Shown here: in pieces, positions 1-64,000 of the stretch
Layout of the letters: each line of letters opens with the position of its first letter
How positions within the stretch are numbered: the first letter of the stretch is position 1
Assembly: GCF_001040945.1 (NCBI RefSeq)
Contig: NZ_CP011930.1
Location: 496,001 to 560,000, forward strand
Source of the DNA: Herbaspirillum seropedicae
Lineage (GTDB): Bacteria; Pseudomonadota; Gammaproteobacteria; Burkholderiales; Burkholderiaceae_D
Direction: 5' to 3'
DNA length: 64,000 nt
Notes under the pieces: generated by a model
The model's database searches: none
What the model saw: only the letters and a program-made list of their open reading frames with translations
What the model was told of the DNA's origin: nothing
Translations under genes and position numbers: made by a program

Positions 1-317
1 TTCAACAAGCTGTCGAAATAACAAGTCAGCGCGAGAACAATAACAAATTGGCATCAGCATCTGGTGCTTAAAAGTTAGAACTCAGAATTTAGAACTTAGA
101 ACGTAGAAAAAAGACAGGCTGCCGTCGCAACCGCAGTAGTCAAAGACGGGACGACGCGCCGAGTGGGACCGGACCTGGTCCGGTGCAACAGAGGCTGTGG
201 CAGGGAGACGATCAGGGGACAGTAGACAGGCAGCGTGCCAGCAGGGCATGGACGTATGACGCGCGCAGCTCTCCGGTTTTTCCGTCCGGCCTCCGACGAC
301 TACACGGAGGAGACGTC
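1..317. other. Non-coding left edge with degenerate 7-bp repeats
   Basis: I see no credible gene here. Positions 76-110 hold five imperfect head-to-tail heptamers of the TAGAACT type (TAGAACT, CAGAATT, TAGAACT, TAGAACG, TAGAAAA) in an AT-rich patch. The rest is probably the upstream region of the chemotaxis receptor gene, whose ribosome binding site (GGAGGAGA) lies near 305-313. No convincing promoter hexamers were found. Confidence 0.5.
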
Positions 318-2009
318 ATGAAGTCAGGAATGAAGATGGGCACGCGCCTGGGACTCGGGTTTGCGTGGGTGGTGCTGTTGCTGGTGCTGGTGACCGGCTT
401 TGGCATCTTCAACATGCACCAGGTGCAGGGCCGCTTTACCCATGTGGTCGAGGTCAAGAATCCCGAGAGTGCGCTGGTCAAGGAAATGCTGGAGACGGTG
501 GGCGAGCGTTCCATCTCGCTGCGCAACCTGATGCTGCCGGCCGCGCCCGAGGACGTGGATATCGAAGCGCAGTACATCGAAGCGCAATCCCTGAAATACA
601 AGATGGCGGCCCAGAAGCTGCAACAGCTCTTCGCCGAATCGAGCGACACCAGCGATGAAGAAAAGGCGGCCCTGCCCAAGATCGCCGCCCAGGCCAGCAA
701 GGCCGAGAAGCTGATCAACGAAGCCGTGGAGTTCGGCAAGCGGCGCGAGGCCTATGAGTTGGCGCAATTCCTCAAGGAACAGTACCTGCCGGTGCAGAAA
801 TCCTGGCAGGTCGAGCTCAAGGCCCTGGCTGCGCTGGAAGACCAGCTCAACAAGGAAGCCGCCGAGGCCAGCGCCGTGGCCTATTCGCGCGCACGCATGC
901 TGATGCTGCTCATCAGCGCCATCGGCGTGGTCACCGCGGTCCTGGCCGCTTTCTGGCTGACCCGTCACCTGCTGCGCAAGCTCGGCGGCGAGCCTGACTA
1001 TGCAGTGCAGATCGCCGGCCAGATCGCCGAGGGCGACCTGGCCGTGGTCATCGATACCCGCGCCGGCGACCACGACAGCCTCATGGCCGCCATGCGCGTC
1101 ATGCGCGACAAGCTCGCGGCCATCGTGGCCGAGGTGCGCAAGGGGTCCGAAACGATCACCACGGCGTCCTCGGAAATCGCCCGGGGCAACCTGGACCTCT
1201 CGGGCCGCACCGAACAGCAGGCCGGTGCGCTGGAAGAGACCGCTTCCTCCATGGAGCAGTTGAATTCCACCGTCAAGCAGAACGCTGAAAACGCCCACCA
1301 GGCCAATGACCTGGCGCTGGCCGCCTCGGATGTGGCGGTGCAGGGCGGCAGCATCGTCTCGCAGGTGGTGCAGACCATGCAGTCCATCAATGCCTCGTCG
1401 CAGAAGGTGGCCGACATCGTCAGCGTGATCGATGGGATTGCCTTCCAGACCAATATCCTGGCGCTCAACGCCGCGGTGGAAGCCGCCCGCGCTGGCGAGC
1501 AGGGACGCGGCTTCGCGGTGGTGGCCTCCGAAGTGCGCTCGCTGGCCCAGCGCTCGGCCTCGGCGGCCAAGGAAATCAAGGTGCTCATCGGTGATTCGGT
1601 GGGCAAGGTCGAGAATGGCAGCAAGCTGGTCGAGCAGGCCGGCAGCACCATGCACGACATCGTCACCAGCATCCGCCGCGTGACCGACGTGATGACCGAG
1701 ATCAACCATGCCAACCGCGAGCAGAGCAGCGGCATCGAACAGGTCAATGAGGCCATCATCCAGATCGATGACATGACCCAGCAGAATGCTGCGCTGGTCG
1801 AGCAGGCCGCAGCGGCGGCGCGCTCGCTGCAGGAGCAGGCGGCCGGGCTGCAGCAGCTGGTGAGCGTGTTCCGCCTGGATGCGGCGCAGGCGCATGGGCA
1901 TACAGCCGCGCCGGCCCATGCCCCGGCGGCGGTCGAGCGCGTCATCGATGTGACGCCCGGTGCACCGGAACTGCCGGCCGGCGGCAACGTGCTGGCGGTG
2001 CAGGGCTGA
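318..2009 (+). CDS. Methyl-accepting chemotaxis protein (four-helix-bundle sensor)
   Basis: Inner-membrane chemoreceptor that passes ligand signals to CheW/CheA. The 563-residue protein has a first membrane segment at about 10-31, a periplasmic four-helix-bundle domain, a second membrane segment at about 195-218, a HAMP domain from about 219, and a cytoplasmic methylation and signalling domain. The conserved hairpin tip is present at about 373-407 (FQTNILALNAAVEAARAGE, then GRGFAVVASEVR). The start at 318 is chosen because GGAGGAGA precedes it at normal spacing; an upstream in-frame start at 183 would add a non-conserved tail. There is no C-terminal NWETF-type CheR-binding pentapeptide. The ligand cannot be told from sequence. 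A hairpin terminator follows at 2111-2143. Confidence 0.95.
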   Translation: MKSGMKMGTRLGLGFAWVVLLLVLVTGFGIFNMHQVQGRFTHVVEVKNPESALVKEMLETVGERSISLRNLMLPAAPEDVDIEAQYIEAQSLKYKMAAQKLQQLFAESSDTSDEEKAALPKIAAQASKAEKLINEAVEFGKRREAYELAQFLKEQYLPVQKSWQVELKALAALEDQLNKEAAEASAVAYSRARMLMLLISAIGVVTAVLAAFWLTRHLLRKLGGEPDYAVQIAGQIAEGDLAVVIDTRAGDHDSLMAAMRVMRDKLAAIVAEVRKGSETITTASSEIARGNLDLSGRTEQQAGALEETASSMEQLNSTVKQNAENAHQANDLALAASDVAVQGGSIVSQVVQTMQSINASSQKVADIVSVIDGIAFQTNILALNAAVEAARAGEQGRGFAVVASEVRSLAQRSASAAKEIKVLIGDSVGKVENGSKLVEQAGSTMHDIVTSIRRVTDVMTEINHANREQSSGIEQVNEAIIQIDDMTQQNAALVEQAAAAARSLQEQAAGLQQLVSVFRLDAAQAHGHTAAPAHAPAAVERVIDVTPGAPELPAGGNVLAVQG

Positions 2010-2110
2010 ATCGAAGGGCTGCGTCAGCGCGCTGCTGCTCCGGCGCGCTGGCGCAATTGCGGTTAGACTCCGGCATGAGATCGGTCGGAGCGCGTCCGGA
2101 TGACGCAAGA

Positions 2111-2143
2111 AGCGGCCCAAGCGTTCTGCCAGGGCCGCTTTTT
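2111..2143 (+). terminator. Rho-independent terminator after the chemoreceptor gene
   Basis: An 8-bp GC stem (AGCGGCCC paired with GGGCCGCT) is followed directly by a T run. It lies about 100 bases after the receptor stop and before the next gene. Confidence 0.75.
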
Positions 2144-2208
2144 CATGGGCCGGCCTGATCCGTCCTGTCTTTGTCCTTCCACCACAATGAGGCCAAGCGC
2201 CCCCCAAG

Positions 2209-3105
2209 ATGGAGAACCCGATGAACGACCTTCGCAATGATTTCAACAGCCTGCTGGGCCAGAGCACCCTGTCCGGCAATGCTGACCGCCGCAGCTTCCT
2301 CAAGACCGCCCTGGGCACCGGTTTTGCCGCCGCCGTGCTGCCGGTGTGCGCACAGACCATGATCAAGACCGATACCCAGGGCCTGACCGCAGGCGAGGTG
2401 TCCATCGAGGTCAACGGCCAGCGCGTGCCGGCCTATCGCGCCCAGCCGGAGCGCAAGACCGGCTTGCCGGTCATCATCGTGGTCTCCGAGATCTTCGGCG
2501 TGCATGAGCACATCGCCGACATCGCACGCCGCTTCGCCAAGCTGGGCTATCTGGCCATTGCGCCGGACTTCTTCGTGCGCCAGGGCAATCCCATGGCCTA
2601 CACCTCCATTGCCGAACTGCAGAAGGACATCATTTCCAAGGTGCCCGACGCCCAGGTGATGGGCGATATCGACGCCTACGTGAAATGGGCCGGCGAACAC
2701 GGCGGCGATATCCGGCGGCTGGGGATCAATGGCTTCTGCTGGGGTGGCCGCATCGTCTGGCTCTACAGCGCCCACAATCCCAAGGTCAAGGCCGGTGCGG
2801 CCTGGTATGGCCGCCTGGTGGGCGAGAAGAGCGAGCTGTTCCCGCAGCAGCCCATCGATATCGCGCCTACGCTGAAGACGCCGGTCATCGGTCTGTACGG
2901 CGGCAAGGACCAGGGCATCCCGGTCTCGACCGTGGAGCAGATGAAGGAAGCGCTGCAGAAGGCGGGCAACAAATCGGAATTCCATGTGTACATGAATTCC
3001 GGCCATGCCTTCAACGCCGACTACCGTCCCAGCTATGTGGAGGCCGATGCCAAGGATGCCTGGAGCAAGGTGGTGGCCTTCTTCAAGCAGCATGGCGTGG
3101 CCTGA
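2209..3105 (+). CDS. Dienelactone hydrolase family protein with Tat signal
   Basis: Alpha/beta hydrolase of the dienelactone hydrolase family, 298 residues. The N-terminus carries a twin-arginine motif (DRRSFLK, about 26-32) and a hydrophobic stretch, so export to the periplasm is likely. The nucleophile elbow reads GFCWGG (Cys near 175), with the acid in GGKDQG (about 235) and the His in SGHAF (about 265), which together give the Cys-Asp-His triad of the family. The natural substrate is unknown; the family includes carboxymethylenebutenolidase and broader esterases. An alternative start lies four codons downstream at 2221. The gene stands alone and is followed by a strong terminator at 3196-3222. 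Confidence 0.88.
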   Translation: MENPMNDLRNDFNSLLGQSTLSGNADRRSFLKTALGTGFAAAVLPVCAQTMIKTDTQGLTAGEVSIEVNGQRVPAYRAQPERKTGLPVIIVVSEIFGVHEHIADIARRFAKLGYLAIAPDFFVRQGNPMAYTSIAELQKDIISKVPDAQVMGDIDAYVKWAGEHGGDIRRLGINGFCWGGRIVWLYSAHNPKVKAGAAWYGRLVGEKSELFPQQPIDIAPTLKTPVIGLYGGKDQGIPVSTVEQMKEALQKAGNKSEFHVYMNSGHAFNADYRPSYVEADAKDAWSKVVAFFKQHGVA

Positions 3106-3195
3106 TGCCGATGCGATAAGCTGCGCGAGCTTCGTGTTGGTGCGCTTCTGATACAGATCAAGGCAGGGCGCACCAAGATGTGCAGCCTGCATGCG

Positions 3196-3222
3196 AAGGG
3201 ACGGAGTTTTCCGTCCCTTTTT
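3196..3222 (+). terminator. Rho-independent terminator after the hydrolase gene
   Basis: A 9-bp stem (AAGGGACGG paired with CCGTCCCTT) with a six-base loop is followed by a T run. It separates the hydrolase from the catabolic operon leader. Confidence 0.85.
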
Positions 3223-3591
3223 CATTGATGTCCAGAAAGAACACATGGGTTTACGGTGCGTCGCGTCTTGGCACGCCGTTTGCTAAACAAGCCAGTGAGT
3301 AGAAGCGGCTAGCAGTCGGTAACGAAGACACTTACCTTCTTGCGGGGCATTGCTCGTGACACCATCGGAACGCTCCGATGGTCCCTTTCTTTCGACAGGA
3401 CACGAGACCATGCATATTGCCCGCGCGCCCGCTCTTTTTTCCTCGCCGTTTTTATTGGCATTTCTTTCTGCAGTTCTTTCTGCAGTTCTTTCTGCATCTC
3501 GCTCTGCATTTTCCACGGCCTCTTTCGCAGCATCTTTCGCAGCATCGCTCCTGAAGCATCCTGCTCGTGACGCCAGCGGCCGAGGTGCGCG
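3223..3591 (+). promoter_or_regulatory. Long structured leader of the catabolic operon
   Basis: About 370 bases lie between the previous terminator and the first enzyme gene. They contain a perfect 9-bp stem with an ACGC tetraloop (3361-3382, ACCATCGGA and TCCGATGGT) followed by a pyrimidine-rich run, so a terminator or attenuator fold is possible. Two groups of 12-bp direct repeats follow. A short reading frame at 3410-3595 overlaps the next start codon. The operon encodes an NMT1-type transporter, and some purine-binding riboswitches (NMT1 motif, xanthine) precede such genes, so a riboswitch is a reasonable hypothesis. I cannot confirm the fold by eye. Confidence 0.4.
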
Positions 3592-3595
3592 ATGA
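3410..3595 (+). CDS. Possible 61-residue leader peptide, translationally coupled
   Basis: A short frame begins with ATG at 3410 behind a CAGGA element nine bases upstream and ends in TGA at 3593-3595, overlapping the reductase ATG at 3592 as ATGA. The product is Ala/Ser/Leu/Phe-rich and repetitive (LSAVLSAVLSAS, then FAASFAAS) because it reads through the 12-bp repeats. It resembles no family I know. It could be a coupling leader peptide or simply a chance frame across repetitive DNA; the stop/start overlap is the only strong point in its favour. Confidence 0.25.
   Translation: MHIARAPALFSSPFLLAFLSAVLSAVLSASRSAFSTASFAASFAASLLKHPARDASGRGAR
3462..3555. repeat. Two sets of 12-bp tandem repeats in the leader
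   Basis: TTCTTTCTGCAG is repeated at 3462, 3474 and (last base changed) 3486, and a related TCTTTCGCAGCA unit is repeated from about 3521. The two sets are separated by a short degenerate stretch. Because the unit is a multiple of three, copy-number change would not shift any overlapping reading frame. Confidence 0.75.
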
Positions 3596-4611
3596 ATGCC
3601 GTCGCCGACCGTTTCAATGGCAGCGCCGCCACCACCCTGATGTTGCGGGTGAGGGCCGTGCGCCAGGCGGCGCAGGATATCCGCCTCCTTGAGCTGGTCT
3701 CCCAGGACGGCGCTGCGCTGCCGCCCTGGACTCCGGGTGCGCACCTGCGCCTGCAGTTGCAGGACGGCCTGGTGCGCGCCTATTCCCTCTGCAATACACC
3801 GCAACAGCGTGATTGCTACCTGATTGCGGTCAAGCGCGAGCCCGATTCACGCGGCGGTTCCGCCTTCCTGCATGAGCAGGTGCAGGAGGGAACGACGATC
3901 AGCGCATCGCCTCCCGTCAATGCCTTTCCTCTCATCGCCGATGTGCGCGCCCCGCTGTTGCTGGCCGCCGGCATCGGCATCACGCCGCTGCATGCGATGG
4001 CCGCCGAGCTGGCCACGCAAGGCAGGCGACATCGTCTGCACTACTTTGCGCGCAGCCTGGCGCATGCCGCCTTCTTCCATGAGCTGGCCGCGGGTTCGCA
4101 AGGCATGTCGCTGCACCTGGGGCTGGATGGCGCCGAGACCGAGCACGCCATCGCGGCCGCCCTGGCGGCGGCGCCGCGTTCTTCACCGCTCTACGTGTGC
4201 GGCCCTTCGCCCTTCATCGACGCCGCACGTCGCCATGCGCAACTGGCGGGCTGGCGCGAGCAGGACATCCACTTCGAACGGTTTGCCGCACCGGCCATGC
4301 CGGCGGCGGAGGCTGATCCGGCCCGCCCGGTGCAGGCGCCAGACAGCACGTTCGAGCTGGTGCTGCAGCGTTCCGGCTTGCGCTGCCAGGTGCTGCCCGG
4401 CCAGAGCATCGTGGCTGCGGCAGCGCAAGTGGGTGTGGTGATCGGCACCTCCTGCGGCGAAGGCTTCTGCGGCAGTTGCGAGAGCACCGTACTGGAAGGC
4501 CAGCCTTGGCATCGCGACAGCGTGCTCTCGGCCGCCGAGCGCGCCAGCGGGCGGCGCATCCTGCCATGCGTATCGCGCTGTGCAGGTACGCGGCTGGTGC
4601 TGGATCTGTGA
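3592..4611 (+). CDS. PDR/VanB-type flavin-ferredoxin reductase
   Basis: Electron-transfer partner of an oxygenase, 339 residues. The N-terminal flavin domain has the RAYSLCN motif (about 63-69) expected for FMN binding in the phthalate dioxygenase reductase class. The middle NAD-binding domain has AAGIGITPL (about 123-131) and VCGPSPF. The C-terminus is a plant-type 2Fe-2S domain with the ligand pattern CGEGFCGSC followed by a distal Cys (ILPCVSRC). It is the first enzyme of the operon and most likely supplies electrons to the Rieske oxygenase encoded at 6853, as VanB does for VanA. Unlike the N-demethylase reductase NdmD it has no extra Rieske domain. The ATG overlaps a possible leader peptide stop. 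Confidence 0.9.
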   Translation: MNAVADRFNGSAATTLMLRVRAVRQAAQDIRLLELVSQDGAALPPWTPGAHLRLQLQDGLVRAYSLCNTPQQRDCYLIAVKREPDSRGGSAFLHEQVQEGTTISASPPVNAFPLIADVRAPLLLAAGIGITPLHAMAAELATQGRRHRLHYFARSLAHAAFFHELAAGSQGMSLHLGLDGAETEHAIAAALAAAPRSSPLYVCGPSPFIDAARRHAQLAGWREQDIHFERFAAPAMPAAEADPARPVQAPDSTFELVLQRSGLRCQVLPGQSIVAAAAQVGVVIGTSCGEGFCGSCESTVLEGQPWHRDSVLSAAERASGRRILPCVSRCAGTRLVLDL

Positions 4612-4673
4612 GGTCTCTCACACCCTCGTCGAGATTTGTCAGTGCAAGTTCAACCCACCTGGAGAGGAAGGCT

Positions 4674-5678
4674 ATGAAGAAGCAATCGATGCAAAAGCGC
4701 AGGTTCCTGCGGTGTGCGGCGGCGTTGTGGCTGGGCGCGGCCGCGCTGTCGATCACGGGCCTGGCCCAGGCCCAGGACAAGGTCACGCTGCTGTCGAACT
4801 GGTATGCGCAGGCCGAGCACGGCGGTTTCTACCAGGCCGTGGCCAAGGGCATCTACAAGAAATACGGCATGGACGTGACCATCAAGATGGGCGGCCCGCA
4901 GGTCAACAACATGCAGATCCTGGTAGCGGGGCAGGCCGACTTCAGCATGGGTTACGACTTCACGGTGATGAAGGGCGTCGAGCAAGGCCTGCCGCTGGTG
5001 ACGGTGGGCACTTCCTTCCAGTCCGATCTGCAGGGGATGATGACGCATGACGATGTCGCCAGCCTGGGCGGACTGAAGAACAAGACCATCCTGGTGGCGG
5101 GCTCGGGCCAGTCGAGCTGGTGGCCGTGGCTCAAGGCCAAGTATGGCTATACCGATGCGCAGTCCAGGGCCTATACCTTCAACCTGCAGCCTTTCTTTGC
5201 CGATCCCAACATCGCGCAGCAGGCCTATCCTTCCTCCGAGCTGTTCCAGGCCGACAAGGCCGGCGTGAAGAGCAAGTTCTTCCTCTTTGCCAGCGAGGGC
5301 TACCCGCCCTATGGCACCACCATCGTGACGCTGCAGAAGACTGTGGCGACCAAGCCTGACCTGGTGCAGCGCTTCGTCAAGGCGACGGCCGAAGGCTGGA
5401 AGAGCTACCTGGAAGATCCAGCACCGGGCAATGCCCTCATCAAGGCCGACAACAAGAACATGGGTGATGAACAACTGGCCTATGCCCTGGGCAAGCTCAA
5501 GGAGCTCAAGGTGGTGACCGGCGGCGACGCGGCCAGGCTGGGCATCGGTGTCATGACCGACGAACGCTGGAAGCAGACCTATGAGGTCATGGTGGCCACC
5601 GGCCTGCTCAAGGCGGGCACCGATTATCACAAGGCCTACACCACCCAGTTCGTCAAGGACATGAAGGTCATGCCCTGA
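4674..5678 (+). CDS. ABC transporter substrate-binding protein, NMT1/SsuA-like
   Basis: Periplasmic binding protein of 334 residues. It starts with a basic N-terminus and a hydrophobic signal peptide ending near LAQAQ (about residue 32). The mature part begins like the NMT1/THI5-like family (VTLLSNWYAQAEHGGFYQAVAKG) that binds pyrimidine, taurine or purine-like compounds; GGPQVNNMQILVAGQADF is the usual second block. An AGGAAGG ribosome binding site precedes the ATG at 4674. It works with the ATPase and permease encoded at 7902 and 8743. The enzymes around it point to an N-heterocyclic ligand, but the sequence alone does not identify the ligand. Confidence 0.9.
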   Translation: MKKQSMQKRRFLRCAAALWLGAAALSITGLAQAQDKVTLLSNWYAQAEHGGFYQAVAKGIYKKYGMDVTIKMGGPQVNNMQILVAGQADFSMGYDFTVMKGVEQGLPLVTVGTSFQSDLQGMMTHDDVASLGGLKNKTILVAGSGQSSWWPWLKAKYGYTDAQSRAYTFNLQPFFADPNIAQQAYPSSELFQADKAGVKSKFFLFASEGYPPYGTTIVTLQKTVATKPDLVQRFVKATAEGWKSYLEDPAPGNALIKADNKNMGDEQLAYALGKLKELKVVTGGDAARLGIGVMTDERWKQTYEVMVATGLLKAGTDYHKAYTTQFVKDMKVMP

Positions 5679-5750
5679 CTTGCCGATCTGCAGATCCGGA
5701 TGGCTGCCGCCGCGTGCAGGTGGTAGCCCGCTCTTTCGCATGAGGACGCC

Positions 5751-6737
5751 ATGATTCCCTACACGCCACCGATGACCGCGCGCCGCATTCCGGTGATCGA
5801 TTTCGCCGATGCCTTCTCGCCCGAACTGGCCCGCCGCGAGGCATTGGCCTGGGAGATCCACAAGATCTCGCGCGATGTGGGTTTCTTCTATCTCGTCAAT
5901 CACGGGGTGCCGCAGGCGCTCATCGATGGCCAGTTCGACTGGGCGCGGCGCTTCTTCGCGCTGCCGCAGGCCAGCAAGTCGGCCATCGACATGCGCCACT
6001 CTGCCTCCGGTTATGGCTACGAGCGCATGGGCGCGCAGGCGCTCGATGAAGGCTCGCCGGCCGACCTGAAGGAAGGATTCCAGTTCGGCTTCGACATCGC
6101 GCCCGATCATCCCTACGTGCTGCGCGGCCTGCTGCGCTACGGTCACAACCTGTGGCCACAGGACCTGCCCGGCTTCGAGACACATTCACGCCAGTATTAC
6201 GAGGCGGTACGCGCGCTCTCGCATCGCCTGCTGGGAGTGATCGCCCTGTCGCTGGAGATGCCGGAGGATTTCTTCACGCCGGTACTGCACACGCCCATTG
6301 CCACCCAGCGCATGCTGCACTATCCGCCGCAGCCGGCCAGTGCACAGCATAACCAGATCGGTGCTGGTGCGCATACCGACTGGGGGCTGGTCACCATCCT
6401 CGCGCAGGATGCCATCGGCGGACTGGAGATCTGCAATGCCGAGGGGGATTGGGTGAGTGCGCCGCCCATTGCCGGCAGCTTCGTGGTCAACATCGGCGAC
6501 CTGCTGCAGCGATGGAGCAATGACCTTTATCACAGCAATGCGCATCGGGTATGCAATGTGGGCAACGCACCGCGTTATTCGCTGCCGTTCTTCCAGGATG
6601 GCGACCAGGCCGCCGTGGTGGCCTGCCTGCCCACTTGTTGCAGTGCCGAGCGCCCGGCGCGCTATGCCCCTTGCACCATCGGTGACTATCTGGAGATGAA
6701 GGTGAAGCAGACCTTCGGGGCGGTCGCAGCAGCCTGA
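5751..6737 (+). CDS. Isopenicillin N synthase family 2OG/Fe(II) oxygenase
   Basis: Non-haem iron oxygenase of 328 residues. The N-terminal DIOX_N segment (IPVIDFADAF, then VGFFYLVNHGVP) and the C-terminal jelly-roll are both recognisable. Iron ligands are the HTD triad start (GAHTDWGLVTILAQD, about 203-217) and a distal His in SNAHRV (about 265); the downstream RYSLPFF carries the Arg that usually binds 2-oxoglutarate. Members of this family occur in bacterial purine-deaminase gene clusters, which is relevant given the amidohydrolase at the end of this operon. The substrate is not predictable. It lies in line with its neighbours, about 70 bases after the binding protein gene. Confidence 0.88.
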   Translation: MIPYTPPMTARRIPVIDFADAFSPELARREALAWEIHKISRDVGFFYLVNHGVPQALIDGQFDWARRFFALPQASKSAIDMRHSASGYGYERMGAQALDEGSPADLKEGFQFGFDIAPDHPYVLRGLLRYGHNLWPQDLPGFETHSRQYYEAVRALSHRLLGVIALSLEMPEDFFTPVLHTPIATQRMLHYPPQPASAQHNQIGAGAHTDWGLVTILAQDAIGGLEICNAEGDWVSAPPIAGSFVVNIGDLLQRWSNDLYHSNAHRVCNVGNAPRYSLPFFQDGDQAAVVACLPTCCSAERPARYAPCTIGDYLEMKVKQTFGAVAAA

Positions 6738-6852
6738 GCCGGCGCAGCCCACACCCCGGAGTACACCCTATAGCGGCGAAGGCGACCATGTTGGCACGCC
6801 GGCCGCGCCACTGTGGACCATGGTTCGCAGTCCAAGCAGAAGGAGCAGCATC

Positions 6853-7884
6853 ATGCTGGTAACCCAACAAAAAGTCTTGCGCAGGTTCTGGTACGCGCTC
6901 ATGCCCATCGCGCAACTCAGGCAAGGCCCACAGCCCTTCACCCTGCTGGGCGAGAAGCTGGTGGTGTGGTTGAAGGAAGACGGCGCGCCCGCCGCGCTGC
7001 AGGATCGCTGCTGCCATCGTACGGCCAGGCTGTCCAAGGGTTTCGTGGAGAACGGCAACATCGTGTGCGGCTATCACGGCTGGACCTTCAATGGCGAAGG
7101 GGCTTGCGTGCGCGTGCCGCAGAACGCGGATGGCAGCGTGCCGGCGGGGGCCTGTGTGAAATCCTATTTCTGCAAGGAGCGTTACGGTTACGTGTGGGTG
7201 GCGCTGGAAGAACCGCTGCGCGATATTCCGGAGTTTCCCGAAGAGGGTGCGCCGGGCTATCGCCGCATCTTCCAGTTCTACGAGCGCTGGGAGACCAGTG
7301 CCTTGCGGATGATGGAAAATTCCTTCGACAATTCGCATTTCAGTTACGTACATCGCGCCACCTTCGGCCTGTACGACCAGCCCAAGCCGGAGAAATACGA
7401 GATCGCCGAAACCGACTACGGTTTCGAAGCTGAAACCCGCGTACCCATCAAGAACGTGCCGGCAAGCCATCGCGTCACCGGCAGTACCGCCGACACCACG
7501 GTGCGCCACATGTTCAACCGCTGGTACCTGCCCTTCGTGCGCCGCTTTGGCTGCACCTATCCGGAGAGCGGACGACATCACATCATCTACAACTGCGCCA
7601 CACCCATCGATGATGGTTCCATCATGCTGTCGCAATGGCTGTATCGCAACGACACCGAAGAAGAGTGTTCCGAAGCCGAGCTCATCGCCTGGGATGCGCC
7701 CATCCTGGTGGAAGACCGCGAGATCCTCGAAGCCACCGATCCCGATGCCTGCATCGACGTGCGCCGACGCCAGGAATTCCACATGGCCTCGGACCGGCCG
7801 GGCCTGATCATGCGCCGCATGCTGCTGCAGTTGCTGGAAGAGCACGGCGAATCCGAAGTGTTCCGCCTCCACCCCGCGGCATGA
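6853..7884 (+). CDS. Rieske non-haem iron oxygenase, VanA-like alpha subunit
   Basis: Terminal oxygenase of 343 residues. The N-terminal Rieske cluster motif is CCHR followed by CGYHGW (about 45-70). The catalytic domain has the mononuclear iron site NSFDNSHFSYVH (about 156-167). Length and layout match the one-component-oxygenase group (VanA, NdmA-type) that performs O- or N-demethylation or ring hydroxylation. The start at 6853 is favoured by the GAAGGAG element just upstream; an in-frame ATG at 6820 has none. The stop overlaps an ATG at 7881 in the next gene. Electrons most likely come from the reductase encoded at 3592. Confidence 0.9.
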   Translation: MLVTQQKVLRRFWYALMPIAQLRQGPQPFTLLGEKLVVWLKEDGAPAALQDRCCHRTARLSKGFVENGNIVCGYHGWTFNGEGACVRVPQNADGSVPAGACVKSYFCKERYGYVWVALEEPLRDIPEFPEEGAPGYRRIFQFYERWETSALRMMENSFDNSHFSYVHRATFGLYDQPKPEKYEIAETDYGFEAETRVPIKNVPASHRVTGSTADTTVRHMFNRWYLPFVRRFGCTYPESGRHHIIYNCATPIDDGSIMLSQWLYRNDTEEECSEAELIAWDAPILVEDREILEATDPDACIDVRRRQEFHMASDRPGLIMRRMLLQLLEEHGESEVFRLHPAA

Positions 7885-7901
7885 ACCCACCAGGAGATTC
7901 C

Positions 7902-8759
7902 ATGGACAGAGATGAACACGCGATGTCGCAGGCCGCCGCCTGGGAGCAGCAGAGCGCCGCCGCGGCAGCGGCCCCGGTGCTGTCGGCGCAGCGGGTGGAG
8001 AAGACCTATCGCAACGGCACGCACGCGCTTGATGAGGTCAGGCTCGATATCGGACGGGGCGAGTTCGTCTCGCTGCTGGGCCCTTCGGGCTGCGGCAAGA
8101 GCACCTTGCTGAAGATGTTTGCCGGGCTGGAAGAGCCGTCCCACGGGCATATCCGCTGGTGGGGCGGCAACCTGGCCACGGTCGGCACGCCCGAGCGCAC
8201 CCTGGCCATGGTATTCCAGGAGGCCACGCTGATGCCTTGGGCTACGGTGGAGCAGAATGTGCGCCTGCCGCTGGACTTGCGCCACGTCCCGCGCGCCCAG
8301 GCTGATGCGCGGGTCGCCGCCTCCTTGAAGCGGGTGGGGCTGGAAAGCTTCCACGCGGTGCTGCCGCGCGAACTCTCCGGCGGCATGCAGATGCGCGCCT
8401 CGATTGCACGCGCGCTGGCCACCTCGCCCAATCTGCTGCTGATGGATGAACCCTTCGGCGCCCTCGATGAATTCACCCGCAACAAGCTCGACGCCGACCT
8501 GCGTGACATCTGGAGCCGGCAGGACCTGACGGTGGTGTTCGTCACCCACAGCATCTATGAAGCGGTGTTCCTGTCCTCGCGGGTGATCGTGATGGCGGCG
8601 CGCCCCGGGCGGGTGATTGCCGATGTGGCTATCGATGCGCCGGGTCCGCGTGATGAGGCCTTTCGCATGTCGGCGCCGTTCATGCAGTACTGCAAGACCC
8701 TTTCCGATTACCTGACGCTGGCCAACCAGCAGGGAGACGGCCATGAAGCCCAACACTGA
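7902..8759 (+). CDS. ABC transporter ATP-binding protein, SsuB/TauB-like
   Basis: Cytoplasmic ATPase of 285 residues for the nitrate/sulfonate/taurine importer class. Walker A is GPSGCGKST (about 64-72), the Q-loop is in VFQEATLMPW, the signature is LSGGMQMRAS, and Walker B is LLLMDEPFGALDE, followed by the H-loop VTHSIYEA. The start at 7902 follows a CAGGAG site; an in-frame ATG at 7881 overlaps the previous stop and is the alternative. Its end overlaps the permease start by 17 bases, which indicates translational coupling. Confidence 0.92.
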   Translation: MDRDEHAMSQAAAWEQQSAAAAAAPVLSAQRVEKTYRNGTHALDEVRLDIGRGEFVSLLGPSGCGKSTLLKMFAGLEEPSHGHIRWWGGNLATVGTPERTLAMVFQEATLMPWATVEQNVRLPLDLRHVPRAQADARVAASLKRVGLESFHAVLPRELSGGMQMRASIARALATSPNLLLMDEPFGALDEFTRNKLDADLRDIWSRQDLTVVFVTHSIYEAVFLSSRVIVMAARPGRVIADVAIDAPGPRDEAFRMSAPFMQYCKTLSDYLTLANQQGDGHEAQH

Positions 8760-9546
8760 TCCGCTGGTCAATCGCCCCGGTTTCTGGCGCGTGGCGGCGC
8801 CGTTGATCATCGGCATTGCGCTGCTGCTGATGTGGCAGATCGTCTGTACGCTGCTGGAGGTGCCACCTTACCTGGTGCCCACGCCCGCGCTGATCGTCAA
8901 GACCCTGGCGGCCGACTGGAGCATGCTGATGGCGTCGCTGCTGGTGACCTTGAAGATCACCTTCCTGGCCTTCGCGCTGGCGGTGGTCCTGGGTGTGGCG
9001 ATTGCTTTCGTGTTCGTGCAGAGCCGCTTCATCGAGATCAGCCTGTTCCCCTATGCGATCATCCTGCAGGTCACCCCCATCGTCGCCATCGCCCCGCTGA
9101 TCATCATCTGGGTCAAGGACACCACGGCGGCGCTCACCGTGTGCGCCACCATCATGGCGCTCTTTCCCATCATCTCCAACACCACGCTGGGACTGCGCAG
9201 CGTCAATCCGGGCTTGCTCAACCTGTTCCGGCTGAACAAGGCCACACGCTGGCAGACCTTGCGACGCCTGCGCATTCCCAGCGCCTTGCCGTACTTCTTC
9301 GGCGGGCTGCGCATTTCCAGCGGGCTGGCGCTGATCGGGGCGGTAGTGGCCGAGTTCGTGGCGGGCACCGGCGGCACTGGCTCGGGGCTGGCCTACCAGA
9401 TCCTGCAGGCGGGTTTCCAGCTCAATATTCCGCGCCTGTTTGCGGCCTTGCTGCTGATCACGCTGACCGGCATCCTGCTGTTCTGGCTGATGAGTGCGCT
9501 CTCGCGCGCCATGCTGGCCGGCTGGCATGAGAGCGAGATGGCATGA
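8743..9546 (+). CDS. ABC transporter permease, SsuC/TauC-like
   Basis: Inner-membrane permease of 267 residues with about six membrane segments. The binding-protein-dependent transport domain carries the EAA-type loop region near residues 155-185 (LGLRSVNPGLLNLFRLNKATRW, read in two parts around LLNLF), which contacts the ATPase. The start is inside the ATPase gene. Together with the proteins from 4674 and 7902 it completes a three-part importer; the binding protein gene is separated from the other two by the two oxygenase genes, an unusual gene order. Confidence 0.92.
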   Translation: MKPNTDPLVNRPGFWRVAAPLIIGIALLLMWQIVCTLLEVPPYLVPTPALIVKTLAADWSMLMASLLVTLKITFLAFALAVVLGVAIAFVFVQSRFIEISLFPYAIILQVTPIVAIAPLIIIWVKDTTAALTVCATIMALFPIISNTTLGLRSVNPGLLNLFRLNKATRWQTLRRLRIPSALPYFFGGLRISSGLALIGAVVAEFVAGTGGTGSGLAYQILQAGFQLNIPRLFAALLLITLTGILLFWLMSALSRAMLAGWHESEMA

Positions 9547-9574
9547 TGATGCTCATCCAGGGAGCCAGACTTTC

Positions 9575-10990
9575 ATGAGTACTTTTCTGATCAGGAACCT
9601 GCAGGCCATCATGACCGGCCTGCCCGGCGCCGCCGCGCGCCACGCCGGCCCCGACATCCGGGTGAGCGATGGCGTCATTGCCGCCATCGGCCAGCTCGAT
9701 GCGTTGCCGGGCGAAGAGCTCATCGATGCCAGCCATTGCGTGGCCTATCCGGCCTGGGTCAACACCCATCATCACCTGTTCCAGTCGCTGCTCAAGGGCG
9801 ATCCGCTGGGCATCAACGCCACGCTTACACCCTGGCTGGCGGCCACGCCCTATCGCTATCGCGCCAGCTTCGACGCCGACCTGTTCCGGCTTGCGGCGCG
9901 CATCGGCATGGTGGAACTGATGCGTTCGGGCTGCGGCACCATCGCCGATCACAATTACCTCTACTACCCCGGCATGCCCTTCGATACCTCGGAGATCCTC
10001 TTCGAGGAGGCCCAGCAGCTGGGCCTGCGCTTCGTCCTGTGCCGGGGCACCGCCACCCGCACGCGGCAGCTGGAAGCGGAATTGTCCAGCGCGCTGCGGC
10101 CGGAGACGCTCGATGGCTTCCTCGCCGACATGCAAGGTCTGGCCGGGCGCTTCCATGATCCCGCGCCGGCGTCGATGCGGCGGGTGGTGATGGCGCCGAC
10201 CACGCCACTCTATTCGGCCGCTCCCGACGAGTTGCGCGAGATGGCGGTGGCCGCGCGGGAAATGGGCTTGCGGCTGCACAGTCACCTGTCGGAAACGGTG
10301 GGCTACCAGGACAGCGCGCACGCCATGCATGGCTGCCGTCCGGTGGAATTCTGCGAGCGGGTGGGCTGGCTGGGGCGGGACGTGTGGTTTGCCCACCTGG
10401 TCAAGCTCGATGCCGAGGAAATCCAGCTGCTGGGCGGCACAGGGACAGGCATTGCCCATTGTCCGCAAAGCAACGGTCGGCTGGGCAGCGGCATCGCTCC
10501 GATCCGGGCGCTGGAGGCGGCTGGCGTGCCGGTCTCCATCGGCGTGGATGGCGCGGCCTCCAACGAGGCGGCCGACATGATCTCCGAGACCCATGCGGCC
10601 TGGCTGATGCAACGCGCCCGGCGCGGCCAGGAGGCGACGCCGTCTTTCCGCGGAGGTCATTTCGAAGGCGGCGCCGACGCAGCGACGGTGGAAGACGTGG
10701 TGCGCTGGGGGACCACCGGCGGCGCGCGCGTGCTGGGGCTGGATGCGCTGGATGGCTTGCAGGTCGGTCAGCAGGCCGATATTGCCTTGTACCGCCTCGA
10801 CGATCCGCGCTACTTCGGCCTGCATGACCCGGCCATCGGCCCGGTGGCCTCGGGCGGGCGGCCTTTCCTGAAGGCAATGTGGGTCGGCGGGCGCGCCGTG
10901 GTGCGCGAGGACGCCATCCCCGGTGTGGACCTGGCCGAGCTGGGCGCGCAGGCGCGGCAGGCAGTCAAAAAGATGCTGAAAAGCAACTAA
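9575..10990 (+). CDS. Amidohydrolase resembling 8-oxoguanine deaminase
   Basis: Metal-dependent aminohydrolase of 471 residues in the ATZ/TRZ/guanine-deaminase group. The first metal site is NTHHHLFQSL (about 65-74), followed by HSHLSET (about 231-237) and the FAHLVKL histidine (about 272). The segment HCPQSNGRLGSGIAPI followed by IGVDGAASNEA matches the pattern of characterised 8-oxoguanine and isoxanthopterin deaminases. It would hydrolyse an exocyclic amine or halide from a purine-, pterin- or triazine-like ring in the cytoplasm. Its place at the end of an import and oxygenase operon argues for catabolism of such a ring. The exact substrate is an inference. A long perfect hairpin follows at 10997-11026. 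Confidence 0.85.
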   Translation: MSTFLIRNLQAIMTGLPGAAARHAGPDIRVSDGVIAAIGQLDALPGEELIDASHCVAYPAWVNTHHHLFQSLLKGDPLGINATLTPWLAATPYRYRASFDADLFRLAARIGMVELMRSGCGTIADHNYLYYPGMPFDTSEILFEEAQQLGLRFVLCRGTATRTRQLEAELSSALRPETLDGFLADMQGLAGRFHDPAPASMRRVVMAPTTPLYSAAPDELREMAVAAREMGLRLHSHLSETVGYQDSAHAMHGCRPVEFCERVGWLGRDVWFAHLVKLDAEEIQLLGGTGTGIAHCPQSNGRLGSGIAPIRALEAAGVPVSIGVDGAASNEAADMISETHAAWLMQRARRGQEATPSFRGGHFEGGADAATVEDVVRWGTTGGARVLGLDALDGLQVGQQADIALYRLDDPRYFGLHDPAIGPVASGGRPFLKAMWVGGRAVVREDAIPGVDLAELGAQARQAVKKMLKSN

Positions 10991-10996
10991 AGGCGT

Positions 10997-11026
10997 GCAA
11001 AGCAGGCCCGGCGGGGCCTGCTTTGC
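10997..11026 (+). terminator. Strong hairpin after the amidohydrolase gene
   Basis: A perfect 13-bp stem (GCAAAGCAGGCCC with GGGCCTGCTTTGC) and a GGCG loop end the catabolic operon. No T run follows the stem, so it may act as an intrinsic terminator of the stem-only type or as an mRNA 3' stabiliser. Confidence 0.65.
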
Positions 11027-11066
11027 GGGCGCTTCCCTATGAGCCACATGGGATCCCGGCCAAAAC

Positions 11067-11075
11067 TGCTAAAAT
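11067..11075 (+). promoter_or_regulatory. Extended -10 promoter placing the start at the yqgE ATG
   Basis: TGC followed by TAAAAT (11070-11075) forms an extended -10 element. The A of the yqgE start codon is seven bases after the hexamer, where transcription would begin, so a leaderless mRNA is predicted. No clear -35 hexamer is seen. Confidence 0.45.
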
Positions 11076-11081
11076 GCCGGG

Positions 11082-11843
11082 ATGACCAAGAGACGCAATT
11101 CTCCCTTCAGTTTCTCAGCCGAGGATTTCGACGAATCCATGGATTCCTTTGGCGCTTTCGACCCTTTCCATTCTGACTCCACCGCCCGCCAGGCAGCTGC
11201 GGCCGACGCCGGCAAGCGCGCCGAAGGCGACGATGCTGCGGCAGACGAGGACCGCCCCCCGCTGGAGCTGGATCTGACCAATCATTTCCTGATCGCCATG
11301 CCGTCCATGCTGGACCCGATCTTCGGCGGCACCGTGGTCTACCTGTGCGAACACAACCATAACGGCGCGCTCGGCGTGGTCATCAACAAGCCCACCGACA
11401 TGACCATGGATGTGCTGTTCGACCGCATCAACCTCAAGCTCGAGATCCAGCCCGATACCCCTGACGCCATGCCGGAGCTGTATCGCCGGCCGGTCATGTT
11501 CGGCGGTCCGGTGCAGGTGGAGCGCGGCTTCGTGCTGCATTCGACCTCGGAAAAATACTCATCGACCCTGCAGGTCACCGATGAGGTCGCCCTGACCACC
11601 TCCAAGGATGTGCTCGAAGCGGTGGCCCACGGCAATGGCCCGGATCGCGTGCTGGTCACGCTGGGCTGCTCGGGCTGGAGCCCGGGGCAGCTGGAAGGCG
11701 AGATCGGCCGCAATGGCTGGCTCACCGTCAAGGCCGACCCCTCCATCATCTTCGAGCTGCCGGTGGAGGAGCGCTTCACGGCGGCCCTGGCCTTGCTGGG
11801 CATCGACCCGGTGATGCTCTCCGGCGACGCCGGACGGGCCTGA
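11082..11843 (+). CDS. yqgE: YqgE/AlgH family protein
   Basis: Protein of 253 residues in the YqgE/AlgH (DUF179) family, whose molecular role is unsettled. The conserved domain starts near residue 62 (LTNHFLIAMPSM, then FGGTVVYLCEHNHNGALGVVINKP) and contains FGGPVQVERGFVLH. About 60 N-terminal residues rich in Ala, Asp and Ser precede it and appear lineage-specific. It heads the yqgE-ruvX-pyrR-pyrB arrangement common in Burkholderiales. The start codon sits just after a -10 element, so the upstream ATG at 11082 rather than an internal Met is chosen. Confidence 0.92.
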   Translation: MTKRRNSPFSFSAEDFDESMDSFGAFDPFHSDSTARQAAAADAGKRAEGDDAAADEDRPPLELDLTNHFLIAMPSMLDPIFGGTVVYLCEHNHNGALGVVINKPTDMTMDVLFDRINLKLEIQPDTPDAMPELYRRPVMFGGPVQVERGFVLHSTSEKYSSTLQVTDEVALTTSKDVLEAVAHGNGPDRVLVTLGCSGWSPGQLEGEIGRNGWLTVKADPSIIFELPVEERFTAALALLGIDPVMLSGDAGRA

Positions 11844-11857
11844 GAGGGCAGGGGCGC

Positions 11858-12244
11858 TTGGATACCATCCTGGCCTTCGACTTCGGCTTGAAGCGCATCG
11901 GCGTGGCCGTGGGCAACACTGGCCTGAAGCAGGCGCAGCCGCTGGCCGTGATCAGCGAAGCGACCAACGACGGCAAGTTCGCCGCCATCGCGCGCCTGAT
12001 CCAGGAGTGGCAGCCGGCGCGCTGCGTGGTCGGCCTGCCCCTGCATCCGGACGGCGCCGAGCACGAGATGAGCGTGCGCTGCCGCCGTTTCGCCAACCAG
12101 TTGCATGGCCGCTACGGCGTCGAGGTCGTGCTGGTGGATGAACGCTACAGTTCGGCGGTCATCCAGCACCAGCGCGGCGAACAGATCGACGACCAGGCTG
12201 CCGCCATCATTTTGCAGCAATACTTTGACGACGCACATTCATGA
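11858..12244 (+). CDS. ruvX: Putative pre-16S rRNA nuclease / RuvX-type resolvase (YqgF)
   Basis: RNase H-fold protein of 128 residues. The N-terminal ILAFDFGLKRIGVAVG motif carries the first catalytic Asp, VVGLPLHPDG is the central motif, and LVDERYSS is the third acidic site. In E. coli YqgF is essential and processes the 5' end of 16S rRNA; Holliday junction resolution is the older proposal. It uses a TTG start at 11858, since no ATG lies upstream of the conserved N-terminus. It sits 14 bases after yqgE, and its TGA overlaps the pyrR ATG (ATGA at 12241). Confidence 0.93.
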   Translation: MDTILAFDFGLKRIGVAVGNTGLKQAQPLAVISEATNDGKFAAIARLIQEWQPARCVVGLPLHPDGAEHEMSVRCRRFANQLHGRYGVEVVLVDERYSSAVIQHQRGEQIDDQAAAIILQQYFDDAHS

Positions 12245-12753
12245 GCACAACACCTTCCCAGCTTGATGCAGAAGCGCTGTACCAGACCCTGGTGCAGCAG
12301 ATCAAAGCCGGCCTGCAGGGCGCAACCGAGGTTGCGCTGGTGGGCATCCACTCCGGCGGCGCCTGGCTGGCCGAACGCCTGGCCGCTGAACTGGGCCTGG
12401 CCGAGCGCCTGGGCTTCGTCGATGTTTCCTTCTACCGCGATGACTTTTCCGAGAAGGGTCTGCGCGCCGATGTGAAGCCCAGCCAGGTTCCCTTCGATGT
12501 CGAGGGCGCCACCATCCTGCTGGTCGACGACGTGCTCTACACCGGCCGCACCACGCGCGCGGCCATCAACGAGCTGTTCGACTATGGCCGCCCGGCGCGC
12601 GTGCTGCTGGCGGCGCTGGTGGATCGCGGCGGCCGCGAGCTGCCCATTGCTGCGGACTTTGTGGCGGCCTCGGTCGAACTGAGCAAACAAGAAAACCTGC
12701 AACTGCAACGCGCCGATGACGGCCGCTTCTCACTTACGGTGGTCCATGCTTAA
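12241..12753 (+). CDS. pyrR: PyrR uracil phosphoribosyltransferase / pyr regulator
   Basis: PRPP-binding protein of 170 residues. The PRPP loop [17 protein letters not shown] lies near residues 90-106, and the upper region [18 protein letters not shown] is typical of PyrR. In Gram-positive bacteria PyrR binds pyr mRNA; in proteobacteria the homologue lies beside pyrB and its regulatory role is less clear. It overlaps ruvX by four bases and pyrB by eight, so the genes are almost certainly co-translated. Confidence 0.93.
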
Positions 12754-13705
12754 TCCCCAACTCAACAAAAACGGCGAACTGCAACACCTGCTGACCATCG
12801 AGGGCCTGCCGCGCTCCATCCTCACGCACATCCTCGATACTGCTTCCTCCTTCGTCAGCATCGGCGACCGCGAAGTCAAGAAGGTGCCGCTGATGCGCGG
12901 CAAGAGCGTCTTCAACCTGTTCTTCGAGAACTCCACGCGCACGCGCACCACCTTCGAGATCGCCTCCAAGCGCCTCTCGGCGGACGTGATCAACCTCAAC
13001 ATCCAGGCTTCCAGCACCAGCAAGGGCGAGTCGCTCTTGGACACCATCGACAACCTGGCGGCCATGCATGCCGACATGTTCGTGGTGCGCCACGCGCAAT
13101 CGGGCGCGCCCTTCCTGATTGCCAAGCACCTGATCGATACCAAGCAATCGCATGTCCACGTGGTCAACGCCGGTGATGGCCGCCACGCGCACCCGACCCA
13201 GGGTCTCCTGGACATGTACACCATCCGTCATTACAAGAAGGATTTCACCAACCTGCGCGTGGCCATCGTGGGCGACATCCTGCACAGCCGCGTGGCGCGC
13301 TCGGACATCCATGCGCTGACCACCCTGGGCGTGCCGGAAGTGCGCGCCATCGGCCCGCGCACCTTGCTGCCCAGCGGCCTGGAGCAGATGGGCGTGCGCG
13401 TCTTCCACAACATGGAAGAGGGCTTGAAGGACGTGGACGTGATCATCATGCTGCGCCTGCAGAACGAGCGCATGAGCGGCGCCTTGCTGCCCTCGGCGCA
13501 GGAGTTCTTCAAGAGCTACGGCCTGACCCCGGAACGCCTGGCCCTGGCCAAGCCGGACGCCATCGTCATGCACCCCGGCCCGATGAACCGCGGCGTGGAA
13601 ATCGACTCGGCCGTGGCCGATGGCGCCCAGGCGGTGATCCTGCCGCAGGTGACCTTCGGGATTGCGGTGCGCATGGCGGTCATGAGCATCGTGGCTGGCA
13701 ATTGA
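12746..13705 (+). CDS. pyrB: Aspartate carbamoyltransferase catalytic subunit
   Basis: Catalyses the committed step of pyrimidine synthesis, carbamoyl phosphate plus aspartate to carbamoyl aspartate. The 319-residue protein has the carbamoyl phosphate motif [12 protein letters not shown] (about 55-66), [11 protein letters not shown] (about 150-160), a [10 protein letters not shown] segment and the C-terminal [11 protein letters not shown]. No pyrI regulatory gene is nearby. Instead, the downstream gene at 14165 encodes a metal-ligand-deficient dihydroorotase. This is the Pseudomonas-type ATCase arrangement, in which PyrB assembles with inactive PyrC'. Confidence 0.96.
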
Positions 13706-13732
13706 ATTTGAGTAAGGTTTTCTGAACCTGCC

Positions 13733-13842
13733 CTTCGATACGCCGCTACGCGGCTACTCAGGGCGAACGGAGTCAATGTTTGATCGTCCCCGTTCCACCT
13801 AAGCCCGTTCGGGCTGAGTAGGTCCGCAGGGCCGTATCGAAG
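13733..13842. repeat. Inverted pair of REP-like elements
   Basis: A 38-base element at 13733-13770 (begins CTTCGATACG, ends GCGAACGG) and its inverted partner at 13805-13842 (begins CCGTTCGG, ends CGTATCGAAG) match at about 30 of 38 positions. Each also has internal dyad symmetry. They are separated by 34 bases and lie between pyrB and the GIY-YIG gene. The arrangement is that of a bacterial interspersed mosaic element and could form a large hairpin in the pyr transcript. Confidence 0.8.
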
Positions 13843-13880
13843 CCAGCGCCCGGTGTGCGCGACCAGAATCAGAGGTGAGC

Positions 13881-14165
13881 ATGGCGTTCTATGTTTATCT
13901 TTTGCGCTGTTCGGATGGAAGCTATTACGTAGGTCATACGGACAATATCGAGATGCGGATGGCGCAGCATCACTCAGCTGCGCTGAGGTGCTACACGTCG
14001 ACTCGATTACCGGTTCAGCTCTTGAAGACCGAAAGCTTCGGGACAAGAGAAGAGGCACTGGCGGCAGAGCAACAACTGAAAGGCTGGACCCGTAGGAAGA
14101 AGGAAGCCTGGCTCGCAGGAAATTTTGAAGAATTAAGACGACTCGCTAAAAAGACATTCAACTGA
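13881..14165 (+). CDS. GIY-YIG nuclease family protein (UPF0213-like)
   Basis: Small protein of 94 residues consisting of a single GIY-YIG domain: YVYLLRCSDGSYYVGHT at the N-terminus, where the motif reads YVY and YVG, then an Arg in the first helix and LKTESFGTREEALAAEQQLKGWTRRKKEAW at the C-terminus (given here in outline). Stand-alone members are proposed DNA-repair or structure-specific nucleases of unknown biology. AGAGG lies five bases before the ATG at 13881; a GTG at 13875 is the alternative. The TGA overlaps the pyrC' ATG by one base. It interrupts an otherwise tight pyr operon, next to a REP pair. Confidence 0.88.
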   Translation: MAFYVYLLRCSDGSYYVGHTDNIEMRMAQHHSAALRCYTSTRLPVQLLKTESFGTREEALAAEQQLKGWTRRKKEAWLAGNFEELRRLAKKTFN

Positions 14166-15451
14166 TGAAACTGCATATCAAGAACGGCCGCCTGATCGAC
14201 CCGGCCAACGGCATCGACGCCCAGCAGGATGTGTATGTGGCCGCCGGCAAGATCGTCGGCGTGGGCCAGGCCCCGGCCGATTTCGTGGCCAACAAGACCA
14301 TCGACGCCACCGGTCTGGTGGTCGCCCCTGGCCTGGTGGACCTGTCGGCGCGCCTGCGCGAGCCCGGCTACGAATACAAGGCCACGCTGGAATCCGAGAT
14401 GCAGGCCGCCATCCAGGGTGGTGTGACCAGCCTGGTCTGCCCGCCTGACACCGATCCCGTGCTGGATGAGCCCGGCCTGGTGGAAATGCTCAAGCACCGC
14501 GCCCGTTCGCTGAACCAGGCGCACGTCTACCCGCTGGGCGCGCTGACCGCCGGCCTCAAGGGCAAGGCCTTGACCGAGATGGCCGAGCTGACCGATGCAG
14601 GTTGCATTGGCTTCTCGCAGGCCGAAGAGCCGATCACCGACACCACCGTGCTGCTGTCGGCGCTGCAATACGCCAAGACCTTCAACTACACCGTCTGGCT
14701 GCGCCCGCAGGATCCGCACCTGGGCCGCTCGGGCATTGCCCACAGCGGTCCGGCCGCGTCGCGCCTGGGCTTGTCGGGCGTGCCGGTGATGTCGGAGACC
14801 ATTGCGCTCTACACCCTGTTCGAACTGATGCGCGCCACCGGCGCCCGTGTCCACCTCTGCCGCATGTCCTCGGCCGCCGGGCTGGAGCTGGTGCGCCAGG
14901 CCAAGAGCGAAGGCCTGCCGGTGACCTGCGATGTGGGCGTGCACCACATCCACCTGTGCGACCTGGACATCGGCTTCTTCGATTCCAATGCCCGCATGAC
15001 CCCGCCGCTGCGCTCGCAGCGTGACCGTGAGGCGATCCGCACGGCGCTGCTGGATGGCACCATCGATGCGGTCTGCTCGGATCACACCCCGGTCGATGAC
15101 GACGAGAAGCTGCTGCCCTTCGGCGAAGCTTCGCCGGGCGCCACCGGCCTGGAGCTGCTGCTGTCGCTGTCGCTGAAGTGGGCGCTGGAGACCGAAGGCG
15201 AGGGCAAGGAAGTGCTGTCCAAGGCCATCTCCAAGGTGACCCACCGCGCCGCCAAGGTGGCGGGCCTGAAGGCCGGCAACCTGGCCGTGGGCAGCGTGGC
15301 CGATCTGTGCCTGTTCGATCCCAACGCCATGTGGAAGGTGCAGGGCGCGGCGCTGGCCAGCCAGGGCAAGCACACCCCGTTCCTGGGTTACGAGCTGCCG
15401 GGCGTGGTCAAGGCCACCATCGTGTCGGGGCATATCGCCTTCGAGCGGTGA
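14165..15451 (+). CDS. pyrX: Inactive dihydroorotase homologue PyrC' (PyrX)
   Basis: Amidohydrolase-fold protein of 428 residues, clearly homologous to type I dihydroorotases, but the metal ligands are gone. The usual HxH of the DMHVHLREPG motif reads DLSARLREPG (Ser61, Arg63). The Asp of FSDDG reads FSQAE, the HICHLS His reads HLCRMS, and DHAPH reads DHTPV. A catalytic role is therefore unlikely. In Pseudomonas the equivalent PyrC' is a structural partner needed for PyrB dodecamer assembly, and I infer the same role here. An active pyrC should lie elsewhere in the genome. It is coupled to the preceding gene by a TGATG overlap. Confidence 0.9.
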   Translation: MKLHIKNGRLIDPANGIDAQQDVYVAAGKIVGVGQAPADFVANKTIDATGLVVAPGLVDLSARLREPGYEYKATLESEMQAAIQGGVTSLVCPPDTDPVLDEPGLVEMLKHRARSLNQAHVYPLGALTAGLKGKALTEMAELTDAGCIGFSQAEEPITDTTVLLSALQYAKTFNYTVWLRPQDPHLGRSGIAHSGPAASRLGLSGVPVMSETIALYTLFELMRATGARVHLCRMSSAAGLELVRQAKSEGLPVTCDVGVHHIHLCDLDIGFFDSNARMTPPLRSQRDREAIRTALLDGTIDAVCSDHTPVDDDEKLLPFGEASPGATGLELLLSLSLKWALETEGEGKEVLSKAISKVTHRAAKVAGLKAGNLAVGSVADLCLFDPNAMWKVQGAALASQGKHTPFLGYELPGVVKATIVSGHIAFER

Positions 15452-15565
15452 TTGCTGCAGCTTGACTCTTGCTTGATCGATGGTTGCTTTCAGGCAACCT
15501 TGATCTTGTTTTCCGCTTAAGCCGTTTTTCCGTCGACGACGACCTGATCACGACCTGATTACGCC

Positions 15566-16366
15566 ATGTTCGTTTTCCGTTTGCTGCGCCTGATCGCGCA
15601 TCTCTTCAAGGGCATGGCGGTCTGTGCCTTCCTGTTCCCGTTCACGTCCCAGCAGGGCCGCGAGGCGCATATCCGGCGCTGGTCGCGCAAGCTGCTGCGC
15701 ATCTGCGGCATCGCGATCAGGATCGACAGTCCCTTGCCGATTCCACGTTCGCTGCTGGTGTCCAACCACGTGAGCTGGCTGGATATCTTCGCGGTCAATT
15801 CATTGCAGCCCTGCCGCTTCGTGGCCAAGTCGGAAATCCGCAGCTGGCCCCTGATCGGCTGGCTGTGCGCCAAGACCGGCACCATCTTCATTTCGCGCGG
15901 CAAGGCCAGCGATGTGCGTCGCATCTTCAAGGGCCTGGTGGAAAGCATCGAGAAGGACGAGCACGTCGCCTTCTTCCCGGAAGGCACCACGGCTGCGCAA
16001 GGCACGCTGCTGCCGTTCCACGCCAATCTGTTCGAGGCCGCCATCGATGCCAAGGCGCCGGTGCAGCCCTATGCGCTGCGCTATGTGGACGCCAATGGGC
16101 AGTTGCATGCAGCGGCTGACTTCATTGGCGAGATGTCCATCGCCGAGAGTATCCTCACCATCCTCAAGGCGCGCGGCATGACGGCAGAACTGAAGCAATT
16201 GCCGCTCATCAGCACCGAAGGCGCACATCGGCGCGACCTCGCGCGCAGCGCGCGTGAAGTCATTGCCACCGGCCTGGGCTATTCGCTGGCCTCGCTCAAC
16301 CCGGCCGGCGCGCCTGCGGACACTGCACCTGAAACAGCGCCCGATCCTCAAGTCGCACCGCACTGA
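15566..16366 (+). CDS. plsC: 1-acyl-sn-glycerol-3-phosphate acyltransferase
   Basis: Membrane-associated acyltransferase of 266 residues that makes phosphatidic acid from lysophosphatidic acid. An N-terminal hydrophobic helix (about 2-25) precedes the catalytic NHVSWLD motif (HX4D, about 68-74). The substrate motif FFPEGTT lies near 135-141, with a conserved ISRG motif (about 110-113) between them. The C-terminus is extended and Ala/Pro-rich. Its last 71 bases overlap the end of apaH on the other strand. Confidence 0.93.
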
Positions 16367-17120
16367 GCTGGCCGCCCCAGACGCAACCGGTATCGAGGGC
16401 GATCAGATTGGGGCGCATCACCAATCCCAGCGTGGACCAGTGACCGAAGACCACGGTCACTTCCTCGGTGCGCCGCCCGGGCACATCGAACCAGGGCGTC
16501 AAGCCTGCCGGCGCCGCTGCCGCGCCTTCCTTCACCGCAAAATCCATCGTCCCGTCGGCCTGGCAGAAGCGCACGCGGGTGAAGGCATTGATGATGCAGC
16601 GCAGGCGATCGTAGCCGACCAGGTCGTCGCTCCAGCGGTCGGGCTGGTTGCCATACATATGGCGCAGGAAGGCGATCCACTGGTCGCTGCGCAGCATGGT
16701 TTCCACCTCACCGGCCAGCGCCAGCGCCTGTTGCAGGTCCCATTGCGGCAGTACTCCGGCATGCACGATCAGGTGGTCCTGGGCGTGGATGGCAAGGGGA
16801 CGATGGCGCAGCCAGTGGATCAGTTCTTCGCGGTCGGGAGCCTGGAGGATCTCGGCTAGGGTGTCGTCACGGTGGGCGGGGCGGATGCCGCAGGCCACCG
16901 CCAGCAGGTGCAGGTCATGGTTGCCCAGCACCGCCTGCGCGCGCTGGCCCATCTGCATGACGGTGCGCAGGGTCTGCAGGGATTGCGGGCCGCGGTTGAT
17001 GAGGTCGCCGGCGAAGATGAGCTGCGCGTCTGCGCTCAGCGGCAGCTGGCGCTGCAGATCCAGGAACGGGGTGAGGCAACCCTGGAGATCGCCGATGACG
17101 TAATGATGAGTCTCTTGCAT
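16296..17120 (-). CDS. apaH: Symmetrical bis(5'-nucleosyl)-tetraphosphatase
   Basis: Hydrolyses Ap4A to two ADP and also removes Np4 caps from RNA. The 274-residue protein has the phosphoesterase motifs YVIGDLQGC (about 6-14), [10 protein letters not shown] (about 36-45) and [11 protein letters not shown] (about 64-74), with later His residues in VHAGV and GHWSTLG. The start is set at [14 protein letters not shown] (17120), because upstream in-frame sequence is unconserved. It is convergent with plsC and the last 71 bases are shared. Confidence 0.95.
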
Positions 17121-17346
17121 GAGGCTGGACAATTCTGGCTGGGAGCGCCTGCGCTGGGCGCGGGCGCCGATGTTCAAATGTTCAAATGTTAAGATGTGGC
17201 CCGCCCAATGCATCCGGATGTTGCTGTAATGAAAATGCGGCGGGGCTGATTGCTGCAATGCGCAACCATTTTGCGTCAAGCGGATCACAAGCGGGTAGCG
17301 TCAGGCAGACGCCTTCCGGTTCTCCTATCAATGAAGGAATCATACT
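17121..17346. other. Divergent spacer with a short 8-bp repeat
   Basis: The spacer between apaH and the mutase gene contains ATGTTCAA twice in tandem and a third degenerate copy (17170-17193). It should hold the promoters of both divergent genes; I could not assign hexamers with confidence. Confidence 0.4.
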
Positions 17347-18723
17347 GTGACATCACTTTCACCCTCCATCTTCAAGGCTTACGACATCCGCGGCATCATC
17401 GGCAAGACGCTCGATGGCACGGTAGCGTATCGCATCGGCCAGGCCTTTGGCGCCGCCGCCCTGGCCAAGGGACAGAAGAAGGTCGTGATCGGTCGCGATG
17501 GTCGTCTCTCCGGGCCTGAACTGGCTGCCGAACTGGCTCGCGGCCTGCAGGCGGTGGGCGTGGATGTGATCGACCTGGGCATGGTGGCCACTCCCATGGT
17601 CTACTTCGGCACCCATGTGCTGGACACCCAGTCGGGCATCATGGTCACCGGCAGCCACAATCCGCCGGACTATAACGGTTTCAAGATGGTGCTGGCCGGC
17701 GAGGCCATCCACGGCGAGACCATCCAGGCGCTCTACCACGCCATCGTCAAGGGCGACTTCCCGCAGGGCGCGGGCGGCTACGCCACTCATGACATCAAGG
17801 CCGCCTATATCGAGCGCATGCTCGCCGACGTCAAGCTGGCGCGTCCGCTGAAGATCGCCGTGGATTGCGGCAATGGCGTGGCCGGCGCATTTGCTGGCGA
17901 GATCTACCGGACGCTGGGCTGCGAGGTGACCGAGCTGTTCTGCGAAGTCGACGGCACCTTCCCCAATCATCATCCCGATCCGGCCCATCCGGAAAACCTG
18001 CAAGACCTGATCCGCTGCCTGCGCGAGACCGACTGCGAACTCGGCCTGGCCTTCGATGGTGACGGCGACCGCCTGGGCCTGGTGACCAAGGATGGCCAGA
18101 TCATCTATCCGGACCGCCAGCTCATGCTCTTCGCCGAAGACGTGCTGACCCGCCATCCGGGCAAGGAAATCCTCTACGACGTCAAATGCACCCGCCACCT
18201 GGCGCCCTGGATCACTGCGCGCGGCGGCCGGCCGCTGATGTGGAAGACCGGGCATTCGCTGGTCAAGGCCAAGCTGCGCGAGACCGGCGCCCCGCTGGGC
18301 GGCGAGATGAGCGGCCATATCTTCTTCAAGGACCGCTGGTTCGGTTTCGATGATGGTCTCTATGCCGGCGTACGCATGCTGGAGCTGATGGCGCGCCAGG
18401 CTGATCCGTCGGCAGTGCTCAATGCCTTGCCGCAGTCGGTGAGCACGCCTGAATTGCAGCTCAAGCTGCAGGAAGGCGAGAACGTGGCGCTCATCGGCAA
18501 ACTGCAGGGCGAAGCCAGTTTCGAAGGCGCCCAGGAGATCATCGCCATCGATGGCCTGCGCGTGGAATATCCGGACGGTTTCGGTCTGGCGCGCTCGTCC
18601 AACACCACGCCGGTGGTGGTGTTGCGCTTCGAGGCGGAAACCCCCGAGGCGCTGGCGCGCATCCAGGCGCAGTTCCGCCAGGCCATCCTGGCGGTGCGGC
18701 CAGAGGTGGCATTGCCGTTCTGA
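17347..18723 (+). CDS. Phosphomannomutase/phosphoglucomutase
   Basis: Interconverts hexose 6- and 1-phosphates for LPS and exopolysaccharide precursors (AlgC/ManB family, 458 residues). The phosphoserine loop is TGSHNPPDYNGFK (about 98-110), the Mg site is FDGDGDRLG (about 236-244), the sugar loop is GGEMSGHIFF (about 319-328), and the C-terminal phosphate loop includes RSSNTTPVV. It uses a GTG start at 17347, directly before the conserved SIFKAYDIRG. The heptosyltransferase gene follows after 45 bases, so the two are likely co-transcribed. Confidence 0.93.
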   Translation: MTSLSPSIFKAYDIRGIIGKTLDGTVAYRIGQAFGAAALAKGQKKVVIGRDGRLSGPELAAELARGLQAVGVDVIDLGMVATPMVYFGTHVLDTQSGIMVTGSHNPPDYNGFKMVLAGEAIHGETIQALYHAIVKGDFPQGAGGYATHDIKAAYIERMLADVKLARPLKIAVDCGNGVAGAFAGEIYRTLGCEVTELFCEVDGTFPNHHPDPAHPENLQDLIRCLRETDCELGLAFDGDGDRLGLVTKDGQIIYPDRQLMLFAEDVLTRHPGKEILYDVKCTRHLAPWITARGGRPLMWKTGHSLVKAKLRETGAPLGGEMSGHIFFKDRWFGFDDGLYAGVRMLELMARQADPSAVLNALPQSVSTPELQLKLQEGENVALIGKLQGEASFEGAQEIIAIDGLRVEYPDGFGLARSSNTTPVVVLRFEAETPEALARIQAQFRQAILAVRPEVALPF

Positions 18724-18768
18724 TGGGGTAAGATGCTGGCCCACAGATAACGCCAGAGTGGGTCAGCC

Positions 18769-19746
18769 TTGAAAATCCTTATCGTCCGCGTCTCCTCGCT
18801 AGGCGACGTCGTCCATAACATGCCGATGGTCGCGGACATTCACCGTCATTTCCCTGATGCGCAGATCGACTGGGTGGTCGAGGAGGCCTATACCGGCCTG
18901 GTCGGCCTGAACCCCCATGTGCGCAATATCATCCCCATCGCCCTGCGGCGCTGGCGCAAGAGCCTGTGGTCGGCCGCCACCCGCGCCGAGATCGGCGCAT
19001 TCCGTCGGCAGCTGCGGGGGGAGCGCTATGACCTGGTCTTCGATACCCAGGGCTTGCTCAAGACCAGCGTCGTGATGCGCATGGCGCGCCTGTCGGGCGA
19101 TGGCCGCCGCATCGGACTGGCCAATGCCACCGAGGGCTCGGGCTATGAACCGATCTCGCGCATCTTCCATGACCAGAGCATTGCCGTGGACCGGCGCACC
19201 CATGCGGTGACCCGCGCCCGTCTGGTCGCCGCTGGCGCGCTGGGCTACCAGTTGGACCCGCGGCCCGACTTCGCCTTGCAGCCGGCGCCGCAGCAACGCT
19301 GGCCATGGATGCCCGAGCAAGACTATGTGGTGTTCTTCCACGGTACGGCGCGCGCGGCCAAGCAGTGGCCGCAGGCGCAGTGGATCAGGCTGGGCCAGGC
19401 GCTGGCCGCGCGCGGCTTGCCTATCTTGCTGCCGTGGGGCAGTCAGCGCGAGCAGCAGGCCGCCCAGCAACTGGCCCAGGCCATTGCCGGTGCGACCGTG
19501 TTGCCGGCCTTGCCCCTGATGCAGGCCGTCGCGCTGGTGCAGCAGGCCAGGCTGGTGGTGGGCCTGGATACGGGGCTCACGCATATCGCCGCAGCCTGCG
19601 GCAAGCCCACCATCGAGCTGTATTGCGATTCCCCGCGCTGGAAGACCGAGGGCAACTGGTCGCCCTCCATCATCAACCTGGGCGATCTGGGCAGCCCGCC
19701 CAGCGAAGACGAGGTGCTGCAGGCTGCCCTGCAACTGCTGGCATGA
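18769..19746 (+). CDS. waaC: Lipopolysaccharide heptosyltransferase I
   Basis: GT9-family transferase that adds the first heptose to Kdo of the LPS inner core, on the cytoplasmic face of the inner membrane (325 residues). The N-terminus is ILIVRVSSLGDVVHNMPMV, with the catalytic Asp of the SLGD motif, and the C-terminal domain has FFHGTARAAKQWP and LDTGLTHIAAACGKPTIELY. It uses a TTG start at 18769. It opens an LPS inner-core block with kdoO and waaA. Confidence 0.93.
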   Translation: MKILIVRVSSLGDVVHNMPMVADIHRHFPDAQIDWVVEEAYTGLVGLNPHVRNIIPIALRRWRKSLWSAATRAEIGAFRRQLRGERYDLVFDTQGLLKTSVVMRMARLSGDGRRIGLANATEGSGYEPISRIFHDQSIAVDRRTHAVTRARLVAAGALGYQLDPRPDFALQPAPQQRWPWMPEQDYVVFFHGTARAAKQWPQAQWIRLGQALAARGLPILLPWGSQREQQAAQQLAQAIAGATVLPALPLMQAVALVQQARLVVGLDTGLTHIAAACGKPTIELYCDSPRWKTEGNWSPSIINLGDLGSPPSEDEVLQAALQLLA

Positions 19747-19905
19747 GCGCCGCGTTGGCCGATCATCCGATGCGTTGAAGCAGATCAAACCGCATCAGCA
19801 AAGTCGTCGGAAGCGCCGCCAGAGCGCCTGGGGCGGGCCTGTCGCGGTTTTTTTGCGGTGCTGCGCCAATATACGGGGCTGGCGCTTGCGGGCATAATAC
19901 CGCCC

Positions 19906-20775
19906 ATGGAATCGCAAATCATCGAGATCGGCCTGACCGAATGGCAGGCTGACAACCCCCATCAGGAGTGGATCACCGCGCTGGAAGCCGGCAAGGTGCT
20001 GTATTTCCCGCGCCTTGGCTTCCAGTTGCTGGAGTCCGAGCGCGCGCTGCTGGATCCGGCCGTGCGCGACCCCAAGGTCCGCAACATCAGCCTGGACGCC
20101 CGCGGCCACATCAAGGGCGCCGCTGGCGACGCCGAGCAGCAGTTGGCGCTGGCCGCCATGGTCGGACGTTTCCGCGAGCAGGCGCTTGGGCTGGTGCATT
20201 CCCTGCTGCCCAAATACAGCGACGCGCTGCGGGTAGCGCCCACCAGCTACCGCCCGATGCAGGTCGAGACCCGCGCCCAGTCCTGGCGTGCCGATGACCG
20301 CCGCATGCATGTGGATGCCTTTCCCTCCCGTCCCAACTATGGTGAGCGCATCCTGCGCGTGTTCACCAATATCAATCCCGACGGTGTGCCGCGGGTCTGG
20401 CGCGTCGGCGAGCCGTTCGAGACCGTGGCCCGGCGCTTCCTGCCGCGCGCCAAGCCCTATGTGCGCTGGCAGGCCAGCGTGCTGAAGGCTTTGCATGTCA
20501 CCAAGTCCTTGCGCAGCGAGTACGACCACCTGATGCTGCAATTGCATGACGGCATGAAGGGCGACATGCAGTACCAGCAGGACGCCCAGCAGGTCACCAT
20601 GCCCTTTGCTGCCGGCTCGGTCTGGATCTGTTTCTCGGACCAGGCTTCCCACGCGGTGATGTCTGGCCAGTACATGATGGAGCAGACCCTGCACCTGGCC
20701 CCGGAGCGGCAGTACGATCCGCAATCCAGTCCGCTGGCCATCCTGACGCGCCTGGTCGGCCATCCGTTGGTCTGA
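19906..20775 (+). CDS. kdoO: Kdo 3-hydroxylase (Fe(II)/2OG-dependent)
   Basis: Protein of 289 residues in the Kdo hydroxylase family described from Burkholderia and Yersinia, which converts the outer Kdo of the LPS core to the 3-hydroxylated (Ko) form. The iron site is suggested by HVDAF (about 138-142) and a distal His (SDQASHAVMSG, about 251), with an Arg-rich N-terminal core (FRNISLD-like segment, DARGHIKG). Its place between waaC and waaA, the genes acting on Kdo, supports the call. Start chosen at ATG 19906; a CATAAT at 19893-19898 would place transcription at or next to this ATG. It overlaps waaA by one base (TGATG). Confidence 0.85.
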   Translation: MESQIIEIGLTEWQADNPHQEWITALEAGKVLYFPRLGFQLLESERALLDPAVRDPKVRNISLDARGHIKGAAGDAEQQLALAAMVGRFREQALGLVHSLLPKYSDALRVAPTSYRPMQVETRAQSWRADDRRMHVDAFPSRPNYGERILRVFTNINPDGVPRVWRVGEPFETVARRFLPRAKPYVRWQASVLKALHVTKSLRSEYDHLMLQLHDGMKGDMQYQQDAQQVTMPFAAGSVWICFSDQASHAVMSGQYMMEQTLHLAPERQYDPQSSPLAILTRLVGHPLV

Positions 20776-22061
20776 TGCGCTGGCTGTACAGTGCATTGTG
20801 GTGGTTCGCCATGCCGCTGGTGCTGCTGCGCCTGTGGCGCCGCGGCCGCCAGGAGCCCGGTTATCGGGCCCATGTGGCCGAACGGCTAGGGTTCTATCCG
20901 CGCCTGCCTGATCCGCAGGCGCGTTTCATCTGGGTGCATGCCGTGTCCGTGGGCGAGACCCGCGCCGCTGAGCCGCTGGTGGACGCCCTGCTTTCCCGCT
21001 ACCCGGACTGCAAGATCCTGCTGACCTGCATGACCGCCACCGGCCGCGCCACCGGCGCGCAGGTGTTCGGCAAGCATGGCGCGCGGGTGGTGCAAAGCTT
21101 CCTGCCGTATGACACGGGATGGATGTGCAGCCGCTTTCTGCGCCATTTCCGGCCGCTGGCTTGCATCCTGATGGAAACCGAGGTGTGGCCGAACCTGATC
21201 CGGCAGTGCCGGCGTCATGATGTGCCCGTCATGCTGGCCAATGCCAGGTTGTCGGAGCGTTCATTGCGGCGCGGCCAGCGGTTTGCCTCCCTGTTGCGCC
21301 CGGCTGCCGAGGCCATCGACGTCGTCGGTGCGCAATCGGATGGGGATGCCCGGCGTTTGCTGGCCTTTGGTGCTCGTCATGTGGAAGTGACCGGCAGTCT
21401 CAAGTTCGATGTGCAGCCGCCCATGCAAGTGGTTGAGCGGGGCCGGGAATGGAAGCGCGCACTAGGCGAGCGCAAGGTCTTGCTGTGCGCCAGTACCCGT
21501 GAGGGTGAAGAAGTCCTGATCCTCGATGCCCTGGCCAAGCTGGGGCGGCCGGATTGGCTCACGGTCATCGTGCCGCGTCATCCGCAGCGTTTCGACGAGG
21601 TCGCCGCCTTGATCCGCGCCCGTGGGCTGAGGCTGCGCCGCCGTTCCGAACTGGCGCAGGACTTTGCCGTGGAAGATGTGGATGTGGTGCTGGGCGATTC
21701 GATGGGAGAGATGTTCGCCTACTATGCCCTTTCCGACGTCAGCTTCATCGGCGGTAGCCTCTTGCCCTTGGGTGGCCAGAACCTGATCGAGGCTCTGGCC
21801 TTGGGCAAGCCGGTGCTGATTGGCGAGCACACCTTCAATTTCCTGCGTATTACCGAAGAGGCCGTGGCCGATGGGGCGGCGGTGCGGGTGGGGGATGCGG
21901 TGGAGTTGTTGCGGCAGTGGTCCATCCTCATCGCAGAACCCGACCGTATTGATGAGATGGCGCAGGCTGCGCTGTCATTCGCCCAGCGTCATCAGGGAGC
22001 GACCGATCGGAGCCTGGTGTTGCTGGCCCCTCTGCTGGAGCGCGCTCATGCGCGCCGATAG
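20775..22061 (+). CDS. waaA: 3-deoxy-D-manno-octulosonic acid (Kdo) transferase
   Basis: Transfers Kdo to lipid IVA at the inner membrane (GT30 family, 428 residues). An N-terminal membrane anchor (about 3-18) is followed by WVHAVSVGETRAAEPLV (about 54-70), FLPYDTGWM, METEVWPNL (about 134-142) and the C-terminal GGSLLPLGGQNLIEALALGKPV block. Coupled to kdoO by a TGATG overlap. Its final 16 bases overlap the convergent epimerase gene. Confidence 0.95.
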   Translation: MRWLYSALWWFAMPLVLLRLWRRGRQEPGYRAHVAERLGFYPRLPDPQARFIWVHAVSVGETRAAEPLVDALLSRYPDCKILLTCMTATGRATGAQVFGKHGARVVQSFLPYDTGWMCSRFLRHFRPLACILMETEVWPNLIRQCRRHDVPVMLANARLSERSLRRGQRFASLLRPAAEAIDVVGAQSDGDARRLLAFGARHVEVTGSLKFDVQPPMQVVERGREWKRALGERKVLLCASTREGEEVLILDALAKLGRPDWLTVIVPRHPQRFDEVAALIRARGLRLRRRSELAQDFAVEDVDVVLGDSMGEMFAYYALSDVSFIGGSLLPLGGQNLIEALALGKPVLIGEHTFNFLRITEEAVADGAAVRVGDAVELLRQWSILIAEPDRIDEMAQAALSFAQRHQGATDRSLVLLAPLLERAHARR

Positions 22062-23008
22062 GCGTCCACGGTCTTCCTGAAGGCGGCATCTACCGTAATG
22101 GGCGGTGACCAGCCCAGCAATTCGCGGTTCTTGCTGATGTCGACCTGCAACGAGCCACAGAGTCTTTGCGCGATGCCTTTCTTGCCCATCAGGCGCGCCG
22201 CCAGCGTCAGCCATGATGCCGGTACCGGCAGCAAGGTGGGGGACTTGTCCAGCGCCCGGCCCAACCGCTGGAGCATTCCGGTAGTGGACAGGTCTTCGCC
22301 GTCCGAGGCCAGGAATACCTGGCCGGCTGCAGCCGGGTGAGCGAGGCAGACAGTAATCAAATCGACCAGGTTGTCCAACGCCACCAGGCTGCGCCGGTTG
22401 TGGGTGATGCCGCCCAGGGGCAGCGGCATACCCTTGTCCAGCCAGCGCATCATGCTCAGGAAGTTGGCTTTCACGCCCGGGCCATAGACCAGTACCGGCC
22501 GTATTATCACCACTTGCATCTTTCCCGTGCGGCCCAATTCAAGCAATGCCTGCTCAGCCTCCATCTTGGAAATGCCATAAGGGTCGGTCGGAGCAGGCTT
22601 GTCATCGGCGGTGAAGGGCCGCCCAAGGCTGGTTTGTTCGCCATTGACCTTGATGGAACTGAGGAAAATGAAACGTTGCACCCCAGCCTGCTGCGCCTGA
22701 CGCGCCAAGGCAAGGCTGCCCTCGAGATTGATGCGCCGGAATTCGGCCAGCGGATCACCGGCTGTTTCGTTCATTACATGTACCCGGGCTGCGCAATGGA
22801 CCACCGCCTCTATATTATGCAAGGCTGCTGACCAGTCTGTTTCAGGATCCAGGCCAGAAATGACAGTGCGTTCGATGCGTTCCCTATCCATGACTGTTTC
22901 GGAGGACGGGCGAAATGCGCCTCGCAGAAGGTGTTGTCCTTCCGAGTCCAGGCGGCTGAGCAAAGCTCGGCCTACGAAACCCGATGCGCCTGTGACAAGA
23001 ATATGCAT
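22046..23008 (-). CDS. NAD-dependent sugar epimerase/dehydratase (extended SDR)
   Basis: Nucleotide-sugar epimerase-like protein of 320 residues. The NAD site is ILVTGASGFVGRAL (about 3-16), the catalytic Ser/Tyr/Lys are in FLSSIKVNG and DPYGISKMEAEQ (about 147-151), and RPVLVYGPG follows. It groups with UDP-glucose/UDP-GlcNAc 4-epimerase-type enzymes seen in O-antigen clusters. No glycosyltransferase gene accompanies it in this window apart from the LPS core genes. The start at 23008 matches the conserved MHILVTG beginning; 15 additional upstream codons are unconserved. Confidence 0.87.
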   Translation of the reverse strand: MHILVTGASGFVGRALLSRLDSEGQHLLRGAFRPSSETVMDRERIERTVISGLDPETDWSAALHNIEAVVHCAARVHVMNETAGDPLAEFRRINLEGSLALARQAQQAGVQRFIFLSSIKVNGEQTSLGRPFTADDKPAPTDPYGISKMEAEQALLELGRTGKMQVVIIRPVLVYGPGVKANFLSMMRWLDKGMPLPLGGITHNRRSLVALDNLVDLITVCLAHPAAAGQVFLASDGEDLSTTGMLQRLGRALDKSPTLLPVPASWLTLAARLMGKKGIAQRLCGSLQVDISKNRELLGWSPPITVDAAFRKTVDAYRRA

Positions 23009-23122
23009 GGATAGGAAAGGGCTGAAATGAAGAGGGGCAAATCTTATCATCACGGTCAGATCGGGCTGCGTAGCCTGAGCGAAGCGTGGGGCAGGTGATT
23101 ATTCGGCAGGATGGATGGAAGA

Positions 23123-23189
23123 TCGTTTTTAATTATTTACGGTTATTTTTCAAAAAGGACTTGCACAGCCGATGGTGGGTTGCTATAGT
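23123..23189 (+). promoter_or_regulatory. rrn promoter P1 with UP-like element
   Basis: TTGCAC (23161-23166) and TATAGT (23184-23189) are separated by exactly 17 bases. An A/T-rich tract at 23123-23157 in the UP-element position and a GC-rich discriminator (CGCCCCC) after the -10 fit a growth-rate and ppGpp controlled rRNA promoter. Confidence 0.8.
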
Positions 23190-23643
23190 TCGCCCCCTGC
23201 TGACGCGACACACGAAGCGAAGTTGAAAAACGAAGCGACGAAGGTCGGCGAAGCAAAGAGTAGTGAAGCAGTTTGTAAGGCGTTTTAAATGGGAGTAGTC
23301 AAAGCGGCAGTTAAGCGAAGACGAAAAAATTTAAAACGAATCGCAAAAAAGTAGTTGACGCGATAAACAAGCTGCTACATAATCTCGTTTCTCTGCTGCT
23401 GACGAACAAAACGATTCGCAGCGATGCAAACAGCGCACAACGCGTTAGCGACCAACAAGCATGCTCAAAATTAACAGCCGATAAGCGTGGGCGTTTAATG
23501 AAGTGCGACAGAACTTCGGTTCTGGAAACTTTAAATATTAAATGCTCACAAGAAATATAGGTAAGTTCGCAAGAAATTACCTGTCAGTATTTTGAGAGAG
23601 CGATGCCCTTCGGGGTAGCCAGAAATGGCACAAAACAGAGATT
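23190..23643 (+). other. 16S rRNA leader with second promoter and processing stem
   Basis: The leader carries a second promoter, TTGACG (23355-23360), 17 bases, CATAAT (23378-23383). An inverted repeat CGTTTTAAAT/ATTTAAAACG spans 23281-23338. The tract 23474-23497 pairs over about 24 bases with 25195-25218 downstream of 16S, forming the RNase III stem of pre-16S. TGCTCAAAATTAACA at 23462-23476 is a possible degenerate boxA. No protein gene is visible. Confidence 0.65.
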
Positions 23644-25179
<1,536 letters not shown>

Positions 25180-25294
25180 GAGTGCGCACGAAGTTAAGCG
25201 TCCACACTTATCGGCTGTAATTCAAAGAACAGTTATTTGGTGAAGCGCGGTCTGTGGCAAACGTCACTGACTGGCTACTGATACTGATCCAAGC

Positions 25295-25371
25295 GGGTCT
25301 GTAGCTCAGCTGGTTAGAGCACCGTGTTGATAACGCGGGGGTCGTTGGTTCGAGCCCAACCAGACCCACCA
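25295..25371 (+). tRNA. tRNA-Ile (GAT)
   Basis: Complete cloverleaf in the 16S-23S spacer with acceptor GGGTCTG/CAGACCC, anticodon GAT at 25329-25331, T-loop GGTTCGAGCC and encoded CCA. The Ile-Ala pair is the usual spacer content in this group. Confidence 0.97.
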
Positions 25372-25378
25372 AGGTTTC

Positions 25379-25454
25379 GGGGGTTTAGCTCAGCTGGGAG
25401 AGCACCTGCTTTGCAAGCAGGGGGTCGTCGGTTCGATCCCGTCAACCTCCACCA
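25379..25454 (+). tRNA. tRNA-Ala (TGC)
   Basis: Complete cloverleaf with acceptor GGGGGTT/AACCTCC (one G-T pair), anticodon TGC at 25412-25414, T-loop GGTTCGATCC and encoded CCA. It lies seven bases after tRNA-Ile. Confidence 0.97.
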
Positions 25455-25531
25455 AGAAATGTCAAACCTAAGTCAGCGTTCAAGTTGGCGTAGTGATTTA
25501 GGTTTGATCTTTTACGATCAATGGCTGTTTT

Positions 25532-25543
25532 TGTTCTTTAACA
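25532..25543 (+). promoter_or_regulatory. boxA antitermination site before 23S
   Basis: TGTTCTTTAACA matches the rrn boxA consensus (TGCTCTTTAACA) with one change. It lies in the spacer upstream of 23S rRNA, where NusB/NusE-dependent antitermination complexes load. Confidence 0.75.
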
Positions 25544-25737
25544 ATCTGGAAGAAGTAAAGATTCATTTAAACGATCGCCAGGACTTCGGTTCTTGCGAAA
25601 GTAAAAATGGGTGTGATTGTATCAATCAAAGTATTACGAAGTGATCTTAGCAATTAGAAGACTTACTTTGGAATACGGCAAACGCTAAAACTCAACGCTT
25701 CTTTATAACGCTCTTGCAAAAGAGGCTAACGTTATAG

Positions 25738-28609
<2,872 letters not shown>

Positions 28610-28743
28610 ATAACATTAGCTCTGTTATAGACAAGTTGAGCATATATTGTGTTTGCCCTAGTGCATCACACCCCAGAATCTAAAATACTTCTTCCAGTTT
28701 GGGTTGGTTGCTGCTCCAGCGAGAGCAACTGACTTTACAAGTT

Positions 28744-28860
28744 ATGCCTGATGACTATAGCAAGTTGGTACCACCCCTTCCCATCCCGAACAGGACCGTG
28801 AAACGACTTCGCGCCGATGATAGTGCTGCAACCAGTGTGAAAGTAGGTCATCGTCAGGCT
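28744..28860 (+). rRNA. rrf: 5S ribosomal RNA
   Basis: Starts near TGCCTGATGA and ends near TCATCGTCAGGC, which pair as helix I. The internal CCATCCCGAACAGG tract is the conserved loop. It completes the 16S-Ile-Ala-23S-5S operon. Confidence 0.95.
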
Positions 28861-28873
28861 TGTTACTCCCAAG

Positions 28874-28905
28874 AACCCTCGTTACGTAAGTAGCGAGGGT
28901 TTTTG
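28874..28905 (+). terminator. rRNA operon terminator
   Basis: AACCCTCGTTAC pairs with GTAGCGAGGGTT (one G-U) around a short loop and is followed by TTTT. It lies 14 bases after 5S rRNA. Confidence 0.9.
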
Positions 28906-29406
28906 CTTTGGGGAATCCGCTCGAGTTCTGGATGCTGCTGCCTTGATGCCGTGTCGGCGACTTCACTCTCCTCATTCCCTCTTCTATCTTCCATCAGCAG
29001 GACAATCAAGAACGTCAGTGCCTGTTCCTCGGCGCTGAGATGCTGATGTCCTCCTCTCCAAGCCGAATTGGCCTAGTCCCAGATCACGATCCAGATTGCA
29101 GCTCGTCGATACTGAATGACAATGCAAATGCGCGGTGGCCACTATTTGTTTGGTTTTATACACAACGTCCACTGAGATAGGGCCGATTGCGCCACTTCCG
29201 CTATTCCTAAATCTCTTAGCGCTGGGCCGTCAAAGTGGCTGGAAAGTCGCTAGTACTCGGCATCCCAGTCAACAGAGATTTAGTTTTATACATAGCTTCT
29301 TCAGCTCTTGAGGGCTACAGTTAATTTATGCACAGGCCAAAAGTCTAACTTTCTGGTTCGGCCATCACCGCATTTGCGGTAACCATCAATGCTTCAGCCA
29401 ACAAAA
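28906..29406. other. Non-coding spacer between rrn and the efflux operon
   Basis: No supported gene was found. It is AT-richer than the flanks. Two short similar segments contain TTTTATACA (near 29154 and 29284) about 130 bases apart. A 62-codon minus-strand frame at 28984-29172 has no ribosome binding site or family features and was not accepted. Confidence 0.5.
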
Positions 29407-29434
29407 ATGCCGTTCAGTCTTCACTGAACGGCAT
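29403..29434 (-). terminator. Terminator of the RND efflux operon
   Basis: A perfect 12-bp stem (ATGCCGTTCAGT with ACTGAACGGCAT) and a four-base loop are followed on the minus strand by TTTTTGTT. It lies 45 bases after the outer-membrane factor stop. Confidence 0.88.
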
Positions 29435-29478
29435 CTCAAGGCAGATAATCCGCCTTCTTTCTTACGGCCCGGTATGAC

Positions 29479-30930
29479 TTACTGCTTGGCCGCCACACTC
29501 ACCGTGTTTTCATTCAAGCCGCCTCCCAATGCCTTGTACAGATCAATGGCATTGTTCAACCGCAGCTGGCGCGCCTGGATCAGGGCTTGCTGCGCCGAGA
29601 ACAGGTCGCGCTGTGCATCGAGCTGATCCAGCGACGAGGCGATGCCATTCTTGAAGCGCAGGTCGGTCAGCTTGAGACGCTCCTGCTGGGCAGCCAGGAA
29701 AGCTTCCTGCGCCTTGACCTGCTCATCCAGGCTACCACGCGCCACCAAGGCATCCGCAACCTCGCGGAATGCAGTCTGGATAGCCTTTTCATAGGTCACG
29801 ACAGCCTTGTTCTTGCGCACTTCAGCCAAGTCCAGATTGGCGCTGTTACGGCCAAAATCGAAAATCGGCAAGGACAGCGAAGGGCCAAAGCTCCATGCGC
29901 CAGAACCGCTTTCGAACAGCCCGCCCAGCGTGCTGCTGGCGCTGCCGAAGTTGCCCGTCAGCGAGATGCGCGGGAAGAATGCCGCGCGCGCCGCGCCGAT
30001 ATTGGCGTTGGCAGCCAGCAGGCTCTGCTCGGCCGAGCGGATGTCAGGACGATTGGTCAGCAGGTCCGAAGGCAGGCCAGCGGGAATGTCGGTCACGATC
30101 TTTTCATCTGACAGCAACTGCGCCGGCGGCAGCTCGCCGATCTTCTTGCCGACCAGGAGCGTCAGGGCATTCTCTGCCTGGGCACGCTGGCGCTCCAGCT
30201 GGGTCTTGGCGACCCTGGCCGATTCCACCAAGGTTTGCGTCAGGCGGAAATCCAGCGCGGTGCTGGCGCCCACGTCCAGGCGCTTCTGCGCCAGATCGAG
30301 ATTGGACTGGCGCGACTTGAGGGTCTCATCGGCCAGCTTCAACTGCTCGGCATAGGAACGTTCGGCCAGATAGGCTTGCGCCACCTGCGCCACCAGGCTG
30401 ATCTGCGCCGACTTCTGCGCTTCTTCGGTGGAGAGGTAGCTGGCCAGCGCCGCGTCCTTCAAGTTGCGCACGCGGCCAAAAAAGTCCAGCTCGTAGGCAG
30501 GCACAGCCAGGCCGACCTGGTAGCTGTTGCTGATGGTCGGCTGTCCCGTCAGGGACTGGCTGGCGGCGGTGCGGGTGCGCGCCGCATTGCCCGACAGGTT
30601 CAGGTTGGGCAGCAGATCGGCGCGTGCGATCTGGTATTGCGCGCGCGCCTCCTCGATATTGAGCACGGCGGTGCGCAGGTCACGGTTGTTTTCCAGCGCC
30701 GCCGCGATGAGCTGCTGCAAACGCTGGTCCGGGAAGAACTGGCGCCAGCCCAGGTTGACGGCCTGCAGTTCGGCACGGCCCGCGGCGTCGGCCGGGTAGG
30801 ACGATTCTACCGGCGCTTGCGGACGCTCATAGGTGGGAGCCAGCGAGCAGCCCCCCAGTACGCCGGCCATCACCAGCGCTGCGCACATGTGCAGCAGGCG
30901 AGGCGAGCGCGGCATCGACAGATTAGCCAT
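29479..30930 (-). CDS. RND efflux outer membrane factor (OprM/TtgC-like lipoprotein)
   Basis: TolC-type channel of 483 residues that carries drugs across the outer membrane. The signal peptide ends in a lipobox, VLGGC (Cys near 28). Two OMF repeats follow, each with long alpha-hairpin segments, and the C-terminal conserved DLYKALGGGL is present. NodT-type motifs such as RPDIRSAEQSLLAANANIGAARAAFFPRIS (in outline, near 285-315) are clear. It is the last gene of the adaptor-permease-channel operon, two bases after the permease stop. A second in-frame Met at codon 6 is an alternative start. Confidence 0.93.
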   Translation of the reverse strand: MANLSMPRSPRLLHMCAALVMAGVLGGCSLAPTYERPQAPVESSYPADAAGRAELQAVNLGWRQFFPDQRLQQLIAAALENNRDLRTAVLNIEEARAQYQIARADLLPNLNLSGNAARTRTAASQSLTGQPTISNSYQVGLAVPAYELDFFGRVRNLKDAALASYLSTEEAQKSAQISLVAQVAQAYLAERSYAEQLKLADETLKSRQSNLDLAQKRLDVGASTALDFRLTQTLVESARVAKTQLERQRAQAENALTLLVGKKIGELPPAQLLSDEKIVTDIPAGLPSDLLTNRPDIRSAEQSLLAANANIGAARAAFFPRISLTGNFGSASSTLGGLFESGSGAWSFGPSLSLPIFDFGRNSANLDLAEVRKNKAVVTYEKAIQTAFREVADALVARGSLDEQVKAQEAFLAAQQERLKLTDLRFKNGIASSLDQLDAQRDLFSAQQALIQARQLRLNNAIDLYKALGGGLNENTVSVAAKQ

Positions 30931-30932
30931 TG

Positions 30933-33900
30933 TTATTCTCCACTATTGATCTTGGGCGAGTGCTCGGCGTCAAACTTGCGCTGACGCTCGCTGCCCTTGA
31001 ATATCTTGCGCACGACCACGAAGAAGATCGGCACCAGGAACACCGCCAGCACCGTCGCCGTGATCATGCCGCCCATCACGCCGGTACCAATGGCGCGCTG
31101 GCTGGCCGAACCGGCGCCAGAGGCGATGGCCAAGGGCAGCACGCCCAGGATGAAGGCCAGCGAGGTCATGATGATCGGGCGGAAACGCAGGTGCACCGCT
31201 TCCAGTGTGGCCTCGATCAAGCCCTTGCCCTGCGCTTGCAGATCCTTGGCGAACTCGATGATCAGGATCGCGTTCTTGGCCGACAGACCCACCACCGCAA
31301 TCATGCCCACCTTGAAGTACACGTCATTGGGCATGGCGCGCAGGGTCACGCCCAGGAGTGCGCCGAGAATACCCAGCGGCACCACCAGCATCACCGCCAG
31401 CGGAATGGAGGTGCTTTCATACAGCGCAGCCAGCACCAGGAACACCGCGATCAGCGACAGCGCGTACAGGGCCGGAGCCTGGTTGCCGGAGGTCTTTTCT
31501 TCCAGCGACTGGCCAGTCCATTCGAAACCGAAGCCCGGCGGCAGCTTGGCCACGAAGGACTCCATCTCGGCCATGGCTTCACCGGTACTGCGGCCAGGTG
31601 CTGCACCGCCGGCGATCTTCATGGCCGGGTAGCCGTTGTAGCGGATCAGTTGCACGGGGCCGTTGATCCACTTGGCGGTCACGAAGGCCGAGAAGGGCAC
31701 CATGGTGCCGCTGGAATTGCGGGCGTACAGGTTGGTCAGGTCTTCCGGCTGCAGGCGGCGCTTGGCATCAGCCTGCACGATCACGCGCTGCTGGCGGCCC
31801 AGATTGGGGAAGTCGTTCACATAGGACGAGCCCAGCGCCGTGGAGAGCACGCTGTTGATCGTCGAGAACGGCACACCCAGCGCATTGGCCTTGTCGCGGT
31901 CGATGTCCAGTTGCAGCTGCGGCGCATCTTCCAGGCCTTCCGGACGCACCCCTGCCAGCACCTTGCTCTGCGACGCCATGCCCAGGATCTGGTTGCGGGC
32001 CTGCACCAGTGCGGTGTGACCCAGGCCAGCACGATCCTGCAGACGGAAGGTGAAGCCGGTGGCGTTACCCAGTTCCGGAATCGGTGGCGGGTTCAGCGGG
32101 AACACGATCGCATCCTTGATCTGCGAGAAGGCGCCAAAAGCCTTGCCCGCAATGGCGTCAGCGGACTGCGACTTGTCGCGCTGCGACCAGTCCTTCAGCG
32201 GCGTAAACACCAACGCAGCGTTCTGACCGTTACCCGAGAACGAGTAGCCCAGCACGGCAATGGCATGCTCCACCGCCGGGTCCTTGAGGTAGTACTCTTC
32301 GATCTGCTTGACCACGGCCGTCGTGCGCGAAGTGCTGGCGCCAGGCGGCAGCTGCACGTTGGTGATGATGTAGCCCTGGTCTTCGTTGGGCAGGAAGGAG
32401 GCCGGCAGACGCACATACAGCAGGCCTACGCAGGCCACGATCAGTACATACACGATCATGTAGCGGCCGGCCTTGTTGAGCATGCCGCCGATAATGCCCT
32501 GGTAGCCGCTGGCAGTGCTGTTGAACTTGCGGTTGAACCAGCCAAAGAAACCCTTCTTCTCGTGGTGATGACCCTTTTCCACGGGCTTCAAGATGGTTGC
32601 GCACAGCGCCGGCGTGAGGGTGAAGGCCATCAGCACCGAGAACACCATGGAGGCCACCATCGACAGCGAGAACTGGCGATAGATCGCGCCCACGGCGCCG
32701 CCGAAGAAGGCCATCGGGATAAAGACCGCGATCAGCACCAGGGTAATACCGATCAGCGCGCCGCTGATCTGTCCCATGGCCTTGCGGGTAGCGTCAGCCG
32801 GCGAAAGACCTTCTTCGCTCATGATCCGTTCGACGTTTTCCACCACCACGATCGCATCGTCGACCAGGATACCGATGGCCAGCACCATGCCGAACATGGT
32901 CAGCACGTTGATCGAGAAGCCGAACAGCAGCAGCGTGGCAAAGGTACCCAGCAGCGCCACCGGCACCACGATGGTAGGAATGATGGTGTAGCGGATGTTC
33001 TGCAGGAACAGGAACATCACCAGGAACACCAGCACGATCGCTTCGATCAGGGTCTTGACGACTTCCTCGATGGAGATCTTGACGAACTTGGAGGTGTCGT
33101 ACGGGATGGTGTACTTCACGCCGGTCGGGAAGTACTTGGCCAGCTCTTCCATCTTCTTGTGCACAGCCGTAGCGGTCCCCAGCGCGTTGGCGGTGGGCGA
33201 GAGCTGCACGCCGATGAAGGAGGAGGGCTTGCCATCGAGACGACCGGAGGTGTCATAGCTCTGGCCACCCACTTCGACCCGGGCGACATCGCGCAGGCGC
33301 ACCGTGGCGCCATTGGCGTTGGCGCGCAGGATGATATTGCCGAACTGCTCAGGCGAGGTCAGCTGGCCGTTCACCACCACGGTGGCGGCGATCTGCTGCG
33401 TTCCCGGGCTGGGCAGTGCTCCCAGCGTACCACCGGCCACCAGGGCGTTCTGCGCCTGGATGGCGGCAGTCACGTCGGCCGGGGTGAGGTTGAGCCCGAT
33501 CAGCTTGTTCGGATCGATCCAGATGCGCATGGCGCGCTCGGTGCCGAACAGCTGCGCCTGGCCCACGCCTGGCACACGCTTGATTTCGTTCAAGACGTTA
33601 CGGGACAGATAGTCACCCAGCGCCACCGGATCGAGCTTGCCATCGGTGGAGGACAGGCCGATGAAGAGCAGGAAGTTGGAACGCGACTTGGTCACCTGCA
33701 CACCCTGTTGCGTCACCGCCGCCGGCAGGCGTGCTTCGACGCGCTTCAGGCGGTTCTGCACATCCACCGCCGCCAGGTCCGGATTGGTTTCCGGCGAGAA
33801 GGTGATGGTGATCTGCACCTGGCCGTTGGCCTGGCTTTGCGACTCGATGTATTGCAGGCCATCGGCGCCGTTCATTTCCTGTTCGATCAGGCTGGTCACC

Positions 33901-34079
33901 GAATCGTCCAGGGTCTGCGCGGTAGCACCCGGATAAGTGGCCGTGACCACGATGGTCGGCGGCGCAATGTTGGGGTACTGGGACACCGGCAGGCCGGTGA
34001 TGGCCAGCGCGCCGGCCAACATGATGAAGATCGCTAGCACCCACGCAAATACGGGGCGATCAATAAAGAACTTTCCCAT
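30933..34079 (-). CDS. RND multidrug efflux permease, HAE1 family (AcrB/MexB-like)
   Basis: Inner-membrane proton-driven drug pump of 1,048 residues, the normal length for the family. It starts with FFIDRPVFAWVLAI, and the proton-relay Asp pair lies in LVDDAIVVVENVER (about 405-410). Two large periplasmic loops and 12 membrane segments are evident. The C-terminal repeat contains GLSAKNAILIIEFAKD (about 935-950) and FILGVLPLAIASGAG. It is closest in appearance to AcrB, MexB and TtgB. The gene lies between the adaptor (11-base gap) and the channel gene. Confidence 0.96.
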   Translation of the reverse strand: MGKFFIDRPVFAWVLAIFIMLAGALAITGLPVSQYPNIAPPTIVVTATYPGATAQTLDDSVTSLIEQEMNGADGLQYIESQSQANGQVQITITFSPETNPDLAAVDVQNRLKRVEARLPAAVTQQGVQVTKSRSNFLLFIGLSSTDGKLDPVALGDYLSRNVLNEIKRVPGVGQAQLFGTERAMRIWIDPNKLIGLNLTPADVTAAIQAQNALVAGGTLGALPSPGTQQIAATVVVNGQLTSPEQFGNIILRANANGATVRLRDVARVEVGGQSYDTSGRLDGKPSSFIGVQLSPTANALGTATAVHKKMEELAKYFPTGVKYTIPYDTSKFVKISIEEVVKTLIEAIVLVFLVMFLFLQNIRYTIIPTIVVPVALLGTFATLLLFGFSINVLTMFGMVLAIGILVDDAIVVVENVERIMSEEGLSPADATRKAMGQISGALIGITLVLIAVFIPMAFFGGAVGAIYRQFSLSMVASMVFSVLMAFTLTPALCATILKPVEKGHHHEKKGFFGWFNRKFNSTASGYQGIIGGMLNKAGRYMIVYVLIVACVGLLYVRLPASFLPNEDQGYIITNVQLPPGASTSRTTAVVKQIEEYYLKDPAVEHAIAVLGYSFSGNGQNAALVFTPLKDWSQRDKSQSADAIAGKAFGAFSQIKDAIVFPLNPPPIPELGNATGFTFRLQDRAGLGHTALVQARNQILGMASQSKVLAGVRPEGLEDAPQLQLDIDRDKANALGVPFSTINSVLSTALGSSYVNDFPNLGRQQRVIVQADAKRRLQPEDLTNLYARNSSGTMVPFSAFVTAKWINGPVQLIRYNGYPAMKIAGGAAPGRSTGEAMAEMESFVAKLPPGFGFEWTGQSLEEKTSGNQAPALYALSLIAVFLVLAALYESTSIPLAVMLVVPLGILGALLGVTLRAMPNDVYFKVGMIAVVGLSAKNAILIIEFAKDLQAQGKGLIEATLEAVHLRFRPIIMTSLAFILGVLPLAIASGAGSASQRAIGTGVMGGMITATVLAVFLVPIFFVVVRKIFKGSERQRKFDAEHSPKINSGE

Positions 34080-34090
34080 CTGGCAGCCTC

Positions 34091-35299
34091 TTAGTTAGCT
34101 TTCGGTTGGGCGCTCGCCTCTTGCTTGGCCGGTTGGCCAGACGCTTGTGCGGGAGCGCCCGCGGGATTCCATTGCACCGGCTTGACGGTGGCGCCCGGAC
34201 GTACCTTTTGCAGGCCTTCCACGATCACGCGGTCACCTTCCTTCAAGCCATCGAGGACCTGCCAGTTGTTGCCGCGCGCGCCGCCGGTCTTGACAGGACG
34301 CGGTTCGACCTTGTTCTCGGCATTGACCACCATCACCGTCGAACCGCCGGCATCGCGCACCACTGCCTGTTGCGGCACCAGCAGGGCTTGCTCATCGACG
34401 GCCTGTTCGATCTTGGCGCGCACATAGGTGCCCGGCAGCAGCAGGCGCTTGGGGTTGGGGAACTCGGCGCGCAGCGACACCGAACCGGTGTTTTCATCCA
34501 CGCTGATGTCCGAGAACAGCAGCTTGCCCGGCAACGGATAAGCCTGGCCATTTTCCAGCTCCAGGGTCACGCTGGCCTTGTTGTCGCCCACGCTCTTGAG
34601 CTGGCCGGCCGCCATGGCCTGCTGCAGCTTGAGCAGGTCGGCGCTGGACTGGGTCACGTTCACATAGACCGGATCGAGCTGCTGCACCAGCGCCAGCTGG
34701 GTCGCATCCCCCTGGCCCACCAGCGCGCCTTCGGTGACCAGCGCGCGGCCGATGCGACCGGAGATGGGCGAAGTCACGGTGGCGTAACCCAGGTTCAGGC
34801 TGGCAGTCTGCACCGCAGCCTTGCCTGCAGCGACGTCGGCCTCGGCCTGCTTTTGCGCGGCCACGGCGTTGTCATATTCCTGCTTGGAAACCGCGTTGAC
34901 TTCCACCAGCGGCTTGTAGCGCTGGGCGGTCAGGGTGGTCTGGGTCAGGTTGGCCTGGGCGCGCGCCAGCGTAGCCTGCGCGCTTTCCAGGCTGGCCTTG
35001 TACTGGGCCGGATCGATCTTGAACAGCACCTGGCCTTCCTTGACCTCGCTGCCTTCCTTGAAGACGCGCTTCTGGACGATGCCCGCCACGCGCGCGCGCA
35101 CTTGCGCCACGCGGAAGGCTTCTACCCGGCCCGGCAGTTCATTGGTGATGGCCACGCGTTGCGGGGCAATGGTCACCACCGAAACCTCGGACGGCGGCAT
35201 CGGGCCACCCTGGGCGGCGGGTTTCTGTCCGCAGGCGACCAGAGCGGCGGCGATTGCGACGGTCATGGTGAGGCGCGTGAAACGACTGACTGAGCTCAT
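34091..35299 (-). CDS. RND efflux periplasmic adaptor (AcrA/MexA-like lipoprotein)
   Basis: Membrane-fusion protein of 402 residues. The N-terminus is a lipoprotein signal with VACG lipobox (Cys near 24). The biotinyl-lipoyl half-motifs (VRARVAGIVQKRVFKEGSEVKEGQ, outlined, near 65-90), a coiled-coil hairpin and the beta-barrel (ISGRIGRALVTEGALV) are recognisable. The C-terminus is Pro/Ala/Gln-rich. The start at 35299 is chosen because upstream in-frame sequence is not signal-like. The gene heads the operon; the operator-containing control region is about 230 bases upstream. Confidence 0.93.
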   Translation of the reverse strand: MSSVSRFTRLTMTVAIAAALVACGQKPAAQGGPMPPSEVSVVTIAPQRVAITNELPGRVEAFRVAQVRARVAGIVQKRVFKEGSEVKEGQVLFKIDPAQYKASLESAQATLARAQANLTQTTLTAQRYKPLVEVNAVSKQEYDNAVAAQKQAEADVAAGKAAVQTASLNLGYATVTSPISGRIGRALVTEGALVGQGDATQLALVQQLDPVYVNVTQSSADLLKLQQAMAAGQLKSVGDNKASVTLELENGQAYPLPGKLLFSDISVDENTGSVSLRAEFPNPKRLLLPGTYVRAKIEQAVDEQALLVPQQAVVRDAGGSTVMVVNAENKVEPRPVKTGGARGNNWQVLDGLKEGDRVIVEGLQKVRPGATVKPVQWNPAGAPAQASGQPAKQEASAQPKAN

Positions 35300-35910
35300 A
35301 GATATCTCGCACGAAAGTAAAGTTGAAGCCGCCAGGAGCGGCGATGAAACGAATTCGGTTACATCGGTCACGACGATGCAGCATCGTCGATATCGAGCGC
35401 CACGGGGCTGGCCCGATGGCAGTGAACTGCGTTGCTGCGATGCAAAAAGCCACCGCCCGCTTCCCGGCAAGGGCGCTGAAAATTTTTGCAGGTGGGGTAC
35501 GGCAGGATCTTGAAGCGGGTGCTATTATACATACATCCATGAATGTATGTATTTCTTCGAAACATCATCATAATTTAGCAAACTTGGCTGAAACCGCGTA
35601 GCAAAATATGAGTGATTCCTTGCATTTTCCTCCGCAGGCCGAGAAAACGCCTTTTCACAGTCAGGAAAACCGAGCTCTTCCATGTTGGATCAATTTCACA
35701 GCGGCCGCAGGGCAAGACGAATGAGGGCCTCAGATATTGTGACTTCACCAGTCTTCCCTTGGCCCAAGGGCGGGGCAATACGCCCGACTGAAGCGTTGCC
35801 GCGCCCGCACGCAGGCGATGTGCGCGCGCAGCATGCCTATGCACCGTCCGCTTCGGCCCATAGCGTCGTCTCCTGCTTAGCATCACCGATGTCAGGCGAG
35901 GAGCGCTGAG
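35300..35910. promoter_or_regulatory. Divergent control region of efflux operon and repressor
   Basis: The 611-base spacer holds the AcrR-like palindrome at 35528-35551 and a minus-strand TATAAT at 35524-35529 that it overlaps. This gives an efflux mRNA leader of about 220 bases. The repressor side has about 360 bases before its ATG, including a 75-codon frame (35682-35909) with no family features, which I do not accept as a gene. GC content is normal. Confidence 0.6.
35528..35551. promoter_or_regulatory. AcrR/TtgR-type operator
   Basis: A 24-bp near-perfect palindrome with arms TACATACAT and ATGTATGTA. It differs from the E. coli AcrR operator upstream of acrAB only at the two or three central bases. 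It overlaps the minus-strand TATAAT (35524-35529), so repressor binding would block RNA polymerase at the efflux promoter. Confidence 0.85.
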
Positions 35911-36546
35911 ATGGCCCGTTCCACCAAGGAAGAAGCGCTCGAAACCCGCTCCCGCATCCTGGATGCGGCCGAGCAGGTGTTCCACGAGCGTGGCGTCTCC
36001 CAGACCTCACTGGCCGACGTGGCCAAGGCCGCCGAGGTCACGCGCGGGGCGATCTACTGGCATTTCAAGAACAAGAGCGACCTGTTTGACGCCATGTGCG
36101 AACGGGTGCGGCTGCCGATGGAAGCGGTGCTGGAAGAGAACGCCAGTCCCCAGGTAGAGGACCCGCTGGGGCAGTTCCTGCGCAGCGGCGTTTACGTGCT
36201 GACCATGGCCGCCACCGACGAGCGCTGCCGGCGGGTGTTCGACATCATTTTCAACAAATGCGAATTCGCGGATGCCCATGATCCCATCCTCATCCGCCAG
36301 CGCGAATGCCATGTGGATGGCATGCTGCGGCTGGAGCAGATCCTGGGCAATGCCGTAGCGCGCGGCCAGTTGCCTGCCACGCTGGATATTCGGCTGGCCT
36401 GCCTGATGACGCACGCCACCTTCAGTGGGTTATTGACGGATTGGTTCTTTTCACCGGACAGTTTCGACCTGGTCAGCGAAGGGGAGCGGGTGCTGGCAGC
36501 GTCCATGCACGCGCTGAAGACCGCGCCGTCGCTGCAACGTCGCTGA
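35911..36546 (+). CDS. TetR-family efflux repressor (AcrR/TtgR-like)
   Basis: Repressor of 211 residues. The N-terminal helix-turn-helix (LADVAKAAEVTRGAIYWHF, about 32-50) is nearly identical to AcrR and TtgR, followed by NKSDLFDAM and the C-terminal ligand-binding domain. It is divergent from the RND operon and is expected to bind the palindrome at 35528-35551 and to release it when drugs bind. Start chosen at ATG 35911, two bases after a TGA and behind a GAGGAGCG site. Confidence 0.93.
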   Translation: MARSTKEEALETRSRILDAAEQVFHERGVSQTSLADVAKAAEVTRGAIYWHFKNKSDLFDAMCERVRLPMEAVLEENASPQVEDPLGQFLRSGVYVLTMAATDERCRRVFDIIFNKCEFADAHDPILIRQRECHVDGMLRLEQILGNAVARGQLPATLDIRLACLMTHATFSGLLTDWFFSPDSFDLVSEGERVLAASMHALKTAPSLQRR

Positions 36547-36570
36547 GCCGGTCGTTCCGATGCAGACCGC

Positions 36571-37068
36571 TCAGAGGATCTTGCGCAGGGAGCCAGGCGC
36601 CACGGCGACCGAGACCGGTTTGCTCAGCATTTCGATGAGCACCATGACCCGGCGCTCGCCATCGGCTTCGAGGAAGATGCCTTCGATGCCGGACAAGGCG
36701 CCTTCGACCAGCTGCACGCGCTGGCCGGGCGTGAAGGCGCGCTCAACAGGGGCTGCCTCGCTCTGCTGGGCCGCTTGCAGGGCCAGTACCAGGTCATTGC
36801 TGATCTTGGCCGGTTCGGTGCCGAAAGTCACCAGCCGGCTCACGCCCTTGGTCGAACGGATGGGCGCCCAGCTCTTGCTGGTGAGGCCCGCGCCCAGGCG
36901 GATGAACAGATAGCGGGGGAAGAGGGCCTCGCTGCTGAGCGTCAAGGCGCCGCGGCGGACTTTCTCTTTATGCAACAATGGCAGGTAGCACTCGTAACCT
37001 TGCTGCTCAAGATTCTGCTGAGCACAGACTTCCTGTCGGGGTTTTGTATGCACCAGATACCATTGCAT
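36571..37068 (-). CDS. rfaH: Transcription antitermination protein RfaH
   Basis: NusG paralogue of 165 residues. MQWYLVHTKPRQE at the N-terminus followed by AQQNLEQQGYECYLPL and FPRYLFIRL is diagnostic of the RfaH branch. A C-terminal KOW region (GQRVQLVEGALSGIEGIF) follows. RfaH binds ops-paused polymerase and boosts long LPS, capsule or secretion operons. No credible ops-controlled operon start is evident in this window; a coding-sequence match in waaA was rejected. Confidence 0.92.
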   Translation of the reverse strand: MQWYLVHTKPRQEVCAQQNLEQQGYECYLPLLHKEKVRRGALTLSSEALFPRYLFIRLGAGLTSKSWAPIRSTKGVSRLVTFGTEPAKISNDLVLALQAAQQSEAAPVERAFTPGQRVQLVEGALSGIEGIFLEADGERRVMVLIEMLSKPVSVAVAPGSLRKIL

Positions 37069-37205
37069 GGCCTTCTCCAGGACTCGTTATGGACCATCAT
37101 TGTAAGCGCGCGTTAAGAAGCGGCAAAGCAAGATGTGGTCGGCAAGATACGCTCGGCGCGAGAGAATCAGGCAAGACTGTCGCGCTTGACTCGCGTTTGA
37201 ACATG

Positions 37206-37225
37206 CATCCGGGCCTGCCCGGATG
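37206..37225. terminator. Hairpin between rfaH and the rhodanese gene
   Basis: CATCCGGG pairs perfectly with CCCGGATG around a CCTG loop. There is no T run on either strand. It may be a weak terminator or a regulatory hairpin; it lies upstream of rfaH and downstream of the rhodanese start on neither gene's coding sequence. Confidence 0.35.
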
Positions 37226-37250
37226 ATGCCCTTGGCTGGCTATGCTCAGC

Positions 37251-37574
37251 TCAGTAGGTCGGCATGGCGGGATCGACCTGGCTGGCCCAGGCATGCACGC
37301 CGCCACTGAGGTTGATCACCTTGGTAAAGCCCTGGCGCTCCAGGAAGGCCGCCACCTGCATGCTGCGGCCTCCGTGATGGCAGATGCACACCACCGGCTG
37401 TTCTTCATCGAGTTCCGAGAAGCGGCCGGGGATGGTGTTCATCGGCACCAGTTGCGAGCCGGCAATGTGGCAGGTCTGGTGTTCCCAGGGCTCGCGCACA
37501 TCCAGCAACAGCGGGGTGGGACGGTCCGGATCATTGATCCACGCGGCCAGTTCCGTGGCAGAGATGTGCTCCAT
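37251..37574 (-). CDS. Single-domain rhodanese-like protein
   Basis: Small sulfurtransferase-fold protein of 107 residues (GlpE/PspE size). The active loop is CHHGGRS (Cys near 70), preceded by LLLDVREPWEH (about 22-32) and followed by INLSGGVHAW. Thiosulfate-type sulfurtransferase activity is possible, but the donor is unknown. The gene follows pcm on the same strand after 19 bases, so the two probably share a transcript. Confidence 0.9.
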   Translation of the reverse strand: MEHISATELAAWINDPDRPTPLLLDVREPWEHQTCHIAGSQLVPMNTIPGRFSELDEEQPVVCICHHGGRSMQVAAFLERQGFTKVINLSGGVHAWASQVDPAMPTY

Positions 37575-37593
37575 GGTGCGCTTTCCTGTGCGA

Positions 37594-38259
37594 TCAGAAG
37601 GTGAAGTGGGACGGGGTCAGGGCCGCGTGCAGCGGCTTGGCCAGGGTCTCCACCACGTTGACGGTCTCGAAGGCGTGTTCCGAGGTGCGGGTGATCAGTT
37701 GCAGTTCCATCACCGGCAGCGAACCGACGATGGCCAGCAGGCGACCGCCGATCTTGAGTTGCTTGCCGAAGGCTTCCGGCAGCACCGGCAGCGAGCCCGA
37801 GATGACGATCACGTCATATTCGGCCGCCTTGCCATCGGCGCCCACCCAGCCTTGCGCGCCATTGCCCAGTTGTACATCCACATTGGCCACGCCGTAGTCC
37901 GACAGGTTCCGCTCGGCCAGGGCCTTCAGTTCCGGCGAAATCTCGACGGTAGTGACGTGACGCGCCTTGTGCGCCAGCAGCGCCGCCATGTAGCCCGAAC
38001 CGGCGCCGATTTCCAGCACATATTCATGCTTCTTGACGTTGGCTTCCTGCAGGATGCGCGCTTCGATCTTCGGCGCCAGCATGTTCTCGCCGCCCGGCAG
38101 CGGGATTTCAGTGTCGAAGAACGCCAGGCTGCGATGGGCGGCCGGGACGAATTCTTCGCGCTTGACGACCATCAGCAGGTCCAGCACGTCCTGCGCCAGC
38201 ACGTTCCAGGGGCGGATCTGCTGTTCGATCATGTTGAAGCGGGCTTGTTCGATATTCAT
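37594..38259 (-). CDS. pcm: Protein-L-isoaspartate O-methyltransferase
   Basis: SAM-dependent methyltransferase of 221 residues that repairs isoaspartyl residues in aged proteins. The N-terminus NMIEQQIRPWNVL and the SAM site VLEIGAGSGYMAALLA (about 81-96) are clear, followed by VTTVEISPEL. The C-terminal region is the shorter version typical of the betaproteobacterial branch that sits beside a rhodanese gene and a tolC gene, so the annotated activity is likely but not certain. Confidence 0.88.
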   Translation of the reverse strand: MNIEQARFNMIEQQIRPWNVLAQDVLDLLMVVKREEFVPAAHRSLAFFDTEIPLPGGENMLAPKIEARILQEANVKKHEYVLEIGAGSGYMAALLAHKARHVTTVEISPELKALAERNLSDYGVANVDVQLGNGAQGWVGADGKAAEYDVIVISGSLPVLPEAFGKQLKIGGRLLAIVGSLPVMELQLITRTSEHAFETVNVVETLAKPLHAALTPSHFTF

Positions 38260-38410
38260 GGCGGTGGGCTCGATCTAATCTAATAGCGACGGAAAGGCAG
38301 CATTTTAGCAAACACCGACGAGCTAATCAGCCCATCTGCGCGGGGAACAGGGCTGCCAATGGGCCTGTGTTGCGGGTTTTCCTCGGAGAAAGTGCTCCAT
38401 CGGGAGGCGC

Positions 38411-39040
38411 TCATGCCTTCAGCCCATGGACGCAGAGGTCGATCAGGCTGGCCAGGTAGGCAGCGCTGTCGATGGGCGCGATGGCGCAGGGCGCCAGTGA
38501 CTGGTCCCACAGCATCAGCATCATGATCGGCGCGGCGATGACCTTTTTCAGGGCGTGGGCGTCGAGGGGGCGGAATTCCCCGCGGGCCATGCCGCGTTCC
38601 AGCACCCGCACCAGGGTGGCGTCGCCTCGTGAGGTGATTTCTTCATGGTAGAAGCGCGCCAGCTCGGGGAAGTTGCCCGACTCCGCCAGCATCAGCTTGG
38701 CGATACCCTTGAGCCCGGAGCGGGACGCGCCCTGCCACCAGCCCAGGATCAGTTCGCGCAGCAGGTCGGCGGTGTGGCCGTCGTGGCTGTCCACGCGCGC
38801 TTCGGCCTCGTCCAGCAGCGGCAGCATATGGGCGCGCACGACTGACTTGAAGAGGCTTTCCTTGCTGTCGAAATAGAGGTAGAGCGTTCCCTTGGAAACG
38901 CCGGCCTGCGCCGCCACGTCTTCCAGGCGGGTGGCGGCATAGCCGCGCTCGACGAATAATTGCAGCGCCGCCGCCAGCAGTTCTTGCGGGCGGTCCTGCT
39001 TGCGTCGTTCCCAACGCGGTTCTTTGGCCGATGCAGACAT
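38411..39040 (-). CDS. TetR-family transcriptional regulator
   Basis: Regulator of 209 residues. The N-terminal helix-turn-helix reads LEDVAAQAGVSKGTLYLYF (about 37-55), preceded by LLAAALQLFVERGYAATR. The C-terminal domain resembles the TetR_C_11-like effector region (LLRELILGWW, IMMLMLW). The target is unknown. The start at 39040 is the first Met before the basic segment KEPRWERRKQDRPQE; 42 additional upstream codons are unconserved. It is upstream of pcm on the same strand but separated by 150 bases. Confidence 0.87.
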   Translation of the reverse strand: MSASAKEPRWERRKQDRPQELLAAALQLFVERGYAATRLEDVAAQAGVSKGTLYLYFDSKESLFKSVVRAHMLPLLDEAEARVDSHDGHTADLLRELILGWWQGASRSGLKGIAKLMLAESGNFPELARFYHEEITSRGDATLVRVLERGMARGEFRPLDAHALKKVIAAPIMMLMLWDQSLAPCAIAPIDSAAYLASLIDLCVHGLKA

Positions 39041-39180
39041 GAGAAACAAGGTTACCGGGAGTGGGCAATGTAAGTGCGAAGCGCGCGCTGCGTCAAGGAG
39101 ATGGATCAGACGGAGACGGATCAGGCCAAGAGCAGGCTTTGGTCTACAATGCCCCCGTCCAGACACAACCCGGAGCCGCC

Positions 39181-39435
39181 ATGCAATGCCGCGATCGTTG
39201 TGGCGCCTGCTGCATCGCGCCGTCCATCACCAGTCCGATTCCCGGCATGCCACAGGGCAAGCCGGCCGGCGTACCCTGTATCCAGCTCGATGAAGCGATG
39301 CGTTGCCGCCTGTTCGGACGCCCCGAGCGGCCGGCCTTCTGTGGTGGTTTGCAGCCGGCGGCCGACATGTGCGGCGACAGTCGTGGCGCCGCCCTGATCT
39401 GGTTGCAGGCGCTGGAGCAGGCCACCGCGCCATAA
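39181..39435 (+). CDS. YkgJ-family cysteine cluster protein
   Basis: Small protein of 84 residues with an N-terminal cysteine cluster [12 protein letters not shown] (about 3-14) and further Cys at CIQL, MRCRLFG, AFCGG and MCGD. The YkgJ/UPF0153 family is thought to bind zinc or an iron-sulfur centre; function unknown. The start at 39181 is chosen because [11 protein letters not shown] is the conserved beginning. Confidence 0.88.
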
Positions 39436-39480
39436 GCCTTGAAGTAAGCCTTGAATCAAGGCCGGGCGCGGCGGGCGTGC

Positions 39481-39834
39481 TTACGGGAAGATTTCCTTGA
39501 GACGCTCGCTGGGCCGCACCAGCATGGTCCCCTTGGGCGCCACCACGATAGGGCGGTTGATCAGGATGGGATGCGCCAGCATGGCCTCGATCAGCTGCGC
39601 ATCGCTCACGCCGGCAGCGTCCAGCCCCAGCTCCTTGAACAGCGCTTCCTTGGTGCGCACCACCTCCAGCACGGGCACACCCATGTCATGGATGAGCTTT
39701 TCCAGCGTGGCGCGGTCAGGCGGATTCTTCAGGTATTCGATCACGGTCGGCTCGACGCCGCCGTCCCGCAGGCCTTGTAGGACGTTACGGGAGGTGCCGC
39801 ATTTGGGGTTGTGGTAGATGGTAATGTTGCTCAT
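39481..39834 (-). CDS. arsC: Arsenate reductase (glutaredoxin-type ArsC)
   Basis: Protein of 117 residues in the ArsC/Spx family. ITIYHNPKCGTSRNVLQGL holds the catalytic Cys (about 12) and the anion-binding loop. The C-terminus has ILINRPIVV and the later Arg (LVRPSERL), the residues that bind arsenate in E. coli R773 ArsC. It uses glutathione/glutaredoxin. No ars operon is adjacent, so this is a stand-alone copy. Confidence 0.92.
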   Translation of the reverse strand: MSNITIYHNPKCGTSRNVLQGLRDGGVEPTVIEYLKNPPDRATLEKLIHDMGVPVLEVVRTKEALFKELGLDAAGVSDAQLIEAMLAHPILINRPIVVAPKGTMLVRPSERLKEIFP

Positions 39835-40118
39835 GGGAAATCCTGATCTGTGCGCGGTTGACATCCGAATCGTTCGCCATCTTGCGAAGCGCCCGAAATC
39901 GGCCAAAAACCGCATGGTAGCGCGGATTTACCCCCGCAAAACAGGCTTGTCAGAGGGCTTGCGGTAGAATTTCGCCCTATTGCACTGCACCTTTGACGCC
40001 GGAGATAGTCAAAATGCCGGTTTTGACCGGCTTGCCAGCAGTCATCTCGCTATTTTTCCTTTTTTATCCTCCTTTATTTCCTTCAACCCCCTCACATAAA
40101 CAGTCACCCAGCCACCGT

Positions 40119-40973
40119 ATGGATACTCTCCTCGCGCTCAAGGCGCTCATCATGGGCATCGTCGAAGGCCTGACCGAATTCCTGCCCATTTCCTCCACCG
40201 GCCACCTGATCCTGGCCAACAGCCTGCTGCAATTCACCGGCCCTGATCTCTCCAAGGAAAAGGCCGACGTCTTCGAAATCGTCATCCAGGCCGGCGCCAT
40301 CCTGGCCGTCTGCTGGGAATACCGCGTGCGCATCGCCACCGTGCTGACCGGTATGTTCACCGACCGCAAGGCCCAGCGCCTGGTCGTCAACCTGATCATC
40401 GCCTTCCTGCCGGCCGCCATCCTGGGCTTCCTGTTCAGCCGTCGCATCAAGGAAGTGCTGTTCAACCCGGTCTCGGTGGCCATTGCCTTCATCGTCGGCG
40501 GTCTCATCATCCTGTGGGTGGAACGCCGCAACAAGGACCGCATGAGCATGGCCTCGGCACGTGTGGAAACGGTCGATGACATGACCCCGCTGGACGCCCT
40601 CAAGGTCGGCATCGCCCAGGCCTTCGCCCTGATCCCCGGCACCAGCCGCTCGGGCGCCACCATCATCGGCGGCATGATGTTCGGCCTGTCGCGCAAGGCG
40701 GCTACTGAATTCTCCTTCTTCCTGGCCATCCCGACGCTGTTTGCCGCCACCATCTACTCGCTCTACAAGGAGCGCGCGCTGCTGTCGGCCGCCGATGTGC
40801 CGCTGTTTACCGTGGGCACCGTGGCCGCCTTCGTCTCGGCCTTCCTGTGCGTGCGCTGGCTGCTGCGCTACATCAGCTCGCACGATTTCACCATTTTTGC
40901 CTGGTATCGCATCATCTTCGGCATCATCGTGCTGGTCACGGCCTACACCGGCGTGGTGGCCTGGGTCGAGTAA
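40119..40973 (+). CDS. uppP: Undecaprenyl-diphosphatase UppP (BacA), first copy
   Basis: Membrane phosphatase of 284 residues that recycles the undecaprenyl carrier for peptidoglycan and LPS O-antigen synthesis. Both active-site signatures are intact: [17 protein letters not shown] (about 16-32, with the Glu-rich motif) and [13 protein letters not shown] (about 170-182, with the catalytic Ser/Arg). Eight membrane segments are apparent. The start at ATG 40119 is favoured over upstream codons, which would add an unconserved tail. Confidence 0.95.
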
Positions 40974-41112
40974 TCCGGCCGGGTATTCAGCCATTTGTCA
41001 GCCTGCGGCAACCCTGCCGCGCTACACTGCAGCACCCCGCCGCCGGCCTCGCTGCCGGCGGCGGTTCCTCAGAACCATCCATCCTCGCCAATCCCATCCA
41101 GAGCACATCCCC

Positions 41113-41985
41113 ATGGCCAATGTTTGCAGCGCCGGTCTCGATATCGGCTTCGCCTCCCTCAGTTACGCCCAGATCGGTCTGCTGGGCATCGTCCAGGGCA
41201 TCACCGAACTGCTGCCCATTTCCTCCACCGCCCACATGCGCATCGTGCCGGCCCTGCTGGGCTGGCATGATCCCGGCTCGGCCTTCTCGGCCGCCATGCA
41301 ACTGGCCGCGCTGGCCGCCGTGATCAGCTACTTCCGGCGCGACGTCAGCGCTGTCACCGGCGGCAGCTTGGCCGCCTGGCGCCGGCGCGACTTCAACGAC
41401 CCCATGTTCCGGCTGGCTGTGGCCATCATCCTGGCCACCATTCCCATCGGCATCGCCGGGCTGTCGCTGTCGCACGTGCTCAACGCCTGCGGCTCGCCGC
41501 TGCGTAGCCTCACCGTGATCGGCTGGTCCTGCGTGGGCATGGCCATCCTGCTGGCCATCTCCGAGATGGTTTGCCGCCACCGCCGCAGCGTCGACCAGAT
41601 GCGCCTGCGCGATGCCCTCATCGTCGGGCTGGCCCAGGTGGGGGCGCTCATTCCCGGCGTCTCGCGCTCGGGTTCTACGCTCACCGCCGCGCTGTTCCTC
41701 AACTTCCGCCGCGAAGAAGCGGCCCGCTTTTCCTTCCTGCTGGGTTTGCCCGCCATCGCCCTGGCAGGCCTGAAGGAACTGGCCGTGCTGTTGCATGCGC
41801 ATATTCCCCTGGAAGCCTGGGGCGTACTGCTGTTCGGGCTGCTGGTGGCGAGCGTGTCGGCCTTTGCGGCGATCTGGGGGCTGATGAAATTCCTGGAGCG
41901 TTTCTCGACATGGCCCTTCATCGTCTATCGAGCTGTTCTCGGTGCTTTTTTGCTGGTTGCGGTGGCGCAGGGCTGGCTGCAATAA
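41113..41985 (+). CDS. UppP (BacA) paralogue, second copy
   Basis: Second undecaprenyl-diphosphatase homologue, 290 residues, directly downstream of the first. The signatures read QGITELLPISSTAHMRIV (about 28-45), where the usual Gly before His is Ala, and PGVSRSGSTLTAAL (about 181-194). The first Glu and the catalytic Ser/Arg/His positions remain, so activity is plausible. It has an N-terminal extension of about 15 residues with Cys. It could act on another polyprenyl diphosphate or be a redundant copy conferring bacitracin tolerance. Confidence 0.88.
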   Translation: MANVCSAGLDIGFASLSYAQIGLLGIVQGITELLPISSTAHMRIVPALLGWHDPGSAFSAAMQLAALAAVISYFRRDVSAVTGGSLAAWRRRDFNDPMFRLAVAIILATIPIGIAGLSLSHVLNACGSPLRSLTVIGWSCVGMAILLAISEMVCRHRRSVDQMRLRDALIVGLAQVGALIPGVSRSGSTLTAALFLNFRREEAARFSFLLGLPAIALAGLKELAVLLHAHIPLEAWGVLLFGLLVASVSAFAAIWGLMKFLERFSTWPFIVYRAVLGAFLLVAVAQGWLQ

Positions 41986-42026
41986 AATAGCGCCTTCGCT
42001 GCACACAGCTTCAAGGCTCTTCTTCC

Positions 42027-43883
<1,857 letters not shown>

Positions 43884-43947
43884 TCCTTGCAGTCCTGATA
43901 GGCGCGCCTGACGTTTTCTGCACCATCCTCATTGCATCGCCCATGAA

Positions 43948-43981
43948 AAAACGGCATGTCCCGCAAGGGACATGCCGTTTT
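43948..43981. terminator. Bidirectional terminator between recQ and trmB
   Basis: A perfect 15-bp stem (AAAACGGCATGTCCC with GGGACATGCCGTTTT) and a GCAA loop carry A and T tracts on both sides, so it can end convergent transcripts from recQ and trmB. Confidence 0.9.
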
Positions 43982-44006
43982 GACTTGAGCACGAGAGCAA
44001 CCGGCG

Positions 44007-44726
44007 TCAGGCGCGCTTCTCGAACACCAGGTCCCACACCCCGTGCCCCAGACGCAGGCCGCGGTTTTCGAACTTGGTGGTATCGCGGTATTCCGGACGC
44101 GGCACATAGCCGGACGGATCGGTCGCCGTATTCTTCAAGGTCGGCTCGGCCGACAGCACGTCCAGCATCTGGATCGCATATTCTTCCCAGTCGGTGGCGC
44201 AGTGGAGATAGCCACCCGGTGCCAGGCGCGAGCTGATCAGCTGCACCAGCGGACTCTGGATCAGGCGACGCTTGTTATGGCGCGCCTTGTGCCACGGATC
44301 GGGAAAGAACACATGCACCCCAGCCAGCGTATCGGGCGCGATCATGTTGGTCAGCACTTCCACGGCATCGTGCTGGATGATGCGCACGTTTTCCAGATGG
44401 CCTTCGCCGATCAGTTTCAGGTAGCTGCCCACGCCAGGGGTATGCACTTCCACCCCGATGAAATTCTTTTCCGGCATCAGCGCGGAAATCTTGGCGCTGG
44501 TCTCCCCCATGCCGAAACCGATCTCGAGGATGGTCGGCGCCTTGCGTCCGAAGGCTGCTTCCAGGTCCAGCGGCGCCTTGTCGTAGGGCAGCAGGAAGCG
44601 CGGCCCCAGTTCTTCCAGCGCGCGCCCTTGCCCAACCGACACGCGCCCGGCGCGGGTAACGAAACTACGGATGCGACGCTCGCTGGGATCATAGAACAGC
44701 GGCTTGCCGGATTTGTTTTCAGACAT
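44007..44726 (-). CDS. trmB: tRNA (guanine-N7-)-methyltransferase
   Basis: Methylates G46 of tRNA using SAM; 239 residues. The SAM motif [12 protein letters not shown] (about 66-77), [15 protein letters not shown] and the catalytic [17 protein letters not shown] (about 138-154) are diagnostic. Start at 44726 (MSENKSGK); upstream codons are unconserved. It is convergent with recQ and lies 80 bases from tRNA-Gly on the same strand. Confidence 0.95.
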
Positions 44727-44805
44727 GGATGACTCGAGAAACGGTGAGGAGCGGCCTGGAAGCATCTTGCCAGGCAGGGCTGGAAGCGGTCGCAGGCATG
44801 CGAGC

Positions 44806-44879
44806 TGGAGCGGGTGAAGGGGATCGAACCCTCGTCTTAAGCTTGGGAAGCTTCTGCTCTACCATTGAGCTACACCCGC
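44806..44879 (-). tRNA. tRNA-Gly (CCC)
   Basis: Cloverleaf on the minus strand with acceptor GCGGGTG paired with its complement, anticodon loop TTCCCAA (anticodon CCC), T-loop GGTTCGATCC and encoded CCA. It borders the AT-rich Zorya island, which lies on its 5' side; the 3' end faces trmB and is not duplicated nearby, so a classic tRNA 3'-end integration is not supported. Confidence 0.93.
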
Positions 44880-45072
44880 GGAGCCCGCAATTTTACGCGG
44901 TTTTCCGGGTGTTTTGTGAACTTGAAAGTTGTCCAGTGGTATCGATTCTGTGATGGCCGGTTGCTTCAAGCTGTTATCGCGGTTGGAAAGAACATGCAAT
45001 CTCATGCTTTTTTCTCATCGTTGATCTTTATGCACAGAATGCTCTAGTACTGACAAAAGCATCCCGAAGAGA

Positions 45073-45606
45073 TCATTTTCCAGCCTCACTGCGAGCTATG
45101 ATTTTTCCACCGACCGGCAGTTTGTTGCCTGCGTATATTAATAACTCAAAATCTGAACTGAGCATTGCGCAAGCGCGGACAAATGCTGTACGTGGTGTCT
45201 GGACGTTCTCATGAGCGATACACTTAATAGCTCTGCATCTGTCAGATATGTGAGAAGATTCAAAGGTCAATTTTGTATGTTCGGAACGATGGACAATCTG
45301 ATGAGCAAGCTCATTCCTGATTGAACGAACTATATGTAAGTCAGTTTTAATCGTGCCATTGATCATTCCCAAAAGGCTGCATAAGTCAATTTTTGCCGAA
45401 AAGTTGGACAAAGGGCCATCGCCTGTAAAGAGTTTGTTCCAGGACTTTGGGTCGGAATGCAAAAAAAACTCCAATGCCGTAGTCATTGCCTCTTCTACCC
45501 AAGCAGCACCAACAATAGCGACGCCTCGGTCTGTTTGATCTTCCATCTCCTCGATAAGCGTTATTAAGCGCTTTTGACCCTCTTCCGAATTTGGATCAAA
45601 TTTCAT
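45073..45606 (-). CDS. MltR-like protein, last gene of the Zorya operon
   Basis: Protein of 177 residues that resembles the MltR (mannitol operon repressor-like) fold: a helical segment with DRGVAIVGAAWVEEAMTTAL (about 27-46), LCSLLGMI, and VRSIRNELAH (about 92-101). Similar stand-alone proteins without a mannitol operon occur in mobile and defence regions, where their role is unknown. No mannitol genes are present here. It follows the zinc-ribbon gene by 44 bases on the same strand. Base composition is AT-richer than the flanks. A regulatory or accessory defence role is inferred. Confidence 0.65.
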   Translation of the reverse strand: MKFDPNSEEGQKRLITLIEEMEDQTDRGVAIVGAAWVEEAMTTALEFFLHSDPKSWNKLFTGDGPLSNFSAKIDLCSLLGMINGTIKTDLHIVRSIRNELAHQIVHRSEHTKLTFESSHISDRCRAIKCIAHENVQTPRTAFVRACAMLSSDFELLIYAGNKLPVGGKIIARSEAGK

Positions 45607-45650
45607 AGTCGGTCGTGGAAGATAGTCACGAAAGTATTAGGCATCAGAAT

Positions 45651-45920
45651 TTATTTTATTTTGATGAATTTGCTGTTCTTGAACGATCTCATAAGTTCAT
45701 TCTTCATCTCAGTTACTAGCTGATCGGCATAGTCTCGTGCTAGAGAGAGACCCACTGCTTTTGCAACAACAACTAAAGATGTAATGTCATTCTCTCTACC
45801 ACAATTTGCACAAACAACCAGACTTCCCGCGGGGGGAGAATAATCCATATAAGGCAGTGCAAATTCTGAAGAGCGGCAGAATGAGCATCGCAACCGGATT
45901 GTTTCTTTCAGTTCTTCCAC
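45651..45920 (-). CDS. Small zinc-ribbon protein of the Zorya operon
   Basis: Protein of 89 residues with two CxxC pairs (Cys12/Cys15 in RCSFCRSS, Cys37/Cys40 in VVCANCGREND), which form a probable zinc ribbon. A helical C-terminal half follows, with Lys-rich end. I do not recognise a named family. It starts two bases after the stop of the wHTH/RHIM-like gene, so co-translation is likely. A nucleic-acid-binding or protein-adaptor role is possible, but nothing in the sequence decides this. Confidence 0.65.
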   Translation of the reverse strand: MEELKETIRLRCSFCRSSEFALPYMDYSPPAGSLVVCANCGRENDITSLVVVAKAVGLSLARDYADQLVTEMKNELMRSFKNSKFIKIK

Positions 45921-45922
45921 AG

Positions 45923-46462
45923 CTATGCAAGCCCTGACAATGAACCTGCAAGTCCGCCGACAATTGACGTTACTAGAGGATGCCCAAGAAACTTCGATAG
46001 GCGACCTTTGGCTTCCTGCTTTTCTTCCTCCGTAGCATTGGATTCGTCGATTTTTTGTAGAAGCTGATTAAATACGTTGTGAATATTCTGCACATTTCCG
46101 TTCCCGACTTGCGCAGGGCCATGCACGTTTAATGTGGCAATTTGCATACTCGCTCCAAGTTCGTATGAACGGTTTTTTCCGTGCTTAATCGAAATCGCTC
46201 TGCTTTGCCCTTCTTCCGTCAGCGTGATGTGTGAAAAATTCCCATAGGTTTTTTTCAGAAGCGACCGTGAATTACAAATATTAATGATTTTGAATAGGTA
46301 ATCCTCTGACCAGCTGTATTTCTCGTCAAATGCAGTGCGATCGCTTTTACCAGCAACAAATGAAAAATGTACAGATTGAATGGTCCCTCCCATGCCTTCC
46401 ATGTCATCGTTCATGAAACTCAACACTGTATCGATATCGGATTGTATTTTTTCTGGGTCCAT
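45923..46462 (-). CDS. Winged-helix protein with RHIM-like motif and Gly-rich tail
   Basis: Protein of 179 residues with three parts. Residues about 50-92 look like a winged helix (SWSEDYLFKIINICNSRSLL, then ITLTEEGQSRAI). Residues about 112-128 (NVHGPAQVGNGNVQNIHNV) resemble the (I/V)Q(V/I)G-x-x-N amyloid core of RHIM and of bacterial amyloid-signalling motifs. The end (HPLVTSIVGGLAGSLSGLA) is hydrophobic and Gly-rich, possibly membrane-active. This layout suggests a signalling or effector component, but the family is not named. It starts 20 bases after zorE and is two bases from the next gene. Confidence 0.6.
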   Translation of the reverse strand: MDPEKIQSDIDTVLSFMNDDMEGMGGTIQSVHFSFVAGKSDRTAFDEKYSWSEDYLFKIINICNSRSLLKKTYGNFSHITLTEEGQSRAISIKHGKNRSYELGASMQIATLNVHGPAQVGNGNVQNIHNVFNQLLQKIDESNATEEEKQEAKGRLSKFLGHPLVTSIVGGLAGSLSGLA

Positions 46463-46482
46463 GTTTGGTTCAAATTAGTGAT

Positions 46483-47364
46483 TTAAAGCTTTCCCCTTTT
46501 TACACTGCTTTGTCGCGTGAGTACTGGCCTATTCGGATAGCGCGAAACAAAATCAACATACGCTGGGAGAGATTTCATATGCTCATGCATCGGTTCGTCC
46601 GCGTGACATCGAATACATAGTACCGAAAGATTAGCATCGGAATTATCATTTTTCATTCCATTTATGTGATGGACGTGCATATATTTTGACTCGCGTATAC
46701 CCAGCGCAATGCGGCACTTACTGCAGCGATATCCCCGCGTCTGTTTAATCCGCTCGGATATATCTCCCCAATCGACCGAGTAATCATTAAGCGGAGCTGT
46801 CTCAGATGTATGAACTGGCTTTTCGAGAATTAGATCTTGTGGGTACTGATTAAAAAAATCCTTCAGTAGAAAATTCTTTACGCGGTCAATACGAAGGGTG
46901 CGATCGAGGTCCAGTTGAAATCCCTTCCAGGAAATCGACGCGAGGCACATTTGGCAAACGTTTAGCTCAACGATTTTTGGTTTCGCCCCGTGCTCCATAA
47001 TATTCACTTGGAACATACCATCGTCTCGATTGGCCACGACGTAGCGAGCGAATCGATGATTTCGCTTCATTTTGTCGAGCGTGCCGCAAAAAGCGAGATG
47101 AAATTTGGGCATTTCCTCGCGTTGCCCGAAATTGGATACATCACGGATGTATAGAAGAACGCGGTACCCTTTATAGGCTAGTGTTCCATCTTGCAGAACC
47201 TGAACTTCATCGAATTTAACTTCTATGCCGTCTTGCCTCAACTGATCACGAAGATCTATCGGCTTATATATGTTTTCGATTTTAAAGCCTACGGCTAACG
47301 ATGCGCCCATTTCGTGACGCAACGCATTTAGATCAGAGGCTAGAAGAAAATTTGGTAGCTTCAA
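46483..47364 (-). CDS. zorE: ZorE HNH nuclease, type II Zorya
   Basis: HNH endonuclease of 293 residues, the nicking effector of type II Zorya. The C-terminal HNH site has zinc ligands C214, C217, C250 and C253 (GYRCSKC and VLCIRCH) and the catalytic core YMHVHHINGMKNDN (about 228-241). An additional CQMC pair (137/140) is present. The N-terminal two-thirds is not recognisable to me. It overlaps zorB by four bases (ATGA), which ties it to the ZorAB motor. In Zorya, ZorAB senses phage infection at the envelope and the effector degrades invading DNA. Confidence 0.85.
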   Translation of the reverse strand: MKLPNFLLASDLNALRHEMGASLAVGFKIENIYKPIDLRDQLRQDGIEVKFDEVQVLQDGTLAYKGYRVLLYIRDVSNFGQREEMPKFHLAFCGTLDKMKRNHRFARYVVANRDDGMFQVNIMEHGAKPKIVELNVCQMCLASISWKGFQLDLDRTLRIDRVKNFLLKDFFNQYPQDLILEKPVHTSETAPLNDYSVDWGDISERIKQTRGYRCSKCRIALGIRESKYMHVHHINGMKNDNSDANLSVLCIRCHADEPMHEHMKSLPAYVDFVSRYPNRPVLTRQSSVKRGKL

Positions 47365-48059
47365 GGCTGCTCTGCCTTCAAATCGCGAGCGATTTGATCC
47401 ATTCTGTCGCTAGCATTTGTGACAATACGAAACTCCACTCGTTGGTTAGCTAGTTGTGCAGCTGCTGAGTTGTCGTCTGGTGATATAGGCTTAGAAGATG
47501 AGAGGCCATTGGCTGTGACATGTCCCACTAGCCAGTCTTGCTGTCGTTCTACTGCGGGAAGCCTAAGTAAAAATTCGAGTGCACTTCTGGTTCGCGCTTG
47601 AGAGAGCTCCATGTTAAGAAAGTACGCGGTTTTCGTGTCGGTGCTATTTGTCCAGCTTCGGCTGGTGTGACCCTCAATTCTTATTTCTTTTATTGCATCT
47701 CGATACTTATCTGACGTAAGCATCGTTACGTATCGGGGGAAAAAATCTCTAAGAATTTGCTTGAATTTTGGCCTAAGTTCAGCAGAGCCTGTGGCAAACA
47801 GCACGGTAGGGTCATTAAAACGGATCGTCATGTCGCCGAGCAGTTCTGCATTCCACTGTTTCAAATCTCGTGAAAACTCCTTTTGAAGTGCTTGCAACAT
47901 ATCGCTCTTTGTTTCTTCAAACTCATTCACGACCAGCGTAGTCGTTTGCTCCACACGCAGCATAAAAGCTGCAGTTAGGAGCATGAATACCATCATTAGA
48001 CCTGTCATGAGGTCAGCTAGTGGGATCCAGTATGATTGGTTGCTTTGCTCAATATCCAT
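47361..48059 (-). CDS. zorB: ZorB, MotB-like membrane/peptidoglycan-binding component
   Basis: Anti-phage motor stator partner of 232 residues. One membrane helix lies at about 12-34 with the conserved Asp16 (IPLADLMTGLMMVF), the proton/ion-path residue in MotB-type proteins. The C-terminal OmpA-type peptidoglycan-binding domain runs from about 86 (LFATGSAELRP) through IRIEGHTSRSW to RTRSALEFLL and NQRVEFRI. It is flanked by zorA (two-base gap) and zorE (four-base overlap), the standard zorABE order. Confidence 0.9.
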   Translation of the reverse strand: MDIEQSNQSYWIPLADLMTGLMMVFMLLTAAFMLRVEQTTTLVVNEFEETKSDMLQALQKEFSRDLKQWNAELLGDMTIRFNDPTVLFATGSAELRPKFKQILRDFFPRYVTMLTSDKYRDAIKEIRIEGHTSRSWTNSTDTKTAYFLNMELSQARTRSALEFLLRLPAVERQQDWLVGHVTANGLSSSKPISPDDNSAAAQLANQRVEFRIVTNASDRMDQIARDLKAEQP

Positions 48060-48061
48060 AT

Positions 48062-49369
48062 CTATTGGGCGCTAGCGATCCGGACAACATCGCGCAGCTT
48101 ATCTGTTAGAGGACTATAGTCAGCTACGAACTTCTCGGACAAGGACGCCAACTGACGTCCAAGTGATTCCAAGCTTTTAGTCAATTCCTCTTGCAGTCCT
48201 TTGTCTAGGGACACCACACCTTGTCTGATGGTATCTAGCCCCTTCTGCATTTCATCGTTCACTTGCTTTTGCGATGATTTGATCGTCTCAGAGAGCAATT
48301 GCTTCATTTCGGCCGACGATCCTTGTATTTGCACACCAAAATTCTTCACTATATCGCTGACATCTGATTGGACTCTAGAAACACCCAGCTTTATTGCATC
48401 GGCGAGTTCTTCCATTTTTTTTGCGAACACTGGGGTGACATCCTTCATTTCAATCAGTACGGCGGAAAGAGAGCGCTGCGAATCTTCAATGGCGGCGTAT
48501 TGCTGGGAAAGTCCTCGAAGCAATTGCTCGAGTCTTGAGGCTGTTTCAGTGAAACCATCAGCGCGGCTCACCATTAGGGACATTCCATTGGCTGCGTTTT
48601 GAAGATCTGTCGCTGAAGACTGTTGTACGGCTTGTAGCTTATCTAACTCCTCGCGATATTGAACTTGCCAAACTACTAGTTTTTCCACAGCCATATTTAG
48701 ATGCTGGAAATTTTGTCCGAATTGCTCGTTGATTTGAGCGTTAAAATCTCGAATCACTTCTTTTAAAGCTTCGATTAACGCTTTCGATCCATCTTCTGCC
48801 ATCTTGCTGGCGAACGCGTCGAAAGAGCCGCGCAGCGCAGTTAGTTGATCATTTTGTTCTTGTCTCATCAGTTTTAGTTGAGAGAGCAGGCTGCCGTCTT
48901 CAGTACCCGATAGGCTCCTCTGCAAAGCTTGAGTAGCGGCCACTACGTCATCTAAGCTCGCCGCTTTAGGGGCGCCAATACTGTGTGGAATGGGGCTCTT
49001 TTGTTGGTGATGCCGAAAACGAATACATAAAGAGCCAAAAACCCCGCTGACGGAAGCCCAAAATGCCGTCTTTACACCCTCTAATAAGTGTGGAACGCTT
49101 GAAGACACTTTTGCTGAGTCAAAGTGCAATAGCGCAAGGGCTATACCTAGAAAACACCCGAATATGCCAACAGTCGTAAGTATTTCGGGGCCGTGTTGAA
49201 CAGCAAAGCGGTTGAAGCGAAAGCAAGTGAAATACACCGTTAGAGATAGGTTAATCGCGATAAATGTCATCGTGATTCCATCATGCAGGATAGACTCGAA
49301 TCCATTCGCTGCGAATGCAAAAGGTGAAACGATCGCAATTCCGAACGCTATAGCTGATTTCAGTAGCAT
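48062..49369 (-). CDS. zorA: ZorA, MotA-like component with long cytoplasmic tail
   Basis: Inner-membrane protein of 435 residues. Four hydrophobic segments (about 5-21, 31-50, 62-83 and 98-117) match the MotA/TolQ/ExbB core, including TVGIFGCFLGIALALLHF and the VKTAFWASVSGVFGSLCIR helix. From about 140 to the end the protein is predicted coiled-coil, the long cytoplasmic tail that in Zorya senses or relays envelope disturbance. AGGAG precedes the ATG at normal spacing. It is the first gene of the operon, and AT-rich non-coding sequence lies upstream. Confidence 0.88.
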   Translation of the reverse strand: MLLKSAIAFGIAIVSPFAFAANGFESILHDGITMTFIAINLSLTVYFTCFRFNRFAVQHGPEILTTVGIFGCFLGIALALLHFDSAKVSSSVPHLLEGVKTAFWASVSGVFGSLCIRFRHHQQKSPIPHSIGAPKAASLDDVVAATQALQRSLSGTEDGSLLSQLKLMRQEQNDQLTALRGSFDAFASKMAEDGSKALIEALKEVIRDFNAQINEQFGQNFQHLNMAVEKLVVWQVQYREELDKLQAVQQSSATDLQNAANGMSLMVSRADGFTETASRLEQLLRGLSQQYAAIEDSQRSLSAVLIEMKDVTPVFAKKMEELADAIKLGVSRVQSDVSDIVKNFGVQIQGSSAEMKQLLSETIKSSQKQVNDEMQKGLDTIRQGVVSLDKGLQEELTKSLESLGRQLASLSEKFVADYSPLTDKLRDVVRIASAQ

Positions 49370-49543
49370 GTGTTTCCCACTCCTCTTGTTTTTTTAGAGT
49401 AGTTAAAACAGCTAAAGCTAAGTTAGAGTTTTAATTTCTCTCAAATTTTTCCTGATAAATCGAAGCCCCTATTCGCATCCGATTATCAATTTTTCATCGT
49501 TGTGTTTTATGCTGTTGCCACAGTGCATTTTCTGGGAAGGCTC
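49370..49543. other. AT-rich upstream region of the Zorya operon
   Basis: This AT-rich stretch must contain the minus-strand zorA promoter. A TTGAGA element (near 49440) with a weak TTAGCT 17 bases on is the best candidate and is not convincing. The plus-strand remnant at 49544 starts at its other end. Confidence 0.35.
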
Positions 49544-49896
49544 ATGGAAAAAGGCTGCTACGGCGAAATTTCAACGCAAACACTATCCCTTGAACAAAAG
49601 AATACACTGGTCCACGCTATCGCGGAAGATAGCGGTCTAGGTTTTGGTTATTACGGATTCTTTGAAATACTACTCGTCATCTTCGAAGATATTCCCGGCT
49701 TCGAGACCGAACAGCCGGTAGTCAGCTTTCTCGCCGAGATGTGGCAGATCTATGAGGGTATGACGAATTCATCGATGAATTCCATGCGTGTGAGGATTTT
49801 ATTCTTCTGCATGCGCGGGTAGATTGCCGTGGCGATCTCCATTTTGCGGGCGGTTTTCCCTTCGCATCTACGGCTATCGGCTCGGAGAGAGCCTGA
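49544..49896 (+). pseudogene. Frameshifted hypothetical protein remnant
   Basis: A frame starts at ATG 49544 behind GGGAAGG and reads a plausible acidic protein up to FLAEMWQIYEG, then degenerates and stops at 49822. The +1 frame from about 49757 continues as YDEFIDEFHACEDFILLHARVD and runs to a stop at 49896 with protein-like composition. A one-base deletion near 49755-49758 would explain this. I do not recognise the family; size and acidity would suit an immunity-type protein, which is only a guess. It marks the edge of the AT-rich island. Confidence 0.5.
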
Positions 49897-50024
49897 ACTT
49901 TCCGCGGGATTGTACTTTTCGAACCAACCGGAGGCGGGGTAGGGCGGGGCGAGATCGGACGACGGATTTCCCCTGGGAGCTATCGAATTTGCTATTTAAA
50001 TCCTGGGCAAATCCAGTTCCCAGC

Positions 50025-50192
50025 TCATTTATCCTTCTCCTCAGCCTCCCTCGCTTTCCTCTCCTTGGCATATTTCTCAGACATCTTCCGCCATTGATTC
50101 AATTGCCGGAAATAAGTCCTTTTGACGCTAACCTCCGACAGAGGCCGTATGCCACGGACTGGACTGACAGGGGGAACACGACGCTCGCTCAT
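50025..50192 (-). CDS. Possible small basic protein (55 residues)
   Basis: A 55-residue frame begins MSERRVPPVSPVRGI at 50192 and ends in a highly charged helix (WRKMSEKYAKERKAREAEEK). The composition is protein-like and unlike a chance frame. AGGAG lies about 13 bases before the ATG, which is long. No family is recognised. It could be a real small gene near the border of the acquired island. Confidence 0.4.
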   Translation of the reverse strand: MSERRVPPVSPVRGIRPLSEVSVKRTYFRQLNQWRKMSEKYAKERKAREAEEKDK

Positions 50193-50340
50193 GATGCCTG
50201 GCTCCTGCTGGAGATGGTTGGCTGGGAGCCTAATCTTACTCTCAGGACCCGGCCCAACGCATTCACCGGCTGAACTGAACAACGACACCCCAGTCTATCT
50301 CCTCGTCATTTCCCTGGTTCAGCCATCGGAGACCGCCACC

Positions 50341-51138
50341 ATGTCCCTGCACGAACAGTACATCTTCCCGCTCCAGCCCCACCTGCCGCCGCCCGACTGG
50401 CCAGCGCTCGACGCCCTGTTGCTGGAAAAGGGCTTTGTCATCTCACCGCGCGGCAGCGATGTACCTGCCTGGGCGCTCAATGAGCTGCGCCACAGGCTGT
50501 GCCAGGCATTGGACTGCCAACTGGTATGGCGTGAGGGCGCGCAGACCACCGGTGACGTGCTGCGTGACTACGTTGGCGCGGGCACGTTGCCCGAGGGCTT
50601 GCCCATCCGCGATGACATGACCATGGCCGAGACGCTGCAACTGCTGGCGCGTCACGACATCTGCTCTCTGATCAAGGAAAAGTCGGACCACTGTACCTGG
50701 CACAGCCCGGCCTACAAACTCGGACCCGCGGCGGTGGCGCTGCTGAGCGAAGAAGGGGCGCGATACTACGAGGAAGCTCCTGACCGCTTCCACCTCACTC
50801 TGCTGGCCTATGATGGCCCGCATCCGTCGGTGTGCGTGGGCGAAAATCTTGAGCCGCCTTGCCTGCCCGGCAGCGATGAGCCATTGGCGGCGCTGCCGCC
50901 CTTCGAGAGCCATGTCGATTTCATCGGTGCGGCCTTCGAGGATCCCGGCGCGCAGTGGTATTGCGAACAGACCGGCCAGAACTATCACCTCCTGGATCTG
51001 GACTGGCAATACAGCCTCGGGTTTGGATTCCGGATGATCCGGCTGCAGGGGATGGATCAGGACAGCACGATGCGCCTGGCCCAGGCCATCGGCGAGCTGG
51101 TCGGCCAGCCTATGGGATGCAGCCATCTGCATTTGTGA
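50341..51138 (+). CDS. Hypothetical protein
   Basis: Soluble protein of 265 residues that I do not recognise. It has no signal peptide or membrane segment. The beginning MSLHEQYIFPLQPHLPPPDWPA (shown in outline) and the end MGCSHLHL are Pro- and His-containing. Codon use is that of the core genome, unlike the AT-rich block before it. The ATG at 50341 is chosen over an upstream in-frame start because the earlier codons are unconserved in character. It is convergent with the HD-GYP gene. Confidence 0.7.
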   Translation: MSLHEQYIFPLQPHLPPPDWPALDALLLEKGFVISPRGSDVPAWALNELRHRLCQALDCQLVWREGAQTTGDVLRDYVGAGTLPEGLPIRDDMTMAETLQLLARHDICSLIKEKSDHCTWHSPAYKLGPAAVALLSEEGARYYEEAPDRFHLTLLAYDGPHPSVCVGENLEPPCLPGSDEPLAALPPFESHVDFIGAAFEDPGAQWYCEQTGQNYHLLDLDWQYSLGFGFRMIRLQGMDQDSTMRLAQAIGELVGQPMGCSHLHL

Positions 51139-51174
51139 GCGGTGGTCGCGGAGCAAGTAGCGCTGCTGTGCCGG

Positions 51175-54102
51175 TCAGGAAGCGGCGGTTCCGGTCAGCG
51201 CCTCGATCTCGACGATATCCACCGCATCAATCTGCCCCTCCTTGAGCAACTCCCCCGCATACACCTCCCACAACCGGCTACGCAGGAAATACCGGAACAA
51301 CTCCGTATCCAGATGCCGTTCCCGGCACATATTGGCCATGATGCGCAGTGACTCCGAGAGCGTCTTGGCCGGCTTGTAGGGCCGGTCCGCGGCGGTCAGC
51401 GCTTCGAACACATCGGCCAGCGCCATCACCCTGTCCTGCAAGGGCAGCTCGCTGGCCTTGAGCCGGCGCGGGTAGCCGGTGCCATCCATCTTCTCGTGGT
51501 GATTGGCCGCCGTGTCCGGCACGCTCTTGAGCGATTCCGGCCAGGGCAGGCTCTTCAACATCACCAGCGTCTGTACGATGTGATTGTTGATGGCGAACCG
51601 GTCCTCGGGCGTGAGCGTGCCACGGCGGATGCCCAGGTTGTGCAGCTCGCCCATGTTCTGGCGATAGCGCGGCAATGTCATGTCAAAGCCCAGCGTATTG
51701 CGCGGGTCGCCTCGCTCCACCGCCGGACGGTGCTCTTCATCCCAGGGCACGATGTGTTCGGGGCGATCGGCCAGCAAGGGCTCGGTCACCGGCAAGACCT
51801 GCGCTGCCTGTCCCTGGCGCGTGGCGGCCAGGCGGCGCGCTTCCTCTGCCGCCAGGCCCAGGCTGTCATCGAAATGGCGCTCCCAGGTCTGCGTGGCGAT
51901 GCGGGCCAGGCGGGCAATGGCTTCTTCTGACATCGCTTCACTGCCCACATTGCACTGGGCCACGAAGGCAAAGTCCTCGCGCAGCCGCGCGCGCTGCGCC
52001 TCCAGCGCTTGCGCCTGCTGCTCCGATAGCGCTTGCGGCAACTGATGCAGCAGCGCCAGCTCGGCGTCGCGCCATAAGACTTCAAAGCGCATCCGCACTT
52101 CATGGATGCGATTGTGGATCACTTCCAGCTTGGTCGCCTTGTCGACGATGTGCTCGGGGCTGGTCACCTTGCCGCAGTCATGCAGCAGGGCGGCCAGCCG
52201 GAAGGCATAGCGTTCGTCTTCGTTCAGGCTGAAGCCGGCATACGGGCCTTCGCGCTCCTGCGCCAGCCGCTCCACCAGCATGATCGCCAGATGCGGTACG
52301 CGCTCGCAATGGCCGCCGGTGTAGGGACTCTTGGCGTCGATGGCGTCGGCCATCAGGCGGATCAGGGACTCCAGCAGCGCCTTCTGCGCGGCGATCAGCT
52401 GGCGCGTTTCAATGGCCACGGCCAGCATCCCCGACAGCCTGCGGGCAAAGGCCAGGAAACGCGGATCGCCATGCGCGCTGTCATGGGCATGCACCAGCAC
52501 CAGCAAGCCTTCCAGTGAACCATTGCGTCCGCGCAGGTCCAGCTCTACCCGCAAGCTGCCATCGGGCAGTGCACGCGTGTTGCTGGATGGCGTGTGCTGG
52601 CGATCATGAGCGAAGGATTCCGCCAGCCCATGGTCGGCGCCGTAGCCGGCGGCGCGCTGCATCTGGCCGCTCTCGCGCTGCCACAGGTAGACCGCGCCGG
52701 CCTGGCAGCGGGTGGCCTGGATGAATTTCTCCAGCACCTGTTGCAGCATCTGTTCGACATGCGTCTCGGTACTGAGGATGGCGCTGATGTCGAGGAAGGC
52801 TTCCACGGTCAGGCTGACGTTGTCCACCATCTCGGTGAGCATGTTGACCTCGCGCAGCATGCTGGCGGTCTTGCCCTGCTCGCGGAAGTCGAAGCGCGAC
52901 ATGCGCCGGGCGCGCGCGGCCAGCCGTTCCATGCTGCGGCCAATGGCGCGGCCGGCCCACCAGCCCAGCGGCAGGAAGGCGATCACCAGGAACAGGGCAA
53001 TGAGCACCATGGTCTTGCGATTGCGTTCCAACTGGCCCAGCAGCTCGTCGCCCGGCGCGGCAATGAGCAGATGCAGGGGATGGTCGTCGATGACATTGAA
53101 GGGCAGCGACAGCCCCAGCCACTCCTGGCCACCAGCGTGATAGAGCGCATTGGTCTGGCCGCTACGCGCGCGCCTGGCCAGCAGCGACAGGGTGGGGACA
53201 TTGAGTTCGTCCAGCGAGCGGAAGCGGAAGCTGTCGCCATCCTGTTCCAGCACCCGGTTCATGTCGCTGTAGGCGATGACCTTGCCGGCCTCATCGACCA
53301 GCGCCAGTTCGCTGTGGGGCGTGAGGCGCAGATTGCCCAGGCTGGTGGCGAGATCGTCGAGGGTCATGTCGATGGCGACCACGGCCTCGCTGGCATGGGC
53401 GCGCTGCGACAGGCTGATGCCGATCTGGCGGGTGGTGAAGAAGACGTAGGGCGCAGAGATCGAGGGCATCAGCGCACGGTTGGCGCTGGCGTACCAGGGG
53501 CGGGTGCGTGGATCGAAGTGATACTCGGGCTGCTCGCGCAGCGAGAGCAGCCTCAGGTCGTCGTCATAGAAGCGGTACTGTCCGTGCTCCTGGCCGTTGG
53601 CGTTGCGGGTGATGGTCTGCACCAGGAAGCGCGCCGACTCGGGCGCGCGGAAGAAACTGCGCTGCTCGGCGCCGCGCAAGGCGCGCACCAGCAGGAAGTC
53701 GCCATTCGGATAGCCCACATAGACCGCCGAGACCAAGGGATTGGCGACCAGGTCCGCAGAAAAGGCGGCGATGCGCGCGAGTCGCGTATCCAGTTCTCCG
53801 GCCTGGGTGATAGGATCAAATGCCAGCTGGCGCAGCGTCGCCACGGCGGGGTCGATGATGCGGCGCGAGCGCTCGGTCATGATGCGCCCGGCGTCCTGGG
53901 CCGAACGTTCGGCCATGTCCAGCAAGACCTGGCGCGCACCCCACCAGCCCACCGTCACCAGCACCACGGCCAGCAGGATCATGCCCGCCATCACCAGGGC
54001 AGAGATACCGAACCTGACCGGCAGGCCAGTGCTGCGCAGATCACGGGAAGGGGCGTGCAAGGACGAGCGCGAAGAGCGTCTGGAGCGTCTGAACAGTGGC
54101 AT
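51175..54102 (-). CDS. Membrane HD-GYP c-di-GMP phosphodiesterase with sensor domain
   Basis: Predicted c-di-GMP phosphodiesterase of 975 residues. A basic N-terminus and membrane helix (about 33-55) are followed by a periplasmic dCache-like sensor, a second membrane helix (about 360-380), a HAMP-like segment, a GAF-like domain (about 440-600) and the HD-GYP output domain. The HD site is LLHDCGKV and the GYP motif reads [14 protein letters not shown]. Between them lies an insert of about 190 residues rich in Glu, Gln and Arg, longer than in typical HD-GYP domains. Start chosen at Met 54102; further upstream codons exist in frame. Signal unknown. Confidence 0.88.
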
Positions 54103-54518
54103 GGATAAGGGCAGGCAAGGACAGGTGGACTTGCTGGGAAACCGTGGTTCCGTCTTGCCGCCCCAACCTGTGCAAAACAGGACCCGGTCTTTTGCTGCAA
54201 GCAATATACCGTATTGATGACTTGGCCGCAGTTACGCCGGAGGTGAAAAAGCGGTTAAGCCCACCATGCCCGCGCTCTAGCCCCTGCCAGCGGCGAGATT
54301 GGACGAAATGCCACACAAAAGTCACTAATTTTCGTCATCTTGTTTGTGGTGGTGTACAATACGCCTTGTACTTGCATCAAGTAGTATTCTTGTTGGTTCC
54401 AATTCCGCCTGACTGTCGTTCCCTCCTCGGTCGTTCTGTTTTCTTTCCTTCGGTTTCAGTTCTTGGTCTCAAGTGCCCTCCAGGCATGTTGCCTCAACAC
54501 GTTTCAAAGGAAATAAAC
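54103..54518 (+). promoter_or_regulatory. Cold-shock gene promoter and long 5' leader
   Basis: A -10 candidate TACAAT lies at 54355-54360 with a weak -35 (TTCGTC or TCGTCA, 17-18 bases upstream). Transcription would start near 54367, leaving a leader of about 150 bases before the ATG, like the cold-sensing cspA leaders. The leader is U-rich with CCTCCTCGG-type segments. Upstream (54103-54350) probably contains the HD-GYP promoter on the other strand; I see no gene. Confidence 0.5.
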
Positions 54519-54731
54519 ATGAGCAGTCAAACCGGCGTAGTCAAGTGGTTCAACGATGCCAAGGGCTTCGGTTTCATCACTCCTGATGCAGGTGGCGCAG
54601 ACGTCTTCGCCCACTTCCAGGACATCCAGTCCACCGGCTTCCGCAGCCTCTCGGAAAACCAGCGCGTGTCCTTCGACCGCGGTGTCGGTCCGAAGGGCGA
54701 GAAGGCGACCAACATCAAGGTCATCGCCTAA
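54519..54731 (+). CDS. Cold-shock protein, CspA family
   Basis: RNA chaperone of 70 residues. RNP1 (KGFGFITP, about 15-22) and RNP2-like (DVFAHFQ, about 29-35) are intact, after the typical [11 protein letters not shown] start. The AAAGGA site precedes the ATG. It lies behind a long leader and is followed by a structured non-coding tract. Which paralogue of the multi-copy family it is cannot be told from this window. Confidence 0.95.
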
Positions 54732-54852
54732 GCCAACGAACATCCTCGCTGCCCTTGCCTGGCAGTGCGCTGGAACTCCATACGCTCCAGCGCGCAGGCA
54801 GGCAGCAACCAGCCTCACCGACCTGTTCCAGACGGTCAGCCGCAGACTGTCA

Positions 54853-54869
54853 CCTTGCAGATAGCAAGG
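54853..54869 (+). repeat. AGATA-loop hairpin 1
   Basis: CCTTGC pairs perfectly with GCAAGG around the loop AGATA. Confidence 0.8.
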
Positions 54870-54959
54870 GCCGGTCATTCTGGACAAGGAAGGTGAGGCG
54901 GGTCTGACGTGCGTCGGGATCTTTCCGGCACGCCGGACGCGGCAGGCAGCCGCCAGGCC

Positions 54960-54990
54960 GCATGTGGCCGTGCAGATAGCGCGGGCATGC
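54960..54990 (+). repeat. AGATA-loop hairpin 2
   Basis: CCGTGC pairs with GCGCGG (one G-U) around AGATA; the outer arms GCATG and CATGC extend the stem. Confidence 0.8.
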
Positions 54991-55128
54991 AGCAGGGAGT
55001 GTGCAAGCCAGCCGCTCACGGGTTTGTCCCGTGTAGCAAATAGTTAATTATGGTTCGTCACCAGCGTCGCTCCCCCGTCAACACAACGGCGGCAGGACAA
55101 TAAAACGGACAACTGCATGACGACGGCA

Positions 55129-55145
55129 CCGTCCAGATAGGCCGG
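55129..55145 (+). repeat. AGATA-loop hairpin 3
   Basis: CCGTCC pairs with GGCCGG, one mismatch, around AGATA. Confidence 0.7.
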
Positions 55146-55164
55146 GTACGTCAGGCCAACGGCA

Positions 55165-55181
55165 CTGCGCAGATAGCGTGG
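55165..55181 (+). repeat. AGATA-loop hairpin 4
   Basis: CTGCGC pairs with GCGTGG (two G-U pairs) around AGATA. Confidence 0.7.
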
Positions 55182-55212
55182 GCCTGGGCCAATCTAGTGT
55201 AATCAATGAACG

Positions 55213-55239
55213 GCCCGCCTGATTCAAGGCGGGCTTTTT
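55213..55239 (+). terminator. Terminator of the AGATA-hairpin tract
   Basis: GCCCGCCT pairs with AGGCGGGC and is followed by TTTTT on the plus strand. It is oriented for transcripts coming from the cold-shock side, against the convergent transketolase gene. Confidence 0.88.
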
Positions 55240-55283
55240 GCGTTCTGGGGCAACGCTTCTCACAGATTGAATGTGAACAGGCC

Positions 55284-57278
55284 CTAGTGTGTCCCTTGCA
55301 CCAGCAAGCGCCGCGCCTCTGCCACCACCGCCTCCGCCGTGATGTTGAAGTGACGATAAAGCACATCGGCCGGCCCCGGCGCGCCAAAGCCCGGCATGCC
55401 GACAAAGCCGCCGCGGGCGCCCAGGTAATGGTCCCAGCCAAAGCGCAGCGCCGCTTCCACACCCACGCGCACCGTCTGCTCACCCAGCACCTGCTGGCGA
55501 TAGGCCGTGTCCTGCTGGTCGAACAGTTCCCAGCAAGGCAGCGAGACCACCGCCGTGGCGATGCCTGCCGCTTCCAGCTGTGCGCGCGCCGCGCAGGCCA
55601 GCGCCACCTCCGAACCGGTGGCCAGCAGCGTGACCTGGCGCGCACCGCATTGCGCCTCGTGCAGCACATAGCCGCCGCGTGCGCAGCGGTTCTCTGCCTC
55701 ATACTGGCGGCGCACCGGCGGCAAGGCCTGGCGCGCAAAGACCATGCTCACCGGGCCGCTGCGATGTTGCATGGCGATCTCCCAACATTCGACCGCCTCG
55801 GTCGCGTCTGCCGGGCGCATCACCAGCATGTTGGGCATGGCGCGCAGCGAGGCCAGGATTTCCACCGGCTGGTGGGTCGGGCCATTCTTGCCGATGCCGA
55901 TGGAGTCATGGCTGAACACATACTTGACCGGCAATCCCATCAGCGCCGACATGCGCATGGCCGGACGTTCGTAATCCGAAAAGGCCAGATAAGTGACCGA
56001 CAGCGCAATGACGCCACCGTGCGCCGCCATGCCATTGGCCATCGCACCCATCAGATGTTCACGCACGCCGCAATGGACATAGGCGCCGCTGCGATCATCA
56101 GCAGTGAAGGCATGCAATCCCCCCTTGTGCGCCGTCGGCGCTTCCAGGTCGGCGCAACCGACCATGCGCTCGGGCATCACCTCGGCCAGCAGCTTGTTGA
56201 TGGCCGCCGAGATCAGGATGCCGCCTTGCGCCTGTTCCGGCTCGTGCGCACTGCGCTTGAATGGCAGCAGCACTTCCTGCCATCCACTAGGCAATTCGCC
56301 GCGCATGACGCGTTCGAATTCGGCGCGCTGCGCCGCTGGCAGCGCTTGCACGCGGGCTTGCCACTGCTGGTGCTGGGCGTCGTTGCGCTGACCGAAGCTG
56401 CGCCATTGCGCAAGGATGTCCTGCGGGACATCGAAGGGAGCGTGCGGCCATTGCAGCAGTTCGCGTGCAGCTTGGGCATCGTCCTCGTACAGGCGCGCGC
56501 TGTGACCGCCGCGCTGCCCCTGCACGCGTGGGATGCCGCGACCGATCACGGTGCGGCAGGCGATCATCGACGGCCTGTCCGAGCCTTGTGCGGCATCCAG
56601 TGCACGTGACACTGCCTGGATGTCATGGCCGTCCACCTCCACCACATGCCAGCCCGCCACGCGGAAGCGCTCGGCCACGTTCTCGCTGATGGACAGCTCG
56701 GTCTTGCCGTCGTCGGTGATCTGGTTGTCATCCCACAGCAAGGTCAGCTTGTGCAGGCGCAGGTGGCCCGCCAGGGAAATCATTTCCTGGCCGATGCCCT
56801 CCTGCAGGCAGCCATCGCCGACGAAGGCATAGGTGCGATGGTTGACGATGTCGTCACCGAAGCGCGCATTGAGATAGGCCTCGGCCACCGCCATGCCGAA
56901 GGCGTTGGCGATGCCCTGACCGAGCGGGCCGGTGGTGACTTCGATGCCCAGCTCGGGCGCGTATTCCGGGTGGCCGGCGCAGTGCGAGCCGAACTCGCGG
57001 AAGCTGCGCACCTGTTCCAGGGTGATGTGTTCGTAGCCGGTCAGGTAGAGCAGGCAATAGAGCAGCATCGAGCCATGGCCATTGGAGAGCACCACGCGGT
57101 CGCGATCCCACCAGGTCGGCGCCGCCGGGTTGAAGCGCAGGTGGCGCGCATACAGGGCGGTAGCGATCTCGGCCATGCCCAGCGGCACGCCCTGGTGGCC
57201 CTCGGTGGCGCGCACGATGGCGTCGATGGAGAGGAAGCGGATGGCGTGCGCCAGCGGCTGCAGGGGATGTTCGTTCAT
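55284..57278 (-). CDS. tkt: Transketolase
   Basis: Thiamine-diphosphate enzyme of 664 residues in the pentose phosphate pathway (and Calvin-type cycles). The N-terminal substrate/TPP region includes LSNGHGSMLLY (about 65-75), GPLGQGI and the GDGCLQEGIGQEMISLAGH TPP motif (about 153-171). The pyrimidine domain has AFTADDRSGAYVHCGVREHLMG and the C-terminal domain is complete. This copy differs in some details from the housekeeping TktA sequence I would expect (shorter loops), so it may be a second paralogue, but no missing catalytic residue was seen. Confidence 0.95.
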   Translation of the reverse strand: MNEHPLQPLAHAIRFLSIDAIVRATEGHQGVPLGMAEIATALYARHLRFNPAAPTWWDRDRVVLSNGHGSMLLYCLLYLTGYEHITLEQVRSFREFGSHCAGHPEYAPELGIEVTTGPLGQGIANAFGMAVAEAYLNARFGDDIVNHRTYAFVGDGCLQEGIGQEMISLAGHLRLHKLTLLWDDNQITDDGKTELSISENVAERFRVAGWHVVEVDGHDIQAVSRALDAAQGSDRPSMIACRTVIGRGIPRVQGQRGGHSARLYEDDAQAARELLQWPHAPFDVPQDILAQWRSFGQRNDAQHQQWQARVQALPAAQRAEFERVMRGELPSGWQEVLLPFKRSAHEPEQAQGGILISAAINKLLAEVMPERMVGCADLEAPTAHKGGLHAFTADDRSGAYVHCGVREHLMGAMANGMAAHGGVIALSVTYLAFSDYERPAMRMSALMGLPVKYVFSHDSIGIGKNGPTHQPVEILASLRAMPNMLVMRPADATEAVECWEIAMQHRSGPVSMVFARQALPPVRRQYEAENRCARGGYVLHEAQCGARQVTLLATGSEVALACAARAQLEAAGIATAVVSLPCWELFDQQDTAYRQQVLGEQTVRVGVEAALRFGWDHYLGARGGFVGMPGFGAPGPADVLYRHFNITAEAVVAEARRLLVQGTH

Positions 57279-57462
57279 GACGGCAAGGCGCCCGTGCCGA
57301 GCGGCCGGGACGTGGGTCTCCGTTGTGATGGTGGAGGCCTATTCTTTGCGAGGGCGGCCTGATGAGGCAAGCGATGAAAATTCAGCAATGACTGAATCCG
57401 CGTCAACTAGGTCCTGCGTCGCACCGGCAACATGCGGCGGCTCGGGGCGTAAGTTGACCTCC

Positions 57463-57543
57463 TGCCCATTGCCCATTGCCCATTGCCCATTGCCCATTGC
57501 CCATTGCCCATTGCCCATTGCCCATTGCCCATTGCCCATTGCC
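57463..57543. repeat. Heptanucleotide tandem repeat, 11-12 copies of TGCCCAT
   Basis: Perfect head-to-tail 7-bp units (TGCCCAT) run for 81 bases and end 25 bases before the -10 element of the following gene. The 7-bp unit is not a multiple of three. It lies directly upstream of the -35 region, where slippage would move upstream sequence relative to the promoter. Confidence 0.95.
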
Positions 57544-57564
57544 AATGGGCCGGCCAAACCACTG

Positions 57565-57588
57565 TGCTATATTTTGTCCTATGACAAA
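57565..57588 (+). promoter_or_regulatory. Promoter and MocR-like operator of the YggS-family gene
   Basis: TGC followed by TATATT (57568-57573) is an extended -10. It is overlapped by a perfect inverted repeat TTTGTC-CTAT-GACAAA (57573-57588). A closely similar sequence occurs at 60567-60584 upstream of the amidotransferase/mocR unit. The -35 position falls at the end of the heptanucleotide repeat. Confidence 0.6.
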
Positions 57589-57610
57589 GTGTGCAATGCA
57601 TGAGGCCATC

Positions 57611-58423
57611 ATGAGCGATCCACAATTCCCCGAAGACGAGAGCACCGCAATCCGTCACGACATGCACGGTCGCTGGCCGGCAGCAGCGTCGTTGGATGAA
57701 TTTCGCGCCAACCTGGCGGCAGTGCACAGGCGCATTGCTGCGGCGTGCGAACGTGCAGGACGTCCTGCTTCCAGTGTGCGGCTGCTGCCGGTGAGCAAGA
57801 CCAAGCCGGAGTCCAGCATCCGTCTCGCCTATGCCGCCGGCTGTTGCCTGCTCGGTGAAAACAAGCCGCAGGAAGCCTGCCACAAATGGGAAGCCACGCA
57901 AGACCTGAGCGGACTGCAATGGTCGGTGATCGGCCATCTGCAAACCAACAAGGCCAAGCTGGTCGCCCGCTTCGCCGCCGAGTTCCAGGCGTTGGACAGC
58001 CTGCGTGTGGCGCAAGCCCTGGAGCGCCGCCTGCAGCAGGAAGGACGGGGGCTGGATGTCTTCGTGCAGGTCAATACCTCCGGCGAAGCCAGCAAGTATG
58101 GTCTGGCGCCCGAGGAGGTCGCTCCATTCCTGCGCCAATTGCACGCCTATCCGGCGCTGCGCCTGCGCGGGCTGATGACGCTCGCCGTGTTTTCGCCCGA
58201 CCCGGCGCGGGTCAGGCCCTGCTTTAGCCTGTTGCGAAACCTGCGCGAGCGCCTGCGGCAGGACGTGCCGGCAGGCGCGCAGCTCGATGAACTTTCCATG
58301 GGCATGTCGGGTGACTACGAGATCGCCATCGAAGAGGGCGCCACCGTGGTACGCGTGGGACAGGCGCTCTTCGGCGCCCGCGCCTTGCCGGATTCCCATT
58401 ACTGGCCCTCGCCCGACAACTGA
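57611..58423 (+). CDS. YggS-family PLP-binding protein (PLP homeostasis)
   Basis: Fold-type III PLP protein of 270 residues, longer than the usual about 230. The PLP-lysine region is LLPVSKTKPESSI (about 58-70), GENKPQEA follows, then HLQTNKAKLV (about 115-124), QVNTSGEASKYGL and the C-terminal LSMGMSGDYEIAIEEGATVVRVGQALFG, all typical of PLPBP. About 30 extra residues lie at the N-terminus. GAGG precedes the ATG at 57611; ATG 57596 is an alternative, and still further upstream the frame would run into the tandem repeat. Not beside proC, as the housekeeping copy usually is, so it may be a second copy linked to the MocR gene. Confidence 0.85.
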   Translation: MSDPQFPEDESTAIRHDMHGRWPAAASLDEFRANLAAVHRRIAAACERAGRPASSVRLLPVSKTKPESSIRLAYAAGCCLLGENKPQEACHKWEATQDLSGLQWSVIGHLQTNKAKLVARFAAEFQALDSLRVAQALERRLQQEGRGLDVFVQVNTSGEASKYGLAPEEVAPFLRQLHAYPALRLRGLMTLAVFSPDPARVRPCFSLLRNLRERLRQDVPAGAQLDELSMGMSGDYEIAIEEGATVVRVGQALFGARALPDSHYWPSPDN

Positions 58424-58477
58424 TCACTGATGCGGGAGGGCGCTCCCGCACGCCTGTCCGCGCCATCAGCCCTGCCT

Positions 58478-59773
58478 TCAGCTCAGGCTGCGACGCAGAT
58501 CGGCCGCGAGCTTGCCGGCGGCGTCAGCCTCCAGCGCCGAAAGGGTGATGCGCAAACCGTGTACGCGCTGCTGCACGGAAAAGGCTTCGCCGTGCCGCAG
58601 CAGCCAGCCCAGGCGCGCCATCGACAGGGCCGCGGCCTGGTCATCGCCGGAGAGCGCGATCCACAGATTGAGGCCATCGCCGCCGGTGGCGCATGCAATG
58701 CCCTCCTTGTGCAGCGCTCGCTCCAGCCGTTCACGTCGTGCTGCGTAGTCTGCGCGCGCTTGCTGCATCAGCCTGGCGGTGTCGGGTCGGCTCAAGGCTG
58801 ACTCGATGCTGTCCTGGAGGAAATGACTGACCCAGCTGCCGCCCGGGCTCAGGCGTGTACGCAGCAGTTGCGAGGTGGCGGCGTCGCTTGCCACTGCCGC
58901 CACCCGCAGGTCCGGACCGAGCGCCTTGGAAAACGAACGCACCAGCGCCCAGCGCGGCGCAGCCGCAGGAATGACGGAGTGATACCGCGCCATGGAGGTC
59001 AGGGCAAAGTGATCATCCACGATCACCAGCACATGCGGATGTTTTTCCAGCAGCCGTCGTAGCGCCAGCGCGCGCGCCGCGCTCAGCGCGCAGCCGGTGG
59101 GATTGTGGGCGCGCGGTGTCAGGATCACGGCGCGGACGCCCTTGGCCAGCGCTGACCGCAGTTCGTCCACCCGCATGCCCTCGGCATCGACGCTCACGCC
59201 GACGGATTCCAGGCCCGAGGTCCGGATCAGATTGATGCTGGCAAGAAAGCAGGGGTTCTCCACCGCCACCTTGTCGCCGGGACGAAGATAGGCAAAGAGC
59301 AGGCGTTCGATCGCATCGACCGCGCCATGGGCCAGATCGACTTCGAAGCCCGCAGGACAATCCAGGCCACACCACTGGGCGATGTAATTGGCCAGTGCAG
59401 GATTGACCGTATCGGCGCCATACAGCCGCGGCTGATACGAGCGGCCCCGCCAGAGCGCGGCCAGATCAGGCAGCCAGCGCGGATCGGGATTGCCGTGGGC
59501 GAGGTCGATGAGCGTCGTGCCCGGTTGGCTGCCTTCCTGCTCTCCGGGGGCAGGCAAGCTGCGGATGCTCGTTCCCAGCCGGCGCTGGGTGCTGGCGATG
59601 CCCGCCGTGGACAGGCGGCGATAGGCCGCCGCCACCGTATTGCGATTCACGCCGAGCTGCTCGGCCAGCTCGCGCACGGGCGGCAATAGCTGTCCGGGAT
59701 GCAGGCGCTGGGTCTGGACCAGGGTGCGCACGCACTCGAAGATTTCTGTCGCGGTCTTGCCGTGGATTTTCAT
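58478..59773 (-). CDS. MocR/PdxR-type GntR regulator with aminotransferase domain
   Basis: Regulator of 431 residues. The N-terminal winged helix is GntR type (VRELAEQLGVNRNTVAAAYRRL, about 28-49) and the C-terminal half is a fold-type I aminotransferase domain with DLAHGNPDPRWLPD, VILTPRAHNPTG, VDDHFAL and the PLP-lysine region RSFSKALGPDLRVA (Lys near 297). MocR proteins sense PLP or amino compounds. It is downstream of, and in line with, the amidotransferase gene. Operator-like repeats upstream of that gene and of the YggS gene suggest that it controls both. Confidence 0.9.
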   Translation of the reverse strand: MKIHGKTATEIFECVRTLVQTQRLHPGQLLPPVRELAEQLGVNRNTVAAAYRRLSTAGIASTQRRLGTSIRSLPAPGEQEGSQPGTTLIDLAHGNPDPRWLPDLAALWRGRSYQPRLYGADTVNPALANYIAQWCGLDCPAGFEVDLAHGAVDAIERLLFAYLRPGDKVAVENPCFLASINLIRTSGLESVGVSVDAEGMRVDELRSALAKGVRAVILTPRAHNPTGCALSAARALALRRLLEKHPHVLVIVDDHFALTSMARYHSVIPAAAPRWALVRSFSKALGPDLRVAAVASDAATSQLLRTRLSPGGSWVSHFLQDSIESALSRPDTARLMQQARADYAARRERLERALHKEGIACATGGDGLNLWIALSGDDQAAALSMARLGWLLRHGEAFSVQQRVHGLRITLSALEADAAGKLAADLRRSLS

Positions 59774-59787
59774 AGGAGGCGACGTTC

Positions 59788-60504
59788 TCAGGAGAGGGCG
59801 CTCTGGGATGCTTCCAGCTTATCCAGCCAGTTCGACATGACAGCATGCGCCGCGCTGCGTAGATCCGTACCGAAGCGCTTCGCCTGTTCCCGCAGCGAGC
59901 GGGGATCGATACCGGCCTGGCCGAGCTCGCAGGCATGGCCGACCAGCCATTGGTTGATCCGTGCAGGATCAGCCTCGAGATGGAATTGCAGCGCCAGGAC
60001 ATGCGCGCCCAGCGAGAACGCCTGATGCGGACACACCGGCGTACTGGCCAGGCAGGTGGCGCCAGGCGGAATAGCGAACTGGTCCCCGTGCCAATGCAGG
60101 ACGGGCTGTCCCTCCAGCGCGGCCAGGGGCGAGAGCCGGCCTTCCGTGCTCAGGTCGAGCGGTGCATAGCCGATCTCCTTGAGGCCCATTGGCGCCACCT
60201 CCGCCCCCAGCGCCCGGGCGATCAACTGCGCCCCCAGGCAGATTCCCAGGAGAGGCCGCTGCTGCTGGAGGCGGCGGGCGATGAGGTCGAGCTCCCTGAG
60301 GAGGAAGGGATGCAGGCCCTCGTCATAGGCGCCGATGGGACCGCCGAGAACGATCAGCAGATCTGCCTGTTCGGCAGCTGCCGTATCCGCTTGCTCGATG
60401 GTGGCGTCGATATAGCGCAGCCGGTAGCCGTGTGATGCGAGGAGGGAATCAAGTATGCCGACATCTTCGAAATGGACGTGGCGCAACGCAATGGCTTCTT
60501 TCAT
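59788..60504 (-). CDS. Class I glutamine amidotransferase-like protein
   Basis: Protein of 238 residues with a GATase1 fold. The nucleophile elbow is LLGICLGAQLIA (Cys near 89), with the His/Glu of the triad in QFHLEAD (about 173-179). GxxG oxyanion (VLGGPIGAYDEG, about 53-64) is also present. Stand-alone members are often annotated GMP synthase-like or gamma-glutamyl hydrolases; the acceptor is not predictable. It starts the operon that continues with mocR after 14 bases. Confidence 0.85.
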   Translation of the reverse strand: MKEAIALRHVHFEDVGILDSLLASHGYRLRYIDATIEQADTAAAEQADLLIVLGGPIGAYDEGLHPFLLRELDLIARRLQQQRPLLGICLGAQLIARALGAEVAPMGLKEIGYAPLDLSTEGRLSPLAALEGQPVLHWHGDQFAIPPGATCLASTPVCPHQAFSLGAHVLALQFHLEADPARINQWLVGHACELGQAGIDPRSLREQAKRFGTDLRSAAHAVMSNWLDKLEASQSALS

Positions 60505-60551
60505 GGGATGCTCATCAGCGGAAGGTGGATGGGACGACTACGGCTGATATT

Positions 60552-60584
60552 CTAAGACAAAATGGATTATGTCCTAGGTCAAAA
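60552..60584. promoter_or_regulatory. Operator-like repeats upstream of the amidotransferase gene
   Basis: TTATGTCCTAGGTCAAAA (60567-60584) matches the YggS-promoter site at about 14 of 18 positions, and an inverted half-site CTAAGACAAAAT (60552-60563) lies next to it. Both halves share TTTTGTC-type cores. This arrangement is typical of MocR binding sites. Confidence 0.55.
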
Positions 60585-60693
60585 TCGCAGCCACAGGAAA
60601 AAGTTGCGCCAAAATTCAAATCTGATGGCGCACCTGATAGTGAAACATGACGCAATCTTGCTCAGGGCATAGACCAGCCCGAGGGAAGACGGC

Positions 60694-61578
60694 TCAGGCT
60701 AGCGCAGCGCCACTCTCTTCCCGCAACCACTGCAAGAACAGCATTACCTCCGGCCGCGACTTGTTGCGCGCCGGACAGACGGCGTAGTGCTGGGTGATCT
60801 CCAGCGCCAGGCCATCCGCGAAAACCGGCTGCAGACGGCCGCTGGCCAGCGCCACCGCGCCGAAGGCGTCGCTCTCGAAGACCACGCCCAAGCCCTGCAC
60901 GGCGGCTTCGATGCTCATCATGGCGCGGTCGAAACGCAAGGCGATGCGCTCGGGGCGCAGGTCCGGCGCATAACGGGCAAACCACTCGGGCCATTGCAGC
61001 AGGCTGCCGCGCGACTGGATCAGCGGGGCCAGCACCAGGTCGTCGGGCGTGTCGATCCGATGGCGCGCCAGGAAATCCGGACTGGCCATGGGGATGACCC
61101 GTTCCGACAACACCGCCTCGATCTCCAGATCCGGCCAGTGCGGCACGCCGCAGCGGATGTCCAGGTCCACCTGGCCAATCTCGAAATCCGATATCTCCGG
61201 CGAGGCCGACAGGCCCAGCGCGATATCAGGATGCCGTTGCGTGAACCGACCGATGCGCGGCATCAGCCACAGGCTGGCGAAGCTGGGGCTGGAATGGATC
61301 TGCAAGGAATTCTCCACCCCATGGCGCAAGTCGTCGGTGGCTGAGTTGATCGCGCCCAGCGCACCCGCCACCCGGTTCAGATAGGACTGCCCCGCCGGCG
61401 TCAGTTCCACGCCCTTGGTGGAACGCTCGAACAGGCGCAGCCCGAGCAGCTTTTCCAGACGCGCCACCTGATGGCTGATGGCCGAGGGCGTCAGGTGCAG
61501 TTCAGCCGCGGCCAGGTTGAAGCTCTTGCGGCGGGCGATGGCTTCGAACGCCATCAGGGAGGTCAGGGGAGGAATCAT
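60694..61578 (-). CDS. LysR-family transcriptional regulator (GcvA-like)
   Basis: LTTR of 294 residues. The N-terminal helix-turn-helix is FNLAAAELHLTPSAISHQVARLE (about 20-42), followed by the GcvA-type RLFERSTKGVELTPAG and a C-terminal effector domain (VRYAPDLRPERI-like end). It is divergent from the SDR gene at 61828, with a 249-base spacer between, so it most likely regulates that gene and the TRAP protein gene. The spacer would carry the LTTR box; I could not fix a unique T-N11-A site. Confidence 0.9.
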   Translation of the reverse strand: MIPPLTSLMAFEAIARRKSFNLAAAELHLTPSAISHQVARLEKLLGLRLFERSTKGVELTPAGQSYLNRVAGALGAINSATDDLRHGVENSLQIHSSPSFASLWLMPRIGRFTQRHPDIALGLSASPEISDFEIGQVDLDIRCGVPHWPDLEIEAVLSERVIPMASPDFLARHRIDTPDDLVLAPLIQSRGSLLQWPEWFARYAPDLRPERIALRFDRAMMSIEAAVQGLGVVFESDAFGAVALASGRLQPVFADGLALEITQHYAVCPARNKSRPEVMLFLQWLREESGAALA

Positions 61579-61827
61579 CGCGTCTCGGGCTCTTGTTTGT
61601 TCTGCTGCGCTACAGCACGTGCTGGCGCGGTCTTGCGGCCGATTTTAGCGCATCACTGCTGCAGATGATCGTTCGTCACATCACCATGACAAAGCATCAC
61701 TTGTCCGCTGCGGATGAAAGCTCGAAGATCAGGCTCCAGAACCACAAGGAGACCATCGCCATGGCCCATGGCCCCTGGCGGGTGCTCCGGTGTTCCTCAT
61801 TCGAACGCAATTTCTGGAGATCACACA

Positions 61828-62577
61828 ATGCTGCTCAAGGACAAAGTCGCCATCATCACCGGCGGCGCCGGCCAGAACGGGCTGGGCTTTTCAACCGCAC
61901 GCCTGATGGCCGCACAAGGCGCCCGCATCGTCATCCTCGACCTGGAACGGGCCGAGCCGGCCGGCGCGGCGGCGCGCCTGGGGGCGCAGCACCTGGGCCT
62001 GGTGGCGGACGTCACCGACAAGGCTGCCTGCGAGGCGGCGGCCGCCGCGGTGCTCAAGCAGTTCGGTCGCATCGACATCCTGGTCAACAATGCCGGCGTC
62101 ACCCAGCCGGCCAAACTGCTCGAGATCACCGGCAAGGACTACGACCGCATCCTCGACGTCAGCCTGCGCGGCACCCTCTACATGTCGCAGGCCGTGCTGC
62201 CCGCCATGCAGGCGCAGCAGAGCGGTTCCATCGTCTGCATCTCGTCGGTGTCGGCGCAGCGCGGCGGCGGCATCCTGGGCGGGCCGCACTACTCGGCGGC
62301 CAAGGCCGGCGTGCTGGGACTGGCGCGCGCCATGGCGCGGGAGTTCGGCCCGCAAGGCATCCGCGTCAACTGCATCACGCCGGGGCTGATCTCCACCGAT
62401 ATCAACAAGGACATCCTGAGCGCCGAGAAGAAGGCCGAGATCGCCCAGACCATTCCGCTGGGCCGCCTCGGTGGCCCGGATGATGTGGGCGGCGTGTGCG
62501 TGTTCCTGGCCAGCGATCTGTCGCAGTATTGCACTGGCGTCACGCTGGACGTCAACGGCGGCATGCTGATCCATTGA
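61828..62577 (+). CDS. Short-chain dehydrogenase/reductase (FabG-like)
   Basis: NAD(P)-dependent oxidoreductase of 249 residues. The cofactor site is AIITGGAGQNGLGFSTARL (about 8-26), NNAGVTQP (about 89-96), and the catalytic Ser/Tyr/Lys are in ISSVSAQRG and HYSAAKAG (about 155-162). The C-terminus (CTGVTLDVNGGMLIH) is typical. Start at ATG 61828 behind CTGGAGA. The preceding in-frame codons (from 61714) are unconserved. It is followed 66 bases later by the TRAP binding protein gene and likely shares its substrate. Confidence 0.92.
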   Translation: MLLKDKVAIITGGAGQNGLGFSTARLMAAQGARIVILDLERAEPAGAAARLGAQHLGLVADVTDKAACEAAAAAVLKQFGRIDILVNNAGVTQPAKLLEITGKDYDRILDVSLRGTLYMSQAVLPAMQAQQSGSIVCISSVSAQRGGGILGGPHYSAAKAGVLGLARAMAREFGPQGIRVNCITPGLISTDINKDILSAEKKAEIAQTIPLGRLGGPDDVGGVCVFLASDLSQYCTGVTLDVNGGMLIH

Positions 62578-62643
62578 GTTTTTCATGCGCCGGCCGATGT
62601 GCCGGCGCGGCTTCATCTATTAGAAAATCACAGGAGACAAGAG

Positions 62644-63681
62644 ATGAACGACGAGCGCGCTAAGAAGCAGGTCACACGCCGCAACATGCTGAAGGCCGGG
62701 GCGGTGGGGGCCGCCTTGCCATTGTTTTCCATCCTCAGCCGGCCCGCCAGTGCGGCCGAGTTCAGTTATAAATTCGCCACCGGCCAGGACCCCTCGCATC
62801 CGGTCAACAAGCGCGCCCAGGAAGCCATCGACCGCATCCGCAACGCCACCAATGGCCGCCTGGAGATCAAGCTGTTCCCGGCCAACCAGCTGGGATCGGA
62901 TACCGACCTCATGTCGCAGGTGCGCAATGGCGGCGTGGAATTCTTCAACCAGGCCAATACCGTGCTCTCCACGCTGGTGCCGGCAGCCGGCATCGTCAAT
63001 ACCGGATTTGCCTTCCATGATTACGGCGCGGTCTGGAAGGCCATGGATGGTCCGCTGGGGGCGCACGTGCGCGCGCAGATCGAGAAGGTCGGCTTGCTGA
63101 CCATGTCCAAACCCTGGGACAATGGCTTCCGCCAGATCACCACCTCGACCAAGCCGGTCAGGAATGCGGGCGACGTCAAGGGCCTGAAGCTGCGCGTGCC
63201 GGCCGCACCGATGCTGACGTCACTGTTCAGCGCACTGGGCGCGAGCCCCACGCCGATCAACTTCAATGAAGTCTATTCCTCGCTGCAGACCAAGCTGGTC
63301 GAGGGCCAGGAAAATCCCTTGGCCATCATCAGTACTGCGCGCCTGTACGAGGTGCAGAAGTTCTGCACCATCTCCAACCATGTGTGGGACGCCTACTGGA
63401 TCCTGGGCAACCGGCGCGCCTTCGAGAAGCTGCCCAAGGACATCCAGGAAATCGTGCGCCGCGAACTCGACAAGGCCGCCAGCGACGAGCGCGCCGATAT
63501 CGCCGCGTTCTCCGGCTTTGCCCGCAACGACCTGGCCAGCAAGGGCTTGCAGATCGTCGAGGCCGACAAGGATTCCTTCAAGGAAGCGCTGGCCCGCGCC
63601 AACTTCTACAAGGACATGCGCGCCAAGTTCGGCGAAGACGCCTGGAAACTGCTGGAAGGCAGCGTCGGCGCGCTGGGCTGA
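62644..63681 (+). CDS. TRAP transporter substrate-binding protein (DctP type)
   Basis: Periplasmic binding protein of 345 residues in the DctP family. A Tat-like signal (VTRRNMLKAG, about 10-19) is followed by a hydrophobic stretch. The conserved LRVPAAPMLTSLFSALGASPTPINFNEVYSSLQ block (in outline, about 180-214) includes the Arg that binds carboxylate ligands. VDGQENP-type motif reads VEGQENPLAI. AGGAGA precedes the ATG. No DctQ or DctM genes follow; a terminator lies at 63721-63753. Ligand probably an organic acid. Confidence 0.93.
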   Translation: MNDERAKKQVTRRNMLKAGAVGAALPLFSILSRPASAAEFSYKFATGQDPSHPVNKRAQEAIDRIRNATNGRLEIKLFPANQLGSDTDLMSQVRNGGVEFFNQANTVLSTLVPAAGIVNTGFAFHDYGAVWKAMDGPLGAHVRAQIEKVGLLTMSKPWDNGFRQITTSTKPVRNAGDVKGLKLRVPAAPMLTSLFSALGASPTPINFNEVYSSLQTKLVEGQENPLAIISTARLYEVQKFCTISNHVWDAYWILGNRRAFEKLPKDIQEIVRRELDKAASDERADIAAFSGFARNDLASKGLQIVEADKDSFKEALARANFYKDMRAKFGEDAWKLLEGSVGALG

Positions 63682-63720
63682 GCGCCACGACCACACCAGG
63701 TAGCGCTGACAGGGATGAGC

Positions 63721-63753
63721 AGGGCCACAGACGTGCGCATCTGCGGCCCTTCT
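63721..63753 (+). terminator. Terminator between the TRAP protein gene and the TRIC gene
   Basis: AGGGCCACAGA pairs with TCTGCGGCCCT (one mismatch) and is followed by TTCTT. It may serve both convergent genes. Confidence 0.75.
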
Positions 63754-63763
63754 TGCATGCGGC

Positions 63764-64000
63764 TCAGTCAAAGCCGCGCACGCGATCCTTGTCCATGCGC
63801 GGCAACTCCCAATGGAAGCGGATGGCCAGCAGGCGCACTGCAAAACCCAGCAGCAGCGAGCTCATCGTGGCAATGCGCGGATCGACCTGCAGATGCAGCA
63901 CGCCCACATAGGTCGCGCCGGTCAGCAGCGAGACGCTGGCGTAGATTTCCCGGCGCAGCACCAGCGGGATTTCATTGCAGAGCACATCGCGCAGGAGGCC
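63764..64000 (-). CDS. Trimeric intracellular cation channel / UPF0126 protein, C-terminal part
   Basis: Partial gene; the 5' part lies outside the window. The visible 78 residues begin GLLRDVLCNEIPLVLRREIYA, the conserved second repeat of the UPF0126 (YicG/TRIC) family, and end with a Arg/Asp-rich tail. These are small membrane proteins of seven helices thought to conduct cations. The C-terminal membrane helix pair is visible. Confidence 0.85.
   Translation of the reverse strand, partial: GLLRDVLCNEIPLVLRREIYASVSLLTGATYVGVLHLQVDPRIATMSSLLLGFAVRLLAIRFHWELPRMDKDRVRGFD

Follow-up and report, generated by a model that had tools for sequence, protein, structure and literature searches.

The six-gene run on the minus strand at positions 45073–49369 of the window (the whole analysed stretch of 64,000 nt from Herbaspirillum seropedicae, GCF_001040945.1, contig NZ_CP011930.1, positions 496,001–560,000 of the forward strand) is most likely a composite defence island, in which 3 independent modules are stacked at a tRNA-Gly(CCC) hotspot. 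Recombination beside the tRNA gene would have brought these separable modules together. The first is a type II Zorya system, in which, judging from homology, ZorAB would sense a breach of the envelope and recruit the ZorE nickase, as has reportedly been demonstrated for other type II Zorya systems. The second, the gene 4–5 pair, would be a mobile cassette separate from Zorya, and the third, gene 6, a lone candidate RNase of the HEPN type that may act as an abortive second line. Neighbors separated by short gaps thus need not be subunits, given that the run splits into 3 modules when congeners and the contexts of homologues are compared. Of greatest interest is the gene 4–5 pair: this conserved cassette turns up repeatedly next to nuclease defences of different kinds and has an RHIM-like motif without a recognised NLR.

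Gene layout and the type II Zorya core

The preliminary description had reported 6 minus-strand genes with gaps of 2, −4, 20, 2 and 44 bases, forming an AT-rich run in a GC-rich chromosome. The ORF calls reproduce this layout, and the GC contents, from zorA to gene 6, are 0.466, 0.459, 0.447, 0.431, 0.415 and 0.436 (42%–47%), compared with about 0.62–0.66 (~64%) in the surrounding DNA. The short gaps within this single run make co-transcription of the 6 genes probable. A promoter scan found 3 promoter-like sites versus 7.2 expected by chance, a count that is compatible with a single operon without proving it; none of the gaps between the 6 genes contained such a site.

The anti-phage activity of type II Zorya needs ion flux and nicking by ZorE. 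By sequence, the first 3 genes, previously recognised as zorA, zorB and zorE, are a complete, normal system of this type. The zorA gene (48062–49369, minus strand) encodes a MotA-like protein of 435 aa with a long coiled C-terminal tail, matching PADLOC ZorA2 (E-value 2.1e-193) and PDB 8vvi_F (6.4e-60). The MotB/OmpA-like product of zorB (47361–48059, minus strand; 232 aa) matches ZorB2 (3.8e-92), Pfam OmpA (1.5e-8; 35.3 bits versus a cut-off of 27.2) and PDB 8vvi_A (9.9e-54), with Asp16 aligned to residue 21, and D21 is given as the transmembrane aspartate of type II ZorB in the published account, as far as its available text goes (PMC11890865). The third gene, zorE (46483–47364, minus strand; 293 aa), starts with TTG, overlaps the zorB stop and encodes the HNH nickase; its product matches ZorE2 (1.6e-126) and scores below cut-off against the Pfam HNH models, and the residues H-x-H-H...N-L...L-C...H are kept in all 8 aligned ZorE sequences. 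The content and order of a type II Zorya system are thus present, with zorABE adjacent in one operon, the PADLOC models matched, and the ZorB transmembrane aspartate, the OmpA-like domain and the ZorE HNH residues in place. The locus differs from type II Zorya in the 3 extra genes downstream, none of which is a regular Zorya part, and in scores under the NCBIfam equivalog cut-offs (ZorA2, 128 of 700 bits; ZorB2, 193 of 400; ZorE, 161 of 600), which are naming limits for near relatives and not a definition of the Zorya system.

The gene 4–5 cassette

Gene 4 (45923–46462, minus strand; 179 aa) belongs to no PADLOC or NCBIfam family and matched only DUF1542 in Pfam, below cut-off; its earlier winged-helix label found no profile match in any of these 3 collections. 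The protein consists of an N-terminal domain without a profile match, an RHIM-like segment, GPAQVGNGNVQN, a helical stretch and a Gly-rich hydrophobic tail. The canonical RHIM core is (I/V)-Q-(I/V/L/C)-G, which gene 4 of the window misses, having A-Q-V-G. In an alignment of chosen rows (54 of 110 database relatives, the window protein and 4 locus translations), 58 rows bear the motif, of which 57 begin it with A, S, T, G or M and 1 with I. Hence, of the RHIM-like motif proposed earlier, the conserved pattern stands, whereas the first position departs from the canonical core. Gene 4 shares Q-(V/I)-G-x-x-N with the RHIM and bacterial BASS3 motifs as they appear in the available portions of 2 papers (PMC7889193, PMC8086366), and the same pattern, preceded by I or V, recurs in 11 of the 15 printed proteins sharing the C-terminal half of gene 4. 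Unlike the RHIM and BASS3 proteins in those portions, gene 4 has a zinc ribbon as partner, with no NLR or Bell-domain partner identified; no NLR was recognised beside the gene 4–5 module.

The partner, gene 5 (45651–45920, minus strand; 89 aa, GTG start), combines a CxxC...CxxC zinc ribbon with a C-terminal helical part, and the zinc ribbon noted previously is borne out by CxxC pairs that are invariant in 19 aligned relatives. Gene 5 matches NCBIfam ECs_2282_CxxC below cut-off (8.9e-5) and PDC-M14A, component A of the PADLOC candidate system PDC-M14 (1.5e-7), as does gene 5 of 3 other loci (L036, L039 and L044). By contrast with PDC-M14, gene 4 beside it matches no PADLOC model; hence, if PDC-M14A has a known partner, gene 4 is a different protein.

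Genes 4 and 5 form a two-gene cassette, often located in or beside restriction-modification (R-M), BREX or other defence genes, that is probably mobile and no part of Zorya. Gene 4 is immediately followed by gene 5 in 14 of the 16 full-length loci from GTDB, all 3 viral loci, an Enterobacter plasmid and all 11 inspected loci of the 25 from Escherichia coli, where loci sharing the C-terminal half only (17 of 33 and 17 of 20 in 2 fetched sets) were excluded from the pair counts. No gene-4 match was obtained in phage records. At least 6 of the 16 GTDB loci lie in or beside R-M genes. The defence neighbors are type I R-M in L036, L037 and L040, type IIG in L038, type III-like in L046, a methyltransferase in L042 (gene 4 only), STK_OB in L031 and PDC-S50 in L044. 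Among the 11 E. coli loci, the pair is accompanied by BREX in 9 and by type I R-M in 2. The 83 near genes (16 loci) gave PADLOC matches to 220 families, and 48 genes at distances above 6 kb (14 loci) to 8, with no R-M among them. R-M was thus found at 6 of 16 loci near the pair versus 0 of 14 far from it (Fisher, p 0.013), or in 13 of 83 versus 0 of 48 genes (p 0.0018), with inputs tallied by hand, a near/far control devised after the loci had been viewed, and near genes that are longer. At 8 of the 16 GTDB loci, the scans, which covered part of the neighbors singly, revealed no defence gene next to the pair, which speaks against the modular stack.

What the pair does can be read in several ways. 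The preferred reading, though with less than even probability, is that gene 4 encodes a switch that would self-assemble via its RHIM-like segment and, together with its zinc-ribbon partner, either back up or control the adjoining defence genes. It is somewhat unlikely that genes 4 and 5 instead restrain the adjoining nuclease system in the manner of restriction alleviation, limiting self-damage rather than acting as a defence effector. The presence of the pair in or beside several DNA-targeting systems and the 4-base overlap in L036 of gene 4 with the end of the gene for the specificity subunit are consistent with such restraint, as is a sub-threshold Pfam match of the L039 gene-5 relative to the restriction-alleviation protein Lar (E-value 0.0092); that match, however, reaches 16.7 bits against a cut-off of 28.6 and is absent for the window's own gene 5, and several pair loci have no nuclease system identified alongside. 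To the same limited degree, the pair may be selfish or neutral cargo of defence hotspots, for example a toxin-antitoxin-like pair, with no functional link to its neighbors. High mobility (the copies in Rahnella and E. coli are 88.6% identical at the DNA level), copies located among what by eye look like housekeeping genes (L033 and L035) and a split gene 4 in E. coli L088 and L156 would fit such cargo, whereas the retention of the two-gene arrangement and of the motif residues across loci that carry the labels of several phyla argues against it. Rather improbable, yet of wider consequence, is that genes 4 and 5 form an undescribed, widespread immune plug-in, in which an RHIM-like polymerising sensor or switch is coupled to a zinc ribbon replacing the NLR or Bell domain; inserted in Zorya II, type I and III R-M and BREX islands, it would stand guard and respond once the host system has been set off or disabled, and would represent amyloid-type motif signalling in bacteria outside NLR pathways. 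Whether bacterial signalling amyloids operate in NLR-independent pathways is a question raised in the available part of a 2021 review (PMC7889193), for which the pair is a small candidate.

Gene 6 and the tRNA-Gly(CCC) site

Gene 6 (45073–45606, minus strand; 177 aa) had been described as MltR-like, and this similarity is recovered as weak profile matches, both below cut-off, to Pfam MtlR (6.2e-5; 23.4 of 25.2 bits) and DUF4145 (0.0025; 18.3 of 23.1 bits); the family profile matches the PDB MltR structure 3brj (E-value 0.0021) and 6kcr (0.0047). In R97-N-x-x-A101-H102, the residues R97, N98, A101 and H102 are invariant in 48 chosen sequences (the window protein and 47 of 97 relatives from the database), and R97 and H102 make up the HEPN motif R-x4-6-H. 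The weak similarity along the R-N-x-x-A-H helix and the invariant R-x4-H are shared with the HEPN superfamily, within which the MtlR and DUF4145 families are placed in the available text of PMC3710099. Gene 6 is better read as a candidate HEPN RNase than as a regulator. A mannitol-type regulator is less likely because the R-x4-H invariant in the family is of the catalytic type; unlike for MtlR, no mannitol genes were recognised near gene 6 in the window.

The chromosomal site adjoining the insert is a tRNA-Gly (CCC) gene predicted with ARAGORN (44806–44879, minus strand). Comparison with congeners and GC content place the AT-rich insert of ~5.1 kb upstream of this gene, at 44900–50000 (limits approximate). 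The trmB–tRNA stretch was matched in all 34 genomes of the genus sample, in G662 over the tRNA part only, and 3 congeners (L110, L111 and L112) have empty sites, in which the counterparts of window positions 44900 and ~50000 are only about 46–86 bases apart. In congener L108, gene 6 has the tRNA on one side and the native flank on the other, and in L109 it occupies the same tRNA site and adjoins defence-type cargo, Abi-alpha (Pfam 8.4e-39); both sites are without Zorya. A repeat of the 5′ part of the tRNA at the far end of the insert was sought and rejected, the single match being the tRNA itself. L109 does have a partial repeat of the tRNA 5′ part.

Zorya and genes 4 to 6 in other genomes

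The preliminary description took genes 4 to 6 for accessory parts of Zorya, a proposal that the context counts do not support. ZorE was found in the fetched flanks of 0 of 31 gene-4 loci outside the window's own genome (16 GTDB, 3 viral, 1 plasmid and 11 of the 25 E. coli loci) and of 0 of 11 other gene-6 genomes in the family sample; conversely, none of the 11 other ZorE loci, among them the nearest relatives L128, L129 and L161, had gene 4, 5 or 6 in the fetched flank. The class-wide search with the ZorE family gave 152 matching genomes, mostly HNH-only noise, of which we kept the window's own genome and 5 with near full-length ZorE matches, dropping the remainder, including partial L007, L009 and L010 and HNH-only L008; single-sequence ZorE scans of genome contigs and viral contigs detected no relative. 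In the loci examined, homologues of the 3 genes were thus seldom beside Zorya, the outcome that the preliminary description itself had named as evidence against its proposal, and a role as Zorya-specific accessories is rejected on these counts.

The narrower proposal, that genes 4 to 6 work as a regulator, adaptor or second effector of this particular Zorya subtype, draws on the tight same-strand spacing (20 bases between zorE and gene 4), the gaps free of promoter-like sites and a probable linkage of genes 4 and 6 elsewhere, but is highly unlikely given the same counts and the presence of gene 6 beside this tRNA without Zorya in L108 and L109. Against the modular stack, which we nevertheless prefer, it can be argued that gaps of 2–44 bases resemble those of an operon and could reflect functional coupling, and that selection may maintain the stack. 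The latter point comes from a 94% relative of gene 4 and a 93% relative of gene 6, for each of which the longest contig listed measures 36,492 bases; hence, in one further source, genes 4 and 6 are probably linked on that one contig.

The tRNA-Gly(CCC) island and its Zorya core

The best reading of the AT-rich island upstream of tRNA-Gly(CCC) (44806-44879) is a stack of three modules, each independently mobile. Computation of ORFs and GC content recovered the 6 minus-strand genes (45073-49369) with the spacing and low GC reported in the preliminary description, and the window belongs to one single 5.5 Mb contig. Homologues of the sequences at 44900 and ~50000 are only about 46, 86, and 47 bases apart in the congeners L110, L111, and L112, respectively, indicating an insert of ~5.1 kb. 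Among 20 fetched congener regions, this tRNA site carries varied AT-rich cargo.

Within the insert, a 106-aa ORF (49502-49822, plus strand) lacking a PADLOC match is divergent from zorA, and congener L117 has a match close by, to window positions 49761-49868. A second low-GC stretch of the window (23000-29000), containing tRNA-Ile and tRNA-Ala, is probably an rRNA operon.

The first module is best read as a normal type II Zorya: its genes match PADLOC ZorA2 (E = 2.1e-193), ZorB2 (3.8e-92), and ZorE2 (1.6e-126). All score below the NCBIfam equivalog cut-offs, as expected for a divergent member. In the alignment, ZorB Asp16 pairs with residue 21 of 8vvi_A, and D21 is described as critical in type II ZorB in passages of PMC11890865, according to which the nickase ZorE is recruited by ZorAB on infection. 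The ZorE pattern H-x-H-H...N-L...L-C...H is kept in all 8 aligned ZorE proteins.

Neighbors of zorE and of gene 6

The preliminary description proposed genes 4-6 as accessory parts of Zorya. They may be so in this strain, but ZorE was encountered in the fetched flanks of none of 31 other gene-4 loci (GTDB, viral, plasmid, and E. coli; flanks of unequal length, only 3.2 kb in L041) and of none of the 11 other gene-6 genomes of the family sample (seven long flanks, four of ~1.5 kb), which speaks against the proposal, the preliminary description having itself named rare adjacency to Zorya genes as a refutation. Conversely, genes 4, 5, and 6 are absent from the fetched flanks of 11/11 other ZorE loci (L003-L006, L128, L129, L135, and L161-L164), which reach only ~1.2 kb past zorE in L003-L006 and ~0.6 kb past the operon in L005. 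The searched passages of PMC11890865 and PMC13192584 mention no additional Zorya II genes. In 2 of the ZorE loci, other genes follow zorE in the same direction: in L135, a type I endonuclease and a specificity gene; in L129, a gene for a type II endonuclease-like ATPase. Thus, co-directional defence modules after zorE are not unique to the window, and their identity differs between loci.

Gene 6, a HEPN candidate, occurs in 12 of 294 family-sample genomes, including its own. It displays sub-threshold similarity to MtlR and DUF4145, both listed as HEPN superfamily members in passages of PMC3710099, and its family profile matches PDB MltR chains with E-values of 0.0021 and 0.0047. R97, N98, A101, and H102 are invariant across 48 sequences; the same passages describe R-x4-6-H as an RNase motif that is missing from part of MtlR. 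In congener L108, gene 6 has the tRNA on one side and the native flank on the other, with no Zorya in the region; on the far side of that flank lies an additional AT-rich ORF (342 aa) without a PADLOC or Pfam match. In L109, the cargo ends in a partial tRNA repeat and comprises gene 6 together with a 263-aa gene and Abi-alpha (Pfam, 8.4e-39).

Distribution and defence context of the gene 4-5 pair

The part of the island deserving follow-up is the gene 4-5 pair, for which no description was found in searches of the open-licence literature; PADLOC already includes a gene-5-like protein as candidate PDC-M14A. In protein searches, gene 4 has 110 listed relatives and gene 5 has 61. A GTDB contig scan for gene 4 yielded 33 loci, 16 of them full-length, with gene 5 following immediately in 14 of the 16 (gaps of -32 to 15 bases); the same holds for 3/3 full-length viral loci and for one Enterobacter plasmid. 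The pair is rare in random samples, being present in 1 of 294 family genomes, namely its own. Matches at E 1e-15 numbered 5 among 394 sampled genomes from the order to which L031 (Rahnella) belongs and 6 among 268 from the genus of L032, several covering the C-terminal part only.

In E. coli, the pair is present in 25 of 5,426 genomes; among the 11 inspected, it is adjoined by BREX genes in 9 and by a type I restriction system in 2, and is followed by a 324-aa gene (in some, two smaller ORFs) and a GIY-YIG gene. Gene 4 is annotated in two pieces in the E. coli loci L088 and L156, where the pair is therefore probably broken. A 324-330-aa gene without a Pfam match follows the pair in both Rahnella (L031, 9001-10805) and E. 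coli (L085, 9001-10814), the two copies being 82% identical. The E. coli GIY-YIG gene behind it matches PDC-S57.

A neighbor scan of 20 chosen genes, each scanned singly, revealed type I methyltransferase, specificity, or endonuclease genes near the pair in L036, L037, and L040, a type IIG enzyme in L038, a type III-like pair in L046, AbiLi in L037, STK_OB in L031, and PDC-S50 in L044, as well as a methyltransferase near gene 4 in L042. In four of the loci (L036, L037, L038, and L040), the end of a gene on the same strand lies no more than 60 bases from gene 4. Near genes (up to three per side; 83 proteins, 16 loci) matched 220 PADLOC families at 1e-15, 25 of which were examined, versus 8 families for 48 control genes lying beyond 6 kb in 14 loci, none of these 8 being restriction-modification. 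The near-far contrast in restriction-modification matches, with hand-tallied inputs, a design made after the loci had been seen, and longer near genes, was at least 6/16 versus 0/14 by loci (Fisher p = 0.013) and at least 13/83 versus 0/48 by genes (p = 0.0018).

Sequence features of gene 4

The N-terminal half of gene 4 has no profile match in PADLOC, Pfam, or NCBIfam. In the C-terminal half, Q-(V/I)-G-x-x-N occurs together with a helical stretch and a hydrophobic, Gly-rich tail whose mean hydropathy over 17 residues peaks at 1.59; Q118, G120, and N123 are invariant across 59 sequences. At the first RHIM core position, 57 of 58 motif-bearing rows of the gene-4 family lack I or V, whereas 11 of 15 other proteins sharing the C-terminal half have one of the two; because of this departure, we term the motif RHIM-like rather than file it as RHIM. 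In the chromosomal loci L047-L063, this half recurs after N-terminal domains of several other kinds (15 proteins examined). Proteins similar to those carrying the C-terminal half also appear on viral contigs.
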